Source: Synechococcus sp. Nb3U1 (GTDB lineage: Bacteria; Cyanobacteriota; Cyanobacteriia; Thermostichales; Thermostichaceae). Taken from it: a DNA stretch of 64,000 nt. The notes beneath the pieces are model-generated. The model saw only the letters and a program-made list of their open reading frames with translations. It did not search any database and was not told the origin of the DNA. This document shows, piece after piece, positions 1-64,000 of this stretch. A program made the position numbers and the translations under genes. Position 1 is the stretch's first letter. The number at the start of each line of letters is the position of its first letter. The stretch is from the NCBI RefSeq assembly GCF_021533835.1, contig NZ_JAKFYQ010000001.1, forward strand, positions 778,079 through 842,078, in the 5' to 3' direction.

Positions 1-974
<974 letters not shown>

Positions 975-1577
975 TCAGGAAACTGCTGCTAGAGCTGGTT
1001 GGGGCCTTTTGCTGATCACCTGATCGATCAATCCATACTCCTTGGCTTGTTCTGGGGTCATGAAATTGTCGCGGTCGGTATCCCGTTCGATGCGCTCCAA
1101 GGGTTGGCCGGTGTGGTGAGCCAGCAGGCTATTCAGGCTTTGCTTGATGTAGAGGATCTCTTTGGCCTGAATTTCGATGTCGGTAGCTGGCCCCTGGGCC
1201 CCACCTAAGGGTTGGTGGATCATAATGCGAGCGTGGGGAAGGGCGATGCGCTTGCCTTTGGTGCCGCCCGCCAGCAGAAAGGCCCCCATACTGGCTGCCA
1301 ACCCGATGCAGATGGTGGATACATCCGGCTGAATGTGCTGCATCGTGTCGTAAATGGCCATACCGGCATAAACGGAGCCGCCGGGGGAGTTGATATAGAG
1401 ATAGATATCCTTTTCGGGATCCTCAGATTCCAGGTAGAGCATCTGAGCCACGATCAGGTTAGAAATGTCATCATCCACCTGGGTGCCCAAGAAGATAATC
1501 CGATCCCGCAGCAGACGCGAGTAGATGTCGAAGGCGCGTTCGCCCCGCGCAGATTGCTCGATAACGGTGGGAATCAT
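975..1577 (-). CDS. clpP: ATP-dependent Clp protease proteolytic subunit ClpP
   Basis: This is a 200-residue serine protease subunit that forms the double-heptamer degradation chamber used with ClpC/ClpX unfoldases in the cytoplasm. The catalytic triad is visible: Ser96 in GLAASMGAF, His121 in MIHQP and Asp170 in DTDRDNF. The oxyanion glycines lie in NSPGGSV near residues 63-69. Length and start ([15 protein letters not shown]) match the typical active ClpP, not the inactive ClpR type that lacks the triad. Cyanobacteria carry several clpP paralogues, so the paralogue number cannot be assigned. It is monocistronic here, with a terminator downstream and a divergent aminotransferase upstream. 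Confidence 0.96.
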
Positions 1578-1771
1578 GCCAGTCCAAGTGATGGGTCAAT
1601 TCTTCTAGTGTAAGCTGCCGACCGGATCCCTTGCTCAGGAGGGTTTACCGCCCACGATCCGTACCAGTCTAAGCAGCAAAGATCTGTACCTAGTCTATGG
1701 GGTAGGGGGGTCTGCTAAGATTCCGAAACTTATGGATCCTGTCATCCCCAGTCCGGGAAAGGAAGGCTGCT

Positions 1772-3049
1772 GTGGATCCCCGCTTGTCTCATTTGGGCCA
1801 ACGCATGTCTCGTCTATCGGGGGTGCGGGCTATCAACAAAGATATTGCCGAAACTCTGCAAAAAGAGGGATCCCATTGGATTGATTTGGGGGCGGGCAAC
1901 CCGGTGATTTTGTCGGAAGTGGAAGCGATGTGGCGCCGCTACACTCAAGAGCTGATGGCAGAGCCAGAATTTGGTCAAGTGCTCTGTCGCTATGGGGTGA
2001 GCCAGGGCTATGGGCCCCTGATCGAGGCCGTGGTGGATTATTTCAACCGGGAGTATGGCTGGGGCATAACGCGACGGAATGTTCTGATCACCCCTGGAAG
2101 TCAAAGTTTTTATTTTTTTGCCGTGAATGTGTTTTGTGGGCCAGATGCTGACGGGCAAAGACGACCTCTCCTGTTGCCCCTTAGCCCCGATTACACCGGC
2201 TATGGCGGGATCCTCATCGAGGAGTCCGATCTAAAAGCCACGCCCCCCACCATCGAGAAACAGGGATCCCATACGTTCAAATACCGCCCAGATCTGGAGC
2301 GACTGCAGGTGGATGAACAGGTGGGAGCAATTTTGTTTTCCCGGCCCTGTAACCCAACCGGCAACGTGATCACCGATGAGGAAGTGGCACAGATCGTGCA
2401 GCGGGCTGCTGCTGCCGATGTGCCGGTGATCATCGATTCTGCCTATGCCATTCCCTTTCCTCACCTCACGTATGTACCCATGGGCTTGACTTGGGCCGAC
2501 AATGTTATCCATTGCTTCAGCCTCTCCAAGGCAGGCTTGCCAGGGGAACGGGTGGGGATTGCCATTGGGCCAGAACATCTTTTGCAACCTGTGGAATGTT
2601 TTCAGGCCAATGCCAGCATTCACTCCTCCCAACTGGGTCAGGCCATCGCGGCACGGGCGATTCGCTCCAGAGAACTAGCCAAGCTCTCAGAGCAGGTGAT
2701 CCGCCCCCATTACTGGCAGAAGATGGAACGCCTACAGGTGGCTTTTGGACGAGAATTTCCCGATGATTTGCCCTGGTTCTTGCACAGGGCAGAAGGAGCT
2801 TTATTTGCCTGGTTGTGGCTGCCGGAGCTGCCCATTTCTGACCGAGAACTCTACCAGCGGTTGAAACAAAAAGGGGTGGTGGTTGTGCCGGGATCCCCCT
2901 TCTTCCCAGGGATAGATCCAAGTTGGCCGCATCAATATCAGTGTGTGCGCATCAGCTTAACGGCAACACTAGAGCAAATTGAGCAGGGGGTAACTATCCT
3001 CAGCCAGGTGGTGGAGCAGGCCCATGCAAGAACTCCGTTGAGGGTGTGA
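1772..3049 (+). CDS. avtA: AvtA-type valine-pyruvate aminotransferase
   Basis: This is a 425-residue fold-type I PLP aminotransferase. It resembles AvtA, which transfers the amino group between valine and pyruvate/alanine and so links branched-chain and alanine metabolism. PLP-site features include the Asn/Pro motif RPCNPTGN near residue 190, the Asp/Tyr pair in DSAYAIPFP, and the Schiff-base lysine in SLSKAGLPGERVG. The extra segment between the small N-terminal part and LPLSPDYTGY is typical of AvtA as opposed to AspC. It starts at GTG with the purine-rich AGGAAGG about 5 nt upstream. It is followed after 7 nt by a 36-codon membrane ORF that is probably co-transcribed. Substrate assignment rests on family resemblance only. 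Confidence 0.85.
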   Translation: MDPRLSHLGQRMSRLSGVRAINKDIAETLQKEGSHWIDLGAGNPVILSEVEAMWRRYTQELMAEPEFGQVLCRYGVSQGYGPLIEAVVDYFNREYGWGITRRNVLITPGSQSFYFFAVNVFCGPDADGQRRPLLLPLSPDYTGYGGILIEESDLKATPPTIEKQGSHTFKYRPDLERLQVDEQVGAILFSRPCNPTGNVITDEEVAQIVQRAAAADVPVIIDSAYAIPFPHLTYVPMGLTWADNVIHCFSLSKAGLPGERVGIAIGPEHLLQPVECFQANASIHSSQLGQAIAARAIRSRELAKLSEQVIRPHYWQKMERLQVAFGREFPDDLPWFLHRAEGALFAWLWLPELPISDRELYQRLKQKGVVVVPGSPFFPGIDPSWPHQYQCVRISLTATLEQIEQGVTILSQVVEQAHARTPLRV

Positions 3050-3056
3050 GGAGAAG

Positions 3057-3167
3057 ATGGACTTAATCCCTGATGAGCCGATGGTGATCGCCAGCTTGCT
3101 GGGTTTGGCCCTGCTGGGGATCCTAATCTTGAATTTGGCCGGTGGTGGGTCAAGCGATGCAGATTAG
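3057..3167 (+). CDS. 36-residue single-span membrane microprotein, unrecognised
   Basis: The ATG lies 7 nt after the avtA stop, and GAGGAG sits immediately upstream as a good ribosome-binding site. The peptide begins M-D-L-I-P-D-E-P-M. It has one hydrophobic helix (about residues 9-29, rich in Leu/Ile/Gly/Ala) and a short polar tail GGGSSDAD. Length and architecture resemble the small subunits of photosystems, cytochrome b6f and NDH-1, but I could not match PetG/L/M/N, PsaI/M, or PsbM/X/Ycf12. The ribosome-binding site, helix and tight coupling to avtA argue for a real gene. Confidence 0.5.
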   Translation: MDLIPDEPMVIASLLGLALLGILILNLAGGGSSDAD

Positions 3168-3193
3168 ATCTGGTTAGATCTGGTTAGATCTGG
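3164..3193. repeat. Three tandem copies of a 10-bp unit
   Basis: TTAGATCTGG is repeated exactly three times. It starts in the last codons of the 36-codon ORF and ends 65 bp before tRNA-Glu. It reads like slipped-strand expansion of a short motif. Confidence 0.85.
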
Positions 3194-3258
3194 GAAAATG
3201 TGCAGGTTGACAAGATGACACTTACTTCCCTAGGATCAGAATCACGTCATTTGCAGAT

Positions 3259-3331
3259 GCCCCCATCGTCTAGAGGCCTAGGACACATCCCTTTCACGGA
3301 TGCGACAGGGGTTCGAATCCCCTTGGGGGTA
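3259..3331 (+). tRNA. tRNA-Glu (UUC)
   Basis: A complete 73-nt cloverleaf is visible. The acceptor arm GCCCCCA pairs with TGGGGGT, and the discriminator is A at 3331. The anticodon loop CTTTCAC gives UUC, and the T-arm is GGGGTTCGAATCCCC. CCA is not encoded. In cyanobacteria this tRNA also supplies glutamyl-tRNA for tetrapyrrole (haem and chlorophyll) synthesis. Confidence 0.96.
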
Positions 3332-3620
3332 TATTGGCGAGATTCAGTACAGCCCGTTCACGAGCCGTAGCTTAGCTATCCGCGAGGGTTGGCTCCCTTC
3401 ATCCAGGGGGAGAGAGAAGATTTTGGGGGATTGGAGTAAATCTGACGTAGAAATCTGACGTAAACTGCACCTTACGTCCTTTGGCTTCACCAGCCTTGCT
3501 CAGGCCAAAACCTTCCCACCTGGCTCACCGAACTGTGCCCTGTGGGCCGCCGAGGGTAAACGGGTGAGTGGGACGGAGTCCTACCCACCCCCCAGATGCC
3601 GATACTGTTGCGGAAAACAT
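3332..3620. other. Intergenic stretch between tRNA-Glu and the isi operon, no gene seen
   Basis: About 290 bases follow the tRNA. They lie downstream of the tRNA and of the leftward isi operon, so any terminators of both should be here. I see only a weak stem near 3569-3590 (GTGGGAC...CCCAC) and no supported ORF. Confidence 0.5.
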
Positions 3621-5186
3621 TCAAAGCCCTGGTAAAACCTGGGCGAACACATCAACGCTGCTCAGGAGCATGTAGGCAAACAGCACGCCACCTACACCCC
3701 CCACCAAGAAGCCCCCAGCAAACTGGCTCCAACCGCCACGGGTACGTAGATTTTCTGGCAACTCATCGGATCCGGCAGAGACCCGAACAGGCTGAGGGGA
3801 TCCGCTCGATTCCGCCATCAGTTGTACCCCTGGCGTTGGGTAGGCCACCGATCCATAGGGAGTATTGGCCACGGCCACCCAGCGGGATTTGGGGAAGGAC
3901 ACCTGCCCGTAGATGGACAGACAAACCGTGAGGATCAGCACCAAGCCAATGGCCCCCAGGGTACCCGCCGTCAAAGCGAGCTCCCAATCCCGCAATGGCC
4001 CCAGCTTGTAAAACGGCCCCAGTAGCAAGTAACCATGGGCCATTCCCACCTCCAAACCCCGCACCATCGGCGATAGCCCTTCCCGGTAAATCGGCAAATT
4101 CTGTAGCAGTAGGAGGGTTAAATCGCTACCATTTACGGGGGTGTTGAAGTTACCCACTTGGGGATCCACCGTTTTCACCCAGCCCCCCTGCTGAAAGTCA
4201 AAACCGGTTGCTGCCGCCCGAGCACGAATGGCATGCCAAATGTGCCCCGCCAAAAACAGGATCCCCAAGACAAAGTGGGCGGTTGCCAACCATGTGCGAC
4301 TGGTAACTACCCCCATCTCATCGGCTCCCAATCCTACTGGCCCATAAAAGGCCACTGGATAGACCGTCTCATTGACGCTGACAAAATAGGCTGCCAGGAT
4401 CCCCATGTAGGCTAAAGCCCCTAGGCTATAGGAAAGATAAGCCTCCCCAGAGTAGATCAGCACCCGCTTGGCCCAAGTAAAAGGCCGCGTCGCCATGTGC
4501 CAAAATCCACCCAGAATGCAGATCAAGCCCACATAAACATGGCCACCCACCACATCTTCTAGGTTGTTCACCCCAGCCATCCCCTGCTCCCCAAGCAGCG
4601 GTGTGAGATAGGCAAAAATGCGAACCGGATTCAGGGTGGGATCCGTAATCAGGCGCACCCGATCCAGAGAAGCATCGTATAGACCACCCCAAAACAGGGC
4701 TTTGGCCACCAGTAACCAAGCCCCTAACCCCAAGAAAACCAGGTGAATGCCAATGATTGTGGTCATTTTGTCGTCATCTTCCCAGTCGTAGCCGAAAAAG
4801 CCAGCAAAGTTCTCCCCTTTGGCCAGCACCTCAGGCCCCAGCAGGGCATGATAAACTCCCCCAGCCCCCAGTACTGCCGAGGCGATTAGGTGCAACACCC
4901 CCACCACAAAAAAGGGATAGGGATCCGTCACCAGCCCTTCCGCCCCAACTCCAATTCCCAACGTGGCCAAGTGGGGCAACAGAATCAGCCCTTGACTGTA
5001 CATCGGTTGAGCGGGATCCCAGTGGGCCAACTCAAACAGGGTCATCCCCCCAGCCCAGAGCAGAATCAACCCAGCATGGGCCACATGAGCACCCAACAAT
5101 TTCCCGGATAAATCTACAAAACGGGCATTGCCAGCAATCCAACCAGGACTGGATACTGCTGGTGGAGAAGACATAGCTGTTGTCAT
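3621..5186 (-). CDS. IsiA-type chlorophyll antenna fused to a PsaL domain
   Basis: This is a 521-residue membrane protein. Residues 1-335 form a six-helix CP43-like (IsiA/Pcb) chlorophyll-binding unit with the family's conserved His-containing helices, for example [10 protein letters not shown] (31-40), [12 protein letters not shown] (144-155) and the VGGHVYVGL region (213-221). Residues about 342-515 are a photosystem I PsaL-like domain: [33 protein letters not shown], then three hydrophobic segments ending near 510. PsaL is the PSI trimerisation subunit, so the fusion should dock antenna chlorophyll directly into or beside PSI under iron stress. IsiA proteins with a C-terminal PsaL domain are known from some cyanobacteria as a chlorophyll-binding subtype. 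It is the third gene of the isiA-isiB-isiA/psaL cluster, 82 nt after isiB. It starts at ATG 5186; an in-frame ATG at 5174 is an alternative. Confidence 0.93.
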
Positions 5187-5268
5187 CGATCCTCCTCAAA
5201 GTTAATCAATAAGGCCCAATCTTCAAGACTTCTAGGCTCACGATCTAAGAACAATACTCCTCGTCCTC

Positions 5269-5778
5269 TCATAGGCCAAACGTAGGCTTGAGTTTAGCCG
5301 TCCATTCTTTCACCCGCTTTTCCGTCAGTTCCGATTGATTGTCTTCATCCAAAGCCAACCCTACAAACTGACCATTTACCAATCCCCTCGATTCGTTAAA
5401 CTCATAGCCATCAATGGGCCAAGAACCGACATTTTTCCCGCCTCGCTCAGCGATTTTCTCCGCTAGAATCCCCATCGCATCCTGAAAGTTATCGGGATAG
5501 CCGAACTGATCTCCAACCCCAAAATAGGCTACTGTCTTACCCGAAAAATCTATTTCATCCAAATTTGGAAAAAATCCATCCCAATCAGACTGCAACTCGC
5601 CAATATTCCAGGTAGGGCAGCCGATGATCAGATAGTTGTATTTATCAAAATCTTCAATGCTAGCCTCCGAGATATCGATCAAATCTACATTCTCTTCCCC
5701 CAACTCCTTTTGGATCATCTCAGCAACTGTTTCCGTGTTACCAGTTTGAGTGCCAAAAAACAAACCAACTTTTGCCAT
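5269..5778 (-). CDS. isiB: Long-chain flavodoxin (IsiB)
   Basis: This is a 169-residue FMN electron carrier that replaces ferredoxin between PSI and FNR when iron is scarce. The phosphate-binding loop FFGTQTGNTET lies at the N-terminus. The FMN-contact loops CPTWNIGELQSDW and FGVGDQFGYPDNF, and the long-chain insertion, are present. The upstream GTG at 5781 is less likely than ATG 5778, because flavodoxins begin MAKVGLFFGTQTG and GGAG sits 8 nt before the ATG. It lies between two IsiA-family genes on the same strand, 52 nt after isiA, the classical iron-stress operon order. Confidence 0.97.
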   Translation of the reverse strand: MAKVGLFFGTQTGNTETVAEMIQKELGEENVDLIDISEASIEDFDKYNYLIIGCPTWNIGELQSDWDGFFPNLDEIDFSGKTVAYFGVGDQFGYPDNFQDAMGILAEKIAERGGKNVGSWPIDGYEFNESRGLVNGQFVGLALDEDNQSELTEKRVKEWTAKLKPTFGL

Positions 5779-5830
5779 CACTTCTGCTCCAAAACTGCAA
5801 AGTAAACCTCAACACTCCACTCCAAACTCC

Positions 5831-6874
5831 TCAGGTCATCTGAACAGGCTGAGCAGGTGCATTCAGCTTGCCCGTACGGAAGTTGAACCCGCGTGCCTTG
5901 AGAGCATGAAAAAGATGCCCCTGAAGGAAGAAAAAGGCCAACCAAAAATGGGTGTTGGCAAGCCACACCCGGGAAGTTAGTTCCCCCCCTTGCTCGAATA
6001 AGGGATAGCGATCCAACCCCACCTGCAACAGCGGCCCGTAGAACACCTCTGGATAGACCACCGAATTCACCGAGACAAAATAGGCAGCGATGAATCCCAT
6101 CAAGGCCAAAGCACCCAAGCTGTAGGAAAGATAGGCTTCCCCAGACCCGATAAAGAGCCGCTCTACCCAGCCAAAAGGCTTCGTGGCAATGTGCCAAACT
6201 CCCCCTGCCACCAGCAGTAGCCCCACCCAGATGTGGCCGCCCACCACATCCTCCAGACTGTCTACCCCAGCGATCCAATGCCGCCCCTCTATGCCCAACA
6301 CATGGCCAAAAGGATTGAGATCGGGAGAGATGGTGCGCACTGCCCCCACTCCAGAGTCATACAGCCCCCCGAAGACCATTGCCTTCAGCACCAGTAACCA
6401 GGCCCCCAGCCCCAGCAATACCAGATGGATCCCTAAAATGGTGGTCATCTTGTTTTTGTCTTGCCAGTCGTAGCTGAAGAGAGGGAAGGTCTTGGCCTCC
6501 AACACCGCCGGCCCCCGCAAGGCATGGAAGATGCCCCCGAATCCCAAGAAGGCCGAGCTGATCAAATGCACTGCCCCCACTGCAAAGTAGGTGTCGGTCT
6601 CCAGCACTTCCCCGCCAGATCCCACCCCCAGGCCCAAACTGGCCAGGTGAGGCAAAAGAATCAACCTTTGCTCATACATCGGTTGGCTGGGATCGAAATT
6701 GGCCAACTCGATCAAGGTCATCACCCCGGCCCAGAGAACGATCAGCCCAGCATGGGCCACATGCGCCCCCAACAGCCGACCCGAAAGCTCCGTTAAACGG
6801 GCGTTGCCCGCCCACCACGGGATCCCCTCCTGAGAGCCAGACTCATTACCCTGCACCCGTGTCGTTGCCGTCAT
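5831..6874 (-). CDS. isiA: Iron-stress chlorophyll-binding protein IsiA (CP43')
   Basis: This is a 347-residue six-helix CP43-like antenna protein. It lacks the large lumenal loop of CP43 and forms rings around PSI during iron limitation. Typical stretches are [20 protein letters not shown] at the N-terminus, [16 protein letters not shown] in the middle and [20 protein letters not shown] near the C-terminus, with conserved histidines as chlorophyll ligands. The start is ATG 6874 (M-T-A-T-T-R-V), with GGAG 9 nt upstream; an upstream in-frame TTG is unlikely. First gene of the isi operon. It is divergent from the imelysin gene across 356 bp containing palindromes that look like Fur boxes. Confidence 0.95.
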
Positions 6875-6978
6875 ATTCAGTGACTCCAAACCTTGAGATT
6901 GAGATAAAGGCCAGAACTCCTACCCCAGCAGTGGCCCTGGCCCGATGGACACATCCTTTTGAAACAAGCGAACACTAA

Positions 6979-6993
6979 TGAGATTTAATCTCA
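6979..6993. promoter_or_regulatory. Candidate Fur box 1
   Basis: TGAGATTTAATCTCA is a palindrome apart from its three central bases. It sits 105 nt upstream of the isiA start codon and continues into AATAGCTA. Confidence 0.55.
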
Positions 6994-7168
6994 ATAGCTA
7001 TGCTTTGACCCACCCTAGAGCTGCTGAAACTAAATATCAATAGCTATCTAGTTAAGTTTTATTAAGTAAAGATCGGTATAGGGAGATGAATTAGGTGAGG
7101 AGGGCTTTCAGGAGGATGGTTGGGTTGAGGACTGCTCTTGAAGCTACAAAAAACTAGATCTTTTTAAG

Positions 7169-7181
7169 ATTGAGTCTCAAT
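7169..7181. promoter_or_regulatory. Candidate Fur box 2
   Basis: ATTGAGTCTCAAT is a 6+1+6 palindrome 49 nt upstream of the imelysin start codon. It is followed by the same AGCT-type flank as box 1. A partial copy, TTGAGATGAAATT, follows at about 7204. Confidence 0.55.
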
Positions 7182-7230
7182 AGCTGAATTACAATGCAGT
7201 CCATTGAGATGAAATTTGGAGTTGTAGGGT

Positions 7231-8481
7231 ATGTCGGCACACCTCAAGCTCTGGGCAGGGATTGGGCTTTGGGCAACCCAAGCTCTGGGGCACCACATCC
7301 TTCTGCATGGTTCAGGGATTGCTCAGGCTGAAATGATGAAGGAGCCCAACTTAACGTCTGAGGTTCCCTGGTTGCTGGCCCAAACCAATCCGGACTGTCG
7401 GCCCATTGCGGTGGAGGGAGGGGGTGAGGGAGGAGAAGGGGGCGAGGGATCCTCTGGCCCTGCCATTCCGACTATGACCTTGGCTTCTGAGCAACAGTTT
7501 CAAGATCCACAGATTATTCTCGACTTTGTGGATCAAGTGGTGATCCCCAACTATGAGCAGCTGGCCACCGAAACTCAGGATCTGGCTGCAGTGGTGCAAG
7601 CCTTTGTAGAAACGCCCGAACAGATGAAGCTAGAGGCGGCCCGTCAAGCTTGGTTCACCGCCCGCATTACTTGGGAAGAGAGCGAAGCCTATGCCTTTGG
7701 GCCGGCAGCTTCTTTGGGGTTGGATGCGGATCTGGATGAATGGCCCCTCAACGAGATGGATGTGGTGAAGGTTCTGGAGAGCGGGGATCCCCTCACCCCC
7801 GAGACCATCGTAGAGCTCGAAAGTGGGCAAAAGGGGTTTCACGCCATAGGCTTTCTGCTGTTCGGCGTGGATAACAACAAGTCTTTGGCAGATTTCACCC
7901 CACGGGACTTGGAGTATTTGGCCGCCGTCACCCCGGTATTGGCAGATACCGCTCATGAGCTGCTCAAAAGTTGGACGGAGGGTGTACAGAGCTTTCCCCC
8001 TTACCGAGATGAACTGGTGAAAGCAGGAGAAAGTAGCAACACTTATCTCACCCTGCAGGCGGCTGCCGAAGAGATCGCCCAAGGGATCCTGGGGCTGTTG
8101 GATGAACTGGGCAATGTCAAAATCGGCGAAGCTTTTGCAGAACAAAACCCCTTTCTGCTGGAAAGTCGCTTTGCTCACCATTCTTTGCCAGAGTTTGAGG
8201 CCAACCTGCGTAGCGCTCAATATGCCTATTCAGGAGGCTTTAGAGAGCGACAAGGGCGTAGCCTGAGCGAGTTTGTCAAAAGTATTGATCCCGCTTTAGA
8301 TACCCAAATTCAGACACAGTTTCAGCAGGCCGCAGCAACCCTAGCCGAGATTCCCTCTCCCATTGAAAAGAGCCTTTGTGATCCACAGGCCCGTGTCAAA
8401 ATCACTACTGCTCAAGACCAAGTTTTGCGTATCCACGATACTTTTGCCCAGCGGGTTCTTCCCCTTTTTCAACAGCAATAG
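7231..8481 (+). CDS. irpA: Imelysin-family iron-regulated protein (IrpA-like)
   Basis: This is a 416-residue exported protein. An N-terminal hydrophobic signal ends near AQA (about residues 30-32), followed by a Gly/Glu-rich linker (about 62-74). The imelysin domain then carries the GxHxxxxLL-type motif GFHAIGFLLFG near residue 208. Imelysin proteins are periplasmic or outer-membrane proteins induced by iron starvation, and several take part in iron uptake; the ligand is unsettled. It is followed by a DUF1111 dihaem cytochrome, a common imelysin partner, and is divergent from the isi operon. ATG 7231 has GGAG 9 nt upstream. Confidence 0.85.
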   Translation: MSAHLKLWAGIGLWATQALGHHILLHGSGIAQAEMMKEPNLTSEVPWLLAQTNPDCRPIAVEGGGEGGEGGEGSSGPAIPTMTLASEQQFQDPQIILDFVDQVVIPNYEQLATETQDLAAVVQAFVETPEQMKLEAARQAWFTARITWEESEAYAFGPAASLGLDADLDEWPLNEMDVVKVLESGDPLTPETIVELESGQKGFHAIGFLLFGVDNNKSLADFTPRDLEYLAAVTPVLADTAHELLKSWTEGVQSFPPYRDELVKAGESSNTYLTLQAAAEEIAQGILGLLDELGNVKIGEAFAEQNPFLLESRFAHHSLPEFEANLRSAQYAYSGGFRERQGRSLSEFVKSIDPALDTQIQTQFQQAAATLAEIPSPIEKSLCDPQARVKITTAQDQVLRIHDTFAQRVLPLFQQQ

Positions 8482-8690
8482 ACCCAGAAGGATTTTCATC
8501 TTTACATTACGATTTGGTTAGCTTTAGCCTGTCTCTACCAAGGTACAGCCTTTTCCAGCGTTATCTGATACAGCAGATTCAGGTCAATTCCTTGCCCCAT
8601 AAGGTTTTTTGCCTAACTCAAGGGCCTGCGTAAAGTCGGAAAAGGCTGTAGGGTTGAGCAGCTTATCAAGTATCTTCTCGCTCAGTGCTG

Positions 8691-10085
8691 ATGATGTTGC
8701 TCTCCTTGTTCTGGCGTATGCGTCGAAGGGTTCGGATCCTGGTGCTAGGGGTGGGATCCCTTTTGGCAGCGGGCCTTCTGGCTCTTCATGGCGGATCCCA
8801 GCCCTTGCCCCCCCGAGCGGGTGGAGAAACAACCCTCTGGAATCGTACTTCCGCTGCCTACGAGCAACCTGCTCCCAACTTCGAGCCCGACTGGGCCAAA
8901 CTACATGCGATGGGAGACGGCACCTTCGAGGCTCGTTTTGTAACTGCTCCAGCCCCTGTCAATCCGGGGTTGGGGCCTATGTTTAACAACAACTCCTGTG
9001 CCGGTTGTCATCTTAGGAATGGCCGTGGCCTACCCGAAAAAGGACAGCGGGTGGTGCGAGTCAGCCAGTACCAGCCCCTTAAGGATTGGGATCCCGTCCT
9101 CAGCCCTTTAGGTTGGGAGGCGATGGCCCCGAACAGCAATACCCCCCCCGTACCCGGCATCGGCACGCAAGTACAGGAAAAAGCCATTTGGGGTTATCAG
9201 CCGGAAGCCAAAGTAGACCTGAATTGGCAAGAACAAACAGGCCAATACCCAGATGGAACATCCTACACACTGCGCTTTCCTGAGGTGAAGTTACATACTC
9301 CGGAGGGAAACCCGATTGACAGTGTCTTGTTCTCCCTGCGGATCCCTCAGCCAGTGTTTGGGGTTGGGTTATTGGAGGCGATTCCGGAGGCGGAGCTGTT
9401 ACAATGGGCGGATCCTGACGATATTGATCAGGATGGTATTTCTGGGCGACCCAATTTTGTTTGGGATGCCGTCCATCAGCAAATCTCACTTGGACGATTT
9501 GGCTGGAAAGCCAACACCCCTAACCTCGAGCAACAAACTGCCGCTGCCTATGTCAACGACATGGGCGTAACGAATCCTTTATTTCCAGCTTTTGATGGTA
9601 GCCATGACATTGATGAAGCGACCTTGAGGGCCACGACAGTTTATGTGCAAACCCTAGCCGTACCTGGCCGTACCCTCTGGCAGGAGCCAACCGTACAGCA
9701 GGGAGAAAAGCTCTTTGCCCAAGCCCAATGTACCGCCTGTCACCTGCCAGAACTGCGCACCGGGATTCACGAAATAGCCGCTTTGCAAAACCAAATCATT
9801 CACCCCTACACAGATCTGCTACTGCATGACATGGGAGAGAGATTAGCAGATCATCGTCCTGACTTTCAGGCCACAGGCAGCGAATGGCGTACACCGCCTC
9901 TGTGGGGTATTGGCTTGTCGCAAACGGTTTTGCCCTATTCTGGCTACTTGCATGATGGCCGCGCCCGCAACCTAGAGGAGGCCATTCTTTGGCACGGCGG
10001 AGAAGCGGAAAAGTCCCGAAAAGCATTTCAAAACATGAGCCCTAAGGATAGGGAAGCTTTAGTTTATTTTCTCCGCACCCTCTAG
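8691..10085 (+). CDS. DUF1111 dihaem c-type cytochrome (imelysin partner)
   Basis: This is a 464-residue exported redox protein. An N-terminal membrane/signal segment follows an Arg-rich start (WRMRRRVRILVLGVG). There are two CxxCH haem-attachment motifs: CAGCH in NNNSCAGCHLRNGRG (about residue 103) and CTACH in QCTACHLPELRTG (about 345). The conserved DUF1111 stretches PLWGIGLSQTV and YLHDGRARNLEEAILWHGGE are present. Family members are often encoded beside imelysins in iron-uptake loci and are thought to act in periplasmic electron transfer to iron or copper. The start is uncertain: GTG 8685, ATG 8691 and ATG 8694 are all possible and none has a clear ribosome-binding site. Confidence 0.85.
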   Translation: MMLLSLFWRMRRRVRILVLGVGSLLAAGLLALHGGSQPLPPRAGGETTLWNRTSAAYEQPAPNFEPDWAKLHAMGDGTFEARFVTAPAPVNPGLGPMFNNNSCAGCHLRNGRGLPEKGQRVVRVSQYQPLKDWDPVLSPLGWEAMAPNSNTPPVPGIGTQVQEKAIWGYQPEAKVDLNWQEQTGQYPDGTSYTLRFPEVKLHTPEGNPIDSVLFSLRIPQPVFGVGLLEAIPEAELLQWADPDDIDQDGISGRPNFVWDAVHQQISLGRFGWKANTPNLEQQTAAAYVNDMGVTNPLFPAFDGSHDIDEATLRATTVYVQTLAVPGRTLWQEPTVQQGEKLFAQAQCTACHLPELRTGIHEIAALQNQIIHPYTDLLLHDMGERLADHRPDFQATGSEWRTPPLWGIGLSQTVLPYSGYLHDGRARNLEEAILWHGGEAEKSRKAFQNMSPKDREALVYFLRTL

Positions 10086-10163
10086 AGGATGTATCACGGG
10101 CAACTAAGAGCCAAAGCCAAGTCCCGATCATAGGATCACAGTCCTTGGCCTGTGCCAGTACCC

Positions 10164-11393
10164 TCAAAAGATGCTGGTCATGCGGCGCATTGCTTCTTCT
10201 ACATTGGCACGGCTATTAAAAGCTGATAACCGGAAATAACCTTCTCCAGCACTGCCAAATCCGGAGCCCGGCGTACCTACCACATGACAATGGTGCAACA
10301 GCTTATCGAAGAAATCCCAACTGCTCAGCCCATTTGGGGTTTTCACCCAAACATAAGGGGCATTGACCCCACCGTAAACCTGGATCCCAGCAGCCATCAG
10401 TTGTTCACGGATGATACGGGCATTCTCCAGGTAGAACTGCACCAAGCCTCTAACCTGCGCCTGTCCAGCTTCTGAATAGACAGCCTCTGCTCCTCGCTGC
10501 ACAATATAAGACACGCCATTGAATTTGGTGGATTGGCGGCGATTCCACAAGCTCCACAAATTCACCCGGGATCCATCGCCAGCCTCTCCCTGCAAGGATT
10601 TGGGCACGACCGTAAAAGCACAGCGGGTACCCGTAAACCCAGCGGTTTTGGAAAACGAGCGAAACTCGATGGCACAGTCTCGTGCCCCTTCCACCTCGTA
10701 GATGGAGTGGGGGATCCCTGACTCAGTAATGTAGGCTTCGTAGGCAGCATCGAACAAAATTAGGGATCCGTGCGCCCGAGCATAGTTTACCCAGTCCTGC
10801 AAATGCTCCCGTGTCGCCACGGCTCCCGTAGGATTGTTGGGGAAACAAAGGTAGATCACATCCACCTTTTGGTCAGGGATCCGAGCCATAAAGGCATTGT
10901 CTGCGGTGATCGGCAGGTAGACTAAGCCCTCATATTCGCCCCGGTCGTTGGCTGGCCCTGTGTGTCCTGCCATCACATTCGTGTCGACATACACCGGATA
11001 AACCGGATCCGTGACGGCGATGGTATTGTCATGGCCGAGGATATCGAGGATGTTGCCACAATCACACTTCGAGCCATCGGAGACGAAAATCTCAGAGGCA
11101 TCGATATCGCAGCCCCGCGCCTGAAAGTCATGCTGAGCGATTGCCTGGCGCAACCACTCATACCCCTGCTCTGGCCCATAGCCCTTGAAGGTGGCTGGAT
11201 CCCCCATTTCTTGCACGGCTTGGATCATGGCGGCCCGACAAGCCTCAGGTAAAGGTTCGGTCACATCGCCAATACCCATTTTGATGATGGGTGCGCTGGG
11301 ATGGGCTTCGGCAAAGGCTCGCACCCGGCGGGCAATTTCGGGAAAGAGGTATCCGGCCTTGAGCTTGAGGTAGTGGTCGTTGATCCTGGCCAT
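10164..11393 (-). CDS. dapL: LL-diaminopimelate aminotransferase
   Basis: This is a 409-residue PLP enzyme that converts tetrahydrodipicolinate directly to LL-diaminopimelate in lysine and peptidoglycan synthesis, a route shared by cyanobacteria, plants and Chlamydia. Diagnostic features include [13 protein letters not shown] near the N-terminus, [31 protein letters not shown] and the PLP lysine in [13 protein letters not shown]. The start is ATG 11393 (M-A-R-I-N-D-H-Y); a longer frame to 11474 adds 27 residues absent from the family. It is convergent with the cytochrome gene and stands alone as a transcription unit. Confidence 0.96.
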
Positions 11394-11732
11394 AGGGGTT
11401 GAGCGATGAGAATGTCCGTCGGCCCTACAGTGTAGCTGAAGCTGGCTCCCCCATAGCCACGGTCTCAGAACCAAGCATCAACCGGAATGAGATCAATTTG
11501 AGGAATTAACCAATGTTTAACCCTTGGCTGTAGGTTCCCTTAACGATGTGATGTCAATATAAACCTCGCTTCCATTTACATAGAAGCTTTATCTATCCAT
11601 TTATCCATAGGTCGGGATACATATCCAATTGCTTCTCCAATCACTCGGTGAAAGCGTGAAGTCAGGCAGTCTTCGACCTTTAACCAGCAAAACCCAGCAA
11701 CAGGCAAGCTGCTCGATTCTTTGAGGTGCACC

Positions 11733-14700
11733 GTGAGCAACAGGGCTAATTTTGTTGAGAAACTGGTTCTGATTCCCACTCTGACCTCGGTTTTGGGATT
11801 GGCAATGGGATGCGGCGGGGGATCCCCTTCTACGCTCTCTCTTTCTACGCCTTCGGCTACACAAGCGCCGACGGTATCGGTACCCCCTGCGCCAAGTGGG
11901 ATCCCGACCATCCAGCCTACTCCCAGTCAGCCCAGTATTGAGCCTGTTCCTAGTGCAACCATAGATATGGCTACTCTTTCATTCAATGGAGAGTTAATTA
12001 ATTTTAATATCAGAGATTTCATGGTTGCTTTGGCAAGAATGATCAACCCAAATGCAACGCTTTTGGAGATTCAAGAAATTATCTTTGATATTTTTGGGAT
12101 CAGACTTTCTGAAGAAGATATCACTGCTGCACAACGTGTTCTTATTGCAGCCTATGATTTTAACGGAGATGGAATATCTGGAACCCTCGAAGACTTCGGA
12201 GTTATCTTAGGAATACTCTTTGGCTCAGAAACCTCAGAAAGTATAGAACAAGTTTGCCTAGAGGTTTTACAAATCTCGTGTAACTTATCTCCCGGAATTG
12301 AGCTGCCCCGACTGGATTCTCCAACACCTTCTTTTCCAATACAAAGCCCATCTCCCGGATCTCCGTCCTCATCCCCAACTCCTGGAGGCACACAGCCGGG
12401 GCCAACACCTATCCCTACCTCAACGCCACCTGGAGGTGGGGAAACCGGAGGGTTGCCGCCAGCCAATGGCTTGGTAGTGCAAATTACCAATCGAGATCAG
12501 GTGGATGGCCAGCCTCAAACGACAGGCGCTTCTGTCGCACTCCAGGCAACAGCTACAGATGAACAGGGCAGAGATTGGTCTAGTTTAATTGAGTGGCTAG
12601 ATCATCAGGGAAGACCCATGGGATCCGGCTCTAATTTTACCTACAATAGTGGATCCCGTCCCTTGATGGAAACGATCACAGCTAGAGTGCGGCTTTCTGA
12701 TGGGCGCACAAGTTTTGATCGAGTCAGTTTTACACTGAGCACTCCAGATATACGTGTTGCTCCTAATGTTAAGGTCTTGCCCAATCAGAGAACTCAGATT
12801 TTAGAATTTGATTTTGATCCCGAGGATGAAGAGATAACATCTAATGAATTTTCTCTAGTTCTACTAGATAACGAAAACCTGCCTACACTGAAGCCTAGTG
12901 ACGTGATCGTTGGAGCTGATACACGGATTCCTCCGATGAAGATTAAGACTCTTCAGACAGAGGGAAATGTTTTGAGGATGACGGTTGAGCTAACATCCTT
13001 CTCAAATCTCATCCTAGAAGGATCAGCAAGCTTTAGTCAGCAGGTGGATCTCAGTCTCAATCTTACTCCTCAGAATCGTTCACAACTTGACTTCCGATTG
13101 AATTCTCAAAAACTGGAGTTCAACCCATTATCTTATTTTCTAGTTGATCTCGTTGCCGAAAGTCTTCTCAAAGCAAAATATTCTCAATCTATACCAGAGA
13201 ATGCTCAGTTTGTAAGAACATTAATTGCAACACCAACCAGTCGAGTTGAGTTGGGCCTATTCAAGGGTGAGAGAGGTCGCTTCAAGCGTTCTGGATTAAG
13301 AACTCAGTGGGAGCTTCTAAGTCAAGTTTATGGGGGTTTTAACTTTACGCCAGTAGTGTCTGGAGAATTGGATTTTGGATTGAATCCATTTAGCTCCGAT
13401 TTTGGTCTCAATTATTTTGACTTCACGTTAAAAGGCAAGCAAAATGCACTACTTGGAATTGCTATCGACGGAATTCTAAAATTAGATACAGCTTTTGAGA
13501 TTCAGTTATTCGAAATTCCAGTAAAAACAATACCATTTTTGATTGGCCCAGTTCCATCCTGGATACAGATCAAAGTAGTCTCCAAGTTGGCAACTGAGCC
13601 TTCAGCTTCTGTAAAGGTCAGAGGTGGTCAGCTTGGATTTAATCAGAACTTTGATTATGATCTTAATGTCAATTATAGAGAGGGCAACTGGACTGGCAGA
13701 GCAAGCGCTAACGGAGAATTTAATGAATTTTTCTCAGGCAATCTTCATTTAGAAGGAGCGCTCAAGAATCAACTCAAGATTGAAGCTGGGTTCAAACTTT
13801 ACAGTATCGGCGGCCCCAAGGTAGGCTTTGTTCCTTCCCTTACTCCCAATGTCAGTACTTTTGCAAGAGGTGTTGATATTAACCCTGAATTTCCTTTGGT
13901 AGGAGAAAGCTTTAGTCGTTCTGACAAAATCCCCTTGCTGGCAACAGCAGAGCTCGCACCTACCCTAAATCTTGATGGAAAACTTGCTCTAGAAGTGACT
14001 GCATTCAGTGCGAAAGATTTGGGTTTCTTCAAACAGATAGATTTGGGTCGGTTTGAATTTCCTTTTGTAGAAGAGACTTTATTCACTACACCATTGCCAT
14101 TTAATCGTTCGGCCATAGGGGAGACAACTTTTTGGCTAGGTTGGAAAGATTCTCAGATTGGCTTTATTACAGAAAGTGAACTGGATCAGGTGGTTTGGTT
14201 GAATAGCTGCTTCTACGAGGAAGGTGAAGAAGGTCAAAGACAAATTTCTGCGGTTATCTTTAGCGCCACTGATGAGAACGGTGAGACCCCCCTGGCAGAG
14301 AGCCAGCCTGTTAATATTACCATCACACCGCCCGAGATTCGTTGCCCTGATCTGGATCCAGCGATTGAGTCAATCGATTTTCCTCGTGAAATTGAAGATG
14401 GGCAAGCCTATCCTCTGACGGTTAAAGCCGGCTTACGAGATCGTTCGGGAGATATCATTTTTAGTGAACCCCTCGATGTTGAAATCGTAGTCTTGAGTGA
14501 CAATGGAACAGTTGTGCAGAGTACCGGAACAACAAGTGCTGAGGGCGTTTTCACGACGACTGCTACTCTGAATCAAAACCTCGGAGAGCTAGTGCTAGGA
14601 GTTATTGTTCGTCGCACAACAGAGTTTGATGGAGAGATTATCGTACTCGAAGACCGTAGAACAGTTTCTGCTAGAGATATTTGCGATATCGAACCCAACT

Positions 14701-17525
14701 GCGATCCTCCTTCTGGCGGAGGGATCCCAATTGGTATCGGCGGCTTTGGTAGTGGTGGTAATCGTCCGGGCAGTGGCGGAGCCCCTGGCGGAGGGGGGCC
14801 AAATCCAACCCCGACTCCAAGCCCAACCCCAACTCCTTTACCTGAGTGCGAAGATTGCAGCGACGGTTTTACAATTGGGGATCCCCACTTCAAAACGCTG
14901 GATGGACTGTACTACGCTTTCCATGGACAAGGGGAATTCTGGTTAATCAAGTCTGATGATGACGAGATTCAAGTGCAAACCCGGCAAATCCCCGTCAGAC
15001 CAGGAGCCAATGTCACCCTCAATGCTGCTGTTGCCACTAAGATGGGATCCCAGCGAGTGGGATTTTATGGCCCGCAAATTCGAGTAGATGGATCCCTGGT
15101 TTCGATAAATACTGGAAGTCGATTTGTATTTGACAATGGTGGGGTTTTACTGCGAGAGTCGGGTTCTCGATATCGCTTGGTGTGGCCAACCGGAGAATTT
15201 ATCCGGATCAACATTTTTAATGAACCTTCATTCGCTTCTCAGTCAGTAGACCTTGAGGTTTTCATTTCTTCAGCTCGACTGGGTCGAATATCAGGCTTGC
15301 TAGGTAACTTTGATCGCAATCGTGCTAATGACATTACCACAAGAACTGGACAAACCCTGGATCCTCCAGTGGCTTTGGGGGATTTGTACAATATTTTCGG
15401 CGAAAGTTGGCGAATTAACCAAAGTGAATCTTTGTTTGACTATGAGCCTGACCAGACTACTGGCACCTTTGTAGGCGCTCCTACCGAATTTGTTACCTCA
15501 GAAACCCTAGATCCGGCAGATCGACAGGCAGCAGAAACCTTCTGTCTAGGTCGAGGTATTACAGAAGCTGCCCTGCTAGAAGCCTGCATTGTGGACGTAG
15601 CTATTGGCGGTGAAGCCTTTGCGGAGGTATTCACCCAGGTCAGCCCACCTGAAGAGTCACTGGAGCTAGCAGATTCGCCCACGGTTGTCTTGAGTGTACC
15701 GGAGCAAGTCTCTCTGGGGGATCCTGTTACATTGGGCTTATCTGCCACTATTCCTGGTGGATTGCAATCCATTCGGTTGACAATCAATGGTCTTGGGTTA
15801 ACTTTCGACCAAATTTTACCTCAGTCGATAACAGGATGTGCGATAGGTGCTCGCACTTGTCAGTTTACCTATCCTTTCCCCTCCAACCTCTTGCCAGGAA
15901 CCTACAGCTATAGCTTGACTTTGTCAGATCAATCCAACCAGAGTGTTACCGAAACCGGAACTGTAGAGGTCATCGCGCAAGATCAACCTCTTGCCCTAGA
16001 TCCGGGTCTTGAGGCGGCCATTCGGGATGCCATTAACAAGCTCACAGGTTCTCTTTCTCCATCAGATCTGCTGGACTTAGTAGAACTTAATGCTAAGAAC
16101 CGTGGGATCCAAACTCTGCAAGGGCTACCGGATCTTCCCAATTTGGAATCTCTGGATGTTTCAGATAACGCTTTGCAGAACCTGAATGGATTGCCACCAA
16201 CCTTGCCTGAGCTGCGTGCTCTTTCACTTGGAGGAAATCAGCTCAATGATCTCAGAGGTCTGCCCAGCGATCTATCCAAGCTTGAGTTTTTAGGAGTTGG
16301 GAATGGCACATTACGCAGTCTAGTAGGTCTACCCGATGCTTTGCCGAACTTGAAAGTGCTTTCCGTCAATGGAACTGGATTAACCTCTCTAGAGGGCTTG
16401 CCCAGTCGTTTGCCTTCTCTTGAGTTGTTGAGCCTTTGGCCGAATGAACTTCGGTCTCTAGAAGGTTTACCTACCGATCTTCCCAGTATTCAAAATATCA
16501 ATATCAGCTCTAATCTCTTAACAGATATTGATCCCATTCCCAATTTGTACGGAAATGGGCTTAACTCTGGAGATGCTTTGGATGTGAGCTTTAATTGCTT
16601 GACTCAAAGCTATTTAGAGAGCTTGTCTTCTATCTTTCTAGGAGTTGAAATTAGATTGACTCCCCAGAAATCAGGCCCTGAATGTCCAACATCTGATTTG
16701 GTGGATATAGATGGAATAGATCCTGGCTTGAGCGCTGCTATTCGTGCGGCAGTCGGCAAACCTGCCATTACAGCATCTGACCTGGCTTCTATAACGGAGC
16801 TAGATGCCTCCTATCGTCAGATTCGCACTCTTGAAGGTATGCCTGCTATGCCTAACCTGCAGACTTTAGATCTAGAAGGCAATGAGTTAACCAGTCTTGA
16901 AGGACTACCTGATCTACCAGAACTACAGAAGCTTTTCCTAACTTACAATAGCCTGATCGATTTGAGAGGTTATCCTAACTTGCCCAAGTTACAGGAACTA
17001 GACCTAGGAGCCAACTCTATAGGTTCCCTTGCTGGATTTAATGCTAGTAATGCAGCTAGCTTTAGGATCAATCTCAGCTGTGCAGTAGGCCCTGATGGAA
17101 TTAACCTACTTGATCTCCCTCCGAATCTGACTGAGTTGTACTTGGGCTTCAACCTGAATCGTGTCGGGTATCGCTACAACGATCTCACTCAAATTCCAGC
17201 GATGCCAAGTAATTTGGCCAAACTACAAGTTTTAATTCTCAACCACAATACACTATCGAATTTGGAAGGACTACCTGAGAATCTCTCGAATCTGCGGGTT
17301 TTAGATGTATCCCGTAATCCATTGACCAGCCTATCAGGCTTGCCCCCGGTCAGTGCCCTGCCGAATTTGAGTCGGTTTTATTCCTACTCAACCCCTGATC
17401 TTAGCGCTTCTCTTAGCCCAGAAGAAATTGACTTGGTCGAACAGGAATTGTGGGATTATCGTGAAGTAGCTGGCCAAAGTGGTTATTCTATCGGTGGATG
17501 TAGTGCTCGAGGTCACAACCCTTAG
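11733..17525 (+). CDS. Giant lipoprotein with von Willebrand type-D domain and two LRR blocks
   Basis: This is a surface-type protein of about 1930 residues. GTG 11733 has GAGG 6 nt upstream and is preferred over TTG 11721. A hydrophobic signal ends in the lipobox LAMGC (Cys27). Next come a Ser/Pro/Thr-rich stretch, an EF-hand/dockerin-like loop DFNGDGISG (about residue 141), a Pro-rich linker (about 200-245) and an Ig-like segment (about 260-345). A large region with many short beta-like repeats spans about 345-830, followed by further Ig-like parts and a Gly/Pro linker (about 995-1040). A VWD domain starting GDPHFKTLDG covers about 1045-1230, with LLGNFDRNRANDI as its conserved core. Two internalin-like LRR blocks (about 1422-1650 and 1660-1875) each open with DPGLxAAIR. 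VWD plus LRR suggests adhesion or protein binding at the cell surface. The segment at 12.7-14.3 kb is AT-rich and has no GGATCC, unlike its surroundings. Confidence 0.85.
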   Translation: MSNRANFVEKLVLIPTLTSVLGLAMGCGGGSPSTLSLSTPSATQAPTVSVPPAPSGIPTIQPTPSQPSIEPVPSATIDMATLSFNGELINFNIRDFMVALARMINPNATLLEIQEIIFDIFGIRLSEEDITAAQRVLIAAYDFNGDGISGTLEDFGVILGILFGSETSESIEQVCLEVLQISCNLSPGIELPRLDSPTPSFPIQSPSPGSPSSSPTPGGTQPGPTPIPTSTPPGGGETGGLPPANGLVVQITNRDQVDGQPQTTGASVALQATATDEQGRDWSSLIEWLDHQGRPMGSGSNFTYNSGSRPLMETITARVRLSDGRTSFDRVSFTLSTPDIRVAPNVKVLPNQRTQILEFDFDPEDEEITSNEFSLVLLDNENLPTLKPSDVIVGADTRIPPMKIKTLQTEGNVLRMTVELTSFSNLILEGSASFSQQVDLSLNLTPQNRSQLDFRLNSQKLEFNPLSYFLVDLVAESLLKAKYSQSIPENAQFVRTLIATPTSRVELGLFKGERGRFKRSGLRTQWELLSQVYGGFNFTPVVSGELDFGLNPFSSDFGLNYFDFTLKGKQNALLGIAIDGILKLDTAFEIQLFEIPVKTIPFLIGPVPSWIQIKVVSKLATEPSASVKVRGGQLGFNQNFDYDLNVNYREGNWTGRASANGEFNEFFSGNLHLEGALKNQLKIEAGFKLYSIGGPKVGFVPSLTPNVSTFARGVDINPEFPLVGESFSRSDKIPLLATAELAPTLNLDGKLALEVTAFSAKDLGFFKQIDLGRFEFPFVEETLFTTPLPFNRSAIGETTFWLGWKDSQIGFITESELDQVVWLNSCFYEEGEEGQRQISAVIFSATDENGETPLAESQPVNITITPPEIRCPDLDPAIESIDFPREIEDGQAYPLTVKAGLRDRSGDIIFSEPLDVEIVVLSDNGTVVQSTGTTSAEGVFTTTATLNQNLGELVLGVIVRRTTEFDGEIIVLEDRRTVSARDICDIEPNCDPPSGGGIPIGIGGFGSGGNRPGSGGAPGGGGPNPTPTPSPTPTPLPECEDCSDGFTIGDPHFKTLDGLYYAFHGQGEFWLIKSDDDEIQVQTRQIPVRPGANVTLNAAVATKMGSQRVGFYGPQIRVDGSLVSINTGSRFVFDNGGVLLRESGSRYRLVWPTGEFIRINIFNEPSFASQSVDLEVFISSARLGRISGLLGNFDRNRANDITTRTGQTLDPPVALGDLYNIFGESWRINQSESLFDYEPDQTTGTFVGAPTEFVTSETLDPADRQAAETFCLGRGITEAALLEACIVDVAIGGEAFAEVFTQVSPPEESLELADSPTVVLSVPEQVSLGDPVTLGLSATIPGGLQSIRLTINGLGLTFDQILPQSITGCAIGARTCQFTYPFPSNLLPGTYSYSLTLSDQSNQSVTETGTVEVIAQDQPLALDPGLEAAIRDAINKLTGSLSPSDLLDLVELNAKNRGIQTLQGLPDLPNLESLDVSDNALQNLNGLPPTLPELRALSLGGNQLNDLRGLPSDLSKLEFLGVGNGTLRSLVGLPDALPNLKVLSVNGTGLTSLEGLPSRLPSLELLSLWPNELRSLEGLPTDLPSIQNINISSNLLTDIDPIPNLYGNGLNSGDALDVSFNCLTQSYLESLSSIFLGVEIRLTPQKSGPECPTSDLVDIDGIDPGLSAAIRAAVGKPAITASDLASITELDASYRQIRTLEGMPAMPNLQTLDLEGNELTSLEGLPDLPELQKLFLTYNSLIDLRGYPNLPKLQELDLGANSIGSLAGFNASNAASFRINLSCAVGPDGINLLDLPPNLTELYLGFNLNRVGYRYNDLTQIPAMPSNLAKLQVLILNHNTLSNLEGLPENLSNLRVLDVSRNPLTSLSGLPPVSALPNLSRFYSYSTPDLSASLSPEEIDLVEQELWDYREVAGQSGYSIGGCSARGHNP

Positions 17526-17561
17526 GGTGCGTTCATCCAGGCTTAGGATTTAAGAGTGATC

Positions 17562-18269
17562 ATGTCATCCGCCACCATTCAAGTTGCGGCCAATATGGCG
17601 GGCTGGGGTCACTGGACGAGGATCTTGGCGCTGGCTCTCCATCAGCCTCAAGTGCAGTTCGAAATCTATAACACTGTGATCCCAAACCTTCCCTTACCCA
17701 AGTGGATCCCAAATATCAAACGTGTTTACTCCTTACAAAAAGGGATCCCTCTTGTTTGTGAACATGGGTTTGAATCTCTTAATCCCTATCAAGCATCAGA
17801 TTTTCCTAAAATTCTCTGTGTACGCAAAACCAGCAGGGAAAGCCCGGATCCAAATGTTTATACCCAAGTTATGACCGTTTCTGATCTTGACAAGCCTGGA
17901 GACTTCTCACCTGTTGTCTTAGAAACTCCCCTAGTTCATAAACCTTTCCCTAATCATGTGTTGGTCTGTAACGAGGCCAGCAATCTAGAGTATTTGAGGC
18001 GGCTTCATCCGGATTACACTCATAAGCTCGTCCACCCCATCACTTCCATGCGACAGCAGATTGAGCACTTGGTGGGCATTGGCAGCTATAACCTGTTCTG
18101 GGAATGTGCCTACTATGGGATCCCTTGTCGGCTTTATCCGTCCGTTTGGCCGAATGATTCTATTTGGCGGATGGAGCGATTAGGGGAACGGCCCATGCCA
18201 GGTCATTTTGAAAATGGTGCTCCGGTGCTTTCCCAAGCGATTTGGAGTTGGTGGCAGGAGGTTTTCTAA
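17562..18269 (+). CDS. Unrecognised protein with N-terminal GxGH motif
   Basis: This 235-residue protein has no signal peptide or membrane segment. Near the N-terminus is MAGWGHWTR, which resembles the glycine-rich GxGHxxR loop that opens GT-B glycosyltransferases such as MurG and the MGDG synthases. The C-terminal half has NLFWECAYYGIPCRLYPS, similar to the E-x-x-x-x-G-x-P donor-site pattern of those enzymes. It is shorter than a complete GT-B enzyme (about 350 residues), so it may be a reduced or divergent member. A glycosyltransferase role is a weak inference. It starts 36 nt after the giant LRR lipoprotein and 45 nt before the plant-type LRR gene, all on the same strand. Confidence 0.7.
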   Translation: MSSATIQVAANMAGWGHWTRILALALHQPQVQFEIYNTVIPNLPLPKWIPNIKRVYSLQKGIPLVCEHGFESLNPYQASDFPKILCVRKTSRESPDPNVYTQVMTVSDLDKPGDFSPVVLETPLVHKPFPNHVLVCNEASNLEYLRRLHPDYTHKLVHPITSMRQQIEHLVGIGSYNLFWECAYYGIPCRLYPSVWPNDSIWRMERLGERPMPGHFENGAPVLSQAIWSWWQEVF

Positions 18270-18314
18270 TTTGGGTGTTAATCTAGCAGGGATCCGCTGG
18301 GGAGCACGATCCCG

Positions 18315-19211
18315 ATGAGGCTACTTGGATGGGTTGGTCAGCAGGGCTTGTGGGCGCTGAGCCTGTTGGTGGGCTTTGCTTCGGTGGGGTGGGCGGCGGT
18401 GACCTTACCTGCTCCCAACTGTGGGGAGCGAGATCAAATCCTGTTGCTGCAAGCCCTAGAGCAGATGGGCCGGCCAGATGTGGTGCTAGAGGAAGTGGCG
18501 CTGTTTGATCCGGGGCGCTGTTTGATCGGGCTGGTGTTGGATCGGCAAGGGTTAAGCGGATCCCTGCCGAGTCAGATGGGGCAATTCCGGCAGTTACGTG
18601 CTCTTTCTCTCAGCCACAATCAACTTTCTGGCCCGATTCCACCCGAGTTGGGACAACTGAACCAGCTGCAACATCTTTTTTTGGACTATAATCAATTTTC
18701 TGGGTCAATCCCGCCGGAGTTGGGGCAACTGCAGAATCTACAAGGCCTGTTTTTGGATCACAACCAACTGTCTGGGCCGATCCCACCGGAATTGGGCCAG
18801 TTGCGCCAATTGGAAAACTTGATCCTACAAAACAACCAGCTCTCTGGCAGCATTCCTGGCCAACTGAGCCAGATGATCCTGCTCAAAGGGCTGTTTTTGG
18901 ATCACAACCAACTTTCTGGCCCGATTCCACCGGAACTGGGGCAACTGTACAACCTGGAGAATTTGTATCTATCGGGTAATGACTTGAGCGGCTCCCTGCC
19001 ACCAGAACTGGCAGACCTGAAACAATTGCGGGATCTGCGCCTGGATCGCAACCAACTGACGGGAGAACTACCAGCCTTTTTGGCGGAACTGCCCCGACTG
19101 CAACGGTTACAAGTGCAGGAGAATCCGGGTCTGTGTTTGCCAACGGCTCTGTTGGGGTGGTTTGGCAGTCTCAATGGTGAGGATCCCATCCCAACCCAAA
19201 CTTGCTCCTAG
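18315..19211 (+). CDS. Secreted plant-type leucine-rich-repeat protein
   Basis: This 298-residue protein has an N-terminal signal (about residues 1-27, ending GWAA). A cysteine-bearing cap follows (Cys37 and Cys about 69), then eight consecutive 24-residue repeats of the plant-specific class, pattern LxxLxxLxLxxNxLSGxIPPELGQ. A C-terminal cysteine cap (CLPTALLGWF...TQTCS) closes the solenoid. These repeats form an extracellular protein-binding arc in plant receptor proteins. No catalytic or anchoring domain is visible, so it is probably released or periplasmic. The repeats are nearly identical at DNA level with a 72-bp period, suggesting recent expansion or homogenisation. It is the third gene of the LRR region and convergent with the small secreted protein. 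Confidence 0.88.
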   Translation: MRLLGWVGQQGLWALSLLVGFASVGWAAVTLPAPNCGERDQILLLQALEQMGRPDVVLEEVALFDPGRCLIGLVLDRQGLSGSLPSQMGQFRQLRALSLSHNQLSGPIPPELGQLNQLQHLFLDYNQFSGSIPPELGQLQNLQGLFLDHNQLSGPIPPELGQLRQLENLILQNNQLSGSIPGQLSQMILLKGLFLDHNQLSGPIPPELGQLYNLENLYLSGNDLSGSLPPELADLKQLRDLRLDRNQLTGELPAFLAELPRLQRLQVQENPGLCLPTALLGWFGSLNGEDPIPTQTCS

Positions 19212-19215
19212 CGGT

Positions 19216-19545
19216 CTACTCTGTGTAGGTGTAGGATCCCAGTTCACAGAGGTCGAGCTCGTAGTCTTCGGCTTCCGCGCCATTCTCAAAAATGCCCAGG
19301 ATGTCATACTCACAGACAGCTTCTCCGTCCGCAATGGTGACGGTGGCACTTTCGCCCGCTTCGATCGGGGTGACGATCAGATTCTCTTCCCAGCTATCGG
19401 ACTCACTGGTGCTGATGTAAAACTCCACCAAAGCGCTGGAGGTCTCGTTGTGCAGAGTGAACTGCAAATCTTGCGCCAAAACCGCAGAAGCGACCAGTGC
19501 AGACAAAGGAGCCAGCAGCAAGGAAACAGGCCGCACGATGTTCAT
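19216..19545 (-). CDS. Small exported acidic protein, unknown function
   Basis: This 109-residue protein opens with a clear signal peptide (MNIVRPVSLLLAPLSALVAS, ending AVLAQ). The mature part is acidic, about 85 residues, with two cysteines late in the chain (VCEYDI and DLCELG) that could form a disulfide. The stretch FTLHNETSSALVEFYISTSE suggests a small beta-sandwich. I cannot name a family with confidence. ATG 19545 is preferred; the longer frame to 19707 adds a non-signal leader. It lies 4 bp from the end of the convergent LRR gene and could share its surface location. Confidence 0.72.
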   Translation of the reverse strand: MNIVRPVSLLLAPLSALVASAVLAQDLQFTLHNETSSALVEFYISTSESDSWEENLIVTPIEAGESATVTIADGEAVCEYDILGIFENGAEAEDYELDLCELGSYTYTE

Positions 19546-19823
19546 GAGGGGAAAGTCCTTTGGGGTACGAACAGAAGATGAATGGATAGGCTGAGTCAAT
19601 TTGTCCAGGGATCCAGCCGCCTGTACAGGCTCAACCCACCGCGGATTGCAAGAACCAAATACCCGAAATTGAAAAAAGTTATACATTGAGAAGACATTGA
19701 TTGTCAAGCGCGCTCCCTAGCAATGGAGAGTTGTGGAATCAGCCCTGCTTGCAGCCCCCTTCAACCTGCAATACTGGGATCAGCCCCTTGTCCTGCTACG
19801 GCACACTACGCGAACGGTCAATC

Positions 19824-20093
19824 ATGTACATTCTGGAATTGTTGTTAAAAGGGAATCCGGCGGCCATCGTCATCCATCAGAAGGAGGAAGAAGCGGCCCA
19901 CCAAGCTTACCAAAGTGTGGTCAATGCCCTGCAAAAAGGATCCCCCGAGAGCCTGGAACTCACCTGCGACCGCACCGGCAAAAAGGTGTTCGTCCTCACC
20001 AGCGAATTGTGTGGCGTGCAAATGACCTCCAAATCCGGTGGCGCTAGCCCGATGGGATCTCGTACTGGCTTTTTGGCCCAGGTGGAAAGCTGA
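19824..20093 (+). CDS. UPF0367 family protein
   Basis: This 89-residue protein fits the cyanobacterial UPF0367 family of unknown function. It begins MYILELLLKGNPAAIVIHQK, and conserved stretches include SLELTCDRTGKKVFVLTSEL and GVQMTSKSG. No signal peptide or membrane segment is present. The start is ATG 19824; a frame open to 19701 does not match the family. The downstream ABC ATPase starts 33 nt later on the same strand, so they may form one transcription unit. Confidence 0.85.
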   Translation: MYILELLLKGNPAAIVIHQKEEEAAHQAYQSVVNALQKGSPESLELTCDRTGKKVFVLTSELCGVQMTSKSGGASPMGSRTGFLAQVES

Positions 20094-20126
20094 GCATGGT
20101 TTTTGCCCTCTCTGGTAGGGATCCCG

Positions 20127-20807
20127 ATGCGTGAGGTGGCGATTCGGGTGGAGCATCTGACCTTTGCTTGGCCGGAGCGTCCGCCTGTCCTAAAAGAGTG
20201 CAGCTTTACCATCCCAACCGGGCAACTGTGGATGTTGTTGGGGCCTAACGGCAGCGGCAAGTCCACTTTGCTACAACTGTTATCTGGATCCCTGACGTAT
20301 CCCAAACCTCTTTCTGGCCACCTAGAGATCAACGGGCGACTGGGCTATGTCTTTCAAAATCCGGATCACCAACTGTTCATGCCCACGGTAGGGGCGGATG
20401 TAGCCTTTGGCTTGGGGGCAGAGCCGCTCACTTTGGCAGAGATCCGGCAGCGGGTGAAAACGGCCCTGGGGCAGGTGGGCTTACTGCACATGATCCGTCG
20501 GCCCATACACAGCCTTAGTGGCGGACAAAAACAACGGGTCGCGGTGGCGGGAGCTTTGGCACGGCGCACTCAAGTGCTACTCCTGGATGAACCGACGGCT
20601 TTGTTGGATCCCGATAGCCAGGCGGATCTGGTGGAGTGCATCCGACAACTGGTGGATCAAGAGGGGATCACCGCCCTCTGGGTAACCCATCGTCTGGCGG
20701 AGCTGGAATGGGCAGATGGGGCGATCTTTTTATCGGAGGGACAAGTGCGCCAACAGGGATCCGCACAGATGGTTCGTCAGCAGATTGGGCAACTGTTTGG
20801 AACCTAA
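20127..20807 (+). CDS. ABC transporter ATPase, energy-coupling-factor/CbiO type
   Basis: This 226-residue nucleotide-binding subunit has all the motifs: Walker A GPNGSGKST, Q-loop VFQNPDHQLFMPTV, signature LSGGQKQRVAVA, Walker B VLLLDEPTA and switch His in WVTHRLAELE. The FQNPDHQ variant and short length are typical of CbiO/EcfA ATPases, which power cobalt, nickel or vitamin uptake. No permease or substrate-binding partner lies nearby, so the substrate cannot be named. The start is ATG 20127 with GGTAGGG upstream; the TTG at 20103 is unlikely. Confidence 0.9.
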   Translation: MREVAIRVEHLTFAWPERPPVLKECSFTIPTGQLWMLLGPNGSGKSTLLQLLSGSLTYPKPLSGHLEINGRLGYVFQNPDHQLFMPTVGADVAFGLGAEPLTLAEIRQRVKTALGQVGLLHMIRRPIHSLSGGQKQRVAVAGALARRTQVLLLDEPTALLDPDSQADLVECIRQLVDQEGITALWVTHRLAELEWADGAIFLSEGQVRQQGSAQMVRQQIGQLFGT

Positions 20808-21042
20808 AGGAGTTGAGGGGATGCGCGGAAAGATCCCAAAGAGATCCCAAAAGGGTGGGTACAGCTCCCCACCGCCATTGTTTAGAATAAAACTGTATCC
20901 AAACTACGAGATCGGTTGGCGTAAGGTGACTATCCTGGACTCATTCTTTTTTATGGATCTACTTTACTGATCCACAGGAGCCATCGTCGGCCGATCACAC
21001 CAGCGGGCTACTGGCCCCACTTACCTAGAGGAGCTCAAGTAC

Positions 21043-21255
21043 ATGGGACTGTCTGACGTCATCGCCAAAGAACTGGAAAACGCTCGTAGCATCTGTTCCG
21101 AGTACGGTGAAGGGGATCCCCACTGCCGTGCCGCTTGGGATGCAGTAGAGGAAGTACTGGCGGCCCGCAGCCACCAACCCACCACTCCAAGTAGCCTGGA
21201 ACAGCACTGCGCTGAAAACCCGGATGCGATCGAATGTCGCGTCTACGACAACTAA
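21043..21255 (+). CDS. cp12: CP12, redox-controlled Calvin-cycle regulator
   Basis: This 70-residue intrinsically disordered protein assembles GAPDH and phosphoribulokinase into an inactive complex in the dark. Both redox cysteine pairs are present: Cys18/Cys28 (N-terminal, PRK-binding) and Cys56/Cys65 (C-terminal, GAPDH-binding). The core AAWDAVEEV carries the AWD_VEE signature, and the protein ends CRVYDN, as in GAPDH-binding CP12. It has its own 235-bp upstream spacer and is followed by a convergent iron permease. Confidence 0.97.
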   Translation: MGLSDVIAKELENARSICSEYGEGDPHCRAAWDAVEEVLAARSHQPTTPSSLEQHCAENPDAIECRVYDN

Positions 21256-21459
21256 ACTCAACACACCTCAGCAAGCCAACCCCTGTGGGCATGATTCTTG
21301 CTCCCAGTGGGATCCCTCAAAAGAAGGGCCTTGCTGGTAGCCTCTACAGGCCTGCTAGAGCAATTCTGGCAGGTTTTGTCTTGCGACAGACATCTGGATT
21401 GATCTAGGTTGATCTGGATTGGAGCCCCCCAGCATATCCATCGAGCTTGCTTTTTGCCC

Positions 21460-22263
21460 TCACTGCGACAGTTCCTGAGCAATGTGAGTCCGTAACCATT
21501 GCCGCACCCCCAAAGCCAAGGCCACCCCAATCAACACCATCTGGGGCAGCAGCGTTTGCCAAGTGGGGTAAAAGCCTAACCAGCGCAACTTCGGGATCCC
21601 AGCCAAAGGTGTAATCGGCAACCAATCGGCCATTTGTAGCGCGTGCAAGCCACTGCCCAAAAACTTAAAGCCCAAGTAGAAAATCAACAGGCTTAAGCCC
21701 CGGAAAAAAGCCCGCAAAGGCAACTTCATGCCCACCTGCAACAGCAACACCGCCACCACCATCAATGCCAGGGATCCCAGTCCCACCCCGGCCCAAAAAT
21801 CTGCCGCCGATAGAGAAGGCGCCAACCCCATATAAAACAACACCGTTTCCGCCCCTTCCCGGAACACAGCTGTAAAGGCGAGGAAAGCCAAAGAGAAAAC
21901 CTGGCCACTGACCAACGCTGCATGCGCTTGTTCTTGGACAAATGCCTGCCAAGAGGCAATCGCCGCCCGACGGTGCAGCCAAAAGCTGATCGAAAACAAC
22001 AAGCCTGCCGCCACCAGCCCGGTGATCCCCTCCAACACTTCCTGTCGGGTATGGGTGAGCATTTGCTGAAAAAACAGCTTCACCAGCAGACCCAGCAATA
22101 CCGCTGCCAGCAAACCCACCGCCCCGCCCATCCACACCCAGCGCTTCTGAGTCGATTGTCCGCTTTTGCCCAAGAAGGCCAGCAGAGCCACCAGCACCAA
22201 CAGAGCCTCCAGACCCTCCCGCAGCAAGATTGAAGCAGCATCCAAAGCGGTGTAGTCCGACAT
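21460..22263 (-). CDS. FTR1-family high-affinity iron permease
   Basis: This 267-residue membrane protein has seven hydrophobic segments and the two REGxE iron-ligand motifs: REGLE (residues 15-19) and REGAE (135-139). That fits the bacterial EfeU/FTR1 family, which moves iron across the inner membrane with a periplasmic oxidase partner. It has no long periplasmic domain, and no EfeO/EfeB gene is next to it. The imelysin at 7.2 kb, distantly related to EfeO-type proteins, is in the same window but not adjacent. Fur control is likely but I did not identify a box. Confidence 0.92.
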   Translation of the reverse strand: MSDYTALDAASILLREGLEALLVLVALLAFLGKSGQSTQKRWVWMGGAVGLLAAVLLGLLVKLFFQQMLTHTRQEVLEGITGLVAAGLLFSISFWLHRRAAIASWQAFVQEQAHAALVSGQVFSLAFLAFTAVFREGAETVLFYMGLAPSLSAADFWAGVGLGSLALMVVAVLLLQVGMKLPLRAFFRGLSLLIFYLGFKFLGSGLHALQMADWLPITPLAGIPKLRWLGFYPTWQTLLPQMVLIGVALALGVRQWLRTHIAQELSQ

Positions 22264-22344
22264 GGTCTCACCCCAGCAGACGATTCCATCCTAGCTTTGT
22301 AACAGGGGAAGGCCGGAGCAATACCCAGTGGGTGAAGCAACCGG

Positions 22345-22836
22345 TTAGGCCGTGGCTGGAATGAACTTAAGGGCAGCAGAGTTCATGCAGTAGCGCAGCC
22401 CTGTCGGCTGAGGGCCATCTCGAAACACATGCCCCAAATGACCGCCGCAGTTGGAGCAATGCACTTCGGTGCGAGGGACAAACAGTTTCCAATCGGTTTT
22501 GGTACCCACCGCATCGGCAGCAATTGGTTCCCAGAAACTGGGCCAACCGGTGCCACTGTCATATTTGGCGGCAGAAGAAAACAGCTGTTGTCCACAGCCC
22601 GCACAGACGTAAATACCTGGAGCTTTGTTGTCGTGGTAGGCATTGCGAAAGGGCGGTTCGGTGCCCTCTTGGCGCAACACGTAGAACTGTTCTTCGGTGA
22701 GCAGCTGCCGCCACTCGGCTTCAGTCTTGTTGAAAGGATAGGTTTGCTGAGCCATCGCGCGGTGCTCTCCTGTCAAGCTAAGGGGTACTGTGACGAGCCC
22801 GGCCATCGTCAAGGTAAACAGCTTGCGTCGTCTCAT
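22345..22836 (-). CDS. msrB: Exported peptide-methionine (R)-S-oxide reductase MsrB
   Basis: This 163-residue enzyme reduces methionine-R-sulfoxide in proteins. A twin-arginine-like signal ([18 protein letters not shown], ending AMAQ) sends it to the periplasm or thylakoid lumen. The zinc site is visible as two CxxC pairs (VCAGCGQQ and [11 protein letters not shown]), and the catalytic cysteine is in [18 protein letters not shown] and GHVFRDGP are standard MsrB motifs. ATG 22836 is the start; a frame open to 22881 is not conserved. It lies 81 bp upstream of the FTR1 gene on the same strand, so the two may be co-transcribed. Confidence 0.95.
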
Positions 22837-23045
22837 GGGGGTTATCCAATCGGAGCGAGGATTGGGGTGCTCTACTGGCATCTTAACTGTTCTTCGTGAG
22901 CGCTGAAAAAGGGGTGCTCCGTCCCACCTTATGTGAGGATTTCGACATCTGCCTTTACAATGAGTTCAGGTTTGGGATCTGTAAGGGCAGTTTGGTGGGA
23001 TCCCTCTCCCTCAACATCGGTCCTGTAGGTCATGGAGTTATCCTT

Positions 23046-23489
23046 ATGCTGCTGGTCGGCTCAGGCGAAAAATTTGTGCGGCAACTGGAGCAATCTGGGG
23101 CCTTGGCCATCTTTGTGACCCCGGAAGGGGGATCCGAAGGGCATTACTTACGGCGGCTGCGGGGAGCAGGCTATCAGGTGGTTACCCTCTCCAGCAAGGG
23201 CATCGGGGATCTAGCTGGTTATTTGACTCGCATCCACGGGGTGCGCCCAGCCATTCTCGGCAAGTCGGAACGGCGCACCTACTTCTTCCCTCCCTTGATT
23301 GAGCAGTATCGGGCCACCTTACCCCCAAACGCGAAGGGGTTGGTGTTCTGGTTTTATGAAGGGCATGTGCTCAGCCAGCAGGAGCTGTCTTACTTGGTGA
23401 AGCTGAGCCAGGAGGACAAGGGGGTGAAGGTTGTGGTGGAGTTGGGGCGAGATCGAGCGATTCGTTGGCAACCTTTGCAGAGCGCCTGA
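23046..23489 (+). CDS. ndhN: NAD(P)H-quinone oxidoreductase subunit N
   Basis: This 147-residue peripheral subunit belongs to the photosynthetic NDH-1 complex, which drives cyclic electron flow and respiration at the thylakoid. It matches NdhN by KFVRQLEQSGALAIF, EGGSEGHYLRRLRGAGY, IHGVRPAILGK, the PNAKGLVFWFYEGHVLSQQE-type region and the end VKVVVELGRDRAIRWQPL. The start is ATG 23046, with GGAG about 8 nt upstream; the open frame extends to 22896 but those residues are not part of NdhN. First gene of an ndhN-ldpA-ycf45 run. Confidence 0.9.
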   Translation: MLLVGSGEKFVRQLEQSGALAIFVTPEGGSEGHYLRRLRGAGYQVVTLSSKGIGDLAGYLTRIHGVRPAILGKSERRTYFFPPLIEQYRATLPPNAKGLVFWFYEGHVLSQQELSYLVKLSQEDKGVKVVVELGRDRAIRWQPLQSA

Positions 23490-23557
23490 AGAATTCTTTG
23501 CTACCATCTCAGGTAGATAGCCCGCGGCCCAGACAACCATCCCGCTAGTGGCTTTTC

Positions 23558-24580
23558 GTGCCCGTGACCTTGCCAAACGCCTCGCTGCAACAGGGTACCT
23601 GGTTCAAACTGATCTGTGGTGCAAGTTTCCATCACTTGCCCTCGGTTCGGGAGCTAGCCTTCCTCTACACGCTGGCCGGAGTGGATTGCATTGACTTAGC
23701 GGCGGATCCAGCGATTGTGCGGGCCGCTCAACAGGGGATCCAGTGGGCCCAAGCGGAGGATCTGCAAGCGGGATCCCCTTGGCTGATGGTCAGTGTTAAC
23801 GATGGCGAGGATGTGCATTTTCGCAAGGCGGTATTGACGGATCCGGTTTGTCCTGCCGATTGTCCGCAGCCCTGTGTAGCGGTTTGTCCTCCCCACGCCT
23901 TGGCTCCGTTCGCAACTTCCGGAACCGTTCATATTCAAGCGGAGCTGTGCTACGGCTGCGGGCGCTGTGAACCCATCTGCCCCCACCGGCGCATTGCCAC
24001 CCCCAACCATCAAGTGCCTTTGCCACAGGTATTGCCGTCGCTCATCGGCCTGGGCATTCAAGCGGTAGAAATTCATACCCAAATTGGTCGACAGGCGCAA
24101 TTCGGGCAACTGTGGGGATCCCTGCGGCCCTGGCTGCCTCACTTGGAGGCTCTATCCATCAGCTTTAACGATGGCCCTGGATTGGAAGCTTATCTACAGG
24201 ATTTGCTAGCCCTGATGGATCCCTTACCCAAGGTGTTGATCTGGCAGGTAGATGGCCGGCCCATGAGCGGGGATATTGGGTCTGGCTCGGGCACCAGCAA
24301 AGCCACCCTGAAGCTGGCTCAGAAGGTGCTGAACATGGGTTTGCCCGGTTATGTGCAGTTAGCGGGGGGAACCAATGCCCAAACGGTACCCTTGTTGGAT
24401 CCCCGCTGGCCAGTGGCGGGATTGGCCTTTGGCAGTTACGCACGGCAGTTGGTGGCCTCCTACTTGGAAAAGGGATTGGCTGCTGGGATCCCGTTGGCCA
24501 AACAGTTGGTGGCTCAAGTCAAGCATCGACCGGTGGCAGTTGCCCCTGGACTTAAACAAACCTCTTTTTCCTACGTTTGA
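23558..24580 (+). CDS. ldpA: Iron-sulfur protein LdpA (light-dependent period)
   Basis: This 340-residue cyanobacterial protein carries two ferredoxin-like 4Fe-4S cysteine clusters: [17 protein letters not shown] (about residues 98-114) and [15 protein letters not shown] (about 132-146). The N-terminal segment [20 protein letters not shown] and the TIM-barrel-like C-terminal domain match LdpA. In Synechococcus elongatus LdpA senses redox state and adjusts circadian period in response to light. GTG 23558 is the likely start. It overlaps or touches the next gene (ycf45) and lies 68 nt after ndhN. Confidence 0.9.
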
Positions 24581-24582
24581 TT

Positions 24583-26421
24583 ATGAATTTCCCTGTAGAG
24601 TCCTCGACCTTGAACCCGCTGGTGGATCCCGACCGTACCGATTTTCCCGGCCAAGCCCACTACACCGACGACCTGAGCAAGCTCCTGGACATTTTGCCTG
24701 CCCCGATTCGGGAACGACTGGAGCACCATCCGCAGTTGGATCGCCTGGTGGAGGTGGTGCTGGATTTGGGCCGACGTCCAGAGGCCCGTTTTCCTGGATC
24801 CGCCGATTACCTCTCAGAAGAGGTGGTCACCCGGGCCGACTTGGATCAGGTGATTAGCCGGGTGGGGGAGTTTAGCGGCGACAACCGGGCTGGCATTGCC
24901 TCCACGCTGCATCGGATTAGTGCCATTCGCAACCGCCAAGGGACGATCATCGGCCTTACCTGTCGGGTGGGTCGCTGCATCATCGGCGTGATCAGCATGA
25001 TCCGCGACTTGGTGGAGCAGGGCCGTTCGATGCTGTTACTGGGCCGACCGGGGGTGGGCAAAACTACTGCCCTACGGGAGATTGCGCGGGTGCTAGCGGA
25101 CGATCTGCACAAGCGGGTAGTGATCATCGATACCTCTAATGAGATCGCTGGCGATGGGGATGTGCCCCATCCGGGCATTGGCCGGGCCAGACGGATGCAG
25201 GTGGCCACCCCCGAACTGCAACACAAAGTGATGATCGAGGCGGTGGAAAACCACATGCCAGAGGTGGTGGTGATCGACGAAATTGGCACGGAACTGGAAG
25301 CCTTGGCCTCCCGTACCATTGCCGAACGGGGGGTGCAACTGGTGGCTACCGCCCATGGCAACCGCATCGATAACCTGATGAAAAATCCCACCCTCTCGGA
25401 TTTGGTGGGGGGGATCCAATCTGTAACCTTGGGAGATGATGAGGCGCGGCGACGGGGCAGCCAGAAGAGCGTCTTAGAGCGCAAAGCCCCTCCCACCTTT
25501 GATATTGCCGTGGAAATGCTAGAGCGAGCCCGCTGGGTGGTACACGAAGATGTGGCCGCCACGGTGGATCGCCTCTTGCGCAATCGAGAACCCTTGATTC
25601 AAACCCGTAGCCTAGATGAGAAGGGGCAGGTGGTGATCGAGCGTCCGGTCATGTCTGGCCCACAATGGCCGCCCACTAGCAGCAGCAGCACAATGTCTCC
25701 GGCGCGAGAACGGGGGGGATGGCGACGTTCTGGACGGATGGAAGCATTACCCCTAGAGCCCCTGGAAGGTCGCTTGCGGCAGCGGGATCCTCGGGAAACC
25801 AACTTGGTGGAAGCGGGATCGGGATCGGGATTGGGATTGGGGTTCCGTTCTAGCCTTGGTTTAGATGAAGAAGAGAGCTTGGACTTTGAGGGATCCGAAG
25901 ACAACCCACGGGATAGTGATGGGCCTTTGATGATTTACCCCTACGGGGTGAGCCGCTTTCATCTGGAGCAGGTGATCCAAACCCTGAAGTTGCAGGCGGA
26001 GGTCACCAAGGATTTGGATGGGGCAGATATTGTCTTGGCCTTGCGATCCCATGTGCGCAATCGCTCCAAGATCCAACAATTGGCCCACTCTCGCCAGATC
26101 CCGATTCATACCGTCAAAGCCAATACCCTAATCGCCCTGACCCGCGCCCTGCGCCACATCCTCAACATTGAAACGGAAGACGGATCCGACTCGGAACTGG
26201 AGTTGTTTATCCAGGCCAGCGCTGGCGATGAAACCGAAGCCCTAGAAGAAGCTCGCCTAGCGGTAGAGCAGATCGTGATCCCCAAGTCACAGCCGGTGGA
26301 ATTGTTGCCCCGCTCCGCCCTGATCCGCAAGTTGCAGCACCAGTTGGTGGAGCATTACCATTTGCGCGCCCAGAGCTTTGGCGAAGAACCCAACCGCCGC
26401 TTGCGGATTTATCCCAAGTGA
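24583..26421 (+). CDS. ycf45: Ycf45: SpoIIIAA-like ATPase with C-terminal R3H domain
   Basis: This is a 612-residue cytoplasmic P-loop ATPase. The N-terminal half matches SpoIIIAA/Ycf45: Walker [10 protein letters not shown] (about residue 155), [20 protein letters not shown], Walker [14 protein letters not shown] and the hexameric-ATPase [14 protein letters not shown]. An acidic, Ser/Gly-rich linker (about 365-450) follows, then a DNA/RNA-binding-type domain ([12 protein letters not shown]) and an R3H-like C-terminus ending [20 protein letters not shown]. Its role in cyanobacteria and plastids is not settled. It starts directly at the ldpA stop, so it is translationally coupled. TTG 24577 is an alternative start. 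Confidence 0.88.
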
Positions 26422-26560
26422 ACGGTACTCCATAACTCCCGCAGATCCCAGCTTATTAAGCCTGTCAATAGGGCATAGAGTCTTGATGACTCTGTTGCTG
26501 GAGCCACCTGGGCTACGATCTGGCTACACAAAGGTACCATCCATCGCTATGGGGGTAGCA

Positions 26561-27133
26561 ATGACAGCTCCAGGAGTACGCTGGACCACTCGGGATATCG
26601 AAGCGCTCCCAGAGAACGAAGGGATCCGCTACGAGCTCATTGACGGAGAACTACTGGTGACTCGCTCTCCTCATCATCGCCATCAGCATTTGGCTGGGCG
26701 AATTTTCTCTCTTCTCGATCAATGGTCGCTGAGCACGGGGCTAGGGGAACCCTCAATCATGCCAGGGTTGATCTTCTCAGACTCCGATAATGTCTGCCCA
26801 GATGTTGTTTGGGTGAGCTATCAGCGGTTACCTCAAATTCAAGATGAAGCAGGACATTTTTGTGGTGCCCCTGAGTTGGTAGTTGAAGTGCTATCACCCG
26901 GAAGAGTGAATGAAGACCGAGACCGTTTGGCAAAACTCAAGCTCTATTCTGTGCAGGGGGTACAAGAGTACTGGATCGTGGATCGACTGGCCCAAAGAAT
27001 GGAAGTGTATCGTCGCCAGAGTGCCCAGTTGGTGTTGGTAGAAACCCTGTTGGCTCAAGATAGATTGTCTTCCCCTCTCCTGCCGGGGTTTAACTGCGCA
27101 GTGGCGGATCTTTTTGTCTCACGGGCTTGTTGA
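26561..27133 (+). CDS. Uma2-family (DUF820) putative nuclease
   Basis: This 190-residue protein belongs to the PD-(D/E)xK fold Uma2 family, common in many copies in cyanobacteria. The active-site pattern is visible: YELIDGELLV, then VCPDVVWVS (catalytic Asp), then LVVEVLSP (E-x-hydrophobic) followed by DRLAKLKLYSVQGVQEYWIVD. ATG 26561, preceded by GGGGG at 5 nt, is preferred over the longer frame from 26378. The family is usually annotated as an endonuclease, but a cellular substrate is generally unknown. It follows ycf45 after about 140 nt. Confidence 0.9.
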   Translation: MTAPGVRWTTRDIEALPENEGIRYELIDGELLVTRSPHHRHQHLAGRIFSLLDQWSLSTGLGEPSIMPGLIFSDSDNVCPDVVWVSYQRLPQIQDEAGHFCGAPELVVEVLSPGRVNEDRDRLAKLKLYSVQGVQEYWIVDRLAQRMEVYRRQSAQLVLVETLLAQDRLSSPLLPGFNCAVADLFVSRAC

Positions 27134-27359
27134 CTTGGGCCCTCTATCCTCGTACATCCTCATATCCAGATTTGCGCATTCTCTCCCCAAATCCGGGATC
27201 CCCTCCGGTACGTATCCATAAAGAGTACGGTTAAGCCCTGGCAGTGACCGTTTCAATGCAACAAAATGTTAAGGGCTACCTTTGGGCTGTTGCCAGGATC
27301 CTGCTTGGGGAGATCCAGTCCTCTGTTGGCCCATTGCACACATCCAAGGACACATAGTT

Positions 27360-27794
27360 ATGCTGAACAATCGTCGCGGTTTTTTACAGTGGCTGGCTCT
27401 CGGGTTTGGCTCAGTGGCGGGGTTGTGGCCTGCATTCACCCAACGTCGTTCTGCCCGTGTCATCGCCCAAACACCCGAGCCGGAATTTGTGAAAGTGGCA
27501 ACGGTGGAAGATTTGGCGGATGGCCCCTTCAAGGTGGAAAACGCCTTTGGGGACAACACCCCTACCCTGTGGCTGAGCGGGGATCCGGAGGATCCAGACT
27601 CTTTGCTGGCCTTGGATGCGGCTTGCCCCCATGCCGGTTGTGATGTGAACTGGCGCGGTGAAAATTATGTCTGTCCCTGTCATGGTTCTGCTTTCGCTGC
27701 CGATGGTAGTCGTACCCGTGGCCCAGCCAATGCAGACCTGACGGCCTATGAAGTCAAGGTTGAGGATGGGGAAATTTTGGTGGCCAAAGCCTAA
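27360..27794 (+). CDS. Rieske [2Fe-2S] protein, PetC3-like
   Basis: This 144-residue exported or membrane-anchored iron-sulfur protein starts with a twin-arginine-like leader (MLNNRRGFLQWLALGFG). The cluster motifs are CPHAGC and CPCHGSAF, the two Cys-His boxes of Rieske proteins. It is shorter than the canonical b6f PetC and lacks its usual transmembrane/hinge pattern, so it resembles the divergent PetC3 type found in cyanobacterial periplasm or cytoplasmic membranes. ATG 27360 is chosen because the leader starts there. It is upstream of a glycosyltransferase on the same strand, with 56 nt between them. Confidence 0.85.
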   Translation: MLNNRRGFLQWLALGFGSVAGLWPAFTQRRSARVIAQTPEPEFVKVATVEDLADGPFKVENAFGDNTPTLWLSGDPEDPDSLLALDAACPHAGCDVNWRGENYVCPCHGSAFAADGSRTRGPANADLTAYEVKVEDGEILVAKA

Positions 27795-27850
27795 ATTTCC
27801 CGGACAGAATCCTAGACAATTGGTTGAGCCCTTCAGGATAGGATCCCTTT

Positions 27851-28960
27851 GTGACTCAGCCACGCCGATATCTGTTCCTCTCTACTCCGGTGGGTTCCTT
27901 GGGATCCGGAGCCGGGGGTGGGGTGGAACTGAATCTAGCCAACCTGACGCGCACCCTGCTCGAGGGGGGATCCCAGGTGCAGGTGTTGGCCCCTCAGGGA
28001 TCCCGCATCGCTGGATTGCCCCAGTCCGTCATCGAGCCGGTGGCAGGTTTACCCCCTGCCTATGCCCAAAGCCAAGGCCGGGATCAGCCGGTACAGATTC
28101 ACACCCCCTCTTTGTTGGCGTGCCTATGGCAACGGGCCGCCCAAATGCAGGCTGATTTTGATCTGATCGTCAACTGGAGCTACGATTGGCTTTCTTTTTA
28201 TCTGACGGATTTTTTCCGCACCCCGGTGGCCCATATCGTCAGCATGGGATCCCTCACCGATGCCGTGGATCAGGCTCTGGAACATGTTGCCCAAACCCAC
28301 CCTGGTCGGCTGGCAGTGCATTCCCGTGCCCAAGCCCAAACCTTCGCCTTTGCCCCAGCATGGATGGCGGCAGGTCGGGATCCCTTTGTCTATTTGCCTT
28401 GCGGGGTAGATTTGCAAACTTATGATTTTGTGCCCCACGGCAATGGATCCCTGGCTTGGGTGGGCCGCATTGCCCCCGAAAAAGGCTTAGAAGATTGCGC
28501 TGCCCTCTCTGAAAAGACAGGGATCCCGGTGGTGATCTTAGGCCATCTGCAGGATCCGGCCTACTGGCAGCAAATCCAGGCTCACTATCCCCGAGCGCAA
28601 CTGGATTACCGAGGGTTCTTACCCACTCGAGCCATGCAGCAGATCCTGGGCCAGTGCTCCGCTTTGGTCATGACCCCCAAGTGGATCGAAGCCTTCGGCA
28701 TGGTGGCGGTGGAGGCTCTAGCCTGTGGAGTACCTGTCATCACCTATCGACGCGGCGGGCCAGCGGAAATTGTCAGCGATGGAGAAACCGGCTGGGTGGT
28801 GGATCCCGATGATGTGCCGGCTTTGGCCGATGCTGTGGGTCGCCTAGAGCGCATCGATAGGAACCACTGTCGCCAACGGGTTGAACAGCACTATTCTCTG
28901 AGCGTGATGGCAGAACGGTTTCTGGCCTGGGATAAGCAAATTTGCGGGGATCCCGGTTAG
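27851..28960 (+). CDS. GT4-like glycosyltransferase, possibly UDP-glucose:tetrahydrobiopterin type
   Basis: This 369-residue GT-B glycosyltransferase opens with LFLSTPVGSLGSGAGGGVEL, an N-terminal substrate loop. The C-terminal donor domain has LAWVGRIAPEKGLED and the E7 motif EAFGMVAVEALACGVPVI. The overall sequence resembles the cyanobacterial BGluT family, which glucosylates tetrahydrobiopterin to make cyanopterin. That substrate is my inference; the same fold transfers many sugars. GTG 27851 has AGGA upstream. No pterin genes are adjacent. Confidence 0.85.
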   Translation: MTQPRRYLFLSTPVGSLGSGAGGGVELNLANLTRTLLEGGSQVQVLAPQGSRIAGLPQSVIEPVAGLPPAYAQSQGRDQPVQIHTPSLLACLWQRAAQMQADFDLIVNWSYDWLSFYLTDFFRTPVAHIVSMGSLTDAVDQALEHVAQTHPGRLAVHSRAQAQTFAFAPAWMAAGRDPFVYLPCGVDLQTYDFVPHGNGSLAWVGRIAPEKGLEDCAALSEKTGIPVVILGHLQDPAYWQQIQAHYPRAQLDYRGFLPTRAMQQILGQCSALVMTPKWIEAFGMVAVEALACGVPVITYRRGGPAEIVSDGETGWVVDPDDVPALADAVGRLERIDRNHCRQRVEQHYSLSVMAERFLAWDKQICGDPG

Positions 28961-29073
28961 GCACGCCGCAAGGGAGGAGGCAGGCAGTGGTACTATTGTC
29001 TTGATTTTGGCGCTCTGTGCCAGATCCATAGCCCACTTACGCGAACGTTTCGACTCACGACGGGGAAGACACC

Positions 29074-29934
29074 ATGACGACTGGGAAAGAATCTGTTGCG
29101 CTGGTGCGATCAGAGGTTCGTCGGCGGTCACAGGTTCTGGGAACACAGGTGATCAGCCAGGGGAATGCCGCCCGGCTCGGCGTAGTCAGCGAAGTCTGGG
29201 CTGATTTGGAAGCCAAGCAGGTATTGGTGTTGGGGGTATTGGAAAAAGCCTTTGCCAGCTCTCCCCGCCTGCTGGAACTGCGGCAAGTGACGGCTTTGGG
29301 CCAGGATGCGCTGCTCGTACCCAGTGATGAAGTCTTCGACAATTTGGATTTAGACGGGCTTAGCCGCGTAGTCGGTAGTGAAGTGGTGACCGAAGAAGGG
29401 ATTCGCCTCGGCAAAGTCAAGGATTTTGAATTTAACTCCGTTTCTGGTCTGATTACGGGTTTGGTGCTCTCTAATCTCGGCCTGACCTTTTTGCCCGGAT
29501 TCATTCTCAGCACCTATCTCCTTTCAACTGATGAGATTGTTTCTATCGGCGGGGATCGCCTGATTGTTGAAGATGGGGCAGAAACCCGCCTCACTCAACT
29601 GGCCAGAGGTGTTCTGGAAACTCTCGGGGTTGGCAAACCTCCTTGGGAAGTTAGATCTGGCCCTACCCCGGCTCTCCCCAGTGCTGTCGATAGCCCCGTT
29701 GTGGAGGAAGATTACGACGAAGAATATGACGAGGAGTACGAAGCCGAAGAAGAGGACATCTACGCACAAGACGAGCCAGAACCCGAACCTGTGCGCCCAC
29801 GTCGGCCTGAACCTGCACCCGAGCAGCCGGAATGGGAGCAAGAGTACGCCGAAGAAGATGCCCCGCCAGAGCCAACCTCTGAATCTCCTGCTACAGATGC
29901 CTGGGAAGACAAGCCCGAGGAGCCACAGACTTAA
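29074..29934 (+). CDS. PRC-barrel domain protein with acidic tail
   Basis: This 286-residue protein has two PRC-barrel domains (about residues 18-85 and 95-175), seen as VISQGNAARLGVVSEVWAD and EVVTEEGIRLGKVKDFEFN. These small beta-barrels are known from the H subunit of purple-bacterial reaction centres and from RimM. The C-terminal third (about 205-286) is very acidic and proline-rich, with runs of Asp/Glu/Tyr, and is probably disordered. Related two-PRC proteins occur across cyanobacteria without a settled function. It stands alone between the glycosyltransferase and the kinase, and an 11-bp tandem repeat begins at its stop codon. Confidence 0.85.
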   Translation: MTTGKESVALVRSEVRRRSQVLGTQVISQGNAARLGVVSEVWADLEAKQVLVLGVLEKAFASSPRLLELRQVTALGQDALLVPSDEVFDNLDLDGLSRVVGSEVVTEEGIRLGKVKDFEFNSVSGLITGLVLSNLGLTFLPGFILSTYLLSTDEIVSIGGDRLIVEDGAETRLTQLARGVLETLGVGKPPWEVRSGPTPALPSAVDSPVVEEDYDEEYDEEYEAEEEDIYAQDEPEPEPVRPRRPEPAPEQPEWEQEYAEEDAPPEPTSESPATDAWEDKPEEPQT

Positions 29935-29976
29935 TTTTTTACTAATTTTTTACTAATTTTTTACTAATTTTTTACT
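29933..29976. repeat. Four tandem copies of an 11-bp unit after the PRC-barrel gene
   Basis: AATTTTTTACT is repeated exactly four times, starting at the TAA stop of the PRC-barrel gene. The T6 runs could act as terminator T-tracts, but no GC-rich hairpin precedes them. Confidence 0.9.
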
Positions 29977-30029
29977 TAATTTGATATCCTAGGTCTGGAT
30001 GTTCTAGGTAGAGCCTGAGCCTGTTGGCG

Positions 30030-31823
30030 CTAACTCATCCCGGCTGACTCATCTCGAAAGTGCGTGGGCCAGGCTGAGCCTGCAGTTTGCTTAACTTTTC
30101 TTAACTGATCAGGTAATGCAAGCGGGGTGAGGAGCCTGTCTTGTGCAGATGCTGCTTTCTCAGGCTCATGCTCGGCCTCGATGAGATCGAGATCCTGCAG
30201 TACCGCCTCACAGGAGGCATAGCGCCGGTTGGGATCCGCCTCGGTCATCTTTTTCAGGATGTGCCAGAGGGTGGGGGGCAAAGGGTACACCTGACACGAG
30301 GATTGACCAGAGGGAGCTTGCCCTGTCAGCATTTCCAGCGTCACTTGGCCGAGAGCATAGAGATCGCTGTTGGGACGGGGTTGGCCTTCGTATTGCTCGG
30401 GTGAGGCATAGCCATCGGTGCCGATAAACATGGAGTAGATGGGTTGATCACCCCTAGAGACGGCGGCTCCGAAGTCCACCAGATTGTAGGTGACCTGGTC
30501 AGGATCCCCTGCCTGCAAGATGTTGGCGGGTTTAATATCTCGATGGATGATCCCGTCTTGGTGGAGATAACTGAGGATGTTGAGCATCTGCCGCAAAAAG
30601 TGGATTGCCTGTGGCGCAGTCCACCGGGATCCCTGAGCCTGCAGCCTATCTAGAGGGGATCCGGGCATAAACTGTTGCACCAAGTAGTGTTGTTGGTCTT
30701 GTTCAAAGTAGGCCAATAGTTGCGGTAGGTGGGGATGGGATCCCACTCGTTCCAGCATTTCTGCTTCCTGTTGAAAGCCCAGTAGAGCGGCTGAGAGCGT
30801 TTCCAGTCCCTGCCACGCCGAAAGGGGGGATCCCGCTTCGCCGGATACCGTTGTTGGGTTGAGTTGCTTCAAGACACACAGGGGCTTTCCAGGGCGATGT
30901 TGATCCCGCACCAAATAGGTACAGCCAAATCCTCCGCATCCAAGGGGACGCTCAATTTGGTAGTGTCCTCCCAACAATTTTGGAGTTTGGCTGGGCAAGA
31001 GGCCCAGTTGCGAGGCCACGGCTAGCTGCGACTGAATGCGAGCCAGGGCAATATCGAAGTTGATCGGCTTGGTGATATAGTCGTTGGCACCCAAGTCAAA
31101 TGCGCCGACAATGCCATCACGGTCATCCATCGCCGAGGCCATAATCACGGGCAAGCGTCCGGTGGAATGCTTCAAACGCAGCAGGTGCAACACCTCGAGT
31201 CCATTCATCTGCGGCATCATGATGTCTAGCACCACCAGGTCAATCGGCTGCTGGGCAACGATCTCCAGAGCCTCTGGGCCACTGCTGGCCTCAATTGCCT
31301 GGTAACCCCGGCTTTTTAGGTAACGGGAGAGAATGCGTCGAGCGGCAGGGTCATCATCCACCACCAGCACAGTGCCTTGAGCCGGCTCTTTCAACTCCGG
31401 CAAACCCAGAACAGGTTCAGGTGCCGGGCTCCCTGCTGAAGGGTGCAGAGGGAGAGGTTCTTCACCCAACCAAGGGCGCAGGCGATCCAGCAGAATGGGG
31501 GGGGCTTCCAGCTTAAACTCGCAGGCAACACACCCTTCCCCATAGGCCCGATCCCGCAAGCTAATCGGATATTCCGACAAGCCCACCACGGGAATTGCGG
31601 CTGTGCTGGGGTTGGTCTTGAGTTGCTGTAGGAGCTTCCAGCCAGCCAGATCACTGAGATCTAGATCCAACAGAATCAAATCGGGATGGCAGAGTACTGC
31701 CATTTCCAAGCTCATACGCAGATCGTCGGTAACTCCAACCTCAAACCCACTGGCCTTCAGGCTGACGTGAATCAATGGCCATCCATCGCCGCCATCGTGG
31801 ATTCCTAAGATTTTTTTCACCAT
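30030..31823 (-). CDS. Hybrid signalling protein: two receiver domains plus Ser/Thr kinase
   Basis: This 597-residue protein has the order REC-REC-protein kinase. REC1 (about residues 1-118) keeps the phosphoacceptor Asp53 and Lys104 but has lost the N-terminal acidic pair. REC2 (about 150-272) is canonical, with D156-158, Asp200 in VVLDIMMPQMNG and Lys252 in ITKP. The Hanks-type kinase (about 288-540) has the glycine loop GCGGFG, Lys319, HRDIKPAN (427-434) and DFG (450-452), so it should be active. The last 50 residues are unstructured. A two-component phosphorelay would thus control a Ser/Thr kinase in cis. The start is ATG 31823; a TTG at 31868 is possible. The partner histidine kinase is not in the window. 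Confidence 0.92.
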   Translation of the reverse strand: MVKKILGIHDGGDGWPLIHVSLKASGFEVGVTDDLRMSLEMAVLCHPDLILLDLDLSDLAGWKLLQQLKTNPSTAAIPVVGLSEYPISLRDRAYGEGCVACEFKLEAPPILLDRLRPWLGEEPLPLHPSAGSPAPEPVLGLPELKEPAQGTVLVVDDDPAARRILSRYLKSRGYQAIEASSGPEALEIVAQQPIDLVVLDIMMPQMNGLEVLHLLRLKHSTGRLPVIMASAMDDRDGIVGAFDLGANDYITKPINFDIALARIQSQLAVASQLGLLPSQTPKLLGGHYQIERPLGCGGFGCTYLVRDQHRPGKPLCVLKQLNPTTVSGEAGSPLSAWQGLETLSAALLGFQQEAEMLERVGSHPHLPQLLAYFEQDQQHYLVQQFMPGSPLDRLQAQGSRWTAPQAIHFLRQMLNILSYLHQDGIIHRDIKPANILQAGDPDQVTYNLVDFGAAVSRGDQPIYSMFIGTDGYASPEQYEGQPRPNSDLYALGQVTLEMLTGQAPSGQSSCQVYPLPPTLWHILKKMTEADPNRRYASCEAVLQDLDLIEAEHEPEKAASAQDRLLTPLALPDQLRKVKQTAGSAWPTHFRDESAGMS

Positions 31824-32097
31824 TACTTTCACCAAGCTGTTGAAATCCGGAAATTCTCTACGCTTCAATTTAAACTATTCAAAGATTTTTCAAAAATGCT
31901 ATAGAGATGCTTGAGTCTATTCCCTGCATCTTCTAGCTCAATTTGATTCTGACCTGCCAAAGCCCTAAAAATACTCGGCAAGATCGCGCAAAGACAGATG
32001 GAAATCGCCCAATTCACGAAAAGCACCTATCTAAAACATATTGAAATAACACTTACGTATCGCAAAAAATACGGATATTCTGGCAAAAGTTGGTTGA

Positions 32098-33597
32098 CTA
32101 GCTAGAGCGGGCTTGGCGAGCCAGTTGGGTGAGAAAGGCCAGGGGGCGGTGGTTGTGGAGTTGCTGTTTGACGCGCTCTTGCAGGATCTCCTCTTGCCAG
32201 GGATCCCCAGACCGCAGCCATTCCAGGTAACTCAGGCCAGCCACCCGTGTCAGATAAGCCCCACTCACCGCCTGCAGCGGGATCCCCATCAGCGCGAGCG
32301 GGCTGGCCTTGAGGAAGGATCCCAACGCTTGTGTGGCCAACTCCATTCCACCTAACTGCACCAAAATTTGCGCCAAGCTTTGGGCTGCTTGCTGGGCCCG
32401 CTTTAGGGTAATGCGCCGATCAAACACCTGATGCAGCTCCCCAATCATACGTGCTTGAATGGCTACTCCTGCCACCACATCCAACGCCGGCATGGGAGTC
32501 ACCGCCAAAGCGGCTGCGGTGGCCCATTGCATCCGTTCGACGATCTGCCGTCCTCGTTGGGTGCGCTCCTCTTGTAGGGCAGTTTGGGCCGCTTCGGCCA
32601 AATTTTGGGTTTGCAGCAGAGCGTTGGCCAGGCGCAGATGGGATCCCTTTTGTTGCAGCAGATGGGCTATTTCGTGAATGAGGTTAGCGGTGTCAGGCGA
32701 TTGCGGTTCCCAGGTTTCCTGCAGGGATCCATCCTCAAAGCAATAGCGCACCTTCAAAGGTTCGGGATCGGCGGCAATGGCTACCACCTGTTCGGGAGGG
32801 ATGACCGCTGCGGTGCGTTGGCGTAGGTGAGCCAGGATCGTTTCCACATCTTCCGGCAGCATTTGATCCGTCTTGTTCAGGGCCAAAATCGCCTGCTTGC
32901 CCAGTTGAGCCAGCTCGATCAGCTCTGCATATTCCGAAGCCAGCAGATCCCCCGCCACCACCAAAATCAGGAGATCTGCCTTCTGGGCCAACAACCGCGC
33001 CTCCGCTTCCCCCGCGCCGCCGATGGCCAGCAATCCTGGGGTATCGGTGAGGGAAATGGGGCTACTCAAACCCGCCAGTTGATAGGTATGGACGGATCCC
33101 TGCCGGGTGGTACCCAAAGTGGGGGCCGTTTCGCCCACCGGCTGCCCCATCAAGGCGTTGATTAAAGAGGTTTTTCCAGCAGAGCTGGTGCCGAACACCA
33201 CCAGGTGCAGCTCCTGCTGGCTAAGCCGCTGATCGATTTCCTGAATTTTGGCCCGCAGGGCACGGCGGCTGATGTCGTCCTGCAGCTTTTGGATCAAGCG
33301 GTCGGCATCCTCAAGATCTGATTGCACCTGATCCGGTGTGAGTTTGACCCGCCGCAGCGGTTTGTGCCCTTGGGCTGGAGCGTTTTGCGGCTGGTGAGCC
33401 TGTTGCCACCAATTTCGTGCCGAAAGCCCCGCTGCTACCGTCCCACCGAGGATCCCAAACACCGCCAGATCCGCTAAGGGGACAGAATAGGGAGCAACCG
33501 CGCCGTAGATACCCCCCACCCATTGCATGTATTGACTTAGGGCCGCTAAACCCAACCCAGACAACAACCACACCCAAGTAGAGCGCGACAACACCAT
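32098..33597 (-). CDS. Membrane-associated Era-like GTPase with DUF697
   Basis: This 499-residue protein has two N-terminal hydrophobic segments (about 8-28 and 38-58), then a coiled linker. A G domain follows: G1 GTSSAGKTS, G3 DTPG, G4 NKTD. A C-terminal DUF697 region with hydrophobic stretches (about 345-430, for example TPMPALDVVAGVAIQ) completes it. DUF697 GTPases of the YcjF type are found in most cyanobacteria, often in more than one copy; their function is not settled but membrane dynamics is suspected. A roughly 230-bp AT-rich spacer separates it from the kinase downstream, and no nearby gene suggests a pathway. Confidence 0.88.
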   Translation of the reverse strand: MVLSRSTWVWLLSGLGLAALSQYMQWVGGIYGAVAPYSVPLADLAVFGILGGTVAAGLSARNWWQQAHQPQNAPAQGHKPLRRVKLTPDQVQSDLEDADRLIQKLQDDISRRALRAKIQEIDQRLSQQELHLVVFGTSSAGKTSLINALMGQPVGETAPTLGTTRQGSVHTYQLAGLSSPISLTDTPGLLAIGGAGEAEARLLAQKADLLILVVAGDLLASEYAELIELAQLGKQAILALNKTDQMLPEDVETILAHLRQRTAAVIPPEQVVAIAADPEPLKVRYCFEDGSLQETWEPQSPDTANLIHEIAHLLQQKGSHLRLANALLQTQNLAEAAQTALQEERTQRGRQIVERMQWATAAALAVTPMPALDVVAGVAIQARMIGELHQVFDRRITLKRAQQAAQSLAQILVQLGGMELATQALGSFLKASPLALMGIPLQAVSGAYLTRVAGLSYLEWLRSGDPWQEEILQERVKQQLHNHRPLAFLTQLARQARSS

Positions 33598-33999
33598 CCC
33601 AACTCACAGCTTGTCCAAAGGATCCTGCACTGCTGGGTTATAGAAAACACCAGCACTCTTCCCAGACTGCATCTGCATCCGTCTTTCCAGCATAGGGTCC
33701 GCTGTAGCTAGACACACACTTTTTTGAGCCTTTGATGAGCCGGATCCCTGGGGAGGAATCCAGATCTGTGTTCAAGTGGAATCCCTAAGGATGCTAAGAA
33801 ATTTTGCAGATCGTGAAGAAGCCCGTGAAGATCCTGTTGCCAAGGCAAGTTCTGGCCAGACCATCTCGTAATCTCATATCTTAAAGCCATCTTCGCTGGG
33901 CTCTCCTCCTGATCCGGATCGGGCTTTTTGCTGCCCACGGTGCAGAGCACTTTCTGGCCCAGATCCAACCCAGGCAGGTTTGTCCTTTCTTTCTCTCGC
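33598..33999. other. Intergenic region upstream of menF
   Basis: This divergent spacer of about 400 bp lies between the GTPase and menF. A 97-codon minus-strand frame spans most of it, but it has no family resemblance and I reject it. No hairpin or operator stands out. Confidence 0.5.
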
Positions 34000-35622
34000 A
34001 TGACCTCCTCCCTTTCTCCCTGTTCGGAATGGCCCAGAATTTGGCCAACGCTCCCAGTTCAATCTTCTCCCTGGATCACTCCGGAGAGGGATCCACACGG
34101 CTGGGATCCCGTCTTGGCAGCCTGCCAACAGATGGCGCGGGCGCGGGGCATTCCCCAGATTCTCAGTCTGTCCCGTTCCTTCTCAGGGCTGGATCCTTTG
34201 GTGGTGCTGGCACAAACCCTCGGCCCCAACAGGCGGAGTGGACCGGAGGATCCGAGCTACTGCTATCTCTCCCACAGGGCCCGCCACGGTACCGTTAGGG
34301 TGCTCGGCCTGGGATCCCTGCGGCGGGTTTATCTATTGGGAGAAGGGCGCTTTCAAGCATCACAGGCTTTTTTGGAGGAGTTACAACCCCATTTGCACGC
34401 CGAAGCAGTGGGTTGGGGATCCCTAGCTTTGCCCTCGGGAAGTGGACAGGAACGGCCTTTGTGCTTTAGCCGCTTTAGCTTCAACCCCGTTCGCGCCAGC
34501 GCGTCTGTGGCTCAGCACACCTGTGGCCCAGCCGCCCTGCTGGTGTTGCCGGAATGGCAGATCTGGCAGGAGCAGGAGCCAACTGGCTCTGTTGCAGAAG
34601 GAGCCCGGACGGTAGTGCGGTTAAACCTGGAGGTTATGCCCGAGAGCGATTTGGCTGTCTTGGGCACTCGCATCCACCACTGTTTTGCCCACATGTCGCG
34701 GTTGTCTCAACAACAGTTGCCCCGCTGGGAATTGCAAACGCCTCTACAGGTGGAGGTCAATAGACAGGGACTTCTGGCCCGCATTGACAAGGCTTTGCAG
34801 GCAATCCGATCTGGATCCCTGGAGAAGGTGGTACTGGCGGAAGCCGTCGATCTGCCTTTGGCCACCCCCCCCCCGATCCCGACTTTGTTGGCCTACCTGG
34901 AACAGCGCTATGCCGATTGCAGCGTGTTTGCTTTTGCAGAGGGAATTGGCCGCAGGGAAGCTTGGGCTTTAGAAACATCCGGTCAGGGGCAGCCTGCCCC
35001 TTTTCCAGAGCGAGTCTTTTTGGGAGCAAGCCCAGAACGATTGCTCTCTGTCTGGCAAGGGCAAATCCAGATCGATGCCTTGGCCGGGTCTGTGGCACGG
35101 GGGGAAACCGTCAGCCAGGATCAAGCCTTAGCTCAGCAGTTACTTGAGAGTCCTAAAGACCGTCAGGAACATCAGTTGGTGGTGCGATCGGTGGGAGAAG
35201 CCCTGCGCCAAGTGGGGTTAAAGCCGCGCATTCCCTCCCAGCCTCGTCTGTTGCGGTTGGCCAATATCCAGCACCTACAAACCCTGATCCAGGCCGAAAT
35301 GCCACCTGATCTCCATCTTTTTGACCTGTTGGCCCAGTTGCATCCAACAGCCGCTGTCGGAGGCTACCCCAAGCAGGCGGCAGTGGATTGGATCGAAGCA
35401 GCAGAACCCTTTGACCGCTCCGGCTATGCAGCACCCTTGGGTTGGGTAGATTTACAGGGGAATGGGGAGTTTGTGGTGGCGATCCGCTCGGCGCTCATTC
35501 GTGGGGATCGGGCCCGTTTGTACGCGGGTGCAGGCATCGTGGCGGATTCTTGTCCGGAGCAGGAGGTAGCCGAGATTCGCCTGAAGTTGCAATCCCTGGC
35601 ACAAGCCTTGGCCATCAAATGA
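34000..35622 (+). CDS. menF: Isochorismate synthase MenF
   Basis: This 540-residue enzyme converts chorismate to isochorismate, the first step of phylloquinone (vitamin K1) synthesis for PSI. The chorismate-binding domain is C-terminal: LEKVVLAEAVDL, FLGASPERL, LAGSVARGET, KDRQEHQLVV, LHPTAAVGGYPK and EPFDRSGYAAPLGW. The N-terminal part is less conserved, as usual. ATG 34000 is my preferred start but has no clear ribosome-binding site; the frame is open to 33928. It is upstream of menE with one small ORF between, so a phylloquinone unit is likely. Confidence 0.92.
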   Translation: MTSSLSPCSEWPRIWPTLPVQSSPWITPERDPHGWDPVLAACQQMARARGIPQILSLSRSFSGLDPLVVLAQTLGPNRRSGPEDPSYCYLSHRARHGTVRVLGLGSLRRVYLLGEGRFQASQAFLEELQPHLHAEAVGWGSLALPSGSGQERPLCFSRFSFNPVRASASVAQHTCGPAALLVLPEWQIWQEQEPTGSVAEGARTVVRLNLEVMPESDLAVLGTRIHHCFAHMSRLSQQQLPRWELQTPLQVEVNRQGLLARIDKALQAIRSGSLEKVVLAEAVDLPLATPPPIPTLLAYLEQRYADCSVFAFAEGIGRREAWALETSGQGQPAPFPERVFLGASPERLLSVWQGQIQIDALAGSVARGETVSQDQALAQQLLESPKDRQEHQLVVRSVGEALRQVGLKPRIPSQPRLLRLANIQHLQTLIQAEMPPDLHLFDLLAQLHPTAAVGGYPKQAAVDWIEAAEPFDRSGYAAPLGWVDLQGNGEFVVAIRSALIRGDRARLYAGAGIVADSCPEQEVAEIRLKLQSLAQALAIK

Positions 35623-35719
35623 ATCTTCTCTATTTGTTAACGCGCCCGCACATCCGGATTCTCTCTAAAATGCAGGGGATCCCCAAAAGCAACCCCGGCT
35701 GGAGTACCGCTAAGACCCT

Positions 35720-36001
35720 ATGAATATGATCACCCTTGCCTTGCCTGAGGATGTTTACGAGCAGTTGATCCAATTGCAACAGGAGCGCAGGGATCCTTCT
35801 CCCGAAGCGACTCTATCGGCGTTGATCCAGGGCCATCTCTCCAGTGGGCTGGCGGAAAGGGTGCAGGTTCTAGAGCGGGAATTGGCCAGCATGAAGGAAC
35901 AAATGGGGGCTGTCTTACAAGCCATCGCCCTGGTGGCAACACGGGTGGATCTGATGATCGAGCTGCCGATGAAGGAGGGAGAACCCGGTGCTAGTTCTTG
36001 A
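35720..36001 (+). CDS. Small RHH-like/coiled-coil protein between menF and menE
   Basis: This 93-residue protein opens MNMITLALPEDVYEQLIQLQ, which resembles the strand-helix start of ribbon-helix-helix DNA-binding proteins and antitoxins. A putative coiled coil follows (about 48-75: VQVLERELASMKEQMGAV). Its last 14 nt overlap the GTG start of menE, so they should be translationally coupled. It lies 97 nt after menF. No toxin-like partner gene is present, so it could be a regulator of the men genes or an orphan antitoxin-like protein. The RHH assignment is by eye and weak. Confidence 0.6.
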   Translation: MNMITLALPEDVYEQLIQLQQERRDPSPEATLSALIQGHLSSGLAERVQVLERELASMKEQMGAVLQAIALVATRVDLMIELPMKEGEPGASS

Positions 36002-37358
36002 GCGGGGATCCAGTCTCTTGGCCGAGCATCTGTTACAGCTAGAAGCGCAGTTGCGACCCTTGGCGGGCGGGAAAGCCCCTTTGTTGCTGGCGGAATCGGA
36101 GCCGGTTCGGGTGTGGGCCACGTTCCTCACCTGTCAGCAATTGGGGATCCCGCTCTTTTTAGGCAACCCCACCTGGGGGGAGCGGGAATGGGGGCACGCT
36201 TTGGAGCAGATGGGATCCGGTTGGTATTGGCGGCAGGGGCAGTTGCAGCCTTACCCATCTTCTGTCCATCAACCCCTTCGGGATCTGCTCAACGCTTTAC
36301 CTGCGGCTGATTCCCCACCTATTTGCATCCCGACCGGCGGATCCAGTGGACATCTGAAGTGGGCCATCCATTCCTGGGCCACCCTTGCTGCTTCTGCCAG
36401 AGCTCATCAACAGCATTTTGCCGTCGGGATCGTCCACAGCTATTGCCTCTTGCCCCTCTACCATGTCAGTGGCCTGATGCAGGCGGTGCGTTCGTGGTTG
36501 AGCGAGGGGCAGTTGGTGCTCTGGGATTGGAAGCCTCTGGAATACGCACAGCAGTGGGAAACGCCTTTGCCGGGAAGTTTTCTATCTCTGGTGCCGACTC
36601 AGTTACAACGGCTGTTGCTTCAGGCTCATCCGGCTGTGTTGGCAGCGCTACGACAGTTTCGGGCCGTTTTGGTTGGGGGTGGTCCCACCTGGCCCAGCCT
36701 TAGAGAACAAGCCCGCCAACAGCGGATTCCGGTCGCCCTCACCTATGGCATGACGGAAACCGCTTCCCAGGTGTGTACCTCGTGGCCGGAGGCGTTTTTG
36801 TGCGGAAATGATAGTCTGGGTCGGCCATTACCCCATGCCACCCTCCAGATTCAGAGCACCGCCGGGGATCCCGTTGGCCCGATTCACCTTTGGGCGGAGT
36901 CGCTAGCGCTGGGATATTACCCTCACCTATGGCAACGGGACCAAGGCTTGGTTCCAGGAGACTGGGGTTACTTAGATGAACAGGGATCCCTCCATTGGCT
37001 GGGACGGGCTGATGATCTGATCCTGACGGGTGGCGAGAAGGTGATGGCAGCAGAAGTAGAAGGGGAGATCCGGGCCACGGGATGGGTGGAGGATGTGTGT
37101 GTGCTAGGGGTGCCGGATGCTGAGTGGGGGCAGCAGGTGATCGCCATCGTTGTCCCAACCGAAGGGATGCCAAGTGATCTGGAGGATCTCAAGCATCGAC
37201 TCAAACGGCATTTGAGTGAGCAACTGAGTGGGTACAAATGTCCAAAACAATGGCTCTGCTGGGATGGGATCCCACGAACACCACAGGGCAAAGTGAACCG
37301 TCCTCATCTGCGACATTGGGCTATGCAAGCCCTAGGGATCCCTGCCTCCTATCCCTAG
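35988..37358 (+). CDS. menE: o-Succinylbenzoate-CoA ligase MenE
   Basis: This 456-residue acyl-adenylating enzyme activates o-succinylbenzoate in phylloquinone synthesis. ANL-superfamily motifs are visible: the Ser/Gly-rich A3 loop PTGGSSGHLKW, A5 YGMTETAS, A7 GDWGYLDEQG, A8 hinge GRADDLILTGGEKVMAAEVE and the catalytic lysine in PQGKVNRP. It starts at GTG 35988, overlapping the preceding small gene by 14 nt. Assignment as MenE rests on the length and the menF neighbour. The other men genes (menD, menC, menB, menA) are elsewhere. Confidence 0.9.
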   Translation: MLVLERGSSLLAEHLLQLEAQLRPLAGGKAPLLLAESEPVRVWATFLTCQQLGIPLFLGNPTWGEREWGHALEQMGSGWYWRQGQLQPYPSSVHQPLRDLLNALPAADSPPICIPTGGSSGHLKWAIHSWATLAASARAHQQHFAVGIVHSYCLLPLYHVSGLMQAVRSWLSEGQLVLWDWKPLEYAQQWETPLPGSFLSLVPTQLQRLLLQAHPAVLAALRQFRAVLVGGGPTWPSLREQARQQRIPVALTYGMTETASQVCTSWPEAFLCGNDSLGRPLPHATLQIQSTAGDPVGPIHLWAESLALGYYPHLWQRDQGLVPGDWGYLDEQGSLHWLGRADDLILTGGEKVMAAEVEGEIRATGWVEDVCVLGVPDAEWGQQVIAIVVPTEGMPSDLEDLKHRLKRHLSEQLSGYKCPKQWLCWDGIPRTPQGKVNRPHLRHWAMQALGIPASYP

Positions 37359-37411
37359 CTGACCAAACTCTCCCTAGATCATCTCTAGATCCAACTGAGC
37401 AAGAGAGTCTT

Positions 37412-38074
37412 TCACCTTCGAGGAATCACATAACGATCCTGAGAAAGGCGTTGATCTCCTCGATACACACTCACTTGTAGGTGCTGGTCATCCAACCAAT
37501 GGTGCTGCACTTGTAGAGAAGGAACTTGAGAGTCTTGCCGGGATCCCCGCCCAAGTACCGATACAGCTAGATTTTGCCCTTGGATTTCCGCTCGCAACCG
37601 CACTGGCCAAGGGAAAGGATTGTGCAACCGCAGATCCGCTAGACCATACCAAACTGTGGCATCCAATCCAGCAGGCACGGACTCCACGACGGTGTAATGG
37701 GGATGTCGCTCCACCACCTCCAGCCCTGCCAGCAAAGCGGCATTGTAAAGACTAGAAGACACCTGACAAATTCCACCCCCCACCGAATCAAGGGTTTCGG
37801 CCACCATAAACACTGGCGCGGGCAAATAGCCCCGTTCTAGGCTGCGGGATCCCACCACCTGATTAAAAGAAAAAATGGCCCCCGGCTGAATGTAAACTCC
37901 ATCCAAAGCTTGGGCCGCCTGACGGATGTTGTGGATTTGGGATCCGCTGCGCTGCTGCAAAGCGGTGACGTAATGGCTGAGGGTTGTCGGGGTGGGATCT
38001 GTCCACCACAAAGCCAGTAGAGCCAGCAACGGCCCGATGAGCAAGAGTAATCTCCGTAGATCGCGCTTGGCCAT
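37412..38074 (-). CDS. VanW-family protein
   Basis: This 220-residue protein has an N-terminal membrane anchor (RRLLLLIGPLLALLALWW, about residues 8-25). The VanW domain follows: NIRQAAQALDGVYIQPGAIFSFN, ERGYLPAPVF and the core GGGICQVSSSLYNAALLAGLEV. VanW domains occur in vancomycin-resistance clusters and widely in Gram-positives with a presumed cell-wall role that is not defined. Its ATG shares one base with the stop codon of the anti-sigma gene (TAATG), so it is translationally coupled to a sigma/anti-sigma pair. That links it to an envelope response. Confidence 0.88.
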   Translation of the reverse strand: MAKRDLRRLLLLIGPLLALLALWWTDPTPTTLSHYVTALQQRSGSQIHNIRQAAQALDGVYIQPGAIFSFNQVVGSRSLERGYLPAPVFMVAETLDSVGGGICQVSSSLYNAALLAGLEVVERHPHYTVVESVPAGLDATVWYGLADLRLHNPFPWPVRLRAEIQGQNLAVSVLGRGSRQDSQVPSLQVQHHWLDDQHLQVSVYRGDQRLSQDRYVIPRR

Positions 38075-38859
38075 TACACTGTGCCGGTCAAGACGGGTTC
38101 TCCGCGTGGTTCTCGGGGGCTGGTGGGGACTTGGGCCGTAATCCACAGTTCTTGGGCACGGGTTCCAATGGGAGGGGTGCGAGGCGGGCGCATCGCCACG
38201 ATGGCTGAACCGTAGGCATCCACCAGAAAGTCACCGCAGTAAAGGATGTCCCCGTTATCCAGTTTCAGCCAAAGGTGATAGCGCTCCCCAGCAGACAATT
38301 GCGGCAGATCAGTTGCTGCCAAAACAACCTCCTGCCATTCCCCAGCCCGAAACAGCAGGTTGGCCACTCCAGCCTCACCCCGCAAATTCACCAGACGGGA
38401 TCCCGGTTGCTGCAGCAGGTTGGCCAACTCCTGTACAGATTCCAATTGGGCCAGTTGCAACGATTGACGCAACCGCCAATTATCCAGACCCAGCAACACC
38501 AGAGCCACCGCCACTAGGCCCGCCAACCACCGCCACCACGCCTTGAATCGACTGGCCGGAAGCGCTGGCAAAGCGGATTGAAGGGGCAATGGGGCTTCTG
38601 CCAAACCCACTTCCGCCCAAATCTTATCTCGCAAGCCCGCGGGCGGGATCACTCCTGGCAACCCGTAGGGCAACAATTCCAGGGCCTCTTGAAGCACTTG
38701 CATTTCTGCCACCAACTGGGGATCCTGCTGCAGGCGTTCCTCAAGAGCACGGGCCTCCTCGGGAAGCAAATCCCCGAGCAGATAGCCTGCCAGGTCTTCG
38801 TTTGTGTGGCCCTGGCCGACTTCATTTTCAAATTCAGTAGATTCAGACGATTCAGACAT
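38074..38859 (-). CDS. Membrane anti-sigma factor (RskA/ChrR-like)
   Basis: This 261-residue protein has an N-terminal zinc-less anti-sigma-type helical region (LAGYLLGDLLPEEARALEER, about residues 23-42). A single transmembrane helix (about 110-122, WLAGLVAVALVLLGL) follows, then an extracytoplasmic RskA-like domain with YHLWLKLDNGDI. It should hold the ECF sigma at the membrane until an envelope signal releases it. It is 18 nt downstream of the sigma gene and overlaps VanW by one base. The HxxxCxxC zinc motif of ZAS anti-sigma factors is absent. Confidence 0.85.
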   Translation of the reverse strand: MSESSESTEFENEVGQGHTNEDLAGYLLGDLLPEEARALEERLQQDPQLVAEMQVLQEALELLPYGLPGVIPPAGLRDKIWAEVGLAEAPLPLQSALPALPASRFKAWWRWLAGLVAVALVLLGLDNWRLRQSLQLAQLESVQELANLLQQPGSRLVNLRGEAGVANLLFRAGEWQEVVLAATDLPQLSAGERYHLWLKLDNGDILYCGDFLVDAYGSAIVAMRPPRTPPIGTRAQELWITAQVPTSPREPRGEPVLTGTV

Positions 38860-38877
38860 AATGCGGGCAAACGCAAC

Positions 38878-39459
38878 TCAATGGAGAAGGGGCTGTAGGG
38901 AGCTACGCAATTTGAAAAGGGCCTGGCGAGAGCGGGTTTTGACCGTTCCCAACGGGATCCCCAATTGTCGGGAAACTTCCGCCTGGCTCAACCCCTGGTA
39001 GTAGAGCAACTCCAGGATCTGCCGCTGGTTTTCGGGCAACTGGCTGAGGGCCTCCTGCACCACCTGACGACGTTCCTCGATGGAAACCTGTTCAAAAGGA
39101 GCTGGCGTCGGGGTGTCGGCGCTGAGAATAGGCTGCCAGCGTTCCAAAAAGCGTTGCTGACTCCCCTTAGAACGGAGCCGGTCAATGGCTCGAGAACGGG
39201 TCAACACGCACAGAAAGCTGCTCAGGGATCCGCGCCGCACATCATAGCTGGGTTTTCGCCAGAGGGTGACAAACACTTCCTGAGTCAGATCCTCAGCATC
39301 GGTGGCATTGGCCATAATCTTGAGGGCTAGCCCGTAAACCAGCCCGGCATAACGGTCGTAGAGCACGCTGAGAGCGGTAGGTTGCCTAGCCTTGACGGCC
39401 TCAATCAGCTCAGAATCGCTGCGAGAGGGCAAATCGCTCAGCCGAGGAACATCAGACAT
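38878..39459 (-). CDS. sigG: ECF-family sigma factor, SigG-like
   Basis: This 193-residue alternative sigma factor has region 2 with DLTQEVFVTLW and region 4 with QLPENQRQILELLYYQGLSQ and the helix-turn-helix GLSQAEVSRQLGIPLGTVKTR. Regions 1 and 3 are absent, as in ECF (group 4) sigmas. Cyanobacterial SigG is the ECF factor typically paired with a membrane anti-sigma gene, as here. The frame is open to 39783, but MSDVPRLSDLPS at ATG 39459 is the likely start. No strong ribosome-binding site is visible. Confidence 0.9.
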   Translation of the reverse strand: MSDVPRLSDLPSRSDSELIEAVKARQPTALSVLYDRYAGLVYGLALKIMANATDAEDLTQEVFVTLWRKPSYDVRRGSLSSFLCVLTRSRAIDRLRSKGSQQRFLERWQPILSADTPTPAPFEQVSIEERRQVVQEALSQLPENQRQILELLYYQGLSQAEVSRQLGIPLGTVKTRSRQALFKLRSSLQPLLH

Positions 39460-39869
39460 AGAGCCAACATCCAGCCCCACAATGAAGCACGCCAAGGTGC
39501 GGCGCAGTAAGAAGATAGACCCGATGAGGGTCGTGTGGTTCCCGCCATCACGACCTCTACCCCGCCAGAGGCGGGGCGGGCGTTGCAGAGCAACAGGGTA
39601 CTGTAAGCACAGCATGCTCCTGAGACCATACCTTATCCTAATGGGTTGCGGCTCCCTCTCTTTTTTAAGTGCAAAGTTGAGCGCCAACCCATGCCCTCTC
39701 TGTGGGCAGTACCCAGTCGGCTGACCAGTCCACTTGTAGCTCAGCACTGTCGCTTGCATAGGAGCCCACCTCCAGAAACCCAACGCGTGCTCCTGAGCTC
39801 ATTCTCATTTCCTCTATGCTGGATACGGCTGCCCTCTGCTTTTGGATTGCCCCTTGATAACTCCCCGGC
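39460..39869. other. Intergenic region upstream of the sigma gene
   Basis: These 410 bases hold no gene I can support. A GC-rich hairpin CCCCGCC-AGA-GGCGGGG (39560-39576) lies about 100 nt upstream of the sigma start codon. It lacks a T run, so it may be a leader structure or a terminator of the preceding gene. Confidence 0.5.
39560..39576. other. GC-rich hairpin in the sigma-gene leader
   Basis: A perfect 7-bp stem with a 3-nt loop, CCCCGCC AGA GGCGGGG. Its position upstream of an autoregulated ECF operon makes it a candidate attenuator, without further evidence. Confidence 0.55.
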
Positions 39870-40589
39870 TTACTGTTGCTTCCGCGTCGCGGTAGGCACT
39901 GTGTTGGCCGCCGCATTTCTCCCCGACAGCAGAACATCCAGTTTGCTGGCAATAGCGGCAATCCAGGCTTGATCCCGCTGAGTAAAGCTGCGGGGCGTAT
40001 CACTGCCCAAAATGAGGCAGCCTTTCTGGCCGATCGGCTGACACAGCACCGCCTGGGATCCCGTGGGTAAAATCCCATCAAACTCAGCTCGGGCTGGAAA
40101 CAACTTCAAATCCACCAGATAAACGGGCTGGCCCGTCTGCAAAACCCGTTGCAGAATGCTCTTGGGCTCAATCTGAGGCAACCTTCCGGCACTGGCCAGT
40201 AGACCCCGTTGCAGCAGAGTTTGACCATCTAGCCAAACCAGTACCGTGCGAGCAGCAGTGGTGGTCAGTAAGGTATGCGAGGCCCAAGCCAGCTCCAGTT
40301 TTGCAGTCTCCGATAAGTCAGGGTGCCAGTCGAGACCCGGGATCCCTTGCAAAGGGGCGTTTTTGGGAGCAATCGGTTGGATCTGCTGCCAAAGGAGTCC
40401 GGTCAAGATCAAGAGGGCGCTGAGGAGGATCCCTAAGGCATCGGAGCGAGACTGGCTGGTGGCCAATTCCGGCGTAAAGGCCAGCCGATTCAAAACCAGT
40501 AAGCCGCTACCCAAAAGGCCGGTTACCAAAGGCAACCGCCTCACCCAGCGATTGGGATCCCTGGAAGGTTGAGTGGGTTCAATGGTCAA
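39870..40589 (-). CDS. CCB2/CCB4-like cofactor assembly protein of complex C (cytochrome b6f)
   Basis: This 239-residue membrane protein has two N-terminal helices (LPLVTGLLGSGLLVLNRL and ALGILLSALLILTGLLW, about residues 19-67). A soluble C-terminal domain follows, rich in small hydrophobics. The pattern matches the cyanobacterial/plastid PF11152 family. In Chlamydomonas the CCB2 and CCB4 members help attach haem c-i (the extra haem) to cytochrome b6. The match is by eye. It stands alone, 411 bp upstream of the sigma operon on the same strand. Confidence 0.7.
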   Translation of the reverse strand: MTIEPTQPSRDPNRWVRRLPLVTGLLGSGLLVLNRLAFTPELATSQSRSDALGILLSALLILTGLLWQQIQPIAPKNAPLQGIPGLDWHPDLSETAKLELAWASHTLLTTTAARTVLVWLDGQTLLQRGLLASAGRLPQIEPKSILQRVLQTGQPVYLVDLKLFPARAEFDGILPTGSQAVLCQPIGQKGCLILGSDTPRSFTQRDQAWIAAIASKLDVLLSGRNAAANTVPTATRKQQ

Positions 40590-40630
40590 AGCAAGCGTAA
40601 CAAGAGAACCAACTTCAGCTTAGAGCGAAT

Positions 40631-41164
40631 TTAGAAGCGGCTCCAAATGCCGAGGCGCTCTTGCTGAGCTTTTTCCTGCAAACCACCGTAGTAGCTGTCG
40701 TATTTGATGTTGTGGCTATAGGGGACGATGCGGGCCAAGCCATTGCGCACCAACATGGCGTTCATCTGGTGGCCTTCCAACCAAACGTAGGCCTCCACCA
40801 AGCCCGTGGCATCTTCGTTACGCAGCAGCTTATCCCCCTCCAGTTTGACAGTGCGGTAGAGAATGCGCTCACGAATCAGTTCAGTCACTTGTTGGTAGTA
40901 GGGGTCTTCTTCTGCGCTGATGCCTTCAATCCCAGCCAGCTTGATCAGGCGCATTTTCTGTTCGCCCTGGATTTGCACCACCAAAGTCTCACCATCCACC
41001 ACCCGCACCACAATCGCATCTGGGTAGCGATCAAAGCGGTGGTTATCGAAATAGAAGCTGGTGTCGGGCACCACCCGAGGCTCTCCAAATCCGTGGCTGG
41101 GCATGACCTGCACGGCCAAAAGCAGCCCCAATGCAGCAGAGCCGAGAGCAACACGCTGGAACAT
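40631..41164 (-). CDS. Exported staphylococcal-nuclease-like protein
   Basis: This 177-residue protein has a signal peptide (MFQRVALGSAALGLLLAVQV, ending SHG). The SNase fold follows, with VRVVDGETLVVQI, MRLIKLAGIEGISAEEDPY and EAYVWLEGHQMNAMLVRNGLARI. The catalytic Arg/Glu pattern is only partly conserved: the usual VDTPE is replaced by IEGISAEED, so activity is uncertain. ATG 41164 is the start, since the frame to 41218 precedes the signal. It is 41 bp from the CCB2/CCB4-like gene on the same strand. Confidence 0.85.
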   Translation of the reverse strand: MFQRVALGSAALGLLLAVQVMPSHGFGEPRVVPDTSFYFDNHRFDRYPDAIVVRVVDGETLVVQIQGEQKMRLIKLAGIEGISAEEDPYYQQVTELIRERILYRTVKLEGDKLLRNEDATGLVEAYVWLEGHQMNAMLVRNGLARIVPYSHNIKYDSYYGGLQEKAQQERLGIWSRF

Positions 41165-41307
41165 GACTTTTCCCCATCCTTGGATACAGCTTGCCCTTTG
41201 ACAGTCTGCCCTCCTCAATTAAAGGGATCCTCTCACGGCAGCATTCAAGGTGTAATGGTAGCCGCAACTGCCCAGAAAACAACCCCAACGCTGTTCTGCA
41301 CCGCAGT

Positions 41308-43929
41308 CTAGCTGGGTGAAGAGGTGCCGTTGGCTGGGGGGGATTCCGCTTTGGCTTCCAAAGAGCCGAGGCGACTGAGCAATTCCTGATGGTTTTTTTT
41401 CAGTTGATCCAGTTCTTCACGCAATTGTTGAGTCGATTGATCTCCTCCAAGACGAGATTGCACCTTTTGGATCGCCTCGCTAATGCGCCGTTCGATGCGG
41501 CCATCCTGTGTATCCAAGCTTTGCAATAGAGGGATGGCTTTCGGGCTGTTCAGTTGGCTGAGGGCCGTGATCACCGCCATTTGGGTGAAGAAAAAGGTCT
41601 CGCGGCCGAGATCTCCCAAACACTCCAGAACCCGCGCATTTTCTTGCTCGGAAGCATAGGTGCCCAGGGCGCGGATGGCGGCCAGACGCAACGGCTGCGG
41701 GATCCCCAACTGGGTGTGGTGCAGGAGCAGATCCAGGGCTTTTTCCGATCGCTTCATTTGGGCCAAGCCAGACATCACCCCGGCTCGTACCACCTCATTC
41801 CAGCCCGCCTTTTGCTCTAAGGCCATTTGGAACAGCGCTATCACCTCGGCTTCCTGCGGTTTAGGCTCCAGGGCCGATCCGGCGATGGTGCCCAGAGCCA
41901 CGGCTGCCGCGGCTTCCACCTGATAGCTGGGATCCCCTTGCTCCAGAAAGGGCCGAATTGCTTGGAAGTTTTCTAGAGACTTCTGTTGGCTCAGGGCTTC
42001 GATGGCAGCTTTGCGCACATGGGGGCTGGAGTCCTGAATCGTAGTCCGCAATACCTCAAAAGCCTGATCCAGAGAGATGCTCCCCAGGGCTTTGCAAATT
42101 TCCACCCGCACATGCCAGTAGGGCTCCTGTTTGAGGGCAGTTTCTAGGGCACGCACGGCTTCCACTCCCCCTTTTTTAGCCAATGCCTGAGCTGCCAGCA
42201 GGCGGGCAATGGAATCAGGGGCATAGTAGAGCTGGGCTTTCAGTTCCGGGATCCCGTAGGTGAGTTCCACGGTTTTGAGGGTGTGGTTGCCGTGATCAAA
42301 ACTGATAAAGCTGGGCTTTTCTTCGAGGGGGAAGTAGAAGCTTTGCTCGGTTTCGTGAATGCGAACGGTGAAGGTTTTCAGCTTGGGAATGGGGCTAGAT
42401 GCGCTGACAAACCCGAACACAATCGGGATGCGCAGATCGAATAAATACTCCTTATCCTGGGTTTGAGTCACGGTCACTTTGGCCAGATTTGCGTCGGGAT
42501 CCCAGCTGTAGGCAACCTTGTAGTCGGGGTGGCCACCGCGAAACACGTATTGATCGAATAAGGGAGCAAGATTATATCCGGTGGCCTGATCGATGGCCCG
42601 CAACAGATCGACTGTTTCAACGGTGTGATGGGCGTGATTTTGCACAAAGGTTTGAATCGCCCTTTGAAACAGGTTATCCCCCAATTGTTGGCGGATCATG
42701 TGATAGACGCAGCCCCCTTTTTGGTAAATATGACAGTCGTAGAGCTCGATGGCTTCTTTGTAAACATGGGTCACCATCGGGCGACGATAGCGGCTGCTGT
42801 CTTCGTTCAGATAGGCCTGTTGATCCTGATAGCGATGATAGGCAGCCTCTTCATAGCCAGTGGTATATTCTTCCCAAAGCACCTCCGCATAGGTGGCCAT
42901 TCCTTCTTTGATCCAGGCATGAGACCAATGCTTGATCACCAGCAGATCTCCAAACCACTGGTGAGCCAGCTCATGGGCCACCAATGACTCCGTCCACAGA
43001 TAATCCAAGGCCGCCCGTTCATCCATTAGGCAGCGATCGGTTAAAAGGGTGGTGGAGGTGTTTTCCATACCACCGAAGATAAAATCCGCCACACATACCT
43101 GAGCATATTTCGGGTAGGGATAAGGATAGCCAAAGGCATTGGAGAAAAACTCGATCATGGCGGGGGTTTTGCCCATGGAGCGCTTGGCATCTGCTGCTCG
43201 CCCTTTTTCTACCCAATAGGTGACCGGGATCCCTTGCCAATGGTCTTGAATCTCCACAAAGTCGCCCACAGCCAAGGTCATCAAATAAGTGGGGTGTACC
43301 TGGTCTTGGTGCCAGTGATAACGGGTTCTGCCCTCCGGTAGTTGCTCCACCGCCAGCAAACGGCCATTGGAAATAGCTCGATAGGGATCCGCCACGGTCA
43401 CCACCAGTTCGGAGGTGGCCAGCTGGCCCGGATAGTCGAAGCAGGGGAACCAATAGCGAGAATCTTCATCTTCTCCTTGCGTCCACACTTGCACAGGTTT
43501 ATCGGGGTAATGAGCACTGGGCTTGATGAAATAGAGACCTCGTTGTGGCTTTTCCAGGCGATAAGCGATCTCGAGGGAGAGGGGATCCTCGCCGGTGGGT
43601 TGGCTGAGCTGGATCTGTAATGTCTCGCCGTCTTCCTCATACGATTGTTCCTCTCCATCCACCCGTACCGATTGGATCCCGAGGCGCACCGCATCCAGTT
43701 TTAAGCTGCGGATCCCGGCCCGAATCGGCTGCAAGCGAATCTGGCAGAGGCCCAAGACGGTCTCAGACTCCAGATCCAAGTCCAACTGCAAGCGGATATG
43801 CTGCACCTGTCCCGGACGATCCGGCGTGTAGTGGGGCTGGGATCCGGGCAGGGCAAAGGGCTTGTATTTGCTTTCCGTATCCAGTGTGCTGAAGACCAAG
43901 TTCCAGGTGTGGGCATCCAGTTGTGGCAT
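41308..43929 (-). CDS. pepN: M1-family zinc aminopeptidase with C-terminal HEAT repeats
   Basis: This 873-residue metallopeptidase removes N-terminal amino acids in the cytoplasm. The M1 motifs are visible: exopeptidase FGGMENTS (about residues 286-293) and zinc site HELAHQWFG, followed by the third zinc ligand Glu in WIKEGMATYAEVLW. The C-terminal third (about 580-830) is a string of HEAT-like repeats (PHVRKAAIEALSQQKSLENF, LRLAAIRALGTYAS) and the last 40 residues form a coiled coil (STQQLREELDQLKKNHQELL). HEAT fusion is common to cyanobacterial M1 enzymes; the coiled coil is less so. Confidence 0.93.
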   Translation of the reverse strand: MPQLDAHTWNLVFSTLDTESKYKPFALPGSQPHYTPDRPGQVQHIRLQLDLDLESETVLGLCQIRLQPIRAGIRSLKLDAVRLGIQSVRVDGEEQSYEEDGETLQIQLSQPTGEDPLSLEIAYRLEKPQRGLYFIKPSAHYPDKPVQVWTQGEDEDSRYWFPCFDYPGQLATSELVVTVADPYRAISNGRLLAVEQLPEGRTRYHWHQDQVHPTYLMTLAVGDFVEIQDHWQGIPVTYWVEKGRAADAKRSMGKTPAMIEFFSNAFGYPYPYPKYAQVCVADFIFGGMENTSTTLLTDRCLMDERAALDYLWTESLVAHELAHQWFGDLLVIKHWSHAWIKEGMATYAEVLWEEYTTGYEEAAYHRYQDQQAYLNEDSSRYRRPMVTHVYKEAIELYDCHIYQKGGCVYHMIRQQLGDNLFQRAIQTFVQNHAHHTVETVDLLRAIDQATGYNLAPLFDQYVFRGGHPDYKVAYSWDPDANLAKVTVTQTQDKEYLFDLRIPIVFGFVSASSPIPKLKTFTVRIHETEQSFYFPLEEKPSFISFDHGNHTLKTVELTYGIPELKAQLYYAPDSIARLLAAQALAKKGGVEAVRALETALKQEPYWHVRVEICKALGSISLDQAFEVLRTTIQDSSPHVRKAAIEALSQQKSLENFQAIRPFLEQGDPSYQVEAAAAVALGTIAGSALEPKPQEAEVIALFQMALEQKAGWNEVVRAGVMSGLAQMKRSEKALDLLLHHTQLGIPQPLRLAAIRALGTYASEQENARVLECLGDLGRETFFFTQMAVITALSQLNSPKAIPLLQSLDTQDGRIERRISEAIQKVQSRLGGDQSTQQLREELDQLKKNHQELLSRLGSLEAKAESPPANGTSSPS

Positions 43930-44137
43930 AGGTCAGGGGTGAGGGCGAGAAGGGCTTGGTGAGCTAAAGCCTAGCGCACCTCGCAGTATCCTTGCTGGGT
44001 TACCTGTTTGGGGATCCTGTAGAAGTTGGATTTAGGAAACCCCCTGCCGTAGCAAGGGGATCCAGCATCTATTCAACATCCATTCAAATATTCACATGAC
44101 TGAATATTCACATGACTGTTTGGGGTAAAGTTCCGAC

Positions 44138-44422
44138 TCAGTCACGCACAGAACCAGTGTTACGAGCTTGCTGCACCAGTTCACGGATGCGAGAGGATGG
44201 GCCGGGTTCCACAATCGGGCTGTCGGTGACCAAGCTAGCCCGCAACTCGGGTTGAACTTCAGACAGGTAGTGGTCAAAGTTGCCGCCGTTGTCACGGGTT
44301 TGGCTGGCTTGAATTTGCAGAGCCCGTAGGGTGGAGGTGGCAGCACTGGCCAGAGAGGCAGAGCCATTCACCAACAAAGCAGCAGACAAAAAGCTAAAGG
44401 CGATACGGGTAACGGTATTCAT
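44138..44422 (-). CDS. Small exported protein A with C-terminal LVQQAR motif
   Basis: This 94-residue protein has a signal peptide (MNTVTRIAFSFLSAALLVNG, ending ASA). The mature part is polar, without cysteines, and ends SRIRELVQQARNTGSVRD. The C-terminal motif is shared with the next small gene at 44639-44833, which ends in the HQLVQEAR pattern, so the two are probably paralogues. GGAG lies 8-11 nt upstream of ATG 44422. Function unknown. Confidence 0.7.
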   Translation of the reverse strand: MNTVTRIAFSFLSAALLVNGSASLASAATSTLRALQIQASQTRDNGGNFDHYLSEVQPELRASLVTDSPIVEPGPSSRIRELVQQARNTGSVRD

Positions 44423-44638
44423 GGTCAGATCTCCTGGAGAGTAGGGTGAAAGGTGAAGTTGAGGTGAGAAGTGAAGTTCTCTTTCCTCGTCGTGCTAGGG
44501 GTGTTTATCACCATGATTTGATTTAACGAGTCCAGCCTGAGAAGGGTTTGAGTGCAAACTGTGGGTGGGTGAAGAGTTTGCTGAAAAGGGACTCAGTCAA
44601 GATCCAGTTTGAACTCAGGTTGTGCTCTGCTCTGGGCA

Positions 44639-44833
44639 TCAATTTTTCTTGGAGCTGCGCGCCTCCTGAACCAACTGATGCAGAGTAGATTCATTTGGCC
44701 CAGAGTTTTGAGACTTCCACTCACTGCTAGTGGTGCTGGAGCTGTTGCTGGCCTGGCCATAGGCTTGAGCAAACCCTGGATTGGCCAGCAAGAGGGTGGC
44801 CAGAGCGGCCAGAGCAAGGAAAGGCTTAGACAT
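44639..44833 (-). CDS. Small exported protein B with C-terminal LVQEAR motif
   Basis: This 64-residue protein has a signal peptide (MSKPFLALAALATLLLANPG, ending AQA). A short Ser/Asn/Gly-rich mature part ends STLHQLVQEARSSKKN. It resembles the neighbour at 44138-44422 in the signal plus C-terminal helix layout. The start is ATG 44833; a longer frame to 44899 puts the signal inside the protein, so it is rejected. About 216 bp separate it from the neighbour. Confidence 0.68.
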   Translation of the reverse strand: MSKPFLALAALATLLLANPGFAQAYGQASNSSSTTSSEWKSQNSGPNESTLHQLVQEARSSKKN

Positions 44834-45075
44834 GAGGATCGATCTCCGTAAATTCTGGTTGGTGTTTGTCAAAGCCAGAGGGTAGAAGCTGTGTTTCATT
44901 CCAACCCTGTCTGGCTTCTATAGGGAGTACGGCGGTCGTTCGCTTTGGATGGGTGATTTGCATCACACCAGGGGGTTGGCGAATGGGATCCCGTGGGAGA
45001 ACAGGCCATTGAGCTTGTTACAGAAATTTAGAATCGTTACAATAGTTGATATCTTTGCATTGCAGGTTTCATCTC

Positions 45076-45654
45076 ATGGCACTCATTCAGCAGTTTCCGG
45101 TGCTGCTTGCTTCGGCTTTGCGCCACGACAGCGTTGCCCCGCGCTGGTCTCAACTTGGTTGGGCCGTTTTGCGGGTGGTGGCAGGGTTATTCATGATTCA
45201 CAACGGTCTTGACAAATTGGCGGATATCGAAGGCTTTGCAGTGGCCTATGTGGAAGTGATCGGGCTGCCTTTCCCGATCTTTTTTGCCTATGTGGCCGCC
45301 TTCACCGAGTTGATCGCGGCTCCGATGGTGGCCTTGGGGTTGTTCACCCGCGTGGCAGCCTTGGGGTTGTTTAGCACCATGGCTGTGGCCATGTTTCACC
45401 ACATCAAGCTAGCAGGCTTTAGCGTTCCGTATCTGGAGCTATCGGCCATTTACGCAGCGATCTTCTTGGCCTTTGCCGTGAACGGCGGGGGAGTGTTCTC
45501 CTTGGATCAGCTTTTGGTGAATGGGATCGAAGCAGGTTTGAATCGTTCCAGCCGAGAAAAGCTGGTGAGTTTGCAATCCTCCTTGGAAGCCACCGAGCGG
45601 GTGATTGCCTTGGGGGAAGAAGAAGCTGAAGCCGCCAAGGCTGCTCAATCCTGA
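45076..45654 (+). CDS. DoxX-family membrane protein
   Basis: This 192-residue protein has four hydrophobic helices. The DoxX hallmark AVLRVVAGLFMIHNGLDKL is followed by PFPIFFAYVAAFTELIAAPMVALGLFTRVAALGLFSTMAVAM. The C-terminal 45 residues are charged, probably cytoplasmic and helical (EKLVSLQSSLEATERVIAL). DoxX proteins are membrane proteins linked to redox chemistry or thiosulfate oxidation; the role here is unknown. ATG 45076 is preferred (frame open to 45046). Confidence 0.9.
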   Translation: MALIQQFPVLLASALRHDSVAPRWSQLGWAVLRVVAGLFMIHNGLDKLADIEGFAVAYVEVIGLPFPIFFAYVAAFTELIAAPMVALGLFTRVAALGLFSTMAVAMFHHIKLAGFSVPYLELSAIYAAIFLAFAVNGGGVFSLDQLLVNGIEAGLNRSSREKLVSLQSSLEATERVIALGEEEAEAAKAAQS

Positions 45655-45681
45655 ACCCTATCTTGGGGTTTGACTGTTCTG

Positions 45682-45717
45682 AGGGATCCGCTCTGGTTTG
45701 GGCAGGATCCCTTTTTT
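45682..45717 (+). terminator. Terminator of the DoxX gene formed by two GGATCC motifs
   Basis: AGGGATCC (45682-45689) and GGATCCCT (45705-45712) form an 8-bp stem with a 15-nt loop, followed by TTTTTT. It lies between the convergent doxX and ppk genes. It shows repeated motif copies reused as a terminator. Confidence 0.75.
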
Positions 45718-45750
45718 GATCCTTAGAAACTTGATCCTTCGAAAAGGTTC

Positions 45751-47907
45751 TTAGATGCGGCTGGCCGACCGATCCATGAGGCGCTGGTGGGTAGAGCGCA
45801 CCTCTTCTCCCGCTTGTGGTTGCCGCTGAATGTAGGTGCCATCTGGGCGCAGTTCCCAAGCTTGCCGGTTGTCACTCAAGCAGATTTCCAAAATGGCCTT
45901 TAACTCCTGCTGCAACAAGGGATCCTGTACGGGGGTAACCACCTCGACACGCCGATCCAAGTTGCGGGTCATGTAGTCGGCACTGCCCATCCAGTATTCT
46001 TCTTGGCCATCGTTGTGAAAATAAAAAATGCGGGAGTGCTCTAGGAAGCGTCCGATGATACTGATCACCCGGATACGCTCGCTTAGGCCCGGGATCCCCG
46101 GCTTGAGGCAACACATCCCCCGCACGATCAAGTCGATCTCCACACCCGCTTGGCTAGCTTCGTAGAGCACCTGGATCATCTGGGGATCCACCAGCGAGTT
46201 CACCTTGACGATGATACGAGCGGTTTTGCCCTCCTGGGCATGGCGGATCTCCCGGCGGATCAGAGCTTCCATCCCTTGTCGTAGGGTTCTGGGGGCCACC
46301 AAGAGCTTACGAAATTGCCGTTGCCGCGAGTAGCCCGTCAGCAGATTAAATAACTCGGTGACATCATTGCCCAGGGTTTCATCACAGGTGAACAGGCCCA
46401 AATCGGTGTAGATGCGGGCGGTCTTGGAGTTGTAGTTGCCGGTGCCGATGTGCAGATATCGCCGCAGGGATCCCCTCTCCTGACGCACCACCAAGGCCAA
46501 TTTGCAATGGATCTTCAGCCCCGGCAGGCCATAGGCCACATGCACCCCGGCTTTTTCCAGCTTTTTGGCCCAGAGAATGTTGTTTTCTTCGTCGAAGCGG
46601 GCTTTGAGCTCCACCAGTGCCGCCACCTGTTTGCCATTTTCGGCGGCCTGAATCAGGGCCCCCACCACCGGGGAATCGCCGGACGTGCGGTAGAGGGTTT
46701 GTTTGATGGTCAGCACCTGCGGATCATTGGCGGCCTCTTCTAGAAAGCGCTCTACGCTCGTACTAAACGAGTCGTAGGGGTGATGCACCAGCAGATCCCC
46801 CTTCCGGATGATGGAGAAGATATCCACCGGCTCATCACTCACCGAAGCGGTACGCAAACGAATCGGGCTAACTGCACCCCAAGGGGGATCCTTCAAATCG
46901 GGACGATCCAGACCCATAAAGGCCATTAGACCTCCCATATTCAAAAGCCCATCCACCTCATACACCGAGTAGCTGTCAAGGCGCATCTCTTCGCTCAACC
47001 GTTGCCGGATCGCCGCCGGGGTATGACTGGCGATCTCCATCCGCACCACCGAGCCAAAGCGACGTTTGCGCAGTTCCTCCTGAATGGCGGAGAGCAGATC
47101 GTCGGCTTCATCCTCTTGGATCTCCAGGTCAGCATCGCGGGTAATGCGGAAGGGGTAGTATTCCAGCACCTCCATGCCGACAAACAACGACTCCAAATTA
47201 TGGGCGATCACCTGCTCTAGCGGCACAAAGCTCAACCCATCCCCCAAGGGCACAAAGCGGGGCAAGGTGTTGGGCACCTTAACACGGGCAAAATGTTCCT
47301 TACCGGTTTCTGGATCCCGCACCACCACCGCCAGGCTGAGGCTAAGGTTGGAAATATAGGGGAAAGGATGGCCCGGATCCACCGCCAAAGGCGTCAGCAC
47401 CGGAAACAAACGGCTCTCGAAATAGTCCCGCAGCTCCTGCCGTTCCGACTCCGCCAGATCAGAAAAATCGCGGATGTGAATGCCCTGTTCCGCCAGCTTG
47501 GGCAGCAGATCCCGCCGGAAACAATCGTGCAACTTTTGAATCAGGGGTCGTAGGTGCTGGGAGATCTGCCGCAATTGCTGCTGCGGGGTGAGGCCATCAG
47601 GGGTTAAGGCCAATACCCCCGTCTCCAACTGACGGCGAATCACCGCCACCCGCACCATGAAAAACTCATCCAGGTTGGTCTCGAAAATGGCCAAAAATTT
47701 CAGCCGCTCCAGCAGCGGCGTGCGCTCATCCAGAGCCTCGTGCAAAACCCGGGCGTTGAATTCAATCCAACTCAGCTCACGGTTGAAATACTGATCCGGC
47801 AGGGCATAGCCCTCCTTGATTGGGGTAGCTGGGATCCCTGGATGGCCAGCGGCAACCTCTGGGTTTAAGTCCAACGACGGGTCAGTGTCCGTGGGATGCG
47901 AGGGCAT
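45751..47907 (-). CDS. ppk1: Polyphosphate kinase 1
   Basis: This 718-residue enzyme makes inorganic polyphosphate from ATP at the cytoplasmic membrane. The family's domain order is visible: N domain starting YFNRELSWIEFNARVLHEA, head domain ending HPFPYISNLSLS, and two C-terminal phospholipase-D-like domains. The two catalytic histidine sites are in HIGTGNYNSKTARIYTD and the segment before EYWMGSADYMTRNLDRRVE. Length is typical. It stands alone on the minus strand, convergent with doxX. ATG 47907 is the start. Confidence 0.97.
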   Translation of the reverse strand: MPSHPTDTDPSLDLNPEVAAGHPGIPATPIKEGYALPDQYFNRELSWIEFNARVLHEALDERTPLLERLKFLAIFETNLDEFFMVRVAVIRRQLETGVLALTPDGLTPQQQLRQISQHLRPLIQKLHDCFRRDLLPKLAEQGIHIRDFSDLAESERQELRDYFESRLFPVLTPLAVDPGHPFPYISNLSLSLAVVVRDPETGKEHFARVKVPNTLPRFVPLGDGLSFVPLEQVIAHNLESLFVGMEVLEYYPFRITRDADLEIQEDEADDLLSAIQEELRKRRFGSVVRMEIASHTPAAIRQRLSEEMRLDSYSVYEVDGLLNMGGLMAFMGLDRPDLKDPPWGAVSPIRLRTASVSDEPVDIFSIIRKGDLLVHHPYDSFSTSVERFLEEAANDPQVLTIKQTLYRTSGDSPVVGALIQAAENGKQVAALVELKARFDEENNILWAKKLEKAGVHVAYGLPGLKIHCKLALVVRQERGSLRRYLHIGTGNYNSKTARIYTDLGLFTCDETLGNDVTELFNLLTGYSRQRQFRKLLVAPRTLRQGMEALIRREIRHAQEGKTARIIVKVNSLVDPQMIQVLYEASQAGVEIDLIVRGMCCLKPGIPGLSERIRVISIIGRFLEHSRIFYFHNDGQEEYWMGSADYMTRNLDRRVEVVTPVQDPLLQQELKAILEICLSDNRQAWELRPDGTYIQRQPQAGEEVRSTHQRLMDRSASRI

Positions 47908-47965
47908 AGTGGAGAAGGGTTAGGTTGTCTGGAACACATCAACAACTATTGGAACCGCCCCAATC

Positions 47966-48943
47966 CTACCCTGCCGGATCTCGGTTGGGGGAGGTACCAT
48001 GCCTCCGGCCCGCTGACGCGAACAGAATCGGCTTGGGCGGGCGTTCTGGCAATAGCCCTTGGGAGCGCGTCAGAAGAATTACCTGTAGGAGGATGCCGAT
48101 GAGCAAGATGCGCAGTGGGCCTGCCCGCGTTGTCCATTGGGCGGGCAATCGGTTGGTCAACAGTTCACTGCCCGACCATACCCCCCAGATCACCAGTGCC
48201 CCCAGCAAGGCACCGCGATTGTTGCCACTGCCCCCGGCGATCAACATCACCCAAACGATGAAGGTGGCAAACTCCGGCTGAAAGGCTTCTGGGCTGATGA
48301 AATTGACAAAATGGGCGTAAAGCGCCCCCGCCAACCCCATGATCATGGATCCCAGCACAAACGCCTGCAGACGAAACTTCAACACACTTTTGCCCGCTGC
48401 CATCGCTGCCGGTTCATCCTCCCGAATCGCCCGCAACACCCGCCCCCAAGGGGAGCGATAGGCCCGTTCGCTGCCCCAGTACACCAACAGCAATACCAGC
48501 AGCACCAACCCCAGGTAGAGCAAGGTATCTTGCCCCGGGATCCAACCGCGAAAGGGACGGGGAATACGAGTAATGCCGCGTACGCCATTGGTAAGCCAGC
48601 CCTCATTTTTCAGGATTTGGCTGATGATCTCGGCAATACCAATGGTGGCAATGGCCAGATAGTCGGAGCGCAACTTCAGGGTGATCAGGCCAATCAAAAA
48701 GGCGATGGATCCGGCTGCCGCCACAGCCATTAAAAATCCCACCCAAAAGGGCATGCCGAACCCACCCAAATGCTCGCTGGTTACAGGAGTGGTAACGATG
48801 GCACTGGCATAGGCCCCCACCGCAAAAAAAGCGCCCACCCCAATGTTGAACATGCCGGCATAGCCCCACTGCAAATTCAGGCCCAGCACCAGCACGCCGT
48901 AGATCCCGACCAAAATCAAAAAGAAAATGCCATAGCTCAGCAT
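47966..48943 (-). CDS. Branched-chain/neutral amino-acid ABC permease, LivM-type
   Basis: This 325-residue membrane permease has about nine helices and the LivM signature GYAGMFNIGVGAFFAVGAYASA. The EAA-like segment lies in DEPAAMAAGKSVLKFRLQAF. It forms a heterodimer with the LivH-type gene just upstream. Cyanobacterial NatD of the neutral amino-acid transporter (N-I) is this type. Its ATG shares one base with the livH stop (TGATG). The C-terminal tail (about 30 residues, Arg/Pro-rich) is unusual for the family. Confidence 0.88.
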   Translation of the reverse strand: MLSYGIFFLILVGIYGVLVLGLNLQWGYAGMFNIGVGAFFAVGAYASAIVTTPVTSEHLGGFGMPFWVGFLMAVAAAGSIAFLIGLITLKLRSDYLAIATIGIAEIISQILKNEGWLTNGVRGITRIPRPFRGWIPGQDTLLYLGLVLLVLLLVYWGSERAYRSPWGRVLRAIREDEPAAMAAGKSVLKFRLQAFVLGSMIMGLAGALYAHFVNFISPEAFQPEFATFIVWVMLIAGGSGNNRGALLGALVIWGVWSGSELLTNRLPAQWTTRAGPLRILLIGILLQVILLTRSQGLLPERPPKPILFASAGRRHGTSPNRDPAG

Positions 48944-49800
48944 CAGGCCCGTCCTCCAAACAATCCAGTAGGCCGAATGATCAGCATCACCACCAAAATG
49001 GCAAAGGCTACTGCCGTTTTGTAAGCCGGGCTAATCACCAAAGTCGAGAGTTCCTCCGCCACACCAATCACCAAGCCGCCTGCAATTGCCCCATAAGGAC
49101 GACCAATTCCCCCCAAAATTGCCGCCGCGAAGATTGGCAACAGCAGCCGCCAGCCCATCGTCGGGTGCAGACGGGTATCCAGGCCCAGAAACATGCCCGC
49201 CGCACAGGCCAACACAGCCCCAATTGCCCAAGTCCAAAGGATGATGCTTTCGGTATCAATGCCGGTGACCTTGGCCAGATCAAAATTGTCCGCCATGGCC
49301 CGCATCGCTTTGCCCACCCGGGTTCGTTGCAAGAAGAAATGCAGCGCCACCACCAGCAGGATGGCCCCCAGCAAGATCGCCGCCCAGTCGGGCTTAATGC
49401 GTAGCCCCCAGAACTGCCAGGGCAGCTGAATACCACTGCGATACACTTGGTTGTTGGGGCCCCAAAGGATCTGCACCAGGCTGCGCAAAATGAGGGCGGT
49501 ACCAAAGGAGGAGATGAGCAAAATCACCGGGGCTTCCCGGCGTAAACGTCGATAGATCAACTGGTCAATGACAACAGCACAGAGTGCCGTAGCCAGAGCA
49601 GCCGGGATCCAACTCACCCCAATCGGCCAACCCAAAGACACAAAGCTAAAGACGAAGTAGGCCCCCAAAGTCATCAGATCCCCATGGGCAAAATTGGCAA
49701 AGCGCAAAATGCCAAAGGTAAGGGAAACTCCGATTGCCCCCAAGGCATAAATGCTGCCCAAGACGAGGCCATAGATGAGAAGTTGCAACAGTTGGGTCAC
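48943..49800 (-). CDS. Branched-chain/neutral amino-acid ABC permease, LivH-type
   Basis: This 285-residue membrane permease begins VTQLLQLLIYGLVLGSIYAL, the classical LivH start. Other signatures are FGILRFANFAHGDLMTLGAY and the C-terminal PYGAIAGGLVIGVAEEL. Cyanobacterial NatC is this type. GTG 49800 is the most likely start although its ribosome-binding site is weak; the longer frame to 50028 is not conserved. The binding protein and ATPases of the system are not in the window, as is usual for dispersed nat genes. Confidence 0.88.
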   Translation of the reverse strand: MTQLLQLLIYGLVLGSIYALGAIGVSLTFGILRFANFAHGDLMTLGAYFVFSFVSLGWPIGVSWIPAALATALCAVVIDQLIYRRLRREAPVILLISSFGTALILRSLVQILWGPNNQVYRSGIQLPWQFWGLRIKPDWAAILLGAILLVVALHFFLQRTRVGKAMRAMADNFDLAKVTGIDTESIILWTWAIGAVLACAAGMFLGLDTRLHPTMGWRLLLPIFAAAILGGIGRPYGAIAGGLVIGVAEELSTLVISPAYKTAVAFAILVVMLIIRPTGLFGGRA

Positions 49801-50015
49801 GCTAATGCCGCAGATAAAGACTTTGCACTGATGATGCCACGGGTTCGGCAAGAGCGGGGATCCGACTGCGGGAGGAACTGAGGCGAAAATCGGCAACCTA
49901 TCAAGTGTTGGTGGAGGAAAGTGAACACTGTGAACATTGAGGGATCCCTTGCTCTCCCTCCAGAGGATAGGGTAGCGATGAGGGATGAAGCTCCTGAGGG
50001 AGCCAGGGAGGTTAA

Positions 50016-50999
50016 ATGCAGCCAACACCGTTCCGTATCGTGGGTTCGCTTGGGGTTGTGGCCTTGGTGGGTGTACTCATAGGGTGTGGTGGGCCAGAAT
50101 CTCCACCCCCAGAGGAGTCCAGTGCCCCGGATCCCGTTTCCACACCGCAACTGATCTACGAAGACATCACCCTCACAGAGGCCAAACCCGACGGCGGGAT
50201 CCTATGGCGGTTGGAGGCTCGGCTGGCGGAATACGAAGCGAATGGGGAAACCGACACTGACACTCAGGTGCGCTTGGGATCCGCTCATCTGCAGTCGATC
50301 CAAGGGGAATTTTTTGACGAAGACAACCGCGCTATCCGAACCCGTGCCGAACGGGGATCCGTCTACCCAAGCGAACGCCGGCTGGAATTGACGGGCCAAG
50401 TGCAGGTGGAATCGGAACGGGATAACCTGCGCCTGCAAGCGGAACAGGTGGAATGGCTGCCGGAGAACCGCCTTCTACGGGCCAATGGGCAAGTCCAGAT
50501 TGAGCTGCTCGATCAACAGGGATCTCTGCGGGGGGATCGGCTGGTGATCGACTTTGGCCAAGATCAGATGCAACTGGAGAACCTCGACCCTGAGCAGCCC
50601 GTCCAAGCTAACTATCAGGATCCCGCTCTGGAACTGGCAGCCACCCGCTTCCTTTGGCGGATCGCCGCTGGAGAAGTGCAGGCCCTTGGATCAGTAAGGG
50701 TATACGCTCCCGAACAAGCCTTACGCCTTAGCGGTGAGCAGTTACGTACTCAGGTTCCCTTTACAGAGCTGCGCCTGTCGGAGCATGTGAAGGGACTGGC
50801 CGAACAAACAGGACAAGAACTGGCAGCCGACGAGATCCGCTGGCGCATCGGTTCCACTCAGTTGCAAGCCACAGGCAACGTCCGCTACCGACAGCCTGGC
50901 CAAACCCTGACTGTGAGCGGCAACGAAGCCCTCCTCGACTGGCAAACCAACACCGCCCAGGTGCGGGGCAACAGCCAAACCCAATTCACGGTGCCTTGA
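50016..50999 (+). CDS. LptC-like lipoprotein of the LPS transport bridge
   Basis: This 327-residue protein has a lipoprotein signal (GSLGVVALVGVLIGC, Cys24). A beta-jelly-roll LptC-type domain follows with repeated motifs (LELTGQVQVESERDNLRLQA, LLRANGQVQI, RLSGEQLRTQVPF). LptC joins LptA to the inner-membrane LptBFG complex and moves LPS outward. It is longer than E. coli LptC, as usual in cyanobacteria, and may combine LptC- and LptA-like units. It is followed by a sulfatase-fold gene on the same strand, so it may be co-transcribed. Confidence 0.85.
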   Translation: MQPTPFRIVGSLGVVALVGVLIGCGGPESPPPEESSAPDPVSTPQLIYEDITLTEAKPDGGILWRLEARLAEYEANGETDTDTQVRLGSAHLQSIQGEFFDEDNRAIRTRAERGSVYPSERRLELTGQVQVESERDNLRLQAEQVEWLPENRLLRANGQVQIELLDQQGSLRGDRLVIDFGQDQMQLENLDPEQPVQANYQDPALELAATRFLWRIAAGEVQALGSVRVYAPEQALRLSGEQLRTQVPFTELRLSEHVKGLAEQTGQELAADEIRWRIGSTQLQATGNVRYRQPGQTLTVSGNEALLDWQTNTAQVRGNSQTQFTVP

Positions 51000-51070
51000 A
51001 GATGCCATAACGGGAAGGTCAGCCGGAGGCTAGGCAGGATACCCTAAGAAAAGTTTTGGGTGAGTGCGTG

Positions 51071-52768
51071 GTGAATCTTCAAGAAATGGCCAATGCTGGC
51101 TCTGGAGAGCGTCCAAATATTTTATTGATCGTTTTGGATACGCAGCGGGCGGATCGGCTTTCTTGTTATTGGTCGGAAGCAGAGCGAGCCAAACGAGCCC
51201 ATACCAGCCCCAATTTGGATCGACTGGCCTCGGAGTCCACCCTGTTTGAACGGGCCATTGCCCCCGCCCAGTGGACAATCCCCTCCCATGCCTCAATGTT
51301 TACAGGGGAGTATCCCAGCACCCATCAGACGATCCAGGCGGATATTGAGCTGAGTCCCTCCTTTCCGACCTTGGCAGAACTGTTGAAATTCAGCGGCTAC
51401 ACAACCGTGGGCTTTTGCAACAACCCGCTGGTGGGGATCCTAAAAAATGGCCTCAGGCGCGGGTTTGAAACCTTCTACAACTATGGCGGTGCCCTGCCCA
51501 CCCGCCCTGCCGAAGGCAATCCGCTACCGCAGCCCTTGAATCGGCTGATCGCCGCCTATACCCAGTTTTGGCGCAAACTTTCCTACCCCGTTCAAAATGC
51601 CTTTGCCCGCTCCGATAAGCTGTTTCAGTTGGCGCTGCAGCCCTGGTTGGTGCCCATCTGGACCCGCTTGATGAACTTCAAGGGCAATACCGCTGCCTCG
51701 ATTGCAGATTTGAATCGGTATTTGCAGCAGATGGCCCGCCGCCAGTCGGATCCCCGCTCAGCCAACCAGCCCTTCTTTTGCTTCGTCAATTTGATGGAGC
51801 CGCACCTGCCCTACTGGCCGCCAGAGCCGTTTGTGCAAAAGTTTGCCCCCTATTTCAAGAGCAACCGCGAGGCGCGCGACTTTTTGCGCCAGTACAATGG
51901 GCAACCCTATCGCTGGATGGCGCCGCTGCCAGAACCCCTCTCGCCCTTGCAGGCGCAGGTACTCAGCGATATCTACGATGCAGAGGTGGCCTATCAAGAT
52001 CATCTGCTGGGATCCGTTTTTGAAACCCTACGCAATACTGGCCTAGAGCGCAATACGCTGGTGGCGGTGGTGGCGGATCATGGGGAGGGCTTGGGAGAAC
52101 ATGAGTTTGTCGGCCATGCCTTTGTGGTTTACGAGGAGCTGATCCGGGTGCCCCTGCTGTTGCGCTACCCCGGCCATCTTCCCGCTGGTGAGCGCATTTC
52201 CACCCCTGTTTCCACCCGCAGACTGTTTCATACCCTCCTGGAAGCTGCTGGCTTTAGCCCCAGCCTTTCTCTCGGCAAAAACCGCGCCCCCCGGGTCAGC
52301 CTCAAGGTTCGCCGCGAGATCGCTCGCCTCAGTTTGGCCCGCACCCTTGCTGGGGAGGATCCCGAGCAGGGCACGGTGCTCAGCGAAGCCTTCCCGCCCC
52401 ACATCTTGATCCGCGCCATGGAAAACCGGGATGACCGGCTGTTGCAGGAGCGAGCCTGTTACGACACCCGCCGCGCCCTCTACGAAGGGGTAACCAAGCT
52501 GATCCAAACAGGGGAGACCCCCAGCCTCTACGACTTGGCCCAAGATCCGGCGGAACTGCGAGATTTGCTCCTCAACTGGGATCCGCCGCCAGACCCAAAC
52601 GTTTTGGAACCTTCCCCGCAAACCTGGCTGGCTCGACTGCGGCGAGGGCTAAGACAGTGGGTGGACTGGGCGGAATCCCGCCGGCCTAGCACGGCCCCTC
52701 GCAAGGTGGATGTGGAAAGCGATGCCGAGCTAGTACGGCGGATGCAGGAGTTGGGCTATCTGGAGTAG
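51071..52768 (+). CDS. Sulfatase/alkaline-phosphatase-fold hydrolase with Thr nucleophile position
   Basis: This roughly 565-residue enzyme opens with RPNILLIVLDTQRADRLS, the first metal-binding Asp motif. The nucleophile region is WTIPSHASMFTGEYPSTH. A Thr sits where sulfatases have the Cys/Ser that becomes formylglycine, as in phosphoglycerol and phosphoethanolamine transferases or phosphonate hydrolases. VADHGEGLGEHEFVGHA provides the other metal ligands. No membrane helices are visible. It follows lptC by about 70 nt, so an envelope lipid or polysaccharide role is plausible. The start is uncertain (GTG 51071, GTG 51068, or ATG 51086). Confidence 0.85.
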   Translation: MNLQEMANAGSGERPNILLIVLDTQRADRLSCYWSEAERAKRAHTSPNLDRLASESTLFERAIAPAQWTIPSHASMFTGEYPSTHQTIQADIELSPSFPTLAELLKFSGYTTVGFCNNPLVGILKNGLRRGFETFYNYGGALPTRPAEGNPLPQPLNRLIAAYTQFWRKLSYPVQNAFARSDKLFQLALQPWLVPIWTRLMNFKGNTAASIADLNRYLQQMARRQSDPRSANQPFFCFVNLMEPHLPYWPPEPFVQKFAPYFKSNREARDFLRQYNGQPYRWMAPLPEPLSPLQAQVLSDIYDAEVAYQDHLLGSVFETLRNTGLERNTLVAVVADHGEGLGEHEFVGHAFVVYEELIRVPLLLRYPGHLPAGERISTPVSTRRLFHTLLEAAGFSPSLSLGKNRAPRVSLKVRREIARLSLARTLAGEDPEQGTVLSEAFPPHILIRAMENRDDRLLQERACYDTRRALYEGVTKLIQTGETPSLYDLAQDPAELRDLLLNWDPPPDPNVLEPSPQTWLARLRRGLRQWVDWAESRRPSTAPRKVDVESDAELVRRMQELGYLE

Positions 52769-52788
52769 GCAGGGATCCCTTCTATGGG

Positions 52789-53274
52789 CTATTCCAGCTC
52801 CCCTTCTTCCCCGAAGTGATCTTGGGCATATCCATTGTGCTCGTAGCGATCGGCTTCTTCTAGGTCGACGGTGGGCCAGTCCTCATTTTGACCGCCGATG
52901 ATCACCCGGGTCAGGTTGATATATTCCAGGCTGAGGGTGCGCAAGGCATTAATTAACACATCCAGTGCCAAGGCATCGGCGGTGCCCAGATCAAACCAGC
53001 AACGGGCCCAGTTCTCCTGTTCCTCCAGGGATCCCATGTTGTGCATCAGAGAGGGTAGGGGATCCGATTCGGTGGGGTAGTCTAGGTAGCTCAGCTCCAC
53101 CTCCGACTCTTGGGCCACCAAAAACTCAGCATTAAAGCCCCCCAACTTGCCCAGCACATACCAAGACTCCAAGACTTCGTTGAGATACTCCAACTCCGCC
53201 TTGACGGGCGGCTCGGCAAATTCAAACCAGATCCAAAGATTTGCTGGGTCACATTCCCGAAACTCCACCTGCAT
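52789..53274 (-). CDS. DUF3531 protein
   Basis: This 161-residue protein matches the DUF3531 family of cyanobacteria and plastids. Features are MQVEFRECDPANLWIWFEFA, the SWYVLGKLGGFNAEFLVAQE region, LMHNMGSLEEQENWARCWFD, the LGTADALALDVLINALRTLS region and IIGGQNEDWPTV. It has no signal or membrane segment. Function unknown, but conservation in plastids suggests a photosynthesis-related role. It is 20 bp from the end of the convergent sulfatase-fold gene. Confidence 0.9.
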   Translation of the reverse strand: MQVEFRECDPANLWIWFEFAEPPVKAELEYLNEVLESWYVLGKLGGFNAEFLVAQESEVELSYLDYPTESDPLPSLMHNMGSLEEQENWARCWFDLGTADALALDVLINALRTLSLEYINLTRVIIGGQNEDWPTVDLEEADRYEHNGYAQDHFGEEGELE

Positions 53275-53337
53275 GGGTTGTTCCTCTGTTTGGCCTAGCC
53301 CTCGATCTTAATCTGCTGCTGCCTATCCGAAAGAAGC

Positions 53338-54402
53338 CTAACTCTGCGCCCCCCGATATTTCAGTTCCCGTCGCTGGCTGTAACGCTGCACAAACTGGGG
53401 AATGTCATCCCGATATCCCAACACCACCACCCGATCTCCCGCTTGCAACACCAGCTCCCGTGGAGGATGAGAAATGGCCGTTCCATCCGCCCGCCGCACC
53501 GCCACGATCAAAAAGGTTTGTTTGCCCCGCACCTCTAGTTGGCCGATCGTTTGCCCCGCCAAGGTAGAACTGGTGCTGATTTCTAGATCCAGCAGTTGCA
53601 TCTCGATTTCCGCCAGTTGCTCGTTGAGAAGCCCGCGGGAGAATTTCTCCTCCAGCAAGTCTACGGCTGCCGGATGGGTGATCATATGGGCGATACGCAG
53701 CCCCCCTATGGTTGCGGGCAGAACCACTTGGTCGGCACCCGCTTGGAGCAACTTCTTTTCGGTGGTCGTGTACTCGCCGCGAGCGATGATTGTTAACTTG
53801 GGGTTGAGGCCACGCCCCGTCAGGGTAATAAACACATTGGCCGCATCGTTACGCAGCACAGTGGCTAGAGCCTTGGCCCGTTGGATCCCCACCGCCTGTA
53901 AGACCTCTTCTTCCGTCGCATCCCCCAGACGCACCCAGTAACCCAAAGATTCCGCCAAAGTCACCCGTTCTGGGTTGGAATCGATGACCACGAAAGGTTG
54001 CCGAGCCTGGGCCAGTTCTCGACACAGCACCTGGCCGATGCGGCCAAACCCACAGATGATCACATGTTCCTTGAGGGTATCGATGCCACGGCTCATGCGT
54101 CTGGCTCCCAATGCCTGTTGAATTTCCCCCTCGGTGATCAGCTGCACAAACCCGCCCACCGCGTATACAGAAGCCGAGGTGCCCGCTACAATCACCAAAA
54201 TCGTGAAAACCTTAAGGGCAGGAGAATCGAGGGGCCGTACCTCTCCATAGCCCACCCCAAAGATGGTGATCACCACCATGTAAACCGCATCCAGCAGTGC
54301 CCACCCGGCCAGGTAATAGCCCAGCACGGCGCAGCACAGCGTTAATCCCAACAAAGAAAGGCCGATGACGATCCGCTGCAGGGATCCAGTTCGCGAACGC
54401 AA
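53338..54402 (-). CDS. Two-helix K+ channel with RCK (TrkA-N) domain
   Basis: This 354-residue protein has two transmembrane helices flanking a pore loop with the filter TIFGVGYGEV (about residues 45-54), a variant of the TVGYG potassium filter. An RCK domain follows: the Rossmann motif IICGFGRIGQVLC, then RNDAANVFITLTGRGLNPK, and a TrkA-C-like end (LVLQAGDRVVVLGY). The layout matches bacterial MthK-type channels and the cyanobacterial SynK group. It should pass K+ across the plasma or thylakoid membrane under ligand control of the RCK ring. Confidence 0.92.
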   Translation of the reverse strand: MRSRTGSLQRIVIGLSLLGLTLCCAVLGYYLAGWALLDAVYMVVITIFGVGYGEVRPLDSPALKVFTILVIVAGTSASVYAVGGFVQLITEGEIQQALGARRMSRGIDTLKEHVIICGFGRIGQVLCRELAQARQPFVVIDSNPERVTLAESLGYWVRLGDATEEEVLQAVGIQRAKALATVLRNDAANVFITLTGRGLNPKLTIIARGEYTTTEKKLLQAGADQVVLPATIGGLRIAHMITHPAAVDLLEEKFSRGLLNEQLAEIEMQLLDLEISTSSTLAGQTIGQLEVRGKQTFLIVAVRRADGTAISHPPRELVLQAGDRVVVLGYRDDIPQFVQRYSQRRELKYRGAQS

Positions 54403-54648
54403 GTGCTCCTTTGGGCCGTAGGGATCCCGTCCCTAGCCGATTTCATTACAGCCAAGGTGAAGCCCAGTTATTTGTAGCTTTTGATGCGGTTTTTTATTTC
54501 ATAGGCTTACATATTCTCCCTGGATGCCTAGAGGGTCGATGTCACCCACAACCATTGCCACGAGCAAAACCCACGACTACCTCAGTCGGGCCTACTGGAA
54601 CGGCATCATCAAGATGAGCTTGTCTGAGAAACTGTTGGTAAGCATCAG
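54403..54648. other. Non-coding stretch with weak ORFs
   Basis: No gene here is supported. A 68-codon plus-strand frame (54411-54617) has no recognisable content. This begins the 1.3-kb gene-poor interval that ends before the family-3 glycosidase. Confidence 0.5.
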
Positions 54649-55015
54649 TTAAGCAAGTTTCGAGTTTCTCGTTCGATGATTATTTGTTAACCTTCGTCGC
54701 ATCGACCGAATCATGACCACGTAAATTATACCTTCATGATTTTCAGGCAAGGTTTCATAGTCTCGTGTCAGTGCTGGCGCATTCTCAAGCCATGTCCAAG
54801 TTCGCTCCACAATCCATCGCTTCGATTCCACTTGAAATCCTTCTGTTTCAGTTGAACCTTGGCTCAACTCAACCTCAACGGATCGATTGGGGGTGGCAAA
54901 AAAGCTCGGAGATCCACTTCTCGTCCCTTGCCCACAGGCTTTTCGGGAGGTAAAAGCAGTTTAATCCGGGCCATTCCTCATCCGTCAGGTCACTGTCATT
55001 GTATGATTGATTCAT
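54649..55015 (-). pseudogene. IS5-family transposase relic (both ends, internal deletion, frameshift)
   Basis: The minus strand reads an N-terminal piece (ATG 55015, containing DSDLTDEEWPGLN, then after a frame change LPPEKPVGKGREVDLRAFF). It jumps to the C-terminal piece GFQVESKRWIVERTWTWLEN, ending YETLPENHEGIIYVVMIRSM. These match the start and end of IS5-family DDE transposases. The middle, with the first two catalytic Asp residues, is deleted, so the element is dead. I did not identify terminal inverted repeats. Confidence 0.85.
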
Positions 55016-55106
55016 CCTCTGAAGTCAGTTTGATAAAGCTTGATAAAGCTCTTCTGGTATCGCCCATTTACCACCTAATGTGACTCTAATGTGACTCCTG
55101 CTTCAT

Positions 55107-55418
55107 ATGCATTTACAAACAGCTTCTGAAGCTTGGAAAGTTTATGTCTGTTATGTCTGTTATGTCTGTCGGTTTCAGAACACAGCTCAATCCTCAAGAC
55201 AAAGAGACGAAGAGGAACTGCGCAAGCGTAACGAAGCCTTTGTGGGCTTAATGCACACCAAGTTGTGGTGTGGGGTGACGGGGGGATCTCGCGCAGATCG
55301 GCCTGCTCCCGTTTTTCAAGAGCTTCAGCAAGCCAAGGCCCAATATCCTCACTGGGTTTTCCCAGCCTTGAATCAGGGATCCCTGCGGCGGGTTCATCCA
55401 GTTGAGGAAGCCACATAG
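55107..55418 (+). CDS. Doubtful 103-codon ORF downstream of the IS relic
   Basis: The frame is open for 103 codons from ATG 55107. The first part contains a 9-bp tandem repeat (YVCYVCYVC). The middle is charged (RQRDEEELRKRNEAF). No ribosome-binding site is visible and I see no family resemblance. It overlaps the convergent 52-codon ORF. It could be a recently formed or non-functional frame. Confidence 0.25.
   Translation: MHLQTASEAWKVYVCYVCYVCRFQNTAQSSRQRDEEELRKRNEAFVGLMHTKLWCGVTGGSRADRPAPVFQELQQAKAQYPHWVFPALNQGSLRRVHPVEEAT
55142..55168. repeat. Three tandem copies of a 9-bp unit
   Basis: TTATGTCTG is repeated three times without a mismatch inside the doubtful ORF at 55107, close to the transposase relic. 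Confidence 0.9.
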
Positions 55419-55552
55419 CCCGTCATTCCTGTCGCCAAACCCGCTGCCCCTGCCTGCAACAGGGATCCTCCCGCCCCAAGGCCGCCAATAGCCACCGTAA
55501 CTCCGACCAACGCGGCAAAGGCTGTGATCCAAAGCTGGTGCAGGGGTAACAT
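55394..55552 (-). CDS. Small hydrophobic protein, unknown
   Basis: This 52-residue frame starts at ATG 55552. It contains one to two hydrophobic, Gly/Ala-rich segments (WITAFAALVGVTVAIGGLGA and GAAGLATGMTGYV), consistent with a small membrane protein or hairpin. The frame is open to 55636 but the upstream part is polar. No ribosome-binding site is evident. It overlaps the end of the doubtful plus-strand ORF. Confidence 0.4.
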   Translation of the reverse strand: MLPLHQLWITAFAALVGVTVAIGGLGAGGSLLQAGAAGLATGMTGYVASSTG

Positions 55553-55621
55553 TGTCAGCCCACAACATGAGAGGATTTGTTCTGATTTTATCAGCCGTTT
55601 TGGTGTGGGTTTTGGAGTGCC

Positions 55622-55645
55622 CATGTCATGTGACATGTCATGTGA
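55622..55645. repeat. Two tandem copies of a 12-bp palindromic unit
   Basis: CATGTCATGTGA is present twice head-to-tail. The junction creates a near-palindrome, CATGTCATGTGACATG. It lies 80 bp upstream of the glycosidase start and could be an operator or just a slippage product. Confidence 0.75.
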
Positions 55646-55724
55646 GATATGGGAAGAAGTTCTTTGTAACTCCCCATTCCCAACTTAAGCTACCCTTGGC
55701 ATCGAAGAAAAAAGGATCCTGATT

Positions 55725-57269
55725 TTGGCTGGTTCAACCCATTTTGGCGAAATTGACCTCAGCACCTGGAGCCTTGAGGAAAAAGTCGGGCAACTGTTTC
55801 TGGTTTACTTTGAAGGGCCAGAACTCTCTCCTGCCCTAGAGGAGATGATCCAGGACTATCACGTGGGCGGTTTGATCTTCTACTCCATTGCTGGAAATAT
55901 CCAAACTCTGTCCCAACTAGCCCAGTTAACCGCGTCTGTCCAAGCCCAAAGTCGGATCCCATTGTGGATGGGTATCGACCAAGAGGGTGGCCCGGTCGTC
56001 CGCATAACCGAAGGGGTGACGGTATTTCCCAGCGCCATGGCAGTGGCGGCGGCGGGATCCCTGGCAGATGCCAGAGCAATGGCCCAAGTCGTGGGGGTAG
56101 AACTCAAAAGCCTGGGATTTAATCTCAACTTCGCACCAGTGGTCGATGTGAACAGCAACCCCCACAACCCGATCATCGGTATCCGCGCCTTTGGCTCTGA
56201 CCCAAACCAGGTGGCAGATTACGGTCTGGCGATGTTGTGTGGGTATCAACAAGCCGGGATCCTCTGCACCCCGAAACATTTTCCCGGCCACGGGGATACC
56301 CACATCGATTCGCATTTGGGGTTGCCGCGGGTGGATCGTCCCCTAGCTGAGCTGCAAGCCACGGAAATCTACCCTTTTCAAACCCTGATCAAGGCGGGGG
56401 CAGAAGCGATCATGACGGCGCATGTGGTGATGCCTGCGTTGGGCTCCGATCAACCTGCCACCCTTGCCCCAGAGGTCTTGTCCGGCTGGCTGCGAAACAA
56501 GTTGGGGTTTCAGGGGCTAATCTGCACTGATTCCCTGACGATGGGGGCGATTGCCCAAACCTATGGGATCCCGGAAGCGGCAGAACTGGCCTTCAAGGCT
56601 GGGGCCGATATGCTTTTGTTTGGAGCGGATCGCGGGTTTACGCCAGTGGTGCAAAAAGACGCCTATGCCCACTTGTTGCAGGGGTTCCGCAGCGGACGTT
56701 TGTCGGTGGAGCAACTGGATCAATCGCTGCAGCGGATCTTGAGCTTGAAACAGCGCTACCGATTGGGATCCCCACCTGGGGCCGAAACCGTCCATCCTGC
56801 CGCCAGTCCCAGCCACCAGGCTCTCGCCCAGCGCATCGCCCAGGCCAGTATCGCCCTCCTCAAGGGATCCCTGCCCCCTTTAGCCCCTGATCTGTTGCTG
56901 ATCACCCCTGTTCCTCTGTTGGGGGATCTGCTCCAAAAGGCCTTACCCAGCGCTCAAGTCCTCCAGATCAGCCCAGAGCCTACTCCTGAGGATTGGCAAA
57001 CAACCCTGGCAAGGGCAGCAAGGGCTGACCAAGTGGTGGTGGGATCCCTGGATCTCTTTCGTCACCCGGCTCAGAAAGAGTTACTCGTGGAGTTACTGGG
57101 CGCTCTTATCCCGGAACAGGTAATCGGCCTAGCGTTGGGATCCCCAGATGATCCATCCGCGCTGCCGCAGATCCCGGTTTACCTGGCTTGCTATGGCACA
57201 ACCCCCGTTTCTCTACAGGCTTTGATCGAGGTTTTGTTGGGTCGGATCCGGACTCGGGGGCGCGTGTGA
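55725..57269 (+). CDS. Glycoside hydrolase family 3 (NagZ-like beta-N-acetylhexosaminidase)
   Basis: This 514-residue protein has a GH3 N-terminal TIM barrel (WMGIDQEGGPVVRI, NFAPVVDVNSNPHNP). The signature KHFPGHGDTHIDSH contains the His/Asp general-acid pair typical of NagZ, and CTDSLTMGAIAQTYG is the nucleophile region. A second, weaker domain fills about 350-514. NagZ removes GlcNAc from peptidoglycan fragments in the cytoplasm during wall recycling. TTG 55725 with AAGGAT upstream is the start. No signal peptide is visible, as expected for NagZ. Confidence 0.9.
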   Translation: MAGSTHFGEIDLSTWSLEEKVGQLFLVYFEGPELSPALEEMIQDYHVGGLIFYSIAGNIQTLSQLAQLTASVQAQSRIPLWMGIDQEGGPVVRITEGVTVFPSAMAVAAAGSLADARAMAQVVGVELKSLGFNLNFAPVVDVNSNPHNPIIGIRAFGSDPNQVADYGLAMLCGYQQAGILCTPKHFPGHGDTHIDSHLGLPRVDRPLAELQATEIYPFQTLIKAGAEAIMTAHVVMPALGSDQPATLAPEVLSGWLRNKLGFQGLICTDSLTMGAIAQTYGIPEAAELAFKAGADMLLFGADRGFTPVVQKDAYAHLLQGFRSGRLSVEQLDQSLQRILSLKQRYRLGSPPGAETVHPAASPSHQALAQRIAQASIALLKGSLPPLAPDLLLITPVPLLGDLLQKALPSAQVLQISPEPTPEDWQTTLARAARADQVVVGSLDLFRHPAQKELLVELLGALIPEQVIGLALGSPDDPSALPQIPVYLACYGTTPVSLQALIEVLLGRIRTRGRV

Positions 57270-57299
57270 GTCGGGATCCCCCTCTCGACTGAGGAGACA

Positions 57300-58187
57300 T
57301 TACAGGCCTAAAGCACTGAAGTTTTGCCGCTCCAGCGCAGGTATTGTTCGCTTCACCAAGCCTGTCAACACGTTCCCTGGGCCAATTTCCCACACCTGTT
57401 GGATGCCATCGGCGGCCATTTGCAGAACGGTTTCTCGCCAACGCACCGGGGCGGTCATTTGCACCAAAAGAGCTTGTTTGAGTACCTGCGGATCCCGGCT
57501 GGCGGTAGCAGTACAGTTGCTGTAAACCGGCACCCGTGGGGGCTGAAAGGCTATGGGCTCTAAGGTTTGGGCAAATTCATCAGCAGCAGCTTGCATAAAC
57601 CGCGAGTGAAAAGCGCCACTCACTTTCAAAGGCACCGCTCGTTTGGCCTGCAGTTGCCCACAGACCGCTTGCACAGCCTCAACTTGGCCGGTGATCACCA
57701 CCTGATCCGGGCTGTTGTCGTTAGCAATAGCCACATCGGGAATGATCTCGCAGAGGTATTCTAACTTGGCCCGGTCAAACCCGATCACCGCCGCCATGCC
57801 CCCTGTGTGCGCTCGATCCCCTTGATCCTCTTCTCCTGCTGCATCCATCAACCGGCCCCGCAGCGCCACCAGCCGCAACCCGGTCTCAAAATCAAACACC
57901 CCTGCGGCATACAGGGCGCTGTATTCTCCCAAGCTGTGTCCTGCGGTGCAGGCGGGGGCTTTGCCCTGAGCGTAGCAATAATCCGTCAGCAGGGCGGAAA
58001 CCGTAAACAAGGCTGGTTGGGTATAGCGAGTTTGTTGGATCTGCTCCTCCGACAGCCCTAACGGATCCCATCCCAACAGATCGTAGGCCAAGGCCAATTT
58101 TGAGGCGGCCCCTTCCCAATCCCGCAAGTCCTTTCCCATGCCGACCGCTTGGGATCCCTGGCCGGGATAAATCCAGGCAATGGTCAT
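57300..58187 (-). CDS. fabD: Malonyl-CoA:ACP transacylase
   Basis: This 295-residue enzyme loads malonate onto acyl-carrier protein for fatty-acid synthesis. The start is M-T-I-A-W-I-Y-P-G-Q-G-S-Q (ATG 58187). The nucleophile serine is in GHSLGEYSALYAAGV, and the active-site histidine in VSGAFHSRFM. It is the last gene of the plsX-fabH-fabD operon, 4 nt after the fabH stop. The longer frame to 58241 overlaps fabH and is rejected. Confidence 0.96.
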   Translation of the reverse strand: MTIAWIYPGQGSQAVGMGKDLRDWEGAASKLALAYDLLGWDPLGLSEEQIQQTRYTQPALFTVSALLTDYCYAQGKAPACTAGHSLGEYSALYAAGVFDFETGLRLVALRGRLMDAAGEEDQGDRAHTGGMAAVIGFDRAKLEYLCEIIPDVAIANDNSPDQVVITGQVEAVQAVCGQLQAKRAVPLKVSGAFHSRFMQAAADEFAQTLEPIAFQPPRVPVYSNCTATASRDPQVLKQALLVQMTAPVRWRETVLQMAADGIQQVWEIGPGNVLTGLVKRTIPALERQNFSALGL

Positions 58188-58191
58188 CAAT

Positions 58192-59238
58192 CTATTTCCC
58201 CCAACGAAACACAATGGATCCCCAGGTGAGGCCGGCTCCAAAACCCACCATCACCCCCAGATCCCCGGGGCCAAAGCGCCCTTTCTCGATCCAGTCCGCC
58301 AAAGCAATCGGTACTGAGGCCCCAGAGGTATTGCCGTAGCGCTCCAGCACGCTGGCCACCCGCTCCGGATCCACCTCAAGGCGTTTGGCAATGGCATCGA
58401 GAATGCGTTGATTGGCCTGGTGAACGAAATACCCCTGCACTGCTTCTGCTGAGATCCCCGCCCGGAACAGGGATTTTTCGATGATCTCCGGCACCGCATT
58501 GACGGCAAACTTGTAAACCTCTCGACCATTCATGGTGATGGGGCGACAGCGGTATTGCCCCACTTCAAGGGATCCCACGAGGGGACGGGCCTCGGTTTCC
58601 ATGCCCAAGCTGAGCAGCTCGCTGCCGGTACCATCGCTGCGCAACTCAATGCTCAAAATACCTTGTTGTACCTGTGGCATGCTGGCGCGAGTACCAACCT
58701 CCGACCGGCCTGCAGTATCCGCCTCCAAAACGACTGCCCCGGCTCCATCCCCAAACAACACACAGGTGGTGCGATCCGTCCAATCCACCGTGCGCGAGAG
58801 CACATCCGCCGCCACCACCAAGGCCCGACGATACAGCCCGGTTTGCAAAAATTGGGTTGCCGTAGCCACTGCAAACACAAACCCTGTGCAAGCCGCTGTC
58901 AGATCAAACGCCACCGCCCGCGTCGCTCCCAAAGCCGCTTGCACTTGAGGGGCAGAGCCGAAGCGATCGGCACTGGTGGAGGTGGCCAACAGAATCAAGT
59001 CCAGCTCTTGCGGATGCACCTGCGCCTGAGCAAGGGCTTGAGTGGCTGCCTGAGAGGCCAAATCTACCACGCTCAACTGGGGCGGGAGAATGCGTCGTTC
59101 CCGAATGCCCGTGCGGGGCCAAATCCATTCATCCGAGGTTTCGACGATCTGGCTCAAATCGTCGTTGTGCAGACAGGGATTCGGCAGGGCGGCACCAATC
59201 CCCACCAACCGCACCGTCGGGAGGCTATCGCTGGGCAT
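58192..59238 (-). CDS. fabH: 3-oxoacyl-ACP synthase III
   Basis: This 348-residue condensing enzyme joins acetyl-CoA and malonyl-ACP to start fatty-acid chains. The catalytic cysteine is in TAACTGFVFAV, the histidine in YFVHQANQRI and the asparagine in YGNTSGASVP. MPSDSLPTVRLVGIGAALPN at the N-terminus and TGIRERRI match the family. It sits 5 nt after plsX, the usual cyanobacterial arrangement. Confidence 0.97.
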   Translation of the reverse strand: MPSDSLPTVRLVGIGAALPNPCLHNDDLSQIVETSDEWIWPRTGIRERRILPPQLSVVDLASQAATQALAQAQVHPQELDLILLATSTSADRFGSAPQVQAALGATRAVAFDLTAACTGFVFAVATATQFLQTGLYRRALVVAADVLSRTVDWTDRTTCVLFGDGAGAVVLEADTAGRSEVGTRASMPQVQQGILSIELRSDGTGSELLSLGMETEARPLVGSLEVGQYRCRPITMNGREVYKFAVNAVPEIIEKSLFRAGISAEAVQGYFVHQANQRILDAIAKRLEVDPERVASVLERYGNTSGASVPIALADWIEKGRFGPGDLGVMVGFGAGLTWGSIVFRWGK

Positions 59239-59243
59239 TGGCT

Positions 59244-60347
59244 CTATCCTTCCACCCGATCCAATGGTCGAAAGGGCAACACTTCGTGGCTAAGGTCGGA
59301 GGGCTGAGCCTCACTGCTCTCGACAGGCCGAGAACTCAGCCTTGAATTGGATTTTGGGTCTGTGTCGTCTGCCATCTCTGTCTGTAGCCGTTCCAAGACT
59401 TTCTGCTCAGCCGCCTCTTTGGCCAGCCGAATCGCGTGATAGACCATCGCTTCTTTGGAGCTGCCATGGGTGATCACACAAATACCGTTTACCCCCAACA
59501 GCAAAGCGCCGCCATATTCCACATAGTCGATGCGCCGTTTCACCTGTCTGAGGTTGGGTTTGAGCAGCCAGGTACCGATCTTGCCCCGCCAACCTCGCGG
59601 TAGCTCCTCCCGCAACACCTGCGTGATCACCTGGCCGACGCTTTCGGCAAATTTGAGCAGGGCATTGCCCACAAACCCATCACAGACGACAACATCAAAC
59701 TCCCCTGTCAGCACATCCCGCCCCTCGGCATTACCGCTGAAGCGGATCCCTTTGAGTTCCGCAAGGCGTTGGTGGGTGGTTACCGACAAATCGTTCCCCT
59801 TGTTGGGTTCTTCGCCGATGTTGAGCAGGCCGACGTGCGGGTGATCGATGCCCATCACACACTGGCAATAAAGGGATCCCATGCGGGCAAATTGTTCCAA
59901 AAAGCGGGGCCGACAATCCACATTCGCCCCCACATCCAACAGCAGAACTGGCTTGCCTTTCAGGGTGGGCAACAGAGCGCCAATGGCGGGACGATCGATC
60001 CCCGCTAACCGCCCCAACCCCAGATGAGCCGCGGCCATGGCCGCGCCTGTGTTCCCGGCTGCCACCACCGCATCCGCCCGTTTGGCCCGCACCTGCTGCA
60101 TCGAGACATTGATGGAAGCCTTGGGTTTTTTTCGCACCATCAGGGGTTCTTCCGCCATACCCACATCGTCTTCGGCGGGCACGATCGTGATCCCAGACGG
60201 CAAGGGCTGTGGCAAGAAAGGCTGAAGAGATTCGGGACGACCGACTAGCGCGATCTCAACCTGAAGCTGTCGATGGGCCAACAGGGCACCCTTGATGATC
60301 TCTTCGGGAGCGTAGTCACCCCCCATCGCATCAACCGCAATTCGCAC
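59244..60347 (-). CDS. plsX: Phosphate acyltransferase PlsX
   Basis: This 367-residue enzyme makes acyl-phosphate from acyl-ACP for PlsY in phospholipid synthesis. It starts MRIAVDAMGGDYAPEEIIKG and contains GAAMAAAHLGLGRL, PALGALLPTLKG-like IDRPAIGALLPTLKGKP, the VLLLDVGANVDCRPRFLEQF region and GIRFSGNAEGRDVLTGEFDV. The C-terminal 45 residues are a variable Ser/Glu-rich tail. First gene of the fatty-acid operon, it is followed within 5 nt by fabH. Confidence 0.96.
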   Translation of the reverse strand: MRIAVDAMGGDYAPEEIIKGALLAHRQLQVEIALVGRPESLQPFLPQPLPSGITIVPAEDDVGMAEEPLMVRKKPKASINVSMQQVRAKRADAVVAAGNTGAAMAAAHLGLGRLAGIDRPAIGALLPTLKGKPVLLLDVGANVDCRPRFLEQFARMGSLYCQCVMGIDHPHVGLLNIGEEPNKGNDLSVTTHQRLAELKGIRFSGNAEGRDVLTGEFDVVVCDGFVGNALLKFAESVGQVITQVLREELPRGWRGKIGTWLLKPNLRQVKRRIDYVEYGGALLLGVNGICVITHGSSKEAMVYHAIRLAKEAAEQKVLERLQTEMADDTDPKSNSRLSSRPVESSEAQPSDLSHEVLPFRPLDRVEG

Positions 60348-60556
60348 AAGCTGACCTCACACTGGAATACCCCTGGCAGCCCCAAATGACTCTTAAGTTT
60401 CCTCACCCTGACCAATTTGGGCCTTGATGACCGCAAAGTACTACCCAGTGAGCCAGGAGCCGGCTCAACAAATTTTACCAGATTTGCCCTCCCTCTTGAG
60501 GCCGCGGATCGACGCAGAGATCGGAGGCGATTCTAACCGGAAGGGATCCGATCCGA

Positions 60557-62302
60557 TTACGCCTGAGTGAGGGTGGCCAGCAAGGATTGCACCTGTTCCA
60601 CATGGGCGCGTGCGGTGGAAGTTTCTTGTTGGTGTTGCCCCAAGTCTGTTTCCAGTTGGGCCAGTTGTGTCCCCAAATCCGCCCACAGATCCCGCTCGGA
60701 GTAGAGGCTGGCCTGCAGATGGTTTAATCGCCCCCAGGTTTCCGCCAGCGCCTGGGTGCGTGCCCGCAGGGATCCCTCCTCTTCTTCCAGTTGTCGCCAC
60801 TGTTGCTCCAGATCTTGCCGTTGGCGGGCTAGAGTCTCCTGTTGAGGCTGTAGAGAAGATTCCATTTGCTGAATGAGCGTTTGCAAACGGTTCTGTTCCT
60901 GCAGGAGGGCTTTTTTCTGGCTGTCGATCTGTCCCAAAATGGGCCCAATATCGACGGTAGTCAGGACAGGGGCGGCAGTGGGCTGGCCTTGCAGTTGGCT
61001 GAGGCGAGCCTCTTGGCGAACAAGCTCTTCGTATTCTCGCTGTAGGTTTTTCTCTTGGGGCAACAGGGCTTCTTCTAAGGCTCCACAGGCAGACTGGGCG
61101 TAGTCGATATCCATTTCAATATCGAACTGCTCATCGGGAGAGGCCGTCGCTAAGCGTTCTTGCAACTCCCGGAGGGCTTGCCGGTTTTGCTCCAACTCAG
61201 CCCGCTGTTGGTTCACCTGGGCAGAGCGCTGTTCGTAATCCCGCCGCAGTTGGGTGACCAAAGTTGTTAATTCCTCCAGGGAGATGGGGAGAGGGGCTGC
61301 TCCTGCTGCGCTGTTGTCGGCCCCGCTGGCGGTGATGAAGTCGTATTCTTGTACGAGGCGATAGGCTTGCTGGTAGAGGATCTCCTGCAGTTGCAGGTGC
61401 TTGGCTACCTGCTGCAGTTGCTCTTGATAAGCCCGCAGGGCTCCCTGGTGGGCTTGCCACCCAGCTTGAGCTTGATCCCACGCGTGACGGGCTCCCCACC
61501 AAGCGGTGCGGCGTTCTTGCCAGGTGCGGTAGTCTCGATCCAACTCGTCCTGCCGGATTTGAGCCTGCTGCCGTTCTTGCTCCAGCTCAGCAATGTGTTG
61601 ATTGAGGTGCTCCTGGCGCTGCTGAATGTGACCCTTCAAGCCCTGGAGAGGGGCGAAGGGATCCCTGGAGGGCTGTAACCCCTCCTGTAGCTGTTGAATG
61701 AGGGCCTGGAGCTGCGCCGCTTCCTCCTCCCCTAGACGGCTAGAACGGGCTTCTTGCAACTGCGCTTCTAGTTCTTGCCGCTGCTGATTGAGGGCCTCCC
61801 GTTGCTGCCCGATCAGGCGCTGCTGCTCGGCCAGATGGGCCTGTTGGGTTTCCAGCTCTTCTTTGAGGCTATCCAGGAGTTTGCGCTCCTCCTCCACTCC
61901 TTTGTACTGCTCGTATAGCCGCTGGATTTCCTCTTCTTGCCCTTCCAACTCCATTTCGCGGCGGGTGAGCTCCTGCGCCTGAAAGGTGAGGGATTGTTTC
62001 CAAACCTCGATTTCTTCCTCTTGGCTACGGGCTTTGTCTTGGACGCGGCTGAAGTTTTGTAAGTAACTCACCACTTGGCGGGCTGCTTCGCTGATGCGAG
62101 AAACCTGACGGCTACCCGATATTTCCGCCAGAACCAACGACCCATCCTTAAAGCGGTTCGCATCCTGGGCAATGCGACCCTCGAGGGTAATGGCTTCTTC
62201 GTTGACCGCCACCCAGGTATTGTCTTGTTGCTGCTTAGCCAGCAATTGCAGAGACGACTTGGCAAACCCAATTGGCTTGGATAGCTCTGCTATGTACAGC
62301 AC
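60557..62302 (-). CDS. hmpF: HmpF-like coiled-coil motility protein
   Basis: This 581-residue protein has a small globular N-terminal domain (MLYIAELSKPIGFAKSSLQL and FKDGSLVLAEISGSRQVSRI). About 450 residues of long coiled coil rich in Gln/Glu follow, with SLTFQAQELTRREMELEGQE. The N-terminal domain and layout match HmpF, a filamentous protein needed for type-IV-pilus-driven motility in Nostoc and conserved in motile cyanobacteria. GTG 62302 has AGGAG 6 nt upstream. The coiled-coil part is low-complexity, so the identification rests on the N-terminal domain. Divergent from trpC across about 360 bp. Confidence 0.8.
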   Translation of the reverse strand: MLYIAELSKPIGFAKSSLQLLAKQQQDNTWVAVNEEAITLEGRIAQDANRFKDGSLVLAEISGSRQVSRISEAARQVVSYLQNFSRVQDKARSQEEEIEVWKQSLTFQAQELTRREMELEGQEEEIQRLYEQYKGVEEERKLLDSLKEELETQQAHLAEQQRLIGQQREALNQQRQELEAQLQEARSSRLGEEEAAQLQALIQQLQEGLQPSRDPFAPLQGLKGHIQQRQEHLNQHIAELEQERQQAQIRQDELDRDYRTWQERRTAWWGARHAWDQAQAGWQAHQGALRAYQEQLQQVAKHLQLQEILYQQAYRLVQEYDFITASGADNSAAGAAPLPISLEELTTLVTQLRRDYEQRSAQVNQQRAELEQNRQALRELQERLATASPDEQFDIEMDIDYAQSACGALEEALLPQEKNLQREYEELVRQEARLSQLQGQPTAAPVLTTVDIGPILGQIDSQKKALLQEQNRLQTLIQQMESSLQPQQETLARQRQDLEQQWRQLEEEEGSLRARTQALAETWGRLNHLQASLYSERDLWADLGTQLAQLETDLGQHQQETSTARAHVEQVQSLLATLTQA

Positions 62303-62661
62303 ACCCGGACTCCTTCAAAACAGTAGCGATGATCCAAACCCTGACTTAGCCGAGCTGAACTCCCATCCCGGGAAGTTGGGATGGCGTCTAGGGTGCAGCT
62401 AGTCAACCTATCCAGGCTCAACAGCCAATGCCCGCGCTTTGTCCACCCCGGTTTGATCCACATGCTTGGCAACACAGTAGCCAACTTGGCCCCTATCCTA
62501 ACTTGCAGTCTAACCAGCTTCCGCTCAGATCGTTCACCCCAAGAGCAAGAAAAACCGCTTTCCTGCAACTAGGCTGGCGGGGGGCTGCAGTAACTATTCA
62601 AACTGTCACCGAAAAACTAGAGTAGTCTAGGGTGTGGTGTGGAGTTCTGTTGAGGGGTTCT
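62303..62661. promoter_or_regulatory. Divergent promoter region between hmpF and trpC
   Basis: This 359-bp spacer has no gene I can support. It must hold the promoters of both divergent genes; I could not pick a convincing -10/-35 pair on either strand, and I see no leader peptide with tandem Trp codons that would indicate attenuation of trpC. Confidence 0.55.
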
Positions 62662-63582
62662 ATGGAGCTACGAGATGAAACCCTGACCATCCGTCGTCGT
62701 TCTCCTGCTCCAGCGGTGGTGGTGGCCTCCCAGGTCTATCAAACCGCCTCACCTGAGGCCGAGCCCCGCCACATTTTAGAGGAGATTGTCTGGCACAAAG
62801 AGCAGGAAGTGGAGCGCCAGCGTCAACAGGTGCCCCTTAAGCAGTTGCAGCAACAGGTGGCCCAAGCTCCTCCCACCCGAGATTTTGTGGCGGCACTCAC
62901 CCAATCTCTCCATCCGGTTTCCTTAATTGCAGAGGTGAAAAAGGCTTCTCCCAGCCGCGGCGTCCTCCGGGATCCCTTTGATCCGGTGGCAATCGCCCAA
63001 AGCTATGTGGCAGGGGGGGCCAGTTGCCTATCGGTACTGACAGATGAGCGGTTTTTTCAGGGCAGTGGCGAGTCTCTGCGGCAAATTCGGGCGGCGGTGG
63101 GGATCCCGTTGCTGTGTAAAGAGTTCATTCTCTATCCCTACCAGATCCTCTGGGCCCGCTCGCTGGGAGCAGATGCAGTGCTGTTGATTGCGGCTATCCT
63201 CTCGGATGCGGACTTGGGCTATTTTCTGAAGCTGATTGCTCAGTTGGGTATGGCGGCTCTGCTGGAGGTGCATACCCCCCAAGAGTTGCAGCGGGTACTG
63301 CGTTTACCCCAGCTGAAGGAGGCCAAGGGGCGGGTGCTGATTGGCATCAATAATCGGGATCTGAGAACCTTTACGGTGGATTTGAACACAACCCACAATT
63401 TGTTGGCGGCCTACCGGGATCCCCTCGCAGATCTACCGGTTGTGAGCGAATCTGGCATTCATACTGACGCTGATTTGCAACAGTTGCAGGCTTGGGGGGT
63501 ACGCTCCGTTTTGGTGGGGGAAGCCTTGGTCAAGCAGCCGGATCCTGGCCAAGCAGCTCGGCACCTATTGGCATCTCACTGA
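62662..63582 (+). CDS. trpC: Indole-3-glycerol-phosphate synthase
   Basis: This 306-residue enzyme closes the indole ring in tryptophan synthesis. The TIM-barrel motifs are visible: [55 protein letters not shown] and VVSESGIHT. The N-terminal extension of about 40 residues before [17 protein letters not shown] is longer than the E. coli domain and typical of cyanobacterial TrpC. ATG 62662 has GAGGGG upstream. It is followed after 37 nt by a small conserved ORF. Confidence 0.96.
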
Positions 63583-63619
63583 ATGGGGATCACATGGATC
63601 CCAGGGATCACTCAGACCG

Positions 63620-63847
63620 ATGAAACGCATTCCTGTGCCTGCTCATGTCCACTACGAATTTTTGCTGCGGGTTCTGGAGCGGCAGACTTTTCCGGCAGTC
63701 GAAGAACAGGATTTTAACAATCGGGCCCGCATGCAAGAGCTGATCAACTCCCTGCGTAAGGCCCTGACCCAACAGCAGCAACTGGAAGAAGACTGGCGAC
63801 AACGGGGTTATCAAGTGGATCACCGTTGGAATATGGAAGAACCGTGA
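63620..63847 (+). CDS. Small conserved cyanobacterial protein (DUF5340-like)
   Basis: This 75-residue protein begins MKRIPVPAHVHYEFLLRVLE. It is hydrophilic and probably helical, with RMQELINSLRKALTQQQQLE near the middle and Trp/Asn at the end (RWNMEEP). It resembles the short cyanobacterial family DUF5340, recalled by eye. It follows trpC closely and may be co-transcribed with it. Function unknown. Confidence 0.65.
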   Translation: MKRIPVPAHVHYEFLLRVLERQTFPAVEEQDFNNRARMQELINSLRKALTQQQQLEEDWRQRGYQVDHRWNMEEP

Positions 63848-63940
63848 CCCCTCTTGACTCTCCAGTGGACTGTAAGGTTTAGCATCAAGCCAACTGAGCT
63901 ATTCCCGCAAGCAGCCCCGCACTCTAGCCGTTAGGGTGTC

Positions 63941-63965
63941 GGCGTAGCCTGTCGTAGGCATAGCG
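63941..63965. repeat. Short imperfect inverted repeat, possible dispersed element
   Basis: GGCGTAGCCTGTCGTAGGCATAGC contains an arm pair TAGCCT/AGGCAT-like around GTCGT. This resembles small dispersed GCGTAGC-type repeats seen in cyanobacteria. Only one clear copy is seen in this window. Confidence 0.4.
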
Positions 63966-64000
63966 TCGGGAGGATGTCACTTCTACAACCCTCTTCGGGG

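Follow-up and report, generated by a model that had tools for sequence, protein, structure and literature searches.

What does a protein that carries an IsiA antenna and a PsaL domain in a single chain do to photosystem I (PSI) in a cyanobacterium that also has ordinary isiA and psaL genes? The question is raised by a gene of Synechococcus sp. Nb3U1 lying in a window of 64,000 nucleotides, by which we mean the whole stretch of DNA analysed here (contig NZ_JAKFYQ010000001.1). Our best explanation as a whole, to which we assign a probability of roughly 0.88, is that the gene belongs to a known fusion family and that its product would be made together with its neighbours under iron limitation, occupy the PsaL site and yield a monomeric PSI with an arc of IsiA attached. 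The gene and its parts are as follows.

3621 to 5186, minus strand: IsiA-PsaL fusion gene (CBPV or IsiA2 type), 521 aa; best solved homologue 7y3f chain 1
4182 to 5144, minus strand: IsiA/CP43-type antenna domain, aa ~15-335, with six predicted transmembrane helices
4134 to 4193, minus strand: linker between antenna and PsaL, aa ~332-351, from the alignment with 7y3f chain 1
3651 to 4169, minus strand: PsaL domain, aa 340-512, with three predicted transmembrane helices
3768 to 3887, minus strand: insert of ~40 residues, aa 434-473, between PsaL helices 2 and 3, from the alignment; a low-confidence loop in the model

The reading frame runs from an ATG at 5186 to 3621 with no internal stop. In Pfam searches its N-terminal half matches PF00421, the PSII/CP43 family, over aa 15-286 (E=8.6e-76) with a second stretch beyond, and its C-terminal half matches PF02605, PsaL, over aa 340-512 (E=2.7e-57). 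Because the latter match covers positions 7-149 of the 150 in the profile and scores 193 bits, where the cut-off is 25 bits, the PsaL domain is complete and is not a chance match, bearing out the initial annotation of this DNA, which had described a complete PsaL-like domain. The same annotation called the antenna CP43-like; the PF00421 match agrees with this, but the description can be refined, since PSII-CP43 sequences align to the fusion in two pieces (aa ~13-293 and ~282-330), whereas IsiA chains align in one, and the antenna is thus of the IsiA type without the large E-loop of CP43. A six-helix IsiA-type antenna lacking the E-loop is therefore followed, in frame, by a complete C-terminal PsaL. 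Among PDB sequences the top match is 7y3f chain 1, which spans both domains (E=1.6e-200). The AlphaFold model contains nine long helices, six of them in the antenna half; with its mean pLDDT of 61.8, we rely on it to count helices and to match the fold, and not for geometry; Foldseek, given this model, also ranks 7y3f chain 1 first (E=2e-37, 496 columns, 61% identity). At the level of sequence, the domain order, the linker, the conserved PsaL fold and the family membership can be regarded as established.

A search of 390 genomes of the class returned 52 matches to the fusion with E<=1e-130; in 49 of them the alignment extends into the PsaL domain. Four congeneric genomes contain full-length homologues with 84-94% identity, and many families have related fusions, which refutes a sequencing or assembly artefact linking two genes, a reading that retains practically no probability. 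The record of Synechococcus sp. M44_DOE_062 matches the fusion at 84% identity. In the tree of IsiA halves, 43 fusions form one clade with 98% SH-aLRT support, and the window protein groups with these other fusions and not with single-domain IsiA or CP43. Six isiA genes without PsaL fall inside the clade and may represent losses of the PsaL part. The tree of PsaL halves has weak deep forks but clusters the fusion PsaL domains strongly, with three changes needed, and a single ancient fusion event would be the simplest reading of the two trees. Purifying selection acts on both domains, with dN/dS of ~0.02-0.11 per domain. The window protein is thus, as judged from these comparisons, real and well conserved, and it belongs to the IsiA-PsaL fusion family already known. 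That such fusions are known from some cyanobacteria had been noted from the outset, and this is correct: PsbC-PsaL hybrids (CBPV) were listed in nine other cyanobacteria, including Synechococcus JA-3-3Ab and JA-2-3B'a (PMC3610870, 2013), and IsiA2 of Anabaena sp. PCC 7120 is of the same kind (PMC9938196).

Two observations concern individual genomes. In L141 (genome G340) and L012 (Oscillatoria sp. SIO1A7), the PsaL domains group with stand-alone PsaL, as a pair with 98% support and weak placement, while their IsiA halves group with the fusions; a second capture or a replacement of the PsaL domain is possible there. One congeneric genome, G002, which is 95% complete, has neither the fusion nor a close isiA match, and the isi cluster is either lost or absent from the assembly.

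When and with what the fusion is produced is addressed by its surroundings, which contain three further features.

5269 to 5781, minus strand: isiB, flavodoxin (Pfam Flavodoxin_1, E=2.8e-32)
5831 to 6874, minus strand: isiA, ordinary IsiA antenna, 347 aa from the ATG at 6874 (Pfam PSII, E=2e-72)
6979 to 6993, no strand assigned: inverted repeat TGAGATTTAATCTCA upstream of isiA, the sole TGAGA-N5-TCTCA match in the 64-kb window

The fusion was originally described as the third gene of an isi cluster, and the coordinates agree: isiA (6874 or 6889 to 5831), isiB (5781 to 5269) and the fusion (5186 to 3621) follow one another on the minus strand, separated by ~50 and ~82 bases, the alternative reflecting a TTG at 6889 as a possible upstream start of isiA. 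This isiA falls among isiA genes in the tree. The inverted repeat lies ~105 bases 5' of the isiA ATG; the exact pattern is retained in three of four congeneric loci and degraded in L123, and we consider the repeat a candidate Fur-type operator. Scans for promoters and terminators gave nothing beyond chance, including between the cluster genes, where no terminator exceeded chance. Across the cyanobacterial genomes compared, fusion genes usually adjoin isiA and often isiB too: isiB is close by on the same strand in 23 of the 34 fusion loci fetched from the 390 genomes, and all four congeners having the fusion carry it clustered with isiA and isiB. Comparable arrangements have been reported: in Nodularia the fusion lies together with isiA and isiB, Anabaena and Fischerella have similar clusters of isiA-family genes (PMC3610870), and isiA adjoins isiB in the Synechococcus JA group (PMC4477158). 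Elsewhere in the window, positions 11721-17525 hold a 1934-aa frame with proline/threonine-rich stretches and, by eye, segments resembling leucine-rich repeats and a region resembling von Willebrand type D; it looks like a secreted or surface protein.

A fusion of this kind need not be an iron-stress protein and might instead be used constitutively or in other light conditions, as suggested by Chro_2988 of Chroococcidiopsis thermalis, whose level is high in white light and ~80-fold lower under far-red illumination (PMC8827656). For the window gene, however, such a role is very unlikely, given that it immediately follows isiA and isiB, that the spacers are short and hold no terminator beyond chance, that a conserved inverted repeat precedes isiA, and that the Anabaena homologue is expressed under iron deficiency (PMC9938196).

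Under the preferred reading, iron limitation would most likely lead to production of the fusion along with IsiA and flavodoxin. The PsaL-like domain would then take the PsaL site in a PSI core without PsaL, which would place the IsiA domain on the PsaA side, where it would block PSI oligomerisation, pass excitation energy to PSI and nucleate an arc of more IsiA subunits. The model for this is the cryo-EM structure of the Anabaena PSI-IsiA complex (2023), in which PsaL is missing, the C-terminal domain of IsiA2 sits in its site, PSI is a monomer and six IsiAs are present (PMC9938196). In the proposal of its authors, the N-terminal IsiA domain keeps PSI from oligomerising, and IsiA2 is in competition with PsaL (PMC9938196). 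The initial annotation had suggested that the fusion could bring an IsiA unit into PSI or take the place of PsaL, with a change of oligomeric state, as is indeed seen in the Anabaena homologue; its further view that the place of the gene in the operon and the structural role of the protein still await study is out of date, the clustering having been published in PMC3610870 and the structure in PMC9938196. By analogy with Anabaena, for which alone there is experimental proof of both, PsaL replacement and a monomeric PSI would be expected in Synechococcus sp. Nb3U1.

It has also been hypothesised, for Chro_2988 of C. thermalis, that a fusion docks beside an existing PsaL through its own PsaL domain and so serves as an add-on antenna without replacing PsaL (PMC8827656), and the PsaL domain of the window protein does retain residues that are altered in Anabaena IsiA2. 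The Anabaena structure, on the other hand, is one of replacement, with the linker traced continuously between the two domains as a loop (L325-T343; PMC9938196), and the linker of the window protein is nearly the same length. We thus regard add-on docking as highly improbable and replacement of PsaL as the better reading.

Whether the genome holds a separate psaL, which the initial annotation had left to be checked, bears directly on this. Two stand-alone psaL genes are present, at G000:C1:1580219-1580641 on the minus strand (L002) and G000:C3:32072-32476 on the plus strand (L003), together with only one psaA and one psaB. The fusion as a stand-in for a missing psaL is thereby ruled out; it is an extra, competing form of PsaL and not the sole copy, and there is room for the competition between PsaL and fusion proposed for Anabaena. 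The psaL on C1 has a trimer-type C-terminal tail, that on C3 has none and adjoins psaF, and the congeners likewise carry two psaL genes. We also considered the C3 gene as part of a far-red (FaRLiP) PSI set, which is excluded by the single psaA and psaB and by the location of the gene beside psaF and near a tsaD-like gene.

The genome contains two further IsiA-family genes beyond those of the window. At G000:C1:1502544-1503539 there is a 484-aa IsiA-family frame whose additional C-terminal part is not PsaL; it may be the IsiX of low-light Synechococcus, and it was absent among the PsaL matches of the genome search. At G000:C1:1044189-1045151 (L160), an IsiA-family gene is followed by an alpha/beta-hydrolase-like frame, and such a hydrolase has been reported beside flavodoxin/isiA genes in Nodularia.

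The insert of ~40 residues is the only feature of the fusion that we did not find described in the literature cited here on such proteins. All five sequences of the genus have it, and its beginning is also seen in the broken sequence of a sister genus (L089); the loops of other fusions are shorter. Sequences of the genus share 80-88% identity over the insert, at a dN/dS of ~0.08-0.18 with some dS values saturated, and it is thus constrained, though less so than most of the remaining protein. Searched alone against PDB sequences, it gave no significant match (best E=0.27). CP43-type antennae begin and finish on the cytoplasmic side and PsaL begins there, so the insert should face the cytoplasm. 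Conceivably it provides a further surface on which flavodoxin, PsaD/PsaC or part of a phycobilisome could dock, or makes PSI assembly differ from that of the Anabaena complex, a suggestion that we consider unlikely.

The window protein can be compared with several known systems. First of all, Anabaena IsiA2 (7y3f chain 1; Nagao et al. 2023, PMC9938196) shares with it an IsiA antenna, a C-terminal PsaL-like domain, nine helices and clustered isiA genes. The alignment shows that two traits of IsiA2-type proteins are common to both: Anabaena H34 corresponds to H37 of the window protein, a histidine in each, and the same two chlorophyll-ligand positions carry non-ligand residues, I144 and S309 in Anabaena and I147 and A313 in the window protein. 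Second, W426, N451 and W454, named as distinctive of the PsaL-like domain of Anabaena IsiA2, are not common to the window protein, which has S430, A490 and F493, and the latter therefore belongs to the wider family without being an IsiA2 in the narrow sense of the Anabaena protein. It also differs in its insert between PsaL helices 2 and 3 and in a longer C-terminal tail, of ~9 residues, that resembles the tail of ordinary PsaL; together with the differing residues, these features mean that its contacts may not be those of Anabaena IsiA2, though its place in the family stands. Third, the window, the four congeners with the fusion and L138 have the gene order isiA-isiB-fusion, whereas the usual order is isiA-fusion-isiB; L124 and L125, two of the congeneric loci, match the window in the three-gene cluster as well as in the insert.

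Closer in descent, the hybrids of Synechococcus JA-3-3Ab and JA-2-3B'a apparently belong to the same genus but to different species, with 83-84% protein identity to the window protein, and antenna addition to PSI monomers was already proposed for such hybrids (PMC3610870, 2013). Both the fusion type and its mechanism in a homologue are thus known, the former also from what is apparently the same genus, and what this analysis contributes is a further species, a count of how widely the fusion is spread and a genus-specific insert. IsiA4 of Leptolyngbya sp. JSC-1, according to the account of Shen et al. 2016 given in PMC9938196, is expressed in iron-starved cells and linked to PSI supercomplexes; like the window protein, it is described as a member of the IsiA family that carries a PsaL-like domain. 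IsiX of low-light Synechococcus (PMC4477158) shares the IsiA family, a C-terminal extension and the genus group, but its extension is of ~100 aa with about one extra helix, is not described as PsaL, and belongs to another cluster. Across these systems, the fusion would explain how PSI switches from oligomers to antenna-equipped monomers under iron shortage in some cyanobacteria, as is structurally supported for Anabaena.

What the first reader, a model, noticed from the sequence alone, without database searches (positions are those of the whole stretch)
30030..31823. REC-REC-Ser/Thr kinase fusion joins two signalling systems
Two receivers, the first partly degenerate, are fused to a kinase with all catalytic residues intact. 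This would let histidine-kinase signals gate Ser/Thr phosphorylation in one polypeptide. Receiver-kinase fusions exist but the double-receiver form with one degenerate receiver is unusual.
Basis: partly seen in the sequence, partly recalled or inferred. Interest (0 to 1): 0.6.

Follow-up and report, generated by a model that had tools for sequence, protein, structure and literature searches.

The report
Orphan double-receiver Ser/Thr kinase response regulator
In a cyanobacterial genome, one gene joins two receiver domains of a bacterial two-component system to an animal-style protein kinase; it looks like a fusion of two neighbouring genes of a known kind of signalling operon that has since lost its sensor, so it is an uncommon but understandable variant of known signalling proteins.

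Summary
Window 30030-31823 (-) is one 597-aa ORF: REC1, Pro-rich linker, REC2 and a Hanks-type kinase with all catalytic residues. REC1 keeps Asp53, Ser83 and Lys104, but the first residue of its acidic pair is His9 and Lys104 is followed by Leu. It still models as a receiver fold. REC2 is complete (Asp156/157, Asp200, Ser230, Lys252).

Relatives explain the architecture. A hybrid histidine kinase (HK-REC-REC), a CheY-like REC and a REC-output protein stand in a row in 29 of 80 fetched loci. The output is a class III cyclase in 9 of 11 third genes tested. In genome G041 the same histidine kinase is followed directly by a REC-REC-kinase. REC1 groups with the operon CheYs (99/91) on a very long branch; REC2 groups with kinase-fused RECs (98/88). 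The window genome has no close relative of that histidine kinase. A sister genome has lost residues 1-295.

Best reading: an orphan response regulator with Ser/Thr-kinase output, gated mainly through REC2, with REC1 a decaying former CheY. Nothing biochemical is shown. New variant of a known kind, moderate interest.

The parts
30030..31823 (-). REC-REC-Ser/Thr kinase ORF, 597 aa, ATG at 31823, stop included
   Evidence: collinear with G041 relative from its start
31449..31823 (-). REC1 (residues 1-125), partly degenerate CheY-like receiver: H9 D10, D53, S83, K104-L105
   Evidence: AlphaFold model mean pLDDT 89.1, pTM 0.85; best PDB match DivK 1m5t E 2.9e-10
31380..31448 (-). Pro-rich linker between the receivers (about residues 126-148)
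   Evidence: sequence; alignment with G041 and G007
31008..31379 (-). REC2 (about residues 149-272), complete receiver: D156 D157, D200, S230, K252-P253
   Evidence: Pfam 104.4 bits; alignments
30147..30962 (-). Hanks-type Ser/Thr kinase domain with flanks (about residues 288-559): G-loop 295-300, K319, E353, HRD 427-429, DFG 450-452, E476, R534
   Evidence: Pfam PF00069 113.8 bits; alignments
30939..31888 (-). Stretch replaced by 22 bases at the same place in same-genus genome G005; removes the start, both receivers and the first Gly of the G-loop
   Evidence: blastn of window against L097
32098..33597 (-). Upstream neighbour, GTPase with DUF697 (PF05128), marks synteny with G005; no two-component partner

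Best explanation
The gene encodes an orphan response regulator whose output is a Hanks-type Ser/Thr kinase. Shown from sequence: two receivers and a kinase with complete catalytic residues in one ORF. Inferred from relatives: it descends from a three-gene phosphorelay operon (hybrid HK-REC-REC, then a CheY-like REC, then REC-output) in which genes two and three fused and the output is a kinase instead of the usual class III cyclase. Inferred: the operon's histidine kinase was lost from this lineage or left behind, REC1 (the former CheY) has drifted fast, and REC2 (Asp200, beside the kinase) is the receiver through which a histidine kinase encoded elsewhere in the genome switches the kinase, probably by changing dimerisation or releasing inhibition. 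REC1 would now serve mainly as a packing, dimerisation or docking domain. Substrates and phosphate donor are unknown.
For: Domains. Catalytic and receiver residues. Operon order HK-REC-REC, CheY, REC-output in 29 of the 80 loci L001-L080 by my own profiles and reading-frame criteria; these loci were fetched for similarity to this protein, so the sample is biased. Third gene carries Guanylate_cyc in 9 of 11 tested, MetOD1 in 1, HATPase_c in 1. G041: HK-REC-REC followed directly by REC-REC-kinase. Tree of 88 receivers: REC1 in a set with 13 operon CheYs and 2 REC1 of relatives (99/91), REC2 in the 8-row set of kinase-fused RECs (98/88). REC1's best phmmer hits outside its own locus are CheY-sized receiver frames (9.9e-15 and weaker), ahead of any longer REC-output frame outside the kinase group (best 2.5e-8). 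Close relatives of the operon HK: G041 555 bits 56%, G008 509 bits 48%; own genome best 233 bits 34%. Purifying selection on the kinase: dN/dS 0.129 (NG86) window against G005.
Against: REC1 sits on an end branch of 4.11 in a short alignment (130 columns, 88 rows), so its place could be a long-branch effect, and I did not run a clade test. REC1 keeps D10, D53 and K104 and may still accept phosphate. The operon HK may be replaced by another of the genome's HKs, and no partner was identified. G005 keeps the kinase at 88% aa identity without receivers, so receiver control may be dispensable. In single-REC paralogues of the genus the acceptor Asp is Glu (3 of 3: G000, G003, G005), which suggests that REC-kinases here can do without phosphorylation. 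No biochemistry.
Confidence: 0.6

Rival explanations
1. The receivers are structural only: they dimerise or localise a constitutive kinase, and phosphorylation of Asp53 or Asp200 does not matter.
For: REC1 is degenerate. In the single-REC paralogues of the same genus the acceptor is Glu in 3 of 3. The operon HK is missing in the genome. G005 lacks the receivers but keeps a kinase reading frame.
Against: REC2 keeps every residue needed for phosphorylation and has a short end branch (0.53), unlike REC1.
Confidence: 0.25
2. The gene is in decay: REC1 erodes after loss of the partner HK, and the G005 copy with its deleted receivers and broken G-loop is the next stage.
For: REC1 end branch 4.11. 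G005 has lost residues 1-295, including the first Gly of the G-loop. dN/dS of the kinase is about twice that of the neighbouring GTPase (0.129 against 0.057, NG86). Only 1 of 8 family genomes has the full gene.
Against: The window ORF is intact with all catalytic residues, and dN/dS is well below 1.
Confidence: 0.1
3. Signal flow is reversed: the kinase domain phosphorylates Ser/Thr in its own receivers or in a partner HK, so it tunes a phosphorelay rather than reading it.
For: Ser/Thr phosphorylation of response regulators by such kinases is known (StkP-ComE, PMC6010298 and PrkC-WalR, PMC4478028, seen only as search listings).
Against: The operon position as third, output-bearing gene, with cyclase in most relatives tested, fits output and not input.
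Confidence: 0.05

Closest known systems
REC-REC-kinase of genome G041 (L083, 561 aa), next to a hybrid HK
   Same: Same order REC-REC-kinase, collinear, 39% identity
   Different: Both receivers complete; lies directly behind HK-REC-REC, while the window gene is an orphan
Operon HK-REC-REC, CheY, REC-class III cyclase of filamentous cyanobacteria
   Same: REC1 resembles the CheY; REC2 lies near the third-gene receivers, weakly supported (85/53)
   Different: There separate genes with a cyclase output; here fused with a kinase output and no HK
Single-REC Ser/Thr kinases (G000:C1:854148, G003, G005, G023, G041)
   Same: REC2-kinase part, about 41-46% identity
   Different: One receiver; in the three same-genus copies the acceptor is Glu and the catalytic loop reads HGD
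PleD, REC-REC-GGDEF (PDB 1w25 and others)
   Same: Tandem receivers with one degenerate before an enzymatic output; both PleD receivers match in sequence
   Different: Output is a diguanylate cyclase; in PleD the second receiver is the degenerate one (recalled), here the first
Dual kinases with STK, GAF and HisKA (cbSTKIII, PMC2176072, passages read)
   Same: A Ser/Thr kinase and two-component parts in one protein
   Different: They carry the transmitter (HisKA); no receiver appears in the passages read

Membership tests
Response regulator with enzymatic output | Receiver with acidic pair, acceptor Asp, Ser/Thr and Lys | tested here: met
   REC2: D156/D157, D200, S230, K252
Response regulator with enzymatic output | Receiver accepts phosphate from a histidine kinase | not testable with these tools
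   no biochemistry; no close relative of the operon HK in the genome
Hanks-type Ser/Thr kinase | Pkinase domain with G-loop, K, E, HRD, N, DFG, and APE-type Glu | tested here: met
Hanks-type Ser/Thr kinase | Kinase activity on Ser/Thr | not testable with these tools
   needs assay
Aspartate-less receiver (ALR) | Acceptor Asp missing | tested here: not met
   D53 and D200 are both present
PleD family | REC-REC-GGDEF | tested here: not met
   output is Pkinase; NF007135 130.5 bits against a cut-off of 474
Member of the HK-REC-REC / CheY / REC-output operon lineage | REC1 groups with the operon's CheY and REC2 with the kinase-fused third-gene receivers | tested here: met
   with the long-branch caveat for REC1
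Member of the HK-REC-REC / CheY / REC-output operon lineage | Adjacent hybrid HK | tested here: not met
   neighbours are a DUF697 GTPase and a PRC-barrel protein; no other receiver or operon-type HK found in the window and no close HK relative in the genome

The most novel reading that the evidence does not exclude
A natural series of rewiring is preserved. A cAMP-type phosphorelay operon swapped its output for a Ser/Thr kinase, its CheY and output genes fused (G041), the sensor kinase was then lost or left behind and the CheY half decayed (window), and in a sister lineage both receivers were cut off (G005). The window protein would be a phosphorelay-gated Ser/Thr kinase caught while changing its master.
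Probability: 0.45. Interest if true: 0.55.

Novelty: new variant of a known kind. Interest (0 to 1): 0.4.

Why it matters
If REC2 gates the kinase, this is a direct His-Asp to Ser/Thr switch in one polypeptide. Relatives supply ready comparisons: an intact version with its sensor (G041) and a natural receiver deletion (G005). It also suggests how a response-regulator output can be exchanged (cyclase for kinase) within one operon type. The specialist surprise is moderate, because receiver-enzyme fusions are common as a class.

Tried and rejected
Frame or assembly artefact: rejected, one uninterrupted ORF, collinear with G041. Unique architecture: rejected. Partner HK by neighbourhood: none found in the window. 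The hybrid HK at G000:C1:573720 was considered as partner, but it is only 27-34% like the operon HKs and stands before a kinase-WD40 gene. REC-kinase on plasmids: 32 records matched at E 1e-25, 0 covering 80% of the query. Literature: ten searches did not show a paper on REC-REC-Ser/Thr kinase proteins; the library lacks most subscription papers. PMC9953108 (section 3.6 and tables read) lists for six Thermostichus strains no kinase-output response regulators, with 2-4 unclassified ones each. PMC2176072, PMC1183210, PMC11032199, PMC9239204 and PMC11863333 were read as passages only. A search for REC-kinases in another phylum failed on a wrong handle and was not repeated. The phylum scans scored only 3 or 4 candidates per genome and the output list was cut, so the counts are minimum counts. 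No clade test was run for the long REC1 branch. A promoter and terminator scan gave numbers close to the shuffles and was not used.

Full report
Observation. The minus strand of 30030-31823 holds one ORF of 597 aa. Pfam gives two receivers and a protein kinase. All catalytic residues of the kinase are present. REC2 is complete. REC1 keeps D10, D53 and K104, has S83 where relatives have T, and has changed E/D to H9, A to E84, Y to C101 and P to L105. Its model has the five alternating strands and helices of a receiver (mean pLDDT 89.1), and the closest solved structure is DivK (E 2.9e-10).

Genome context. The window lies in a 3.49 Mb genome in four contigs. It has 14 Pkinase matches over the cut-off. 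Intersecting these with the receiver matches, two share a frame with a receiver: this gene and a 469-aa single-receiver kinase at C1:854148. The neighbours are a GTPase with DUF697 upstream and a PRC-barrel protein downstream in opposite orientation. No other receiver and no operon-type histidine kinase was found in the window with the profiles.

Distribution. In all 8 genomes searched at family level, 4 have a match at E 1e-60, and only the window genome has the full protein. In 59 relatives 6 genomes match. With a REC2-kinase profile, 130 of 386 genomes of the phylum match at 1e-60, but among the listed rows only 6 proteins in 4 genomes (G000 two, G041 two, G023, G003) span receiver and kinase; all other listed rows match the kinase part alone. 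Only four candidates per genome were scored and the list was cut, so this is a minimum count.

Origin of the two receivers. In 29 of the 80 loci L001-L080 an HK-REC-REC frame is followed on the same strand by a CheY-sized receiver and then a receiver frame of 280 aa or more (my count from its rows, profiles built in that script; loci biased by how they were fetched). Of 11 third genes tested with Pfam, 9 carry Guanylate_cyc, 1 MetOD1 and 1 HATPase_c. G008 has HK and CheY without a third gene. G041 has the HK followed directly by an intact REC-REC-kinase. G007 has the HK, then a CheY-like receiver and a REC-kinase in two overlapping frames, with a Pro-rich linker and a run of C between them, so either one gene with a frameshift or two genes.

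Tree. Of 88 receivers, REC1 of the window groups with 13 operon CheYs and the first receivers of G041 and G007 (99/91), on an end branch of 4.11. REC2 groups with the 7 other kinase-fused receivers (98/88), on a branch of 0.53. The link of these to the cyclase-type third-gene receivers is weak (85/53). The program warns that the alignment is short and that long rows are placed unsurely. Independently, phmmer ranks CheY-sized receiver frames of the fetched loci first for REC1.

Loss of the partner. With the G007 histidine kinase as query, G041 (555 bits, 56%) and G008 (509 bits, 48%) have close relatives. The window genome's best is 233 bits at 34%, and G005's is 232 bits at 41%. So no close relative of the expected partner was found in the window genome.

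A natural deletion. In same-genus genome G005 the neighbouring GTPase and the kinase are conserved at about 84-85% of bases, but window 30939-31888 is replaced by 22 bases, removing residues 1-295. The remaining kinase is 88% identical over 255 aa with dN/dS 0.129, against 0.057 for the GTPase and 0.077-0.109 for the parts of the single-receiver paralogue (NG86). A pairwise ratio cannot say which lineage was constrained. The direction (deletion in G005) is inferred from the existence of REC-REC-kinases in G041 and probably G007.

A further sign. The single-receiver kinases of G000, G003 and G005 have Glu at the acceptor position and HGD in the catalytic loop, so in this genus receiver-kinases tend to leave classical control. 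REC2 of the window protein is the exception that keeps all residues.

Mechanism. Shown: the parts and their residues. Inferred: REC2 phosphorylation gates the kinase, REC1 is now mainly structural, and the donor is some other histidine kinase. Rivals are listed with what would refute them. Known biology used from recall: receiver chemistry, Hanks motifs, and the role of PleD's receivers.

Novelty. Receiver-enzyme fusions are a known kind, and an HK-STK fusion is in print (a passage in PMC1183210). The REC-REC-STK form, its derivation from this operon type and the loss of its sensor were not met in the ten paper searches made (listed in Tried and rejected). New variant of a known kind.

Noticed in passing
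window 29932-29982: 11-bp AT-rich tandem repeat (TAATTTTTTAC, 4.5 copies) between the 3' ends of the convergent kinase and PRC-barrel genes.
   Followed up: no
L091 864-6576 (G000:C1 about 571863-577576): A hybrid histidine kinase (Cache-HAMP-PAS-HisKA-HATPase-REC-REC) is followed closely by a Ser/Thr kinase with WD40 repeats: a second link of two-component and Ser/Thr signalling in the same genome.
   Followed up: partly
L088, L084, L087 (G000, G003, G005): Single-receiver Ser/Thr kinases with Glu in place of the acceptor Asp and HGD instead of HRD.
   Followed up: partly
L082 3-614: A frame that looks by eye like a transposon TnpB-type protein lies beside the receiver-less kinase in G005; not tested with Pfam.
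   Followed up: no
L095 5402-6286 and 4326-5837: In G007 the receiver and the REC-kinase overlap in two frames, with a run of C in the linker: frameshift, assembly error or two genes.
   Followed up: partly
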